From: a virus
Length of the DNA stretch: 30,827 nt
Strand: one strand, 5' to 3'
IMG/VR virus record: IMGVR_UViG_3300008448_000401
Location: 1-30,827 of that record
Shown: positions 1 to 30,827 of the stretch, one piece after another
Position numbering within the stretch: the first letter of the stretch is position 1
Layout of the letters: every line of letters begins with the position of its first letter
The notes under the pieces: generated by a model
What the model was told of the DNA's origin: nothing
Database searches by the model: none
Seen by the model: only the letters and a program-made list of their open reading frames with translations
Made by a program: the position numbers and the translations under genes

Positions 1-873
1 TTGGCAAGTTCCTATCTTGAGGGTGCAAACTTTCTTACTGCGGCAGTTAGTACTCCAGCAGATTCTATGGGTCATTCTCTTCTTCTTCTCTGGGGTCCTG
101 AGGCTCAAGGGGATTTCGTCCGCTGGTGCCAACTTGGGGGACTCTGGACTTTTGTGGCACTCCACGGAGCCTTTGCCCTTATAGGTTTCATGCTTCGTCA
201 GTTTGAGATTGCTCGTCTGGTCGGTATCCGTCCTTATAATGCAATCGCATTCTCTGGTCCTATCGCAGTATTTGTTTCTGTATTCCTGATGTATCCACTG
301 GGTCAGTCCAGTTGGTTCTTCGCACCATCCTTTGGTGTTGCTGCTATCTTCAGGTTCCTTCTGTTTCTTCAGGGTTTCCACAACTGGACCCTCAACCCCT
401 TCCATATGATGGGAGTTGCTGGTATACTGGGTGGAGCACTGCTCTGTGCGATTCATGGAGCAACTGTAGAAAACACTTTATTTGAAGACAGTGATCAAGC
501 AAACACTTTCAAGGCGTTTGAACCTACGCAGGAAGAAGAGACCTATTCGATGGTCACTGCCAACAGATTCTGGTCTCAGATTTTCGGAATTGCATTCAGC
601 AATAAGCGTTGGCTTCATTTCTTTATGTTGTTTGTTCCTGTTATGGGTCTTTGGACCAGTAGCATTGGTATTATTGGTCTTGCACTTAACCTTAGAGCTT
701 ATGACTTTGTTTCACAAGAGATCAGAGCGGCTGAGGATCCAGAGTTTGAAACCTTCTACACAAAAAACATTCTTCTGAATGAAGGTCTTCGTGCTTGGAT
801 GGCTCCAGTAGATCAACCTCATGAGAACTTTGTGTTCCCAGAGGAAGTTCTACCGAGAGGCAACGCCCTCTAA
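1..873 (+). CDS. psbD: Photosystem II D2 protein, 5'-truncated by the window edge
   Basis: D2 is one of the two photosystem II reaction-centre proteins in the thylakoid membrane; phage copies keep electron transport going while the host is shut down. The 290 residues seen match D2 from about residue 63 to the usual end (RGNAL), so about 62 N-terminal residues lie upstream, and the TTG at base 1 is an internal Leu codon, not a start. With this offset of 62 the key residues fall exactly in place: His117 (window residue 55), redox-active Tyr160 (98), chlorophyll ligand His197 (135), and iron ligands His214 (152) and His268 (206). Transmembrane helices B-E are covered. The reading frame is intact, so the gene looks functional. 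Ala stands where I remember Cys in many host D2 proteins (residue 71). A terminator follows directly. Confidence 0.98.
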
Positions 874-875
874 AA

Positions 876-882
876 CTAAATA
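876..882 (+). promoter_or_regulatory. Late-promoter-like motif CTAAATA after psbD
   Basis: CTAAATA sits three bases after the psbD stop codon and 33 nt before the small gene at 909. It resembles the T4 late -10 element (TATAAATA) and is the same word seen before gp54, gp26 and other late genes here. A terminator hairpin begins at once after it, so its use as a promoter is doubtful. Confidence 0.3.
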
Positions 883-883
883 A

Positions 884-908
884 GGGAGTTCTCTGAACTC
901 CTTTTTTT
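884..908 (+). terminator. Intrinsic terminator of psbD
   Basis: GGAGTTC (885-891), a three-base loop TCT, then GAACTCC (895-901), followed by a run of T to 908. This is a perfect 7-bp stem with a T tract: a classic Rho-independent terminator, starting 11 bases after the psbD stop. Confidence 0.9.
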
Positions 909-983
909 ATGTTAGGAATTCTAATATTTTTCATACTCTTCGGTTTCTTTATGTTTTTTATGTCAATCCTACAAGACTTATGA
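909..983 (+). CDS. Possible 24-residue hydrophobic peptide
   Basis: The ATG directly follows the T tract of the psbD terminator. The 24 codons read MLGILIFFILFGFF followed by MFFMSILQDL, almost entirely hydrophobic and long enough for one membrane span. The stop codon overlaps the next start (ATGA at 980-983), the coupling pattern used throughout this cluster. Against it: no ribosome binding site is visible at a proper distance, and AT-rich DNA easily yields Phe/Leu/Ile-rich frames. No function can be assigned. Confidence 0.25.
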   Translation: MLGILIFFILFGFFMFFMSILQDL

Positions 984-1102
984 TATCGACAGAAACACCA
1001 TATAAACTCGCAGAAATCATCAGAGATACTTGGCCTGGACTTTACAGAAAACCTCAAGTATCCTATAATAATCAAAAGACTTTAAAGAATGAAAAAGTAT
1101 AA
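980..1102 (+). CDS. Small hypothetical protein, 40 residues
   Basis: Forty codons from ATG 980 to TAA 1100-1102. The start overlaps the preceding stop as ATGA, and the end overlaps the next gene (start 1089) by 14 bp. The product is soluble, with the segment KLAEIIRDTWPGLYRKPQ, which looks like ordinary protein rather than AT-rich noise. No Shine-Dalgarno is obvious, so translation probably depends on coupling. I do not recognise a family. Its place in a chain of overlapping small genes is the main support. Confidence 0.45.
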   Translation: MISTETPYKLAEIIRDTWPGLYRKPQVSYNNQKTLKNEKV

Positions 1103-1385
1103 TGAAGAATATTTTTCAGTAATTCAGATTAATACTGGGAAAAAGATTGTTGACTGTGGTGATGAAATGGATGCACTAGCAATGGTCGCTTTGGATCCAC
1201 AGAACCGAACTTACACACGCAATAAGTTTTTAATGAGTCCTGTAATTGATGTAGAAATGCCGAAGGCACTTCCTACTAATGAGATCGTTGTGAATATGGA
1301 TGGAGGTGTTGGTGGTTCTTGGGAAGTAAAAGACTTGCCACAGATCAAACTTCCACAAGGTCAAGGAGAACCTGTGGTGGTATGA
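1089..1385 (+). CDS. Hypothetical protein, 98 residues
   Basis: Unrecognised soluble protein beginning MKKYNEEYFSVIQINTGKKI, with a Gly-rich centre (MDGGVGGSW, residues 70-78) and a Pro/Gln-rich tail. The stop TGA 1383-1385 overlaps the next start as ATGA, indicating translational coupling. The coding frame is clean, and the residue mix looks like a small conserved phage protein. It lies between psbD and an oxygenase gene, a region of cyanophage genomes known for variable auxiliary genes. No function is claimed. Confidence 0.75.
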   Translation: MKKYNEEYFSVIQINTGKKIVDCGDEMDALAMVALDPQNRTYTRNKFLMSPVIDVEMPKALPTNEIVVNMDGGVGGSWEVKDLPQIKLPQGQGEPVVV

Positions 1386-1579
1386 ACTATCGTAAACATA
1401 AACAAGTAGAGAATCACAAAAAGAAAAAGATGTACACACCTGAGGGTTATGTAGGAGATCCCCCAGATGCTAAATGTCCACACTGCGGGGAATCTGGAAA
1501 ATCTTGTTCTCATGTAAATAGTCTAAGTCGTGCTTGGGCAAGAGGTGCTTGTGCTAAAAAGCATAATTCAAGTTCTTGA
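1382..1579 (+). CDS. Small protein with zinc-ribbon-like Cys/His cluster, 65 residues
   Basis: I place the start at ATG 1382, which overlaps the stop of the gene before (ATGA); an in-frame start further upstream at 1319 would lie deep inside that gene. The N-terminus is very basic (MNYRKHKQVENHKKKK). A cluster CPHCGESGKSCSHV (residues 32-45) gives CxxC-x6-CxH, the right spacing to bind one zinc ion, and a further Cys lies near the end. Such small basic zinc proteins often bind nucleic acid, but that is inference. The end overlaps the next frame by a few bases, and the oxygenase gene follows. Confidence 0.6.
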   Translation: MNYRKHKQVENHKKKKMYTPEGYVGDPPDAKCPHCGESGKSCSHVNSLSRAWARGACAKKHNSSS

Positions 1580-1602
1580 AAAAATCAAATTATATTGTAA
1601 TC

Positions 1603-2229
1603 ATGGACAAAATACAAATTCTACCTCAAACAATCTTTGAGTTTAAATCAACTCCAGAACTTCTTTATGATACTCAAAGGAAAGTGGAGGATTTAACCTG
1701 GGAACCAAATCTCTATACCCAAAGATCGATAGACATTTACTTAAATAAGAATCATTTATTTAATGATCTTCATGAGTGGTTTCATGAATGTTTAGTAATG
1801 GTTAAAAGGTCTGTAGAATATCAGGCGACGGATATAAAAATAACTCAGTCCTGGGCAAATAGGGCGGATCAAGGGCAATGGCACGAACCTCATAAACATC
1901 CAAACTCTATTTTTAGTGGGATATATTATTTGACAGATAATGTTGTCGGTACAACTTTTATGGTGAAGAATATTTGGGATACTTATAATGGATATGATGG
2001 AAAGATTGGAGAATCATTTTGCCATTTTCTTCAACATGATAGATCATTTGTTGAAACTGTAGTTAAAGGAGATCCTGGAAAACTTTTGATTTTTCCATCT
2101 ATTTTACAACATGGTGTAAGACCAAATGAATCGGAAGAGACTAGATATACAATTTCATTTAATTCTTTCCTTTGTGGTGATATAGGAAGTTTTGGGAATC
2201 TAAGTGGATTAACTTTAGATATAAAATAA
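1603..2229 (+). CDS. Putative 2OG-Fe(II) oxygenase family protein
   Basis: The 208-residue product resembles the phage 2-oxoglutarate/Fe(II) dioxygenase-like family (double-stranded beta-helix fold) that is frequent in cyanophages. Visible family marks are the QSWANR segment, then WHEPHKHPNSIFSGIYYL with the metal-ligand His residues, and a C-terminal HGVRPNESEETRYTISFN that holds the distal His and the Arg expected to bind 2-oxoglutarate. The substrate is unknown; protein, nucleic acid or small-molecule hydroxylation are all possible. The start is chosen at ATG 1603; a TTG at 1576 would add nine residues and overlap the gene before. It is the last gene of the post-psbD chain. Confidence 0.75.
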   Translation: MDKIQILPQTIFEFKSTPELLYDTQRKVEDLTWEPNLYTQRSIDIYLNKNHLFNDLHEWFHECLVMVKRSVEYQATDIKITQSWANRADQGQWHEPHKHPNSIFSGIYYLTDNVVGTTFMVKNIWDTYNGYDGKIGESFCHFLQHDRSFVETVVKGDPGKLLIFPSILQHGVRPNESEETRYTISFNSFLCGDIGSFGNLSGLTLDIK

Positions 2230-2269
2230 ACAAACAATTTGCGTATAATTCTAAACTTGGATTTGAAGT

Positions 2270-2276
2270 CTAAATA
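2270..2276 (+). promoter_or_regulatory. Late-promoter-like CTAAATA upstream of HNH gene
   Basis: CTAAATA lies 26 nt upstream of the HNH start codon, in the 66-bp gap after the oxygenase gene. It is the same word and similar spacing as upstream of gp54 and gp26, and resembles the T4 late promoter. Confidence 0.5.
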
Positions 2277-2295
2277 ATTAAAATCGCAATCGCTT

Positions 2296-2667
2296 ATGGA
2301 TCTCCTCCGTTCGCCTTCAGAGTACTTGTTCAATTTAAGAACAACAAGTCCAGGAGAAGCGAAACGAATGTGGAGGCGACAGATAAGAGAAAAATGGGAA
2401 CATCAATGTGCCTATTGTGGGTCTGAAGAAAACCTTACAATAGATCATATCGTTCCTCAATCAAAAGGTGGAATGGATTTTACAAATAATGTAGTCTGCT
2501 GCTGCCACGATTGTAATCAGTCAAAGGGGCACGAGCACTGGAAGTTGTGGTATGTTCAGCAAGACTTTTATAGTGAAGAAAGGTTTGATAAGATAGAAGA
2601 ATGGATGAAACCAGATCCACCAGCCAATTTATTTGCATATCGTCCGAGACGCAATAACGCTAGTTAA
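2296..2667 (+). CDS. HNH homing-type endonuclease
   Basis: A 123-residue free-standing HNH nuclease. A zinc knuckle is formed by C38-x2-C41 and C70-x2-C73; the catalytic beta-beta-alpha-metal core is LTIDHIVPQSKGG (D50, H51), then NNVV and HDCNQSKG (N74). The stretch before the core (EAKRMWRRQIREKWEHQ) is basic and helical. HNH enzymes of this type nick or cut DNA and can spread themselves into phages lacking them. In some cyanophages, such as S-PM2, a freestanding HNH gene sits next to the photosystem genes psbA/psbD; here one lies 1.4 kb after psbD. A late-promoter-like motif precedes it, and a short palindrome and the giant fibre gene follow. Confidence 0.88.
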   Translation: MDLLRSPSEYLFNLRTTSPGEAKRMWRRQIREKWEHQCAYCGSEENLTIDHIVPQSKGGMDFTNNVVCCCHDCNQSKGHEHWKLWYVQQDFYSEERFDKIEEWMKPDPPANLFAYRPRRNNAS

Positions 2668-2682
2668 ATAAATAACTTAAAG

Positions 2683-2696
2683 CTCTTATATAAGAG
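2683..2696. repeat. 14-bp perfect palindrome before the first fibre gene
   Basis: CTCTTATATAAGAG reads the same on both strands and lies in the 56-bp gap between the HNH gene and the 2089-residue structural gene, 28 nt before the start codon. TTAAATAAATA, similar to the late-promoter word, lies just upstream (2664-2674). It has no T tract directly behind it, so it could be a weak hairpin or a protein-binding site. Confidence 0.5.
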
Positions 2697-2723
2697 TGTT
2701 TAGGTATATACCGAGAATAATAA

Positions 2724-5700
2724 ATGGCAACTCCTTTTAGGCTTAAAAGATCTGCTGTACCTGGAAAAAGACCTACATTAAGTGATTTACAGTTAGGAGA
2801 ATTAGGTTTTAATACTTACGATGCGTATCTATTTGCAACAAGAGATGCAAGTGGTGTTGGGATAGGTACGACTGTAACATTATTAACACCTTGGACTGAA
2901 AACTTTGGCGCAGCCTCAATTTATTATCAAAACACTGTTGGAATAGGGACCACAAATCCAACATCAAAATTCACAGTTCAGGGTGATGTATTAATCAGTG
3001 GGTTTAGTACAGTTAGATCTGACCTAACAGTTGCAGGTGTTACCACAACAAGACATTTAAATGTAATTGGATTCACCACAGTTGTTAATCAATCGATTAC
3101 TGGTGTAGCGACGATTGGTGGAAATTTATCTGTCTCTGGTGTCTCTACATTTGGTGGCATTACTACAGTTACTGGGACTACATTATTCTCTAGACAATTA
3201 AATGTTGCAGGTGTATCGACATTTAATCAAGTCAAAATTGGATTTACAACTATTTCGGCAATTGCAAATGATAATTATAATTCAACAATTGTTGTTGGTG
3301 ATGATCTTTATATTTACCAAGATAGAAGTCCTGGAAGTACTCCATACAATACTATTCATAGTAATGAATATGATTTATATCTGGGGACCAGGGGAGAAAC
3401 TGGAGGGAATTTAATCTTCACCTGGTTAGTTGGAATACACACTGGAAATGATGCATTCTCCAATAATAGTGGATGGGTTAGTTTAGGATATGGTGATGAT
3501 CCTTATAAACTTACAACTATTGGATCTGGAGTAACAGTTTCTGGGACTACCTTTACAAATCAATTGAATGTTTCTGGAGTATCTACTTTAGGAACTGGTG
3601 TTACTATTACTTCTGGTGGAAATATCAATGCTGTTTCTGGTGTAGTCACAGCAGCTCAGTTTACAACTGGGGTTGGTGCTGGAATTACAATCACCACAAA
3701 TACAATTTTTGCACCACAACTACTGATTATTGATCCTTCTCCAGCTGGTGTAGGAACAACCAGTGGAGTTGTTCAAATTAAAGGTGATCTTTATGTAGAT
3801 GGTACACAATTTGTTGTTAATTCTACCACCATTGAACTTGGTGATTTTAATATTGGTATTGCAACAACAGTAGGAACCAATGCACTTCTTGATGGTGCAG
3901 GACTTGGAATTGGATCTGCTAATATCCGTAAGAACTTAACATATGCTAATGGTAGCGATTCACTAAAATCAAGTGAGAACTTTGATCTAGCTTCTGGTAA
4001 AGTTTATAAGATTAATGGAACAGAAGTATTAAGTGCAACACAACTTACAGTTGCAAATATTAATGCTGTTGGAGTCTCTACACTGGGAACTCTAGCAGTC
4101 GCTGGAGTTACAACAACCAGACATCTAAATGTCGTTGGTTTCACTACAGTTGTTAATCAATCTATTACTGGTGTAGCGACAGTTGGAACTCTGGCAGTTT
4201 CAGGTGTCACGACAACTCAACACTTAAATGTTTCCGGTGTTTCTACTTTTAGTGGTGCAATTGACGCAAATTCCACATCTAATTTCCAAGGAGATGTCAC
4301 ACTTCAATCTAACTTAATTCTTGGGGATAATGATCAAATAGAATTGGGTGCTAGTACTGATCTTTTAATTACACATTTGTCGTCCACAAATAATTCTTTA
4401 ATCAGAAATTCAAATACACTTGGATCTTTCATTATTGATACTGCTGCTGGAAGTCCCATTGAATTAAGACTCAGTAGTGGTGGAGAAAAAATGGGAGTGT
4501 TCACTCCAAATGGTGCAGTAGAACTCTATTACGACAATGTAAGGGAATTTGAGACCACTGGATATGGTGCTACTGTCTTTGGAGTTCTTCAGACACAAGG
4601 ACTTAATATAACAGGATTCACTACAGTCGTTAACCAGAGTATTACTGGTGTAGCTACTGCTGGAACTTTAGCGGTTTCTGGAGTTACCACAACTCAGCAT
4701 CTTAATGTTGTTGGATTTACAACGGTCGTTAACCAAAGCATAACTGGTGTAGCGACCATTGGAACTTTAGCGGTTTCTGGTGTCACTATAACCCAGCATC
4801 TTAATGTTGTTGGATTTACAACGGTTGTTAATCAATCGATTACTGGTGTAGCGACCATTGGAACTTTAGCGGTTTCTGGTGTCACTACAACCCAGCATCT
4901 TAATGTTGTTGGATTTACAACGGTTGTTAATCAATCGATTACTGGTGTAGCGACGGTTGGATCTAACTTAGCCGTCGCTGGTGTAACCACAACCCAACAC
5001 CTAAACGTAACTGGATTCACCACAGTCGTTAACCAAAGCATTACTGGTGTTTTAACAGTATCGAATGGTATTCAAGGTATTGGTATTCAGTCTGGTGGAT
5101 CTATTATTACGACTGGTATCATTACATCTATTAATTTTGTTGGTGCGGGAAATAGTTTTTCATACAACGCTGGAACTAAGACTGTTGATATCAATATTGG
5201 TGGAAGTCAGTGGACTTTTGTTGATCCTGGCAGTCCAACCGTAAGCAGCATTTATAGAGTAAATGGTAATGTTGGAATAGGAACCACAAATCCAACATCA
5301 AAACTTGATGTTGTAGGAGACATAAAGGTTTCTGGTGTTTCTACATTTCAAGGTAATGTATATCTTGGTGATAATGATAGTTTATATTTTGGTGATGGTA
5401 ATGACTTACAGATTTATAGTGATGGAACTAATAGTTTTATAAGAGAACAAGGTCCAGGATTTTTCTTTATTGATACTAATAATGTAGTTAATATTAGAAA
5501 AAATGCTTCCGAAGATATTGCAAAATTCAATGTTGATGGTGCAGTAGAACTCTATTACGACAACTCTAAAGAATTTGAAACCACTGGATACGGTGCAACG
5601 GTCTTTGGAGTTCTTGAATCACAAGGACTTAATATAACAGGATTCACTACAGTTGTTAACCAGAGTATTACTGGTGTAGCGACAGTCGGATCTAACTTAT

Positions 5701-8700
5701 CCGTCGCTGGAGTTACAACAACTCAACACTTAAACGTAACTGGATTCACTACGGTCGTTAACCAAAGCATAACTGGTGTAGCTACCATTGGAACTCTAGC
5801 GGTTTCTGGAGTTACCACAACTCAGCACTTAAATGTAACTGGATTTACTACAGTCGTTAATCAATCTATTACTGGTGTAGCGACAGTTGGAACTCTGAAT
5901 GTTTCTGGTATTGCTACTTTCCAAAATAATGTAAGTATTGCTGATAGTGCAAATCTATACATTGGTACTGGAAATGATTTAAGAATCTTCCACAATGGAG
6001 CAAATAGTTTTATTCAAGATAATGGAACTGGAAATCTTTTCATTGATGCATCTAACACTTATTATAGAGCTGCCACACACTTAATTCAAAATTCTAGTTC
6101 ATCAGAAAATCTTGCGGTTTTCACTTCAAATGGTTCGGTAGCACTTTATTATGATAACACCAAAACATTTGAAACCACTGGATATGGTGCAACAATATTT
6201 GGTATCCTAGATACTCAAGGACTTAATGTAATTGGTATAGCGACTGTTGGATCTAATTTAGCAGTTTCTGGTATTACAACAGTTGGATCTAACTTAGCAG
6301 TCGCTGGAGTCACTACAACTCAACACCTCAATGTATCTGGATTCACCACCGTTGTTAACCAAAGCATAACTGGTGTAGCGACTGTTGGAACTTTAGCGGT
6401 TTCTGGTGTTACAACAACCAGACATCTAAATGTCGTTGGTTTCACTACAGTTGTTAATCAGAGTATTACTGGTGTTGCTACTGCTGGAACTCTGGCGGTT
6501 TCTGGTGTCACAACAACTCAGCACCTCAACGTATCTGGAATTGCAACATTGAACAGAGTTGCAATAACAACAGAGTTTAACGTTTATGCACCTTTATCTA
6601 CTTTCCACAATGACGTTAATATTAATGGAAACCTTTCAATTGGTGGAACAACAGTTGTTTTAAATGCTGCACAACTTCAAGTAAAGGATAAAGATATTGT
6701 TCTTGGAGTCACTACTAATGCTCTTGGTAATGACGTTTCCAAGGATAGCACTGCAAATCACGGTGGAATTGCGATTGCTTCTACTGAAGGAACTCCACTT
6801 ATTGACATTAATATTGTTGGAATTGATACTATTCCATCCACATATAAGCAAATTATGTGGATTGCAAAAGATACTCTGGGTGCAGGCACAACTGATGCAT
6901 GGCACTTTAATTATGGTGTTGGTATTGGATCTACTCAAATTCCTAATGGAGTTAGACTTGCTGTAGGTCGTGTTCAAGTTACTGATAATACAGTTTCTTC
7001 TGAAAACTTATCGATAAGTGGTGTTGCAACTGTTGGATCTAATTTAACTGTTGCTGGTGTAACTTCAACCAGACACTTAAGTGTCACTGGATTTACCACA
7101 ACTGCAAATCAATCTATTACTGGTGTTGCAACTATTGCAACCCTGGCGGTTACAGGTGTCACCACAACTCAACATCTTAATGTAATTGGTATAGCGACTG
7201 TTCAATCTAACTTAGCAGTTTCTGGTATTGCAACAGTAGGATCTAACCTGGCGGTTTCTGGTGTTACAACAACCAGACACTTGAACGTTATTGGATTCAC
7301 TACTGTTGTGAATCAATCAATAACCGGCGTTGCTACTGCTGGAACTTTAGCGGTTTCTGGTGTCACCACAACTCAGCATTTAAATGTTTCTGGTGTCTCA
7401 ACTCTTGGAGTTTCTACATTCACTGGAACCGTAAGTTTTGGAACTTCTGCTTACTTTGGTGATAATGATATTGCTTATTTTGGTGATGGTAATGATTTAA
7501 ATGTCTATCATGATGGAACTAATAGTTATATTGCTGATTATGGCGTTGGAAGATTAATTCTTGCATCTAATGGTGCTGGAGTTGATATAATAAAAGCACC
7601 TTTTGAAAACATCGCATCATTTAATACCGATGGTGCAGTAGAACTCTATTACGACAACTCTAAAGAATTTGAAACCACTGGATACGGTGCAACGGTCTTT
7701 GGTATTCTTCAATCACAAGGACTTCAAGTTAATTCTGGTGTTTCAACAGTCGGTTTCTTAACGGCAACCAACATCTGGAATGCTGGTATTACAACGTCTT
7801 CAAGACTTACACTGAACGGAGCAAACAACACTGCAGATGGTGGAGGACAGATATATCTCAACGGTGCAACAGGAAACCGTATTGACTTCAACCAAAATGG
7901 TGGTGGTGCTCCTACATTTACAACAAGAAGTGCTGGAACCAAGATAGTTTTATATCCTAATCTTACTGCTGGTTCTGTTGATTATGCACTTGGTATTGAA
8001 GGTAATACCTTATGGTACTCTGTTCCATCTTCATCTAACCAACACCGTTGGTATGCAGGAACCACACAACTCGCAGACCTTAAAGGAACTGGTGAATTAG
8101 TTATTGGTTCTACAAGTCTCACAGGAACCTCAAACCAAAAACTTCAAGTATCTGGTGGTGCTTATGTTTCTGGTTTTGTTGGTATAGGACAGACTAATCC
8201 TGCAAATAGACTTGAAGTTGTTGGAAATACTTGGTTAAATAACTCTTCTGGAGATACCGGAGTAAGAGCACAAGGTCTCACAGTATCACTTGCTCCTAGT
8301 AATAATTTTACACCAGGAACAGATCCTGGCGATTCTTTAAGAAATACTACATTTGCAGTTAAAGGTGCTACAAGACCTGCCATCATCACACTTCGTAATG
8401 TTGATAATGGTAATGCTTTTTATGATTTAATTGCTGATGGAAACAGTAATTCATTCTATATTCAAAGACCAGGAACTTCTCCTGCTCTTACAATTAATAG
8501 TTCTAATAATATCGGCATAGGAACCACAAATCCAACTCAATTACTTGATGTTCGTGGTAATGTAGCGGTTTCTGGTGTCACAACAACGCAACACCTTAAC
8601 GTATCTGGTATTGCAACGATTGCAAATCTAGTTGTTTCTGGAATTATAACAGCGACTTCTGTAGCATCAACGTATGCTATACAAGGATCTGTAGTTTCAT

Positions 8701-8993
8701 CATCATCCACAACAGCACAAATTGGTATTCATTCTGCACTCCCTTCAACAACATATCGTTCTGTTGAATACATGATTCAAGCGGCACAACCAACTAATTT
8801 CCATACAACAAAGATTCTTGTAGTTCATAACGGAACAACTGCATACCTAACTGAATATGGAAGCATTTACAACAGTTCAGTGCTTGCTGATTATGACGTT
8901 GATATTTCTGGTGGAAACATTCGTTTGCTCTCAACACCAGCAAGTGCAGGAATAACAACTTATACAATTAGTTTTACTGCTACTAGAGTCTAA
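2724..8993 (+). CDS. Giant tail-fibre-like structural protein, 2089 residues, modular repeats
   Basis: A very long extracellular-type structural protein, almost certainly a tail fibre or baseplate-attached fibre that contacts the host surface. The N-terminus (MATPFRLKRSAVPGKRPTL) looks like a virion-attachment segment shared by phage fibres. The body is Gly/Thr/Val/Ser-rich, nearly free of Cys, and made of repeats: a 33-residue unit containing GFTTVVNQSITGVAT occurs 14 times (one copy variant), four copies of a longer block ending AVELYYDN..EFETTGYGA(T) are interspersed, and VGIGTTNPTSKL-type motifs recur. Such repeats form extended trimeric beta shafts. The last 120 residues are non-repetitive and may be the receptor-binding or trimer-folding tip; no S74-type peptidase motif was recognised. 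A late-promoter-like word overlaps its stop codon and would serve the next fibre gene. Confidence 0.9.
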   Translation: MATPFRLKRSAVPGKRPTLSDLQLGELGFNTYDAYLFATRDASGVGIGTTVTLLTPWTENFGAASIYYQNTVGIGTTNPTSKFTVQGDVLISGFSTVRSDLTVAGVTTTRHLNVIGFTTVVNQSITGVATIGGNLSVSGVSTFGGITTVTGTTLFSRQLNVAGVSTFNQVKIGFTTISAIANDNYNSTIVVGDDLYIYQDRSPGSTPYNTIHSNEYDLYLGTRGETGGNLIFTWLVGIHTGNDAFSNNSGWVSLGYGDDPYKLTTIGSGVTVSGTTFTNQLNVSGVSTLGTGVTITSGGNINAVSGVVTAAQFTTGVGAGITITTNTIFAPQLLIIDPSPAGVGTTSGVVQIKGDLYVDGTQFVVNSTTIELGDFNIGIATTVGTNALLDGAGLGIGSANIRKNLTYANGSDSLKSSENFDLASGKVYKINGTEVLSATQLTVANINAVGVSTLGTLAVAGVTTTRHLNVVGFTTVVNQSITGVATVGTLAVSGVTTTQHLNVSGVSTFSGAIDANSTSNFQGDVTLQSNLILGDNDQIELGASTDLLITHLSSTNNSLIRNSNTLGSFIIDTAAGSPIELRLSSGGEKMGVFTPNGAVELYYDNVREFETTGYGATVFGVLQTQGLNITGFTTVVNQSITGVATAGTLAVSGVTTTQHLNVVGFTTVVNQSITGVATIGTLAVSGVTITQHLNVVGFTTVVNQSITGVATIGTLAVSGVTTTQHLNVVGFTTVVNQSITGVATVGSNLAVAGVTTTQHLNVTGFTTVVNQSITGVLTVSNGIQGIGIQSGGSIITTGIITSINFVGAGNSFSYNAGTKTVDINIGGSQWTFVDPGSPTVSSIYRVNGNVGIGTTNPTSKLDVVGDIKVSGVSTFQGNVYLGDNDSLYFGDGNDLQIYSDGTNSFIREQGPGFFFIDTNNVVNIRKNASEDIAKFNVDGAVELYYDNSKEFETTGYGATVFGVLESQGLNITGFTTVVNQSITGVATVGSNLSVAGVTTTQHLNVTGFTTVVNQSITGVATIGTLAVSGVTTTQHLNVTGFTTVVNQSITGVATVGTLNVSGIATFQNNVSIADSANLYIGTGNDLRIFHNGANSFIQDNGTGNLFIDASNTYYRAATHLIQNSSSSENLAVFTSNGSVALYYDNTKTFETTGYGATIFGILDTQGLNVIGIATVGSNLAVSGITTVGSNLAVAGVTTTQHLNVSGFTTVVNQSITGVATVGTLAVSGVTTTRHLNVVGFTTVVNQSITGVATAGTLAVSGVTTTQHLNVSGIATLNRVAITTEFNVYAPLSTFHNDVNINGNLSIGGTTVVLNAAQLQVKDKDIVLGVTTNALGNDVSKDSTANHGGIAIASTEGTPLIDINIVGIDTIPSTYKQIMWIAKDTLGAGTTDAWHFNYGVGIGSTQIPNGVRLAVGRVQVTDNTVSSENLSISGVATVGSNLTVAGVTSTRHLSVTGFTTTANQSITGVATIATLAVTGVTTTQHLNVIGIATVQSNLAVSGIATVGSNLAVSGVTTTRHLNVIGFTTVVNQSITGVATAGTLAVSGVTTTQHLNVSGVSTLGVSTFTGTVSFGTSAYFGDNDIAYFGDGNDLNVYHDGTNSYIADYGVGRLILASNGAGVDIIKAPFENIASFNTDGAVELYYDNSKEFETTGYGATVFGILQSQGLQVNSGVSTVGFLTATNIWNAGITTSSRLTLNGANNTADGGGQIYLNGATGNRIDFNQNGGGAPTFTTRSAGTKIVLYPNLTAGSVDYALGIEGNTLWYSVPSSSNQHRWYAGTTQLADLKGTGELVIGSTSLTGTSNQKLQVSGGAYVSGFVGIGQTNPANRLEVVGNTWLNNSSGDTGVRAQGLTVSLAPSNNFTPGTDPGDSLRNTTFAVKGATRPAIITLRNVDNGNAFYDLIADGNSNSFYIQRPGTSPALTINSSNNIGIGTTNPTQLLDVRGNVAVSGVTTTQHLNVSGIATIANLVVSGIITATSVASTYAIQGSVVSSSSTTAQIGIHSALPSTTYRSVEYMIQAAQPTNFHTTKILVVHNGTTAYLTEYGSIYNSSVLADYDVDISGGNIRLLSTPASAGITTYTISFTATRV
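4600..5050 (+). repeat. Tandem 99-bp coding repeats in the fibre gene
   Basis: Here the 33-residue units lie head to tail. The anchor word GCATC recurs at 4697, 4796 and 4895, exactly 99 bp apart, and the next unit begins 102 bp on because its linker has one more residue (VGSNLAVAG instead of IGTLAVSG). Units differ at few, mostly silent positions. Further copies are dispersed at about 3050, 4120, 5640, 5740, 5840, 6340, 6430, 7090 and 7290. Confidence 0.95.
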
Positions 8994-8996
8994 ATA
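8990..8996 (+). promoter_or_regulatory. Late-promoter-like CTAAATA overlapping the fibre stop codon
   Basis: CTAAATA includes the TAA stop of the giant fibre gene and lies 38 nt upstream of the TTG start at 9028. An AGGGG ribosome binding site (9013-9017) lies between, so the layout promoter, SD, start is complete. Confidence 0.5.
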
Positions 8997-9027
8997 GTAT
9001 AAAAGAAACCAAAGGGGATAGTGAACC

Positions 9028-12000
9028 TTGGCTGACCAGAATTTCAGGGTAAAACGCGGGCTAGAAGTAGGATTAGGTGCCACAGTTTTAACTGCACTTC
9101 CTAGTGGTTCTGTTGGAGTCGGAACCACAAATCCAGGAACTAATAAACTTCAGGTACAGGGTGCTATTAAAGCGACATCATCAATTGATACTGACACTCA
9201 ATTTTTAGGGCAACCAAACGATACTGCATCAACTCCATCATTCTCTTGGACTAGTGATACAACTACAGGATTTTATAGACCTTCTTCAGGAAATCTTGGA
9301 TTTGCAATTAGTGGAACGGAACAAGTAAGATTTAATACTACTGGTGTTGGCATAGGAACCACAAATCCACTACAAAAACTTGATGTTCGTGGTAATGTAT
9401 CCGTTTCTGGTGTCACTACAACCCGGCATCTTAATGTTGTTGGATTTACAACGGTTGTTAATCAATCGATTACTGGTGTAGCGACCATTGGAACTCTAGC
9501 GGTTTCTGGTGTAACTACGACGCAACATCTTAGTGTATCTGGTATAACAACAATATCCGTTAATAGTTCTTCTGATGCATTAAGAATTACTCAACTAGGA
9601 ACTGGCAATGCTTTAGTTGTTGAAGACGAAACAAATCCCGATGCAACTCCTTTTGTTGTTACTACTTCTGGTTCTGTCGGTATAGGAACCACAAATCCAA
9701 CCTCCCGTCTTGATGTTATAGGAGACGCAAAGATTCTTGGCGTTTCTACATTCACTGCGGCAAATGCATCAGCAGTTGTCATAAGAAGTGGATCTGCAAG
9801 TGCTTATACTGCGATTGATATTGGAAGAACTACAAGTTCTGGTATAATTGCAGTCGCTGCTAATGCTGGAGAATGGGCAGCAGATTCGGCAGCGGGAGAC
9901 ATTATTATTCGCGCAAATTCAACAAATAATAAACTTCTATTCAACTATCTTGGAACTAATGCTTCTCTTGCCGTTGCTGGTTCTAATGTTTTAGTCGGTA
10001 CTGTATCGTCAACAGGAACCACATCACAACCACTTCAAGTTACTGGCGGTGCTTATGTTTCTACAAGACTTGGAATAGGTCAAACTAATCCAAATACTGC
10101 ATTGCATATTGGACCATATAATGGTAATACTTTACCACATTTATATCTTGGTTCTGTAAATAATGATTATGGTTGGAGAATTGATACACATGATTTCAAT
10201 GCTGGTTCTGTCCCGTTAAGAATTTGGAGGAGAGTTGCTGGAGCGGATACGGAATCAATTACTGTTTTAAATCAAAGTGGATTTATTGGATTGGGAATTA
10301 CCCTTCCAGGAGCAAGACTTCACGCAACTCCAACTTCCACTAGTATTGCTGGACTCTTCTCTGGAACCACATCGGATGATATGGTTCGTATCACGCAACT
10401 GGGAACTGGTAATGCTTTAAGAGTTGAGGATGAAGCAAATCCAGACTCAAGTCCTTTCGTTATTACTGGCATTGGTTCTGTTGGCATAGGAACCACAAAT
10501 CCAATACATAAACTTCATTTAAATGATTCAACTTCAAATCAAGTTGCTTTAGCACTTCAAAATTCTAATACTGGTGGAAATTCTTGGTTATTGCAAAGCA
10601 GTGGAGGTTCTGCAACTAATGGGCAAGGAAAATTTTCGATATATGATACTAATGCAAGTCAATATAGGTTAGTTATTAATTCTTCTGGTGATGTTGGTAT
10701 CGGAACCACAAATCCAACATCAAAACTTAATATTGTTGGTAATGTAAGATCTACAGGATTTTCTACCTTTACTAAAGACTTCAATGTCGTTGATCATACT
10801 TCAAGATATATTGCTTATGCTAGACAACTATCACCACAGGTTGGTACTGCAATTACTACTGGTGCTGTTGGAGCTGGTGATACAAGAAGAACTGATGCGG
10901 CAATATATGACTATTGCTGGGATAACTACAGTGTTTTTGACGCTGATGGTGATGGGGTTGTATCTGCTGCTGATGGTCTTGTAGTACTAAGATACTTATT
11001 TGATCTATCAAGTGGTACTTTTCCTGGTGATGCTTTAATTACTGATATTGTTTTCCCAACAAATGCAACAAGAAAAACATCCAATAGTATAAGAAGTCAT
11101 TTAGGAATTCATACTTTAGGGGGAACAGGAAAACTTGATGTCGGTGGTAATGGAACCCTAACTGCTACAGGTGATGGTTTAATGATTAACAGAGTGTTTG
11201 CAGGTGGATTTACAAATCCATCTGATAATGCTCCAGCAGTATTTGGAGAAGATTCTGTTCTTTATGTATCAAGAGACGCAAAAGTTGGTATAGGAACCAC
11301 AAATCCAATAACAAAATTACATATTTCTGATGGTAGTAGTGGCGTAAGCACCGCGCTTTACACTTCAGATTATCTTGCAATTAGTGCTCAGAATACTTCA
11401 CCTGGATTTAATATTATTGGGGTAGGTTCTCAAACTGGGCATAGAGGAGTATTTAAAGCGACAAGAGCAAGAGGAACTCTTTCATCTCCAACTGTTCCTT
11501 TTGTTGATGATAACACTTTTAGTTTGTTGGGTGCCATTTATGATGGTTCTTCTAATTATGCAACTGCTGCTATCAACATGGATGTTGATGGTGATGTTGG
11601 AGTTGGAACTGCACCACAGAGAATTACTTTCTGGACTGGAACTGGTTCTTCTAGATTGGAGAGACTGAGATTAACAAGCACTGGTAATTTTGGTATCGGA
11701 ACCACAAATCCAACATCAAAACTTACAGTAGAAGGTGATACTTTAATCACTGGAATACTAACTGCATCAGCAAGTTTAGATGGAAATGCTTTTGAATCTT
11801 ATGAGATTGATTTAATTCCATATACGTCATATAACCTAAGAACAGAAGAACAAACAATTACATTCACGGAGACTAATGACACAACGACCGATCCTCATCT
11901 ATGGGGAACGACAACTACATTGCCAATAGAAGATAATAGTCTCATTGAAGACAGCACATTTGTACCTTATTTTAATGGAGAAGTCGTATCAATTGTAAAT

Positions 12001-12252
12001 CCATTTAAGTTAATGATCACGGTGAATGGGGTTCTACAATCGGCGTTTATAAATAATACAGACTATGTTTATCAATCTAACATCTTGGGTTCTCATAATG
12101 GATATACGATAGATTCTGATAATAATATTAAATTTACAGAATCTATTCCAACTGGATCTGACATTGTTGCAAGAGTGTTACCTGTTTCTAGCACTGCAAC
12201 AAAAATTAAAAATTATCCCTTCAAACCAACAGATATTGTATTAGGATACTAA
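9028..12252 (+). CDS. Tail-fibre-like structural protein with dockerin/EF-hand-like loop, 1074 residues
   Basis: A second modular fibre protein. The start is TTG 9028, supported by AGGGG about 11 nt upstream and by the MADQNFRVKRGLEVG N-terminus. It shares modules with the preceding gene: one copy of the GFTTVVNQSITGVAT unit, seven or so VGIGTTNP motifs and a GGAYVS..GIGQTNP block. Residues about 185-235 and 450-490 are an internal duplication (RITQLGTGNAL..VEDE.NPD). Residues 638-649 (DADGDGVVSAAD) followed by GLVVLRYLF match the 12-residue calcium loop and helix of a dockerin type I or EF-hand repeat, which is unusual in a fibre. The C-terminal 150 residues (from about YEIDLIPYTSYNLRTEEQ) are non-repetitive and probably form the tip or a trimerisation region. 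It lies in the fibre operon four bases before the next gene. Confidence 0.88.
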   Translation: MADQNFRVKRGLEVGLGATVLTALPSGSVGVGTTNPGTNKLQVQGAIKATSSIDTDTQFLGQPNDTASTPSFSWTSDTTTGFYRPSSGNLGFAISGTEQVRFNTTGVGIGTTNPLQKLDVRGNVSVSGVTTTRHLNVVGFTTVVNQSITGVATIGTLAVSGVTTTQHLSVSGITTISVNSSSDALRITQLGTGNALVVEDETNPDATPFVVTTSGSVGIGTTNPTSRLDVIGDAKILGVSTFTAANASAVVIRSGSASAYTAIDIGRTTSSGIIAVAANAGEWAADSAAGDIIIRANSTNNKLLFNYLGTNASLAVAGSNVLVGTVSSTGTTSQPLQVTGGAYVSTRLGIGQTNPNTALHIGPYNGNTLPHLYLGSVNNDYGWRIDTHDFNAGSVPLRIWRRVAGADTESITVLNQSGFIGLGITLPGARLHATPTSTSIAGLFSGTTSDDMVRITQLGTGNALRVEDEANPDSSPFVITGIGSVGIGTTNPIHKLHLNDSTSNQVALALQNSNTGGNSWLLQSSGGSATNGQGKFSIYDTNASQYRLVINSSGDVGIGTTNPTSKLNIVGNVRSTGFSTFTKDFNVVDHTSRYIAYARQLSPQVGTAITTGAVGAGDTRRTDAAIYDYCWDNYSVFDADGDGVVSAADGLVVLRYLFDLSSGTFPGDALITDIVFPTNATRKTSNSIRSHLGIHTLGGTGKLDVGGNGTLTATGDGLMINRVFAGGFTNPSDNAPAVFGEDSVLYVSRDAKVGIGTTNPITKLHISDGSSGVSTALYTSDYLAISAQNTSPGFNIIGVGSQTGHRGVFKATRARGTLSSPTVPFVDDNTFSLLGAIYDGSSNYATAAINMDVDGDVGVGTAPQRITFWTGTGSSRLERLRLTSTGNFGIGTTNPTSKLTVEGDTLITGILTASASLDGNAFESYEIDLIPYTSYNLRTEEQTITFTETNDTTTDPHLWGTTTTLPIEDNSLIEDSTFVPYFNGEVVSIVNPFKLMITVNGVLQSAFINNTDYVYQSNILGSHNGYTIDSDNNIKFTESIPTGSDIVARVLPVSSTATKIKNYPFKPTDIVLGY
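9426..9495 (+). repeat. 70-nt tract identical to 4796-4865 in the neighbouring fibre gene
   Basis: From GCATCTTAATG to CATTGGAACT the 70 bases are identical to bases 4796-4865, including every silent position, although the copies lie in two different genes 4.6 kb apart. This points to recent gene conversion or unequal recombination. Confidence 0.92.
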
Positions 12253-12256
12253 AAAA

Positions 12257-15200
12257 ATGGCAAGAAAAGTAATTTATGAATCTGGGTATACGTTTACCCC
12301 CTCAACTAAAACAATTACTATACCTAAATTGATTCCTAGGGAAAGGTTAGTTCTGATTACAAATGTCACGACAAATCAGGTAATCTATAATTTTTCTGAT
12401 CCAAGTCTAAAGGCGACTTCTTATACTTTAGCTACAACAGATATTAATAATCCAAGAACAACAATTGTTCTGAATTATAATACTGCGTCGATGAGCTCAT
12501 CTCATAAGCTCTCGATTATATTTGATGAATTCGAAGAAAGATTTATTCCTGGGGAAACATACACCGACCCAGTAAACAAGTTTAGAGTATCCCAACCACA
12601 AGCTCTTATTGATACTGACTTTGAATATAGCGTACAAAATACTAAATGGGAAAACCTTACACAGATTAATTACCGTCCGTTTGTTTATCCAACGATTACT
12701 CCAATTTCCAATATCAATTATATTTCATATGGTACTGGATCAAAAACTGTTTTTGTTGGTTTAACTACAAGCACAGGTTGCCCAGGAGTAGGAACTGCAA
12801 TTTCAGTTCAAGATACATTTTTGACTCCTGCAAATGGAAACTTCCTTGTTCAGCAAGTTTTTGGAGTTCCTGGAGCATCAGGACCAGGAACATTCTTTAC
12901 TTATTCTGCAACTGCTACTAATTCAACTGCAATTACTCAGATTTTTGATAGCAATAAAACTGGAATTTTTACAGGATCACTTTTTACAAGCGCAAGAATT
13001 GGAGGTACTCCACTTATTACAACTTCAACTTCTGGAGTTGTTACTGTAACCACAAGTGTTCCTCATGGTCTATCAGTTGGTAATGAAGTTGCAATTCGTG
13101 GCATGGGAGGCACTAACCCATGTAATGGTTCATTCTCTATTGTTGGTATTCCAAGTTCCAGAGCCTTTATTATAGGTGTAAGCTCAGTTCCTCTTCTTAC
13201 TGGTGCTAATAATGGAGCTAACCCAGGTATTGCGACAGGAGCTGAAATTTATGTAAGACCACCTGGACAAGTTCTACACAGACCATTTGATGGTGGAGTT
13301 ATCTTCTCATCTAATGCGAATGGAAACTATGAAAGACAAATTCGTCAAACAAGAAGATATTTCCGTTATCAATCTGGTAAAGGTATACAGGTAAGTTCTG
13401 GTACAATTATTAAGCCAGCATTCCAAGTAGATTCTATTACTTCTGTAGGAACTGCAGTAACTGTTATTACGAAAGACAGGCATAATATTCAGCCAGGAAC
13501 TACAATTGAAGTTAGTGGATGTAATGAATCTGCATATAATGGAACTTTTGAAGTTTCTATTATTAAAGGTTTTAATACATTTGAATACACTGCATTATCT
13601 ACTCCTTCAGCAGCAATTGCATCGGGTAAACCTATTATAAGTGTAACCAATTGGTATGGTGCTGTAAATCGATTAGGTACATTTGATGATCAAAATGGTA
13701 TTTTCTTCGAATATGATGGGCAAAAGCTTTATGCAGTTCGCAGACAATCTACTTTCCAACTTTCTGGAAGAGTCAGTGTTGTAACTGGTATTAATACAGT
13801 AACACAAACAAATGCTGCATTCCCAACTTATTTCTCTAAACAGCTTACAATTGGTGATACAATTGTAATTCGTGGTCAGTCTTATAGAGTATTTGACATT
13901 GAAAGTGATGGCAATCTTATCATCTCACCTTCGTATCGCGGTGCTAACGCTGATTATGCCACTGTTTCTAGAGTTGAAAATTTAAAAACAGAACAAGCCG
14001 CTTGGAACCTTGATAAGTGTGATGGAAATGGACCTTCTGGATATAATTTGAATCTTGCTAGAATGCAGATGTTCTACATGGACTATTCCTGGTATGGTGC
14101 TGGATTTGTTCGTTGGGGATTCCGTGGACAAGATGGAAACGTTATATATTGCCATAAACTAATTAATAACAATCAAAACACTGAAGCATACATGAGATCT
14201 GGTAACCTACCAGCTCGCTATGAAACAGATTCGGAGCCACCAAAAACTCAGATTACCCAATCAGTTTCTACAACTGATAGCTATATTGGTATTGGAAGTA
14301 CGGCAGGATTCCCAACAAATGGTGGAGTACTCTTACTTCGCAACGGTGCTAATTATGAGTACGTATCTTATGCTGGAATTGGAACTACAGCATTCACTGG
14401 GGTTGTACGAGGAAAATCCACTACTGCATTAGATTTTAGTACTGCAACTGGTGGAGGTATGGGAACTAGTCGAAATCAGGTATCTGGAGTAACAACAACT
14501 AATTTGCAAATTGGTATGAGAGCGTTGCATCCAAATTTACCTGAAGGAACATGGATTTCTGCAATTTCTTCTGCTGGTAGTGGAACTATTACTCTTGTTA
14601 ATGCTTCTACAGGATTTGTTAGTGGTATAGTCACATTTGTTGGTATGGGTGGCACTGTATCATCAATTCTATTCTCAGGAAATAATCCCGCTGGCGTTGA
14701 ACTTGCATATCCAACTTTTGGACCAACAATATCACACTGGGGAACTAGTGTAATTATGGATGGTAGATTTGATACTGATAAATCCTTGATCTTCACTTAT
14801 GGTCAAACTGGTGTTACAACAGTTACTTCACTGCAAACCAGAGCATTGTTCTCAATTAGAGTTGCTCCTTCTGTAGATAATGGTATTGCCGCTGGATTTG
14901 GTGCAAGAGAACTGATTAATAGAATGCAATTGACTCTCAAATCTCTAGATATTACTTCGACAGGTACTAACACAAACCTTCTAGTTCAAGCAATTCTAAA
15001 TGGTGTCCCATCACAAGGTGCTACTTGGACTAATGCTGTTGGTAATGCAACTAACCGTGCAAACTCCTCTTTAGCACAAATTGCAGATTATGCTTCATTG
15101 TCTGGAGCAACATCCGTTAATGGTGGTGAAGTAATCGCTGGATTCTTTGTTGGTTCTGGTGCAAACTCAATTGACCTAACGGAAGTTCGAGACCTTGGTA

Positions 15201-15355
15201 ATTCCATTCTTGGTGGAGGAGGAACAACCTCCAATACTCAGATTTATCCTGATGGTCCAGATACACTAACGATTGTTGTAACTAACCTTAGATCAGGTGG
15301 TGGTTCTGATGCTAATGTATTTGGTCGTATTTCTTGGACTGAGGCTCAAGCGTAA
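12257..15355 (+). CDS. Virion structural protein, 1032 residues
   Basis: A large structural protein that lacks the 33-residue repeats of its neighbours. The N-terminal half (MARKVIYESGYTFTPSTKTI) is mixed alpha/beta, and the segment around DPVNKFRVSQPQALIDTDFE looks like a conserved cyanophage virion motif. Two similar beta modules with VTVTTSVPHGLSVGNEVAI (about residue 260) and AVTVITKDRHNIQPGTTIEV (about 400) suggest a repeated all-beta domain. The C-terminal 200 residues (SIRVAPSVDNGIAAGFGARE) form a separate domain. Position between fibre genes suggests a baseplate-peripheral or fibre-network protein, but the exact T4 counterpart is not evident from sequence alone. It starts four bases after the preceding stop, with AGGA about 10 nt upstream. 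Confidence 0.8.
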   Translation: MARKVIYESGYTFTPSTKTITIPKLIPRERLVLITNVTTNQVIYNFSDPSLKATSYTLATTDINNPRTTIVLNYNTASMSSSHKLSIIFDEFEERFIPGETYTDPVNKFRVSQPQALIDTDFEYSVQNTKWENLTQINYRPFVYPTITPISNINYISYGTGSKTVFVGLTTSTGCPGVGTAISVQDTFLTPANGNFLVQQVFGVPGASGPGTFFTYSATATNSTAITQIFDSNKTGIFTGSLFTSARIGGTPLITTSTSGVVTVTTSVPHGLSVGNEVAIRGMGGTNPCNGSFSIVGIPSSRAFIIGVSSVPLLTGANNGANPGIATGAEIYVRPPGQVLHRPFDGGVIFSSNANGNYERQIRQTRRYFRYQSGKGIQVSSGTIIKPAFQVDSITSVGTAVTVITKDRHNIQPGTTIEVSGCNESAYNGTFEVSIIKGFNTFEYTALSTPSAAIASGKPIISVTNWYGAVNRLGTFDDQNGIFFEYDGQKLYAVRRQSTFQLSGRVSVVTGINTVTQTNAAFPTYFSKQLTIGDTIVIRGQSYRVFDIESDGNLIISPSYRGANADYATVSRVENLKTEQAAWNLDKCDGNGPSGYNLNLARMQMFYMDYSWYGAGFVRWGFRGQDGNVIYCHKLINNNQNTEAYMRSGNLPARYETDSEPPKTQITQSVSTTDSYIGIGSTAGFPTNGGVLLLRNGANYEYVSYAGIGTTAFTGVVRGKSTTALDFSTATGGGMGTSRNQVSGVTTTNLQIGMRALHPNLPEGTWISAISSAGSGTITLVNASTGFVSGIVTFVGMGGTVSSILFSGNNPAGVELAYPTFGPTISHWGTSVIMDGRFDTDKSLIFTYGQTGVTTVTSLQTRALFSIRVAPSVDNGIAAGFGARELINRMQLTLKSLDITSTGTNTNLLVQAILNGVPSQGATWTNAVGNATNRANSSLAQIADYASLSGATSVNGGEVIAGFFVGSGANSIDLTEVRDLGNSILGGGGTTSNTQIYPDGPDTLTIVVTNLRSGGGSDANVFGRISWTEAQA

Positions 15356-15397
15356 TTTTGATTACTGTCGTTTTATTAACTAGAGGGGGATAAAAAA

Positions 15398-17056
15398 GTG
15401 TCACTGAATAGGTACACAAACAACTTTAGAACTCCTCTAGAGGCAGAGAGTATATCAGGATTATCTCCTACTTTTGGTAGTGATAATCCTGTTTTAGACC
15501 TTGACGCACCTAAATTGGATATCAATGGTACTGAATTAAATGTAATTTCAAGAAATATTAATTTTTCTCATACAACTGGATTGACCACTTTTAGAGGTCA
15601 AGTTGGTATAGGAACTACATTAACTCCAGTCTCCAACTTGTCAACAAAATTGGAAATCTATGGTGGTGGGGGAAATGTTGTTGTTGGAACTCTTTTTGAT
15701 ACAACTACAGCTCTTTATTTAAATACACTGCCAGGAATTGGTTGGACTGATTATAATTTAGCGTCAAGTGCTGCAAGAAATTTAATAGTTAATCGACCTT
15801 CTACAAATCAGATACTATTTGCACAAGGCAATTCAACTCATGCTGCGTTTAATGCTAGTAATTATTTAATTTTAAGTAGTGGTGGATTAGGTATTGGTGC
15901 GGACAATAGTGCAACTGAGTATCTATTATGGGTTAATGGACCATCTGCATTTATAGGAACAATACGCTTAGGATCTAATCCAACTGGTGTTGGGTTTGGA
16001 ACGACTACTTTTAATCCACCATATGCCATTCAGCAAACGATGGGTGGTGATGATGGATGGAGAATTTATGGAGAATCTTTATCAACTAATACTGGATCTT
16101 TAATTCTTGAAGTTAATGATGACCGCGATGGTAGCGAAGATATACAATTCAGAAACAGGATAGATTATGGAACTACTGTTGGTGTTACTACGTTTTTAAG
16201 ATTAGGTCAAAGTGCAAACATAATGGACAGTGGAGCTCCACTGCTCATTGGTACAGCAACGTCCACTGGAGCTTGGAATCAGAGACTTCAAGTTCAAGGT
16301 GGAGCTTCATTTACTGGCACTGCTTCTAGTGTTGGTATTGGAACTTCAATTGCAAAAGCAATTCTTCATCTTGGAGAAGGTAGAGCTGCTGCAAATAATG
16401 CACCACTTAAATTCACACCGGGAACTAACCTTGCAACCGTAGAAGCAGGTACAGTTGAGTTTGATGGAACTACATTAAATTTCACACCAAACTCTTCAAT
16501 AGGTAGGGCAGCTATTCCCATAACAGTATACACTTCTGGACAAGGCACTGCTTTAACCGCTGCAGGGGAATCAAACCCTCAAACATTATTTCCGGCAGCA
16601 AATGATACCATTAATTTGCCAATAGGGACTTATTACCTTGATTTAAATATGTCCTTTCAAAGAGGAACTACATCAACTACACTTGCACAACCTAGAATAA
16701 GATTTGCTGGCGGCACTACAACGATAAGTGGATCGTTTAGTGGAATTGCTATTGGATCAAACCTTGGTCAACTTGGAAGTGGTGCTGGAATTACGAGTTC
16801 TTTTATTTTAAGCTCGGCAGTAATAACAGCTGATAATATTATCGGTGTTGCAGCTACAACTCCGTTAGCAACTTATGTCTCTAGAGTATCGGGAATTTTA
16901 AGAGTTACAACAGCAGGAATATTTACTCCTGCATATAGTTTGAGTGCAAACTTAACTTCTGCAGGAACCGCATCATCACCATCAGCAATGAATCATATGG
17001 TAATTCGATCATTAGCGACATCAGGATCAGTACCTAATGTCGGACTCTGGACATAA
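15398..17056 (+). CDS. Tail-fibre-like structural protein, 552 residues
   Basis: Fourth gene of the fibre block. The start GTG 15398 is set by a strong Shine-Dalgarno AGAGGGGGA (15382-15390) seven bases upstream. The N-terminus (MSLNRYTNNFRTPLEAESIS) differs from the first two fibres, so it likely attaches elsewhere. The middle carries fibre-type modules related to those proteins (GQVGIGTT, then LIGTATSTGAWNQRLQVQGG and VGIGTS). The C-terminal 180 residues contain INLPIGTYYLDLNMSFQRG and end VPNVGLWT, an all-beta domain resembling the jelly-roll tips of fibres; it may contact the host. No repeats of the 33-residue unit occur. A sigma70-type promoter begins five bases after its stop codon. Confidence 0.85.
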   Translation: MSLNRYTNNFRTPLEAESISGLSPTFGSDNPVLDLDAPKLDINGTELNVISRNINFSHTTGLTTFRGQVGIGTTLTPVSNLSTKLEIYGGGGNVVVGTLFDTTTALYLNTLPGIGWTDYNLASSAARNLIVNRPSTNQILFAQGNSTHAAFNASNYLILSSGGLGIGADNSATEYLLWVNGPSAFIGTIRLGSNPTGVGFGTTTFNPPYAIQQTMGGDDGWRIYGESLSTNTGSLILEVNDDRDGSEDIQFRNRIDYGTTVGVTTFLRLGQSANIMDSGAPLLIGTATSTGAWNQRLQVQGGASFTGTASSVGIGTSIAKAILHLGEGRAAANNAPLKFTPGTNLATVEAGTVEFDGTTLNFTPNSSIGRAAIPITVYTSGQGTALTAAGESNPQTLFPAANDTINLPIGTYYLDLNMSFQRGTTSTTLAQPRIRFAGGTTTISGSFSGIAIGSNLGQLGSGAGITSSFILSSAVITADNIIGVAATTPLATYVSRVSGILRVTTAGIFTPAYSLSANLTSAGTASSPSAMNHMVIRSLATSGSVPNVGLWT

Positions 17057-17061
17057 ACTAT

Positions 17062-17090
17062 TTGACATTTTTTATAAAACACCTTATAAT
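17062..17090 (+). promoter_or_regulatory. Perfect consensus sigma70-type promoter
   Basis: TTGACA (17062-17067), a spacer of exactly 17 bp, and TATAAT (17085-17090): both hexamers and the spacing are at consensus. Transcription would start at about 17097. It lies just after the last fibre gene and would be read by host RNA polymerase early in infection. Confidence 0.88.
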
Positions 17091-17096
17091 ATCTAA

Positions 17097-17197
17097 GTCT
17101 TCAATATCCTTGTATCTTTGGGAATGAAGACCACTTCTCTGTGGTGGGAGAGGTGAGTTGGTGGTATAATGGGGAGGGTTTTAAACCCTCCTTTTTT
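17097..17197 (+). ncRNA. Candidate structured small RNA, about 100 nt
   Basis: A consensus promoter and a strong terminator enclose about 100 nt without a convincing gene. The 5' end could fold at once: GTCTTCA (17097-17103, starting at the predicted +1) pairs perfectly with TGAAGAC (17125-17131). A second hairpin is possible as CACTTCTC (17132-17139) with GAGAGGTG (17148-17155), or as the shorter CCAC/GTGG. The terminator stem closes the RNA. It could be a trans-acting phage RNA, or the leader of the glutaredoxin gene with the terminator as attenuator. A 10-codon frame (17124-17156, MKTTSLWWER) lies inside but has a poor ribosome site. No known RNA family was recognised. Confidence 0.55.
17171..17197 (+). 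terminator. Strong intrinsic terminator
   Basis: GGAGGGTTT (17173-17181) pairs with AAACCCTCC (17183-17191) and is followed by TTTTTT. Counting a realistic three-base loop, the stem is 8 bp, six of them G-C rich. It ends transcripts from the fibre genes and from the promoter at 17062. Confidence 0.93.
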
Positions 17198-17231
17198 CTA
17201 TTATAAATTATTAATAATCTATCTAATAATT

Positions 17232-17468
17232 ATGAATTTTGTAGTCTATTCAAAAGAGGGTTGTCCACACTGCTACCGTGTCAAAAAAGTATTAGAGTTG
17301 ACAGGAAGCAACTTTGTGATTTATAATTTAGGGGAGCATTTTACTAAAGAAGAATTTTATTCAGAATTTGGTAAAGGGTCTACATTTCCTCAAGTTGTTT
17401 GTAATGATAAAAAACTTGGTGGATGTACGGATACTGTAAAATTCCTACAAGAAAATCAAATTGTCTAA
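17232..17468 (+). CDS. grx: Glutaredoxin
   Basis: A 78-residue thioredoxin-fold redox protein. The active site CPHC follows the first strand (YSKEGCPHCYRVKKVLE), cis-Pro appears in STFPQVV, and the glutathione-binding GGCTDT follows. Length and motifs match the T4 NrdC-type glutaredoxins of phages, which reduce ribonucleotide reductase for dNTP supply or adjust host redox enzymes. The start is ATG 17232; an in-frame ATG at 17169 would place coding sequence across the terminator stem and is rejected. The stop overlaps the next frame (TTG 17461) by eight bases. Confidence 0.93.
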   Translation: MNFVVYSKEGCPHCYRVKKVLELTGSNFVIYNLGEHFTKEEFYSEFGKGSTFPQVVCNDKKLGGCTDTVKFLQENQIV

Positions 17469-17676
17469 TCCTAACATAAATAATTCTAACCATAAAAATC
17501 GTGGTGTTGAACTTATTCTTAATGGAGGTAAAAGAAAGCAAACTCAACCATTCCATATTATTTTTGAGAAGATAGTTTGCTTTCTGAATCGGGAAGTCAC
17601 TATCTATTTTGAATTTTCCTTTAAGTCGAGGAAGAAAAAAGTAATTTCCCGGAGAAAAAGAAATGTTAGCAGTTAG
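17461..17676 (+). CDS. Possible small basic protein, 71 residues
   Basis: Frame from TTG 17461, overlapping the glutaredoxin stop by 8 bp and the next gene start by 14 bp. It fills an otherwise empty 194-bp gap. The product has a plausible amphipathic stretch, FHIIFEKIVCFLNREVTI, and a very basic tail (KSRKKKVISRRKR). The start codon is weak and only AAGAAA precedes it. The tail coding region also contains the Shine-Dalgarno of the next gene, which could by itself explain the purine-rich Arg/Lys codons. No family recognised. Confidence 0.45.
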   Translation: MSNPNINNSNHKNRGVELILNGGKRKQTQPFHIIFEKIVCFLNREVTIYFEFSFKSRKKKVISRRKRNVSS

Positions 17677-17896
17677 TTTAGTATTCGGTTCCTTTCTAAC
17701 CGTTTTGTTTCTTATAGTGGGAGTGATGGTAGGATGGGTTGCAAGAGAATATATGATGAACTATCGGGAAATTCCAAGACCTCACCCCGAAATGTTTGAT
17801 AATCAGGGAAACCTAATTCCAGATGAGGTGATCGCATTTAACTTTGAAAACTATCATGACTACGACGAAGAAGACAACACAGAAGACGACAACTAA
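17663..17896 (+). CDS. Small membrane-anchored protein, 77 residues
   Basis: A single transmembrane segment spans residues about 2-25 (LAVSLVFGSFLTVLFLIVGV), followed by the soluble motif GWVAREYMMNY and a conserved-looking PRPHPEMFDNQGNLIPDEV. The tail is highly acidic. This layout, an N-terminal anchor plus a HPEMFD..G.LIPDE segment, is a recurring small protein type of T4-like cyanophages; its function is unknown. GGAG (17650-17654) lies eight bases upstream of ATG 17663. The 3' end overlaps the next gene by 41 bp in another frame. Confidence 0.8.
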   Translation: MLAVSLVFGSFLTVLFLIVGVMVGWVAREYMMNYREIPRPHPEMFDNQGNLIPDEVIAFNFENYHDYDEEDNTEDDN

Positions 17897-18476
17897 ATCT
17901 CAAGTAGTGAGAGCTAAAAAACCTGCTACACCTGCAGTAATTGATAATCTACCTAGTAATCCTTTTATTTTTGAGATACTGGATTTAGCATCAAAACAAA
18001 AAACAAATGCTAAGAAAGTAGAAGTTCTGAGAAAATATGAGCATCCAGCATTGAAATCTATTTTTATTTGGAATTTTGATGAATCTGTAATTTCAATGCT
18101 TCCAGAAGGTTCAGTTCCATACTCTGCATTTGAAGATCAAACTGTTCATTCAGGAACTCTTTCTACTAAAATTACGGAAGAAGTTAGAAAAATGCATGAA
18201 ACTGGATCCTTTTCAATGGGATCTAGTGATAAGCAAGGGCATACTACAATTCGCAAAGAATATAGAAATTTTTATCATTTTATTAAAGGTGGTAATGATG
18301 GGTTGAATAATATTCGTAGAGAATCTATGTTCATTAATCTCCTTCAAGGTTTACACCCACTTGAATCCGAAATTCTTTGTCTAGTAAAAGATAAAAATCT
18401 TTCAGAAAAGTATAAAATTACTAAAGAAATTGTTTCTGAATCCTACCCCGATATTAAATGGGGAGGTCGTTCGTGA
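17856..18476 (+). CDS. Conserved cyanophage protein, 206 residues (DUF6433-like)
   Basis: The start is taken at ATG 17856, giving an unusual Thr/Lys-rich N-terminus (MTTTKKTTQKTTTK) encoded by bases that also encode the acidic tail of the previous gene. The main domain, from about residue 30, contains FIFEILDLASKQKTNAKKVE, a WNFDESVISMLPEG segment and a C-terminal LQGLHPLESEILCLVKDKNL. From memory this is the T4-like phage family DUF6433, of unknown role; the position next to redox and replication genes suggests an infection-phase rather than virion protein. The stop overlaps the next start as GTGA. Confidence 0.75.
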   Translation: MTTTKKTTQKTTTKSQVVRAKKPATPAVIDNLPSNPFIFEILDLASKQKTNAKKVEVLRKYEHPALKSIFIWNFDESVISMLPEGSVPYSAFEDQTVHSGTLSTKITEEVRKMHETGSFSMGSSDKQGHTTIRKEYRNFYHFIKGGNDGLNNIRRESMFINLLQGLHPLESEILCLVKDKNLSEKYKITKEIVSESYPDIKWGGRS

Positions 18477-18814
18477 GTCAAGTTATTGATAAAGTGGGAG
18501 AAATGTGTATGGATCATTGGACACCAGCAGAGAAAGAATCATCCAAAGCAAAGTATGGTTGTGAGATTTTAATCCAAAATGGTTCTTATGAAGATGTTTG
18601 CACTAAAGATGCTCCCAACGATGCAAGAATTGTAAAATATGTTGTTGAGGGAGAAATTTGTTACGATTTGACACGAGGAAATAAAATGTCAAATATTTTT
18701 GATATGTATTGGGATAAGTTTCGTGAAGGTATTAAGTCTATAAAGTTTGGACATGGTAAGATCAGTCCTAAACTCTGGGGATATAAATCGCCCGAAAAGA
18801 AAAAGCGAAAGTAA
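18473..18814 (+). CDS. Conserved hypothetical protein, 113 residues
   Basis: The start is GTG 18473, which overlaps the preceding stop (GTGA) and has an ideal Shine-Dalgarno GGGAGG (18461-18466) six bases upstream; an in-frame ATG at 18458 lies in front of that site and has no SD of its own. The product starts MSQVIDKVGEMCMDHWTPAE and contains YGCEILIQNGSYEDVCTKDA, with three Cys. The tail is basic (SPEKKKRK). I recognise it as a recurrent cyanophage type without known function. A hairpin region and a terminator follow. Confidence 0.8.
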   Translation: MSQVIDKVGEMCMDHWTPAEKESSKAKYGCEILIQNGSYEDVCTKDAPNDARIVKYVVEGEICYDLTRGNKMSNIFDMYWDKFREGIKSIKFGHGKISPKLWGYKSPEKKKRK

Positions 18815-18854
18815 TTTCCCTAGTTGGGGGAAAAAATCCCGGCAAAATTTTTTC

Positions 18855-18887
18855 GCGTGAAGGTTTTTACAAATCTTCACGCTTTTT
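18855..18887 (+). terminator. Intrinsic terminator with a promoter -35 in its loop
   Basis: GCGTGAAG (18855-18862) pairs perfectly with CTTCACGC (18875-18882), followed by TTTTT. The 12-base loop contains TTTACA (18866-18871), the -35 of the next promoter. A weaker hairpin TTTCCC/GGGAAA (18815-18833) precedes it. Confidence 0.9.
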
Positions 18888-18895
18888 GGTATAAT
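18866..18895 (+). promoter_or_regulatory. Sigma70-type promoter of the small-gene cluster
   Basis: TTTACA (18866-18871), 18-bp spacer, TATAAT (18890-18895); transcription would start at about 18902. The -35 lies in the loop of the terminator and the spacer covers its 3' arm and T tract. The first transcribed bases can form GATAC/GTATC (18899-18914). Confidence 0.72.
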
Positions 18896-18957
18896 ATGGA
18901 TACTATTTGGTATCTATTATTACCATTTACACACAAAACTTGCATATATAGGATTGA

Positions 18958-18978
18958 TAGGAGTATACTAACCTCCTA
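18958..18978 (+). promoter_or_regulatory. Leader hairpin holding the only GGAG near the next start
   Basis: TAGGAG (18958-18963), nine-base loop, CTCCTA (18973-18978). The 6-bp stem masks the only Shine-Dalgarno-like bases upstream of ATG 18990; these also lie too far (27 nt) for direct use unless the hairpin brings them close. It may control translation. Confidence 0.4.
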
Positions 18979-18989
18979 ACGTTCATCCT

Positions 18990-19190
18990 ATGACTAAAGC
19001 ACTTTTGCTTTTGGCATGGGTTCCACTTCTTTCTGTTTCAACGCCACAACTCAAATCATATCCAGTGACTATAAGTTGTGACGCAGCGTGGGAACTAATG
19101 GACATCGTTAAAAACGACGATGTAGTCCACCAACGAATGGAAGACCGATTGCTATTAGAACTCCGAAAGGATGTAGTCCAAAGGTGCTAA
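18990..19190 (+). CDS. Small secreted-type protein, 66 residues
   Basis: First gene after the promoter at 18866. The N-terminus MTKALLLLAWVPLLSVSTP has a Lys followed by a hydrophobic core and small residues, as in a signal peptide with possible cleavage near residue 18, so the product may reach the periplasm. The mature part contains ISCDAAWELMDIVKNDD and an amphipathic acidic/basic helix ending in Cys; two Cys could form one disulfide. No ribosome binding site lies at normal distance; the only GGAG is in an upstream hairpin. Function unknown; the next small gene has a similar upstream word GTTCATC. Confidence 0.72.
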   Translation: MTKALLLLAWVPLLSVSTPQLKSYPVTISCDAAWELMDIVKNDDVVHQRMEDRLLLELRKDVVQRC

Positions 19191-19238
19191 AAATTAAATA
19201 GGACGGAAGTAAGCCGACTCGGAACGGATCGTTCATCT

Positions 19239-19391
19239 ATGGAAACACTCTTACTAACTTGTTTGCAAGCACAATTAATGACAGGAAGAGTTCTCAAAGC
19301 AGACATTCCTGTTCAAGCAAAGAACGATTTAATTTGGGAGATCAAGCAGGTCTCACCAAAGGAGTGTAAAATAGACGCAAAAGCCGACTGA
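19239..19391 (+). CDS. Small hypothetical protein, 50 residues
   Basis: METLLLTCLQAQLMTGRVLK followed by a soluble, helix-prone stretch DLIWEIKQVSPKECKIDAK. The first 16 residues are moderately hydrophobic but lack a positive charge, so a signal peptide is uncertain. Upstream, GAACG-GAT-CGTTC (19222-19234) forms a short hairpin, and GTTCATC precedes the ATG as it does in the gene before, which suggests that the two small genes and their leaders arose from a common unit. No SD is visible. Function unknown. Confidence 0.6.
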   Translation: METLLLTCLQAQLMTGRVLKADIPVQAKNDLIWEIKQVSPKECKIDAKAD

Positions 19392-19430
19392 AGGAACGCT
19401 CTTTAACCTAAAAAACTAAGGAGAACCCTA

Positions 19431-19568
19431 ATGTCTAAAGTCGTTTACAGAGGAGTTGAGTACGATACCGAAAAGCGTATCGCATATCAACAGCAAATGA
19501 TGCAACAACCCCAACAACAAAATGAAGTCTATCGTGGCATCAAGTTTGTAAAAGAGGGGCACAAATGA
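19431..19568 (+). CDS. Small YRGVEY-motif protein (DUF4278-like), 45 residues
   Basis: MSKVVYRGVEYDTEKRIAY is followed by a Gln/Met-rich linker (QQQMMQQPQQQNE) and a second, shorter motif VYRGIKFVKEG. The YRG.xY pattern, present twice, matches the small DUF4278 proteins of cyanobacteria and their phages, so it is probably host-derived; the function is not known. A clear AAGGAG (19418-19423) sits upstream of ATG 19431. The stop overlaps the next start (ATGA), making this the head of a coupled string of four small genes. Confidence 0.75.
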   Translation: MSKVVYRGVEYDTEKRIAYQQQMMQQPQQQNEVYRGIKFVKEGHK

Positions 19569-19666
19569 TGAAAAAGCTAAACTTCCTGCAACTCATCAAA
19601 GAACAAAAACAAAAAGAAGAACGTCGTTATCAGGCACAACTAGCACAACTAGTTGGAGCAAAATAA
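19565..19666 (+). CDS. Small basic helical peptide, 33 residues
   Basis: ATG 19565 overlaps the previous stop (ATGA), and a second ATG follows directly at 19568. The product has a short hydrophobic start (KKLNFLQLIKE) and then a highly charged helix KQKQKEERRYQAQLAQLV. It is preceded by AGAGGGG (19552-19558), a good Shine-Dalgarno. The stop shares one base with the next start (TAATG). A regulatory or host-takeover peptide is possible, but nothing specific shows this. Confidence 0.55.
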   Translation: MMKKLNFLQLIKEQKQKEERRYQAQLAQLVGAK

Positions 19667-19752
19667 TGATACAATCAATTCTTTCTATTACAGCTGGAAT
19701 TGCTTTAACCACAATGTTTCTATCTCTATACATCCAATGGATTTACCGGTAA
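19666..19752 (+). CDS. Small single-span membrane peptide, 28 residues
   Basis: The start shares a base with the previous stop (TAATG), and the stop shares a base with the next start in the same way. Residues about 4-24 (SILSITAGIALTTMFLSLYI) form one transmembrane helix with a WIYR end. SD GGAG (19654-19657) lies in the preceding gene, eight bases upstream. The perfect stop/start joints on both sides argue for a real gene despite its length. Confidence 0.55.
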   Translation: MIQSILSITAGIALTTMFLSLYIQWIYR

Positions 19753-19919
19753 TGGATTATCATTACCACTGGGATGATATGGACAAAGATAGTAGAGATC
19801 CAGCATGTTATCAACTTACATATCGTGGTTGTAAGTATTGGTCTTGTTATCGAATACATCTCAGAGAGTGGTTTGAGCAAGTTTTAGATATCGAACCAAT
19901 ATTTAATAGGAAGGGTTGA
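19752..19919 (+). CDS. Small Cys/Trp-rich protein with YRG motif, 55 residues
   Basis: Start chosen at ATG 19752 (TAATG joint with the membrane peptide); ATG 19737 in the same frame would add five residues. The N-terminus is His/Asp-rich (MDYHYHWDDMDKDSRD), a possible metal-binding patch. The core CYQLTYRGCKYWSCYRIHL has three Cys and a YRG.xY pattern like the DUF4278-like gene upstream, which suggests distant relation. The final codons form the 5' arm of the terminator, so coding and termination overlap. Confidence 0.65.
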   Translation: MDYHYHWDDMDKDSRDPACYQLTYRGCKYWSCYRIHLREWFEQVLDIEPIFNRKG

Positions 19920-19934
19920 TCCCTTCCTTTTTTT
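19909..19934 (+). terminator. Intrinsic terminator overlapping a stop codon, with -35 in its loop
   Basis: GGAAGGG (19909-19915), loop TTGAT, CCCTTCC (19921-19927), then seven T. The stop TGA of the preceding gene lies in the loop, and TTGATC (19916-19921) doubles as a promoter -35. Confidence 0.93.
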
Positions 19935-19944
19935 ATGTTATGAT
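19916..19944 (+). promoter_or_regulatory. Sigma70-type promoter for the thyX-phoH operon
   Basis: TTGATC (19916-19921), 17-bp spacer, TATGAT (19939-19944). Transcription from about 19951 would cover two small genes, thyX and what follows. The -35 is inside the terminator loop, the same construction as at 18855-18895. Confidence 0.6.
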
Positions 19945-19965
19945 ACCCTGAGTGAAAAGTATTCC

Positions 19966-20139
19966 ATGGACAAAGACAAACTAAAATTGATTGTCCGTAA
20001 TCTTGAACTCTTGGTCGATTCTCTAAAAGCAGAAGTTTATTCGGACGTGTCCGCATATTCTTATACAGATCCAGAAGTTAGAAAAAGACCTATTTTAGAT
20101 TACGATGAAATTTTTGAGGATTCTGATTTAGATGACTAG
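19966..20139 (+). CDS. Small acidic protein, 57 residues
   Basis: MDKDKLKLIVRNLELLVDSL forms a heptad-like amphipathic helix, followed by an acidic tail (DYDEIFEDSDLDD). The ATG lies about 15 nt after the predicted start of transcription. The stop overlaps the next start by eight bases. It is followed by a second helical small protein; the two may be partners, as paired coiled-coil peptides, but this is only suggested by their adjacency. No family recognised. Confidence 0.65.
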   Translation: MDKDKLKLIVRNLELLVDSLKAEVYSDVSAYSYTDPEVRKRPILDYDEIFEDSDLDD

Positions 20140-20299
20140 TAGAGCACGAAAACTTATTAAACTTCTTGAAAGATTGGTAAAGCAAGAACATCTTTATACT
20201 GATGAAAAAATCAGAGAAATGAAAGCACAATTGCGAACTCTTAAAGAAGAACTTGCAAAGATTGAAGCACAAACAACAAAAGGATTCGGAAAGAAATGA
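20132..20299 (+). CDS. Small coiled-coil protein upstream of thyX, 55 residues
   Basis: MTSRARKLIKLLERLVKQEH and the later EKIREMKAQLRTLKEELAKI form two long charged helices with leucine heptads, typical of a coiled coil. It overlaps the gene before by 8 bp and thyX by 4 bp (ATGA), so it is translated in a tight unit with thyX. Such a protein is a repeated neighbour of thyX in cyanophages as far as I remember. The function is unknown. Confidence 0.75.
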   Translation: MTSRARKLIKLLERLVKQEHLYTDEKIREMKAQLRTLKEELAKIEAQTTKGFGKK

Positions 20300-20931
20300 C
20301 TGTAAAACTCATTAGTGTAACACCAGATGCAGAACAGACAATGGCGTATGTTGCTAGAGTGTCTAACCCTAGTAACCAAGACAATGAGAACTATGCGGGG
20401 CTACTACGTTATTGCATTAAGCATAATCATTGGTCTGTGTTTGAGCAGTCTTCTATGACGCTTGAGATTGAGACGACTCGTGGTATTGCAGCACAAATTC
20501 TCCGCCATCGCAGTTTTACATTTCAAGAGTTTTCTCAGCGTTATGCTGATAGTTCTTTAATTTCTGAATATATTCCTGTCCCAGATCTTCGTCGTCAGGA
20601 TACTAAGAATCGCCAGAATTCGATTGACGACATCGGTGAGTATGAGAAACTGAGTCTTCAGAGTAAGATTCAAGAGCATTTTGCACACTCTATGCAACTC
20701 TACAAGGAACTTCTTGCTCATGGGGTTGCAAAGGAGTGCGCTCGCTTTGTACTGCCCTTAGCGACGCCTACACGCATTTATATGACGGGATCTTGCCGTA
20801 GTTGGATTCATTATATCAATCTTCGTTCGGCAAATGGAACTCAGAAGGAGCATATGGACATTGCTCTTGAATGTAAGAAGGTATTTACCGAACAATTCCC
20901 AACTGTTGCCGAAGCTCTTGAGTGGGTCTAA
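20296..20931 (+). CDS. thyX: Flavin-dependent thymidylate synthase
   Basis: ThyX makes dTMP from dUMP using methylene-tetrahydrofolate, NAD(P)H and FAD, supplying thymidine for phage DNA. The 211-residue length is normal. The ThyX signature is present: RHRSFTFQEFSQRY at residues 70-83 (R70, H71, R72, R82, Y83). The conserved WSVFEQSSMTLEIE precedes it, and C-terminal SCRSWIHYINLR with the active-site Arg follows. The start ATG overlaps the preceding stop (ATGA). The CTAAATA motif overlaps its own stop codon and would serve the next gene. The gene belongs to the nucleotide and replication region running to gp32. Confidence 0.97.
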   Translation: MTVKLISVTPDAEQTMAYVARVSNPSNQDNENYAGLLRYCIKHNHWSVFEQSSMTLEIETTRGIAAQILRHRSFTFQEFSQRYADSSLISEYIPVPDLRRQDTKNRQNSIDDIGEYEKLSLQSKIQEHFAHSMQLYKELLAHGVAKECARFVLPLATPTRIYMTGSCRSWIHYINLRSANGTQKEHMDIALECKKVFTEQFPTVAEALEWV

Positions 20932-20934
20932 ATA
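20928..20934 (+). promoter_or_regulatory. Late-promoter-like CTAAATA overlapping the thyX stop
   Basis: CTAAATA includes the thyX stop codon and lies 28 nt before ATG 20956. It is the same arrangement as at 8990 and 28667. Confidence 0.45.
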
Positions 20935-20955
20935 AATTATCTTGAATTTCTAACA

Positions 20956-21204
20956 ATGCCTGTATACCCTGTAGTGAATACAAAAACTGGTGAACAGAAA
21001 GAAGTGGAAATGAGTATCCACGACTGGGACCAGTGGAAAAATGATAATCCAGACTGGATCCGCGATTGGTCCGATCCATCAACTTGTCCACAACCTGGAG
21101 AAGTTGGTGAATGGAGAAATAAATTAATTAATCGTAATCCTGGATGGAATGATGTCCTTGCAAAAGCTGCAAAAGCACCTGGTTCTACTGTAAAGAAACT
21201 CTAA
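20956..21204 (+). CDS. Conserved cyanophage protein, 82 residues
   Basis: Begins MPVYPVVNTKTGEQKEVEM and contains WDQWKNDNPDWIRDWSDP. The opening resembles the first strands of small FmdB-type zinc-ribbon proteins, but the paired Cys residues are missing (only one Cys, at STCPQPG), so zinc binding is unlikely. The C-terminal half, RNPGWNDVLAKAAKAPGSTV, matches the tail of that family type as well. The stop shares its last base with the phoH start (TAATGG), so it is co-translated with phoH. Function unknown. Confidence 0.8.
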   Translation: MPVYPVVNTKTGEQKEVEMSIHDWDQWKNDNPDWIRDWSDPSTCPQPGEVGEWRNKLINRNPGWNDVLAKAAKAPGSTVKKL

Positions 21205-21962
21205 TGGCAAGACGGAAAAGAGGAAATAGTGATCAACCTATCGGAGTTGGTCTGACAGCAAAACAAATGAAGAGGAGAAAACCTCTCAGTTCTGAATATT
21301 TGATTGATATTGATCCCCTTACAGACAATCAAAAACGTCTGTTTGAATCCTATACTGCCGGAAAACATTTGGTTGCTTATGGTTGTGCAGGAACAGGTAA
21401 GACCTTTATCACTCTTTATAATGCTCTTTGTGATGTTTTAGATGAGAGAACACCTTATGAGAGAATCTATCTTGTTCGTTCTCTTGTAGCAACTCGTGAG
21501 ATTGGTTTCCTTCCTGGTTCTCATGAAGATAAGGCAGACATTTATCAAATTCCTTACAAGAATATGGTGAAGTATATGTTCCAGATGCCTTCTGATGCTG
21601 ACTTTGAGATGCTTTATGGCAATCTTAAATCACAAGAAACAATCAAGTTCTGGTCCACTTCATTCTTGCGTGGTACAACTCTCGACAACTCTATTGTAAT
21701 TGTTGACGAATTTCAAAATCTTAACTTCCATGAATTGGATTCTATTATCACTCGTGTAGGTGAAAATACTAAAATTTGTTTCTGTGGCGATGCTTCTCAA
21801 TCGGATTTACAGAAAACAAATGAGCGCAATGGTATTGTGGATTTTATGACCGTATTGCGTAAAATGCCTTCTTTTGATATAATTGAGTTCGGTGTAGACG
21901 ACATTGTTCGTTCTGGACTTGTTAAAGAATACATCATTGCAAAAATGGAAGCAGGTTTTTAA
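21204..21962 (+). CDS. phoH: PhoH-like ATPase
   Basis: A 252-residue P-loop ATPase of the PhoH family, near universal in T4-like cyanophages. Walker A is GCAGTGKT (residues 60-67), Walker B is IVIVDEFQ (164-171, D168/E169), and the helicase-like motif GDASQ follows at 195-199. Upstream, LTDNQKRLFESY is the Q-motif-like segment. Its biochemical job in phages is unsettled; a role in RNA/DNA unwinding or phosphate stress has been proposed. The start shares a base with the preceding stop, and its own stop shares a base with the exonuclease start (TAATG). It sits in the replication operon. Confidence 0.96.
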   Translation: MARRKRGNSDQPIGVGLTAKQMKRRKPLSSEYLIDIDPLTDNQKRLFESYTAGKHLVAYGCAGTGKTFITLYNALCDVLDERTPYERIYLVRSLVATREIGFLPGSHEDKADIYQIPYKNMVKYMFQMPSDADFEMLYGNLKSQETIKFWSTSFLRGTTLDNSIVIVDEFQNLNFHELDSIITRVGENTKICFCGDASQSDLQKTNERNGIVDFMTVLRKMPSFDIIEFGVDDIVRSGLVKEYIIAKMEAGF

Positions 21963-22642
21963 TGTTTAGTCATGTTGATATTGAACTTCCTCAGTTGGAA
22001 CGTGAAACCATTGACGGTGTAAGATATTACAAAGTTCCAGATGAGGAAGAACTTCTTAGACTGGTCTCCATCACTTCGGTGACCAGTCATTTTAACAAGG
22101 AAATTTTTGTTAACTGGCGCAAAAAAGTTGGAGAAGAAGAAGCAGAACGTATTACAAAAGCGGCAACAAGTCGCGGAACTGATATGCATTCTCTTGTAGA
22201 GAACTACCTCTACAATCGTGATCTTCCTTCTGTTCAACCTATCTCAGATTTTCTATTTAAGATTTCTAAACAAAATCTAAATCGTATAAATAATATTTAC
22301 GCCCTTGAAGGTTCGCTATATAGTAAGCAACTGGGTGTTGCTGGGACAGTTGATTGTATTGCCGAATATGACGGCGAATTAGCGATAATCGACTTTAAGA
22401 CTTCTAAAAAACCAAAACCACGAGAGTGGATCGAACATTATTTTGTTCAATGTATGGCATATGGTTGTATGTTGTACGAACTGACTGGCATTTCGGTCAA
22501 AAAACTTGTAATTATCATGGCATGTGAAAATGGAGAATGCGTCGTCTATGAAGAACGAGACAAATCAAAATACATCAAACTTCTCAGTGAATACATTAGA
22601 AAGTTTGTTAGAGATAAACTGGAATTCTATGGAACCAAATAA
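21962..22642 (+). CDS. PD-(D/E)XK exonuclease, RecB/MGME1-like
   Basis: A 226-residue nuclease. The conserved elements appear in order: SITSVT (37-42), RGTDMHSLVE with H76, EGSLYS (E116), AGTVDCIAEYDG (D131), AIIDFKTSKKP (D144, K146; the DxK core) and QCMAYGCMLYE (Q163, Y167). This pattern is that of the RecB-family nuclease domain as in mitochondrial MGME1. It likely degrades host DNA or trims replication and recombination ends. The gene overlaps gp33 by 14 bp, and phoH lies directly upstream. Confidence 0.92.
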   Translation: MFSHVDIELPQLERETIDGVRYYKVPDEEELLRLVSITSVTSHFNKEIFVNWRKKVGEEEAERITKAATSRGTDMHSLVENYLYNRDLPSVQPISDFLFKISKQNLNRINNIYALEGSLYSKQLGVAGTVDCIAEYDGELAIIDFKTSKKPKPREWIEHYFVQCMAYGCMLYELTGISVKKLVIIMACENGECVVYEERDKSKYIKLLSEYIRKFVRDKLEFYGTK

Positions 22643-22889
22643 AGAATTAGAACAAGCAATAGAGAATAAGTTTTTAACCCCATCTAAGTTTGCTCTTGAG
22701 ATTGAAAAAATTGTTGCTGAAGAAAACTTCAATTATATTGATGCAATTTGTCACTATTGCGAAATCAATAGTCTTGAGATAGAATCAATAACAAAACTCA
22801 TTTCAAAACCTTTGAAAGAGAGATTGAAATGGGACGCAACTCGTCTCAATTTTATGAAACAAACTTCGAGAGCAAAACTTCCACTATGA
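22629..22889 (+). CDS. 33: Late-promoter transcription accessory protein, gp33-like
   Basis: The 86-residue product matches the core of T4 gp33, which links RNA polymerase to the sliding clamp at late promoters: FALEIEKIVAEENFNYIDAI, then EINSLEIESITKLIS and LKERLKWDATRLN line up with the T4 helices. Gene order 33-59-32 is as in T4, which supports the call. It is shorter than T4 gp33 (112 residues) at the N-terminus, and the C-terminus (TSRAKLPL) lacks the acidic-hydrophobic clamp-binding end of T4. ATG 22629 overlaps the exonuclease gene by 14 bp, and the stop overlaps gp59 (ATGA). A longer frame upstream lies inside the exonuclease and is rejected. Confidence 0.8.
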   Translation: MEPNKELEQAIENKFLTPSKFALEIEKIVAEENFNYIDAICHYCEINSLEIESITKLISKPLKERLKWDATRLNFMKQTSRAKLPL

Positions 22890-23476
22890 GTCCTTTTGAG
22901 ACATACCAAACTTATCTTTCGATGAAAAGTCATTTTACGAATAGTAAATATGACTTTTTTAAGTATGGTGGCAAATCTAGAGCAACAGTCACCTCATTCA
23001 ACAAACGTAAAGACAAATACTGGTTCGAGAAGACAAGTCGTAAATATTCGGATAAGGAAATAGTCGATTTTTTATTATCAAACTTTGTAGCAACAGATTC
23101 CCCGAGCAACTTATGGATTGGCGAAATTATCAATTCTGGAGAAAGGACTTACGCAGATTGGATGCGAAGGCAACAGAGTTTGACCTACTTGTTCAAAGAG
23201 CAAAGCAACGAATTGTTCTCGGAGACAAAATTAGAGGATGCTCTGAACTGTTCCAAAGGACACCCACCAGTCCTCAAAAGGTTTCTAAGCGGGAGATTAT
23301 CTCCAGAAACCTTCGTAATCTACGACAAAATCTTTTCTTTTTCAAAGGATTTTGATAAGAAACTTCTTGATCCAGTGTGGGAAACCGTCAGTTTGAAAAT
23401 TAAAAAGTATAATCCGTTTCTAAATATTGACGTATTCCAATTTAAAAAAATTTTACGGGACATTGTAAATGAGTAG
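22886..23476 (+). CDS. 59: DNA helicase loader, gp59-like
   Basis: T4 gp59 loads the gp41 helicase onto gp32-coated forked DNA. The 196-residue product aligns with it: YQTYLSMKSHFTNSKYDFFK at the start (T4 has a similar YDVIKY segment), KRKDKYWFEKTSRKY, a central FVATDSPSNLWIGEI, and C-terminal LKIKKYNPFLNID. The start is ATG 22886, overlapping the gp33 stop (ATGA); an upstream in-frame ATG at 22829 lies within gp33. The stop overlaps the next gene by 8 bp. Position between gp33 and gp32 matches T4. Confidence 0.93.
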   Translation: MSPFETYQTYLSMKSHFTNSKYDFFKYGGKSRATVTSFNKRKDKYWFEKTSRKYSDKEIVDFLLSNFVATDSPSNLWIGEIINSGERTYADWMRRQQSLTYLFKEQSNELFSETKLEDALNCSKGHPPVLKRFLSGRLSPETFVIYDKIFSFSKDFDKKLLDPVWETVSLKIKKYNPFLNIDVFQFKKILRDIVNE

Positions 23477-23801
23477 CTTTTTTGATTCTGATATTATTCA
23501 GGAAGAACTGAAAGAAATCAATAAGTTGCAAGAAGAGATTTACGGAAGTATTCTCACTTTTGGTGGAATGTCTCGTGAGACCAAGCTGGAACACATTGAA
23601 AAACTTGAGATCTTGCTCGAAAAGCAAAGAGTGATGTATACTAGGTTGTCCCTTTCAGACGACCCCGAAGCGGTTGAAATGAAAGAGAACCTACGCAAAT
23701 CAGTGGCACTGATGGGATTCCCACCAGAGACTGATATGCAAGTATTATTCAGTAGTATGAACAAAACCATTGAATCCCTCAAGCAATACATTGACCGCTG
23801 A
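23469..23801 (+). CDS. DUF1825-family protein, 110 residues
   Basis: MSSFFDSDIIQEELKEINKL is the typical opening (FFDSDI.Q.E) of DUF1825, a small helical family otherwise known from cyanobacteria. Middle segments HIEKLEILLEKQRVMYTRLS and LSDD and the ending MNKTIESLKQY also fit. The protein is all-helical with no catalytic motif. Its place between gp59 and gp32 suggests a role near the replication fork, and host origin is likely. The function in hosts is unknown. Its last codons (ATT GAC CGC) contain the -35 of the gp32 promoter, so the coding sequence and promoter overlap. Confidence 0.8.
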   Translation: MSSFFDSDIIQEELKEINKLQEEIYGSILTFGGMSRETKLEHIEKLEILLEKQRVMYTRLSLSDDPEAVEMKENLRKSVALMGFPPETDMQVLFSSMNKTIESLKQYIDR

Positions 23802-23819
23802 GGCAATCTCTGTTATACT
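23791..23819 (+). promoter_or_regulatory. Sigma70-type promoter of gp32
   Basis: TTGACC (23791-23796), 17-bp spacer, TATACT (23814-23819). Each hexamer is one base off consensus and the spacing is ideal. The transcript would start at about 23826, within the repeated leader of gp32. Confidence 0.8.
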
Positions 23820-23860
23820 ATCCGAGTAATCCCCCGAATCCAATTAATCCGAGGTAATCC
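23820..23860 (+). promoter_or_regulatory. Direct repeats in the gp32 leader (possible operator)
   Basis: ATCCGAGTAATCC (23820-23832) and ATCCGAGGTAATCC (23847-23860) are a near-perfect direct repeat spaced 27 nt apart, with further GAATCC and AATCC words between. The second contains the Shine-Dalgarno GAGG (23851-23854), eight bases before ATG 23863. T4 gp32 represses its own translation by binding its mRNA leader; this repeat is a natural candidate for such a site. Confidence 0.5.
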
Positions 23861-23862
23861 AA

Positions 23863-24786
23863 ATGTCTTTCGCAGACCTTAAAAAGCAATCCAAGCTGGG
23901 CTCTCTGACCGCCAAACTGGTCAAAGAAGTCGAAAAAATGAATACTACTAGCGGCTCTAGTGATGACCGCGTATGGAAACTGGATGTAGATAAGAGCGGC
24001 AATGGTTATGCCGTGATCCGTTTCCTCCCTGCTCCGAATGGTGAGGACCTGCCATTCGTGAAACTCTACAGTCATGCATTCCAAGGTCCTGGTGGTTGGT
24101 ATATTGAGAACTCTCTGACTACTCTGGGTCAGAAGGATCCTGTGTCGGAACTGAACTCCGAACTCTGGAATAACGGCACTGATGCTGGTAAGGAACTGGC
24201 ACGTAAGCAGAAGCGTAAACTGACTTATGTTTCTAACATCTATGTGGTGAAGGATCCTGCCAATCCCGCTAACGAAGGTAAAGTCTTCCTGTTCAAGTAT
24301 GGCAAGAAGATCTTCGACAAACTGACTGCTGCAATGCAACCTGAGTTTGAAGATGAGGAAGCAATCGATCCGTTTGACTTCTGGCAAGGTGCTAACTTCA
24401 AACTGAAGGCAAAGAACGTTGCTGGTTATCGCAACTATGATTCCAGTGAGTTTGCTCGTCAAGAACCTCTCCTGGACGACGATGACGCTATGGAAGCAGT
24501 ATGGAAGAAGCAGTATTCGCTTGCTGAACTCGTTGCTGCTGACCAGTTCAAGACCTATGATGAACTGAAGAAGCGCCTTGATTATGTGCTGGGCACTAAG
24601 GGCACTCCTCGTTATCAGGATCCTGAAGACCTGGATGAGGATAACACCCGTGGTTCAACCCGTGAACTTACTGAAGATCTCCGTTCTGAACTCAATAACC
24701 TTCAACCCACTCGCCGTGCTGCTGCGGTTGAGGAAGATGAGGATGATGATGCTCTGTCCTACTTTGCCCGTCTTGCTGAAGAGTGA
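23863..24786 (+). CDS. 32: Single-stranded DNA-binding protein, gp32-like
   Basis: The 307-residue protein coats single-stranded DNA in replication, recombination and repair. The N-terminal cooperativity (LAST-like) motif is KLGSLTAKLVKE (11-22). The OB-fold core contains GYAVIRFLPAPNGEDLPFVK, SNIYVVKDPANPANEGKVFL and KYGKKIFDKL, all close to T4 gp32, and DPFDFWQGANFKLK follows. The acidic C-terminal tail (EEDEDDDALSYFARLAEE) is the usual partner-binding arm. Cysteines for the T4 zinc finger are missing, as far as I recall for cyanophage gp32 in general. Codons are rich in CTG/CTC Leu and CGT Arg, unlike neighbouring genes, as in a highly expressed gene. Confidence 0.96.
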   Translation: MSFADLKKQSKLGSLTAKLVKEVEKMNTTSGSSDDRVWKLDVDKSGNGYAVIRFLPAPNGEDLPFVKLYSHAFQGPGGWYIENSLTTLGQKDPVSELNSELWNNGTDAGKELARKQKRKLTYVSNIYVVKDPANPANEGKVFLFKYGKKIFDKLTAAMQPEFEDEEAIDPFDFWQGANFKLKAKNVAGYRNYDSSEFARQEPLLDDDDAMEAVWKKQYSLAELVAADQFKTYDELKKRLDYVLGTKGTPRYQDPEDLDEDNTRGSTRELTEDLRSELNNLQPTRRAAAVEEDEDDDALSYFARLAEE

Positions 24787-25373
24787 AATCAAATTACACT
24801 ATTGAACGTGTAAGTAAGTCCGAAGCCGCAGAATTACTTCTGCGGTTTCATTATCTTAAGGATTTTTCTAAGAGTTTTAAATCTGGGTATAACTATGGTC
24901 TTTATAAAACTAATGACTTTTGCCCATTGAATATTGGTGGTATTCAGGGAGTCTGTGTTTTCACTGGACTTCCTGTTCCCGAAGTCGCACAAGGAGCATT
25001 TGGTTTAAAGAGAGATGAACAAGAAGGACTGTTTGAACTTTCACGACTTTGTATACACCCTGACACACAACAAGGAGAATACAATATCACCTCCTGGTTT
25101 GTATCGAGATGTATCAAACAACTACGCAGAGAAACAAAAGTTCGGGCGATCATTAGTTATGCTGATAGCGACTTTCACGGCGGTACAATCTACCGCGCTT
25201 GTAATTTTAAATATTGCGGACTCACAGACCCAAAAAAAGATTTCTACTATGCAGACGGAACTAAACACTCTAGGGGCAAAATTAAAGGTGCTGCAGGAGA
25301 ATGGAAAGACCGCTCCCGCAAGCACCGATATGTAATGGTTTTTGATAAAAATTTAAATTTACTATGGCGATAA
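24783..25373 (+). CDS. Mom-like DNA-modification protein (GNAT fold)
   Basis: The 196-residue product resembles phage Mu Mom, which turns adenine into N6-(carbamoylmethyl)adenine and shields DNA from restriction. Shared features are HYL near the start (23-25), GVCVFTG (56-62), ELSRLCI (85-91), then SYADSD (125-130) with HGGTIYRACNF (132-142), an HSRG segment (162-165) and HRYVMVF (181-187). The fold is that of acetyltransferases, and a general GNAT enzyme is the alternative. The start GTG 24783 overlaps the gp32 stop (GTGA), so it is co-expressed with gp32. The 3' end overlaps the minus-strand gp53 gene by 12 bp. Confidence 0.75.
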   Translation: MKSNYTIERVSKSEAAELLLRFHYLKDFSKSFKSGYNYGLYKTNDFCPLNIGGIQGVCVFTGLPVPEVAQGAFGLKRDEQEGLFELSRLCIHPDTQQGEYNITSWFVSRCIKQLRRETKVRAIISYADSDFHGGTIYRACNFKYCGLTDPKKDFYYADGTKHSRGKIKGAAGEWKDRSRKHRYVMVFDKNLNLLWR

Positions 25374-26048
25374 TGCACTAGTATTTTCAGTTTTAATTAG
25401 TTTATTATTTACATATTGCGATGAAACATCATAGGTCATTGCTTTCCTTGTATCATTTATCACTTGTTGTAGATAAACTGGTTTAAGAACATATATTCCG
25501 CGTTTTTCATTATTTTTAAGGACTTCATATTCATAGTTAGAAATACCAATAATAGGATTTGCAATATTAACAATATTTGTTCCTAAAGTTGACTCATTTG
25601 TGTAAAGATTACCATTATCATAATATGAAATTTTAAAGTCAGCATCCACAACTTTTCCTGCCGGAAGAATTAAACGACCTTGAGAATCTTTAATTTCAGT
25701 TGTTTCATAATGATGTACTGCATTGATTTTATCTCCATAAACTTCTTCGGAGTAATCATAAACTTGTCTGTCAGAAAGTGGCCATTGATCTCTAATTCTA
25801 GTAATGCCTGCAGATACTAAAACTACCCAATCGTATTGGACACTTCCATAAAGTTCTTCTGCAACAAGTTCTGGTCTAGAACCATCTGGAATTTGATACT
25901 TATCAAAGACGGTGAATACATTTTGCAAATCATCACGAAGTTTAACTCTACGGAAAAGATTTTTAGCTACGAGATATTGATCGGATGATTTTACATCTGA
26001 TAAAAATGATTGATATTCGATATTTGGAAGTTCTCTGAAGTAAGTCAT
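25362..26048 (-). CDS. 53: Baseplate wedge protein, gp53-like
   Basis: A 228-residue baseplate protein. T4 gp53 joins neighbouring wedges around the hub. Visible similarity: MTYFRELPNIEYQSF, NVFTVFDKYQIPDGSRPE with VAEELYGSVQYDWVVLVSAG (in T4 a similar ELANAIYG..YWVLL segment), and ISNYEYEVLKNNEKRGIYVL near the end, which matches the T4 AAVLENEK segment. It is the last gene of the minus-strand block gp4-unknown-gp48-gp53 and shares one base with gp48 at its start. Its 3' end overlaps the plus-strand Mom-like gene by 12 bp, with no terminator visible between. Confidence 0.88.
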   Translation of the reverse strand: MTYFRELPNIEYQSFLSDVKSSDQYLVAKNLFRRVKLRDDLQNVFTVFDKYQIPDGSRPELVAEELYGSVQYDWVVLVSAGITRIRDQWPLSDRQVYDYSEEVYGDKINAVHHYETTEIKDSQGRLILPAGKVVDADFKISYYDNGNLYTNESTLGTNIVNIANPIIGISNYEYEVLKNNEKRGIYVLKPVYLQQVINDTRKAMTYDVSSQYVNNKLIKTENTSALSP

Positions 26049-26953
26049 TAGTATCCTACTCCTCCTGTACCGTCTGCTTGATCATAATCTCTATCATAAA
26101 TTGGTGTAAGTTCTTGGAATGTTAATCCCAATTGCATATGAACTGGTGTTCCATCAGCATATGTTGCATAGGTATTAGAACCGTTAAAAGTAAAACTTAA
26201 GTCAGTAAGAGCGCAAATTTTGAATCTATTTAAATATGGATGAGGTTTTGCACCATTCATATACTCAAGTTTGAATACATTTGGTGCTTTTAAGAATAAA
26301 CCTGCCGCCGCTCCACTACTTGATCCTTTTTTTGCAGCCATTTGTTTTTTGAAGAAACGAACTATTTTTTTAATTTCTTCTCCTTCTTTTTGAGATCTAG
26401 GTATCATTTCAAAAGCAAATTGGAATGCTCCACGCATCTTCACACCCCTAAACAAAAGTTCAGTATTCTCATTAAAAACAGCACCAGTTTGACGCCCTAA
26501 AATATTTAAACCTTCTTGTTGCCCAGTTATTTGATTCACAGCTGCTGATATGAATGCAGATTGAACTGCTTTTTGTCCGACTCCTGTTTGAGCAGCATTT
26601 CCAACTTTTTCTAGTTCTGTCATTAAAGCTTTGACGCCTTCTATTGGACTACCAGCAACTGTTGCCTCACCAACTCTAGCAACTCCTGCGGCAAGAGGAC
26701 CAAAATTACTTGCTTCCCAATTAGTGCTATTAACAGATGCTGGAAGATTATCGGGAATTGGTAAAATAACTGTCCCTTCTATTGATTTTGGGTTTATAGT
26801 TCTATAGGTATCATCAGAACTTGGTAAATTAAAATTACCATCTGTACCAAAATTATCATTAATTCCAGGTGGTTTATATTTGAGGCAAGTTATTTTTAAA
26901 TAATCTTGGTTATTAAGTAGCAGTTGTAAAGGATATCTTAGCGTATCTGCCAT
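26048..26953 (-). CDS. 48: Baseplate tail tube cap, gp48-like
   Basis: In T4, gp48 sits on the baseplate hub and starts the tail tube with gp54. The 301-residue product opens MADTLRYPLQLLLNNQDYLK and has a Gly/Ala-rich middle (ITGQQEGLNILGRQTG), then the conserved FRGVKMRGAFQFAFEMIPRS and near the end LTDLSFTFNGSNTYATYADG followed by VHMQLGLTFQELTPIYDRDY. This C-terminal tube-like pattern is that of tail tube and tube-cap proteins. The block is late-type: CTAAATA on the minus strand lies 21 nt before the start. Next to gp53 and not far from gp54, it fits a baseplate assembly cluster. Confidence 0.87.
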   Translation of the reverse strand: MADTLRYPLQLLLNNQDYLKITCLKYKPPGINDNFGTDGNFNLPSSDDTYRTINPKSIEGTVILPIPDNLPASVNSTNWEASNFGPLAAGVARVGEATVAGSPIEGVKALMTELEKVGNAAQTGVGQKAVQSAFISAAVNQITGQQEGLNILGRQTGAVFNENTELLFRGVKMRGAFQFAFEMIPRSQKEGEEIKKIVRFFKKQMAAKKGSSSGAAAGLFLKAPNVFKLEYMNGAKPHPYLNRFKICALTDLSFTFNGSNTYATYADGTPVHMQLGLTFQELTPIYDRDYDQADGTGGVGY

Positions 26954-26966
26954 TTACGTTTTTTAG

Positions 26967-27347
26967 TTATTTAGTTCTAATATTCCCAAAAGGTAATTTT
27001 CTTAAATCTTCAATCTCATTCGTATAAATTTCATACATTCCACCTGCCACTTCATCCCATGTATATTGCCTAACTTCTCCCCAATGATAATTTAATCCCT
27101 TAAATCCCCACTTATAAACATCTGTTACTGCTACAAGGGGATTTTGATCATATCTCATATTCGGAGTTTTGGCGTTATAAACAAAAATATAAAACTTACC
27201 AGCTATTGGGGGAGATTTAGTTTCTGGAAGAATACTCATCAGTTCAAGCATTAAATCATCAGCAGATTCTATTCCAATTAAATTGTCTACAAGAGAAGAA
27301 ATTCTATTTCGACCCTGATTTCTTTGCTGTAAAGTTTTTCTTGGCAT
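26967..27347 (-). CDS. Conserved protein between gp4 and gp48, 126 residues
   Basis: Unrecognised protein with a basic start (MPRKTLQQRNQGRNRISSLV), a helical DDLMLELMSILPET and an all-beta C-terminal half: KFYIFVYNAKTPNMRYDQNP and VYKWGFKGLNYHWGEVRQY. The start overlaps gp4 by one base, so it is co-translated with it. Position in the head/baseplate block suggests a virion or assembly protein. Nothing in the sequence identifies it with a named T4 gene. Confidence 0.8.
   Translation of the reverse strand: MPRKTLQQRNQGRNRISSLVDNLIGIESADDLMLELMSILPETKSPPIAGKFYIFVYNAKTPNMRYDQNPLVAVTDVYKWGFKGLNYHWGEVRQYTWDEVAGGMYEIYTNEIEDLRKLPFGNIRTK
26968..26974 (-). promoter_or_regulatory. Late-promoter-like CTAAATA upstream of gp48
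   Basis: On the minus strand CTAAATA starts 21 nt before the gp48 start codon and overlaps the end of the preceding minus-strand gene. Confidence 0.45.
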
Positions 27348-27784
27348 TATTTAATACCGAGTTCGTTTTCCGTTATAACTTTAAACTCATATCCTCTATC
27401 AGCACACCACTCTTTTGCAGCTTCCCACTTTGATTGATTTTTGGCATACTCATAGACTTCACTAATATATTTTTTAGTTTGTCTTTGTGGTTTTGTTGGA
27501 GGAACAGTTTGTCTTTGAGGTTTGATTTCAATTAGGTACTTTTTAATTGACCCTGTTGCCTCTTGAACTTTGATATAAAAGTCTGGAAAATATCTATGTG
27601 GTTTACCATCAATTGGAGATTTATACCAAACAAATACTTCTTCACTTCCCCATTCTAATATTTTTTCATTTGTATCACAATAAACCATAAAACGTCTTTC
27701 CCATAAGGATCGATAAATGATATTTGTTGGATCTCCTTTATATTTTTTTGGATATGATGGTTTGTATTTTCCCTTGTAAGACAT
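27347..27784 (-). CDS. 4: Head completion protein, gp4-like
   Basis: T4 gp4 (also called gp50) finishes the packaged head before tail joining. The 145-residue product starts MSYKGKYKPSYPKKYKGDPT and follows with RSLWERRFMVYC (25-36), both close to T4. Segments HRYFPDFYIKV (63-73, D68) and YLIEIKPQ (83-90, E86, K88) reproduce the D...ExK core of a PD-(D/E)XK nuclease fold. Residues 88-103 carry a tandem duplication KPQRQT-VPPT-KPQRQT. First gene of the minus-strand block; its divergent late-type promoter overlaps the gap before gp54. Confidence 0.92.
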   Translation of the reverse strand: MSYKGKYKPSYPKKYKGDPTNIIYRSLWERRFMVYCDTNEKILEWGSEEVFVWYKSPIDGKPHRYFPDFYIKVQEATGSIKKYLIEIKPQRQTVPPTKPQRQTKKYISEVYEYAKNQSKWEAAKEWCADRGYEFKVITENELGIK

Positions 27785-27791
27785 CTAAATA
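27785..27791 (+). promoter_or_regulatory. Late-promoter-like CTAAATA for gp54
   Basis: Plus-strand CTAAATA 40 nt upstream of GTG 27825, one base after the minus-strand gp4 start. Half of a symmetric divergent pair with 27817-27823. Confidence 0.6.
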
Positions 27792-27816
27792 CTTATACTA
27801 TAAAAATCATATAAGG

Positions 27817-27823
27817 TATTTAG
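27817..27823 (-). promoter_or_regulatory. Late-promoter-like CTAAATA for gp4
   Basis: TATTTAG on the plus strand reads CTAAATA on the minus strand, 39 nt upstream of the gp4 start at 27784. It mirrors the element at 27785. Confidence 0.6.
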
Positions 27824-27824
27824 A

Positions 27825-28670
27825 GTGGCAGTACGTCCCCGCAGAATATCGGACATCAAACCAATTCTTACAAATCTAGCACAAACTTCCCACTATGAAG
27901 TTCGTTTTGGATCGCTTCCTCCAAAATTAAAAACATATCTTCTCAAGAAAGGAATAGATAGTGGTTTTATATCCAATAGTGCAGGACTTCTTTGTTATAG
28001 TGCTTCATTGCCAACAACGAATTTAGCGACATCTGAGATTACTAATTACATGGGTATTAGAGAAAAATTTGCCCATACGAGACAATATGATGATATTTCA
28101 TTAGAATTTTATGTTGATAAGAATTATAAAATGCTTCTGTTCTTAGAAACCTGGATGGAATATATTGCAAGTGGATCTTTTGTTAGAGATGATCCAAGAA
28201 CTACTCCAAACATTAATCAAAATCAAGATGGATATTTTATCCGAATGCAATATCCAGAGAATTATAAAGCAAACTCTGTAAAGATTATAAAATTTGATCG
28301 AGATTATAAAAAAGAAATTGAATATAATTTTAGAGGATTTTATCCAAGAAATATTAGCTCTCTGCAAGTTAGTTATTCGAGTTCAGATACATTAAAAGTA
28401 TCTGCTACTTTTTCTTATGATCGATACATCGCAGGTAAAACAAATTCATTTAGTCAATCAATTCTTGGTGATAGCAATAATCAAGATCCTAGTATAAGTC
28501 AAACAGGAGAAAAGTCTGTTACGACTGCCGATGATGTTTTCCAAAATGCTAAATTTGGTGTAAGTGATTCTGCAGAATTGCAATCAGCAGCAACTTCATT
28601 ATCTCAAAATCCATTGGGTTCTCAATCAAATCCAAGAACAAGGGGACAGGTTCTTGGATATGAACCCTAA
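27825..28670 (+). CDS. 54: Baseplate tail tube initiator, gp54-like
   Basis: A 281-residue tail-tube-like protein. In T4, gp54 with gp48 starts tube polymerisation on the baseplate. Segments: SHYEVRFGSLPPKLKTYLLK near the start, LCYSASLPTTNLATSEITNY, then ISLEFYVDKNYKMLLFLETW and YNFRGFYPRNISSLQVSYSS, which is the strand pattern of the tube fold. The C-terminal 70 residues are Ser/Gln-rich and probably flexible. The start is GTG 27825, preceded by AAGG (27813-27816) and by a late-type CTAAATA. Confidence 0.85.
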   Translation: MAVRPRRISDIKPILTNLAQTSHYEVRFGSLPPKLKTYLLKKGIDSGFISNSAGLLCYSASLPTTNLATSEITNYMGIREKFAHTRQYDDISLEFYVDKNYKMLLFLETWMEYIASGSFVRDDPRTTPNINQNQDGYFIRMQYPENYKANSVKIIKFDRDYKKEIEYNFRGFYPRNISSLQVSYSSSDTLKVSATFSYDRYIAGKTNSFSQSILGDSNNQDPSISQTGEKSVTTADDVFQNAKFGVSDSAELQSAATSLSQNPLGSQSNPRTRGQVLGYEP

Positions 28671-28673
28671 ATA
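28667..28673 (+). promoter_or_regulatory. Late-promoter-like CTAAATA overlapping the gp54 stop
   Basis: CTAAATA includes the gp54 stop codon and lies 34 nt upstream of ATG 28701. Confidence 0.5.
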
Positions 28674-28700
28674 ATCATAACTGAAGTTCTATAGGTCATT

Positions 28701-29420
28701 ATGCCTTTACCAAAGATTTCCACACCAACCTATGAGTTGGAAGTACCTTCATTAAAAAAAGTTGTTAAGTATCGCCCATTTTTAGTTAAAGAAGAAAAAA
28801 TTCTGATTCTTGCAATGGAGAGCGAGGATCCAAAGCAAATTGCTGAAGCAGTTAAAACAGTAATTACAAATTGTATTATTACTCGTGGTATTAAAGTTGA
28901 TGATTTAGCGACGTTTGATATTGAGTATTTGTTTTTGAACATTCGCGGCAAATCAGTTGGAGAAAATGTTGATATTTTAATTACATGTCCAGATGATGAG
29001 AAGACGCAAGTACCTATGAGCGTTAATCTTGATGAAATTAAAGTAAATTTTAGAGAAGATCACTCTAGAGATATTAAACTAGATGATACTTTAACTTTGA
29101 GAATGAGATATCCTTCAATGCAGGAATTTATTAAAAATAATTTTACTGCTGGTAGTGATATTTCTGTTGATGATACTTTTGATATGATTTGTTCTTGTAT
29201 CGAACAAATTTATAGTGAGGAAGAATCGTGGGCAGCGGCTGATTCTACAAAAAAAGAATTAAAAGATTTTCTTGAACAATTAACATCTCACCAATTCAAA
29301 GAAATTGAAAAATTCTTTGAAACAATGCCTAAACTTTCTCATATACTTACAGTTAAAAATCCAAATACTGGCGTTGAGAGTGAAGTTGTTCTGGAGGGAT
29401 TAACATCTTTTTTCGCTTAG
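28701..29420 (+). CDS. 26: Baseplate hub subunit, gp26-like
   Basis: A 239-residue member of the T4 baseplate protein family typified by gp26 of the central hub. It begins MPLPKISTPTYELEVPSLKK, continues with VKYRPFLVKEEKILILAMES and the central RGKSVGENVDILITC, and has the helical LEQLTSHQFKEIEKFFETMP near the end, a pattern typical of that family. It lacks membrane segments. A small gene and a long tape-measure-like gene follow, and a late-type motif lies upstream. Related proteins in other phages act as assembly chaperones for tail or hub proteins. Confidence 0.87.
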   Translation: MPLPKISTPTYELEVPSLKKVVKYRPFLVKEEKILILAMESEDPKQIAEAVKTVITNCIITRGIKVDDLATFDIEYLFLNIRGKSVGENVDILITCPDDEKTQVPMSVNLDEIKVNFREDHSRDIKLDDTLTLRMRYPSMQEFIKNNFTAGSDISVDDTFDMICSCIEQIYSEEESWAAADSTKKELKDFLEQLTSHQFKEIEKFFETMPKLSHILTVKNPNTGVESEVVLEGLTSFFA

Positions 29421-29422
29421 CA

Positions 29423-29596
29423 ATGGCGCATGAAGATCTTGCGTCATACTATAAAACTAATTTTGCTCTCATTCAGCACCATAAATATTCATTAACAGAG
29501 TTGGAGAATATGATCCCTTGGGAAAGGGAAGTATACATTACTCTTCTCCAACAATATATCGAAGAAGAAAATCTAAAGAACCAATCGAATGGCTGA
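29423..29596 (+). CDS. Small gene between gp26 and the long structural gene, 57 residues
   Basis: MAHEDLASYYKTNFALIQHH followed by the compact motif YSLTELENMIPWEREVYITL and a charged helical tail. It starts two bases after the gp26 stop and overlaps the next gene by 8 bp. The motif WERE.YI.LL is seen in small tail-assembly chaperone-type proteins, and its place directly upstream of a tape-measure-like gene fits that role. This is inference from position and resemblance; no frameshift signal is apparent here. Confidence 0.75.
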   Translation: MAHEDLASYYKTNFALIQHHKYSLTELENMIPWEREVYITLLQQYIEEENLKNQSNG

Positions 29597-30827
29597 TCCC
29601 TTCACCATAGCACAAACTGGGGTTGATCCTACTACGGGATCTTATTTGTCGTCTGAAAGAAGAAAAGCAATATTTAGAAGTACGAGAGTATCTGGATTTG
29701 GCGGCGGCGGTGGAGGAGGAGAAACTGCTCGTGGTGGAGCAATAGTTGTAAGACCTCAAACCAGTTTAGTTGATAGGACGCAAAATTTACAAATTCAACA
29801 GACTCAACAATCTGTAAGCGCGATTCAACCAACATTAGATGTTGTTCGTGTAAATGTCAAGGTTTTATCTGATGGTATTAACAATCTTAGCAGACAACTT
29901 TTATTACAAGGTCAAGTTGAACAAAAAAATATCAAGGATGAGCAAGAATCGGAAAGAAGATTAAACGAAAGAAAAATAAGAGAAGGAAGAGAAAATTTAC
30001 TTGAAAGAAGAATTACATCCGCTCTTGCTAAACCAATTTTAAGTCTTCAACAAAAAATTGGTGGGTTGTTTGAACGAATTATGGGCGCGATGACAACCTT
30101 GTTTTTTGGGTGGTTAACAAATCAGGGAATTGAAACTTTAAAGGCATATACAACAGGAAATACTAAAAAACTTGAGGAGATTAAAAATTCTCTCATTAAA
30201 AACCTTCTATTTTCTTTGGGAGCATTTGCAGCAATTAATCTTGGATTTGGTCTCTTAATGAGAACAATTACAGGACTAACCTTAAGAATAGCAGGAATGG
30301 CAGCAAGAATTGCTTTAGCTCCATTTAGAGCTGCTGGCGGAGCACTGGCTAGAATATTTGGAGGGGGTACGAGAGCAGCATCTACTGCTGCAAATGCTGC
30401 AAATGCTACAAGAGCAGGAGCGAGACCTCTTATAACTGGTAGTACAAATTTAGCAACAAAATTATCTAACGTTGGGCGAGGTGCTGGAAATTTATTTAAA
30501 GGTGCTGGTAGATTTATACCAGGTCTAAATGTTGTTGCCGGAGGTCTTGGAACAGCATATGATCTTAGTCGCGGTGATTATGGTGGAGCAGCCTTAAGTG
30601 CGGCATCTATGCTTCCTTTTGTTGGGACACCTGCAGCGATCGCAAGACTTGGGTTGGAGGGTTATAGAATGACCCAAAAAAATAAACCAGAAGCTTCTAC
30701 TACACCACCAACCAAATCAACACCATCAGCAAAACCAGCAGATTCTTCTGCACCAGCAGCTCCTGCACCAGCAGTAGTTCAACCCCAGACTCCAGCAATA
30801 TCAACAGTGCCGATGCAATTCAATGTT
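29589..30827 (+). CDS. Long structural / tape-measure-like protein, 3'-truncated by window edge
   Basis: Open from ATG 29589 to the last base (413 codons), so the C-terminus lies outside. Opening MADPFTIAQTGVDPTTGSYL leads to a Gly-rich linker (GFGGGGGGGE, about 36-45), then a long coiled coil rich in Gln/Glu/Arg (about 60-150), a hydrophobic MGAMTTLFFGWL, further hydrophobic segments around residues 200-235, Ala/Gly-rich segments (about 240-350) and a Pro/Ala/Ser-rich stretch at the window end. Coiled coil plus hydrophobic regions and position after gp26 suggest a tape measure or hub protein analogous to T4 gp29, or a baseplate hub protein; neither can be settled without the rest. The start overlaps the preceding gene by 8 bp. 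Confidence 0.72.
   Translation, partial: MADPFTIAQTGVDPTTGSYLSSERRKAIFRSTRVSGFGGGGGGGETARGGAIVVRPQTSLVDRTQNLQIQQTQQSVSAIQPTLDVVRVNVKVLSDGINNLSRQLLLQGQVEQKNIKDEQESERRLNERKIREGRENLLERRITSALAKPILSLQQKIGGLFERIMGAMTTLFFGWLTNQGIETLKAYTTGNTKKLEEIKNSLIKNLLFSLGAFAAINLGFGLLMRTITGLTLRIAGMAARIALAPFRAAGGALARIFGGGTRAASTAANAANATRAGARPLITGSTNLATKLSNVGRGAGNLFKGAGRFIPGLNVVAGGLGTAYDLSRGDYGGAALSAASMLPFVGTPAAIARLGLEGYRMTQKNKPEASTTPPTKSTPSAKPADSSAPAAPAPAVVQPQTPAISTVPMQFNV
30636..30643. other. GCGATCGC octamer (HIP1-type palindrome)
   Basis: The octamer GCGATCGC is the highly iterated palindrome of many cyanobacterial genomes. A single copy was noticed here, inside the long structural gene. One copy in 31 kb carries little weight. 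Confidence 0.9.

Follow-up and report, generated by a model that had tools for sequence, protein, structure and literature searches.

The window (the whole stretch of 30,827 nt that was analysed) covers part of the genome of a T4-like cyanophage. Its left end carries a psbD-type photosystem II gene, followed by a run of fibre and virion genes, one of which (2724-8993) encodes a fibre-type protein of 2089 aa that consists mostly of repeats of the type VTTTQHLNVVGFTTVVNQSITGVATVG. Beyond the fibre run the gene order is glutaredoxin (grx), a DUF2973-like gene, thymidylate synthase, PhoH and a gp32-type single-strand binding protein. The element described here occupies the gap between the final fibre-region gene, which ends at 17056, and grx, and the ORF list of the window shows no long ORF on the strand opposite to it. 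The features of the locus are given in Table 1.

Table 1. Features of the RNA locus and its 3' neighbour in the window.
Feature	Position	Strand	Remarks
Sigma70-type consensus promoter of the RNA, TTGACA-N17-TATAAT	17062..17090	+	Exact hexamers
Hairpin 1	17097..17131	+	Starts at the predicted +1; covariation at several pairs
Hairpin 2	17132..17155	+	Stem CACTTCTCT (17132-17140) with GGAGAGGTG (17147-17155)
Single-stranded linker	17156..17170	+	Conserved TTGGTG at 17158-17163
Intrinsic terminator, GGGGAGGG..CCCTCC, then T-run	17171..17197	+	Ends the RNA
TATAAATTA, T4-type late-promoter-like motif	17202..17210	+	Between terminator and grx
Glutaredoxin (NrdC-like) gene	17232..17468	+	Pfam PF00462, E 3.4e-12; phrog_22; usual 3' neighbour of the RNA

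The initial annotation had proposed a small structured RNA of about 100 nt between a perfect promoter and a strong terminator, and such a unit is indeed present and conserved in cyanophages. Both promoter hexamers are exact (TTGACA at 17062-17067, a spacer of 17 nt, TATAAT at 17085-17090), and because the -10 element ends at 17090, transcription is expected to begin at 17097, where hairpin 1 starts. The pairing predicted from that base, GTCTTCA (17097-17103) with TGAAGAC (17125-17131), forms the outer stem of hairpin 1, which has in addition an inner stem, TCCT/GGGA, and a loop of 9 nt, TGTATCTTT (17111-17119). The second proposed stem, CACTTCTC (17132-17139) with GAGAGGTG (17148-17155), is also there, and the 6-nt loop of this hairpin is GTGGTG (17141-17146). 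The terminator stem (17171-17193) follows about 100 nt downstream, as had been described, with a T-run reaching 17197. The predicted folding energy is -23.5 kcal/mol for the two hairpins together (z -3.6; 2 of 200 shuffles equally good) and -38.9 kcal/mol for the full 101 nt (z -3.6; 0 of 200), in whose predicted fold all three hairpins are formed at once. With its own promoter and its own intrinsic terminator, the RNA has the signals of an independent transcription unit. Shuffled windows are expected to contain 0.07 matches to TTGACA-N16-18-TATAAT, and the window contains two. The other one, TTGACA-N18-TATAAT at 17298-17327, lies inside the glutaredoxin coding sequence and is present also in S-SRM01, G002 and G003; its letters encode a conserved LTGSNFVVYN stretch, and it may either be a chance by-product of protein conservation or act as a genuine internal promoter.

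A search with the glutaredoxin protein yielded 80 viral loci, in each of which the 230 bases 5' of the start codon were inspected, and further copies came from pattern scans independent of grx, giving a family of 147 copies in 78 sequence clusters. The two-hairpin unit was seen upstream of many of the 80 grx loci, with different stem letters and the same pairing. The seed alignment comprises 30 diverse copies and has 18 pairs; pairing is standard in 95% of cells, and eight of the pairs show changes on both sides. Cells changed on both sides number 39, against 10.3 after shuffling, and sliding the partners by one to three columns leaves only 1 to 6. A further 46 distinct rows, aligned to the model and hence biased towards its structure, gave 52 both-side changes against 13.0 in shuffled data. 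Across the two alignments 95–97% of cells are paired, RNAalifold recovered a nearly identical structure unaided, and the check proposed at the outset, conservation of the stems in relatives by compensating changes, thus gives strong support. Even the pair closing GUGGUG occurs as UG, UA, GU, CG, AU and GC. The near-invariant stretches are unpaired, namely the hairpin 1 loop UGURNCUUY, the hairpin 2 loop GUGGUG and a linker that usually reads UUGGUG ((U)UGGUG more generally). Of 75 distinct cores, 71 have GUGGUG as the hairpin 2 loop, although the letters of the stem vary by compensation. The constancy of the unpaired stretches is partly imposed by the search patterns, and the loci sampled through grx show it too. 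A short peptide was considered as the product and rejected, as neither start nor frame is conserved: 12 of 76 distinct cores have no ATG, and hairpin lengths differ by non-multiples of three.

Comparison of the copies therefore identifies a conserved two-hairpin RNA, evidently selected for its structure and equipped with a near-perfect promoter and its own terminator. That the family is real as a conserved structure is, in our judgement, hardly in doubt, and since evolution has retained the shape of the RNA, it very probably does a genuine job early in infection. What was first noticed in the window is confirmed more strongly than it had been stated, and its interpretation is supported in part. 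On a quite different view the element would not function as an RNA gene and would instead be conserved as a landmark for recombination, with exchangeable tail-fibre cassettes on one side and the constant grx region on the other. This view can point to fibre-type genes that join at or inside the element (L089 12582-12650, L181) and to L022, which breaks in the linker; it is nevertheless very improbable, as a landmark would conserve DNA letters and not compensatory base pairing, a promoter or a terminator. The L089 junction (12582-12650, minus strand) is a second, truncated copy: the promoter and hairpin 1 are present, only half of hairpin 2 remains, and the copy is joined to a glycine-rich fibre-type gene at the 3' end of the latter. 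It thus represents a recombination junction inside the RNA gene.

The carriers, viruses of picocyanobacteria, are almost all uncultured cyanophages, with a single isolate, S-SRM01. A covariance model found the element in 41 of 54 whole viral records, nearly always as a single copy, including the complete S-SRM01 genome (240 kb) and contigs of 211–236 kb; the records were chosen mostly as known carriers and so inform copy number, not frequency. No copy was found in the isolates and single-cell viruses S-SKS1, P-TIM68, S-T4, S-CAM9, S-H34, S-SCSM1, ACG-2014f and AG-345-L05, or in two fragments. The full model found no copy in 300 genomes of the WH7803 family, and across 194 genomes of the phylum it gave a single hit at E 0.04, inside a gene read by eye as a histidine kinase. 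Since the sampled cyanobacterial genomes (about 490) are without a copy, the RNA looks like a phage gene and not like a captured host RNA. Hairpin 1 on its own could be imagined as a 36-nt repeat-like unit that mimics a CRISPR repeat and serves as a decoy (an RNA anti-CRISPR), and in length and outline it does resemble certain cyanobacterial repeats. This is extremely unlikely: hairpin 1 matched none of the 151 genomes sampled from the Synechococcus WH7803 family, its pattern had no exact match in 84,980 species genomes, and hairpin 2 and the linker would be left unexplained. The S-SRM01 study, moreover, found no CRISPR in Synechococcus SR-R4S1 and SR-C6 (PMC8557907).

Searches of Rfam, both at the gathering threshold and at E<=10, returned chance matches only, in line with the earlier statement that no described family fits, and no tRNA or tmRNA was found. 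A tRNA D-arm-like look of GAGTTGGTGG was considered and found to be unsupported. No cyanophage RNA of the two-hairpin kind was found in the literature covered, which leaves out many subscription papers. The RNA is previously undescribed, a new family within a known kind, the phage sRNAs.

The transcription signals are as constant as the fold. Among clusters with enough upstream sequence, 59 of 75 have TTGACA and TATAAT in the identical position and with the same spacing, the -10 sitting five nt 5' of the model start. A T-run follows the terminator stem in 71 of 78 clusters, its onset lying 91–98 nt past the model start in most, and the sequence of the terminator stem itself is variable; copies of the L181 type have no promoter. 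S-SRM01 has ten further perfect promoters, one of them inside grx. The other nine lie outside grx; seven of these have an ORF following within about 50 nt and two lead into the tRNA region (tRNA positions taken from PMC8557907), so the remark that a perfect promoter is unusual for a mere 100 nt was a fair one. The hairpin-hairpin-terminator plan is absent behind all nine, which makes the RNA unit peculiar even inside the S-SRM01 genome. Among the early-type promoters of S-SRM01, G002, G004, G007 and G011, several agree in letters of the spacer as well as in the hexamers, with roughly TTGACACCNGACYCARRAYCCCYTATAAT in common. At two grx loci (L006 and L020) the promoter and terminator are retained upstream and both hairpins are gone, leaving a leader of about 45 nt; these are natural deletion derivatives that could be used as controls.

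Further signals lie between the RNA and grx. The linker in the window holds TGGTATAAT (17162-17170), an extended -10-like sequence abutting the terminator stem, and a transcript from it would start within that stem and would thus escape the terminator. Of 75 clusters, 44 have the motif TGNTATAAT in the linker, and the same motif is also found 5' of grx in phages that lack the RNA (L014, L053, L055, L062, L063, L067, L077 and L080). The TATAAATTA motif, presumably a late promoter as judged from T4, is present in most of the related loci inspected and in several that lack the RNA. We infer three tiers from these motifs: the RNA would have an early promoter, grx an extended -10 promoter, and a late-type promoter would form the third. 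In marine T4-like cyanophages, middle promoters like those of T4 are absent, as are motA and/or asiA (PMC5780444).

How the RNA relates to grx bears directly on whether it acts in cis or in trans. Among 117 copies found without using grx, 103 have grx within 900 nt downstream at nearly constant spacing, and the two are linked in 73 of the 78 clusters; such tight linkage fits a cis element, and common descent explains it too. A regulated leader of grx, either attenuator or riboswitch, would account for the near-constant spacing. Five of the 78 clusters, however, lack this linkage, and complete units are among them. In G004 and G005 a complete promoter-RNA-terminator unit lies about 35 kb from grx and is followed by a second perfect promoter and a DUF7294 gene; in G004 no such unit precedes grx. 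A complete unit in L245 stands 5' of an unrelated gene, and in L234, a contig with a psbA-type gene, a divergent unit, with other base pairs making up its hairpin 2, precedes other small genes. Conversely, many phages carry grx without the RNA, the unit being adjacent in 28 of the 80 grx loci (some contigs are short). An attenuator would also need an antiterminator pairing that excludes the terminator, and the predicted fold accommodates all three hairpins together. Hairpin 2 and the terminator show no co-evolution in an arm-swap comparison: pairing between their arms is as good in swapped (-9.85 +/- 0.17 kcal/mol) as in native combinations (-9.86), whereas the two arms of hairpin 2 pair better in native (-10.34) than in swapped combinations (-7.98 +/- 0.23). 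Neither mutually exclusive pairing nor a constant position upstream of the regulated gene was thus found, and a leader function is distinctly unlikely. The distant units in G004/G005, L234 and L245, the lack of co-evolution and the frequent occurrence of grx without the RNA together favour a separate RNA. Of the two roles first offered, action in trans has accordingly gained support, and that of an attenuated grx leader is weak.

On the grx tree, which is poorly resolved, even close relatives differ in whether they have the RNA: at least 3 changes are forced and parsimony counts 22, so that the RNA is not essential everywhere. Some individual loci have unusual arrangements. In L315 an ORF of 212 aa, HNH-endonuclease-like by eye and without a Pfam hit in its first 90 residues, lies between the RNA and grx, about 125–760 nt past the RNA start. 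L181 (2433-2499, minus strand) and G004 (16818-16884) each carry a promoterless, near-consensus copy of the RNA plus terminator, just 3' of the stop codon of an 89-aa ORF and 5' of a collagen-repeat fibre gene; both phages hold a complete unit elsewhere.

The element is probably a stand-alone phage small-RNA gene, specifying a discrete early RNA that acts in trans. Its tight linkage to grx, its patchy presence and the promoterless copies of the L181 type weigh against this reading. Host RNA polymerase with its primary sigma factor would transcribe 17097 to about 17195 early in infection, and the product of about 100 nt would accumulate before acting; from the promoter, we infer that the RNA is both early and abundant. 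Its working surface would most likely be the near-invariant parts, that is, the two loops and the unpaired UUGGUG of the linker, so that two copies of UGGUG would be offered single-stranded by the hairpin 2 loop and the linker. The partners may be RNAs with CACCA-type sites, from either host or phage, or else a protein of the host. For the grx operon downstream, separate transcription would come from the extended -10 site and the late-type motif. It is also conceivable, though unlikely, that the two single-stranded UGGUG elements make the RNA a nascent or trans-acting regulator of host RNA polymerase, serving either processive antitermination of the put type or host takeover; it would be the first such RNA in cyanophages.

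The main rival to a trans-acting small RNA is a nascent RNA like put of phage HK022. Put RNA works through the beta' zinc-binding domain of RNA polymerase to keep the enzyme from terminating downstream. By analogy, the cyanophage hairpins would bind the polymerase that made them and cause readthrough of the adjacent and later terminators into the early/middle block of glutaredoxin, thyX, phoH and gp32. The RNA begins exactly at the predicted +1 and this block usually comes next, and size and plan match those of putL strikingly well, which likewise has two stem-loops in about 70 nt behind an early promoter, an internal -10-like sequence and terminators downstream (PMC9378689). Yet nearly all long records have one copy per genome (about 200 kb) and not one at each early operon; terminators are retained right behind the RNA, which would be odd if they were constantly bypassed; the block runs without the RNA in many phages; and the gene past the terminator in G004 has a perfect promoter of its own, as does, without the RNA, the S-SRM01 gene that appears by eye to be its homologue. 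Put-like antitermination is for these reasons rather unlikely.

An RNA that is conserved and strongly promoted is a new candidate regulator for host takeover and gene timing in cyanophages, and adds a covariation-supported family to a phage group with few known RNAs. Its presence in a cultured phage, S-SRM01, makes direct testing possible. T4-like cyanophages are known to carry other structured or regulatory RNAs, namely wcaG, manA, PhotoRC-II and glnA (all in Rfam) and CfrI of S-PM2. These are cis-regulatory motifs or antisense to psbA. The two-hairpin RNA differs from them in having its own promoter and terminator, a gene-free opposite strand and no Rfam match. To HK022 putL and putR it can be likened by plan, with two adjacent stem-loops of about 70 nt immediately 3' of an early promoter and a terminator downstream; it differs in being present once per genome, with its own terminator directly behind, in having standalone copies, and in belonging to phages of another host phylum. 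Comparable too are the trans-acting phage sRNAs sar of P22, phi24B_1 and AgvB (PMC12197685), which are likewise short and transcribed as units of their own, although these come from temperate phages or prophages of enterobacteria and have no known sequence relation to the cyanophage RNA.
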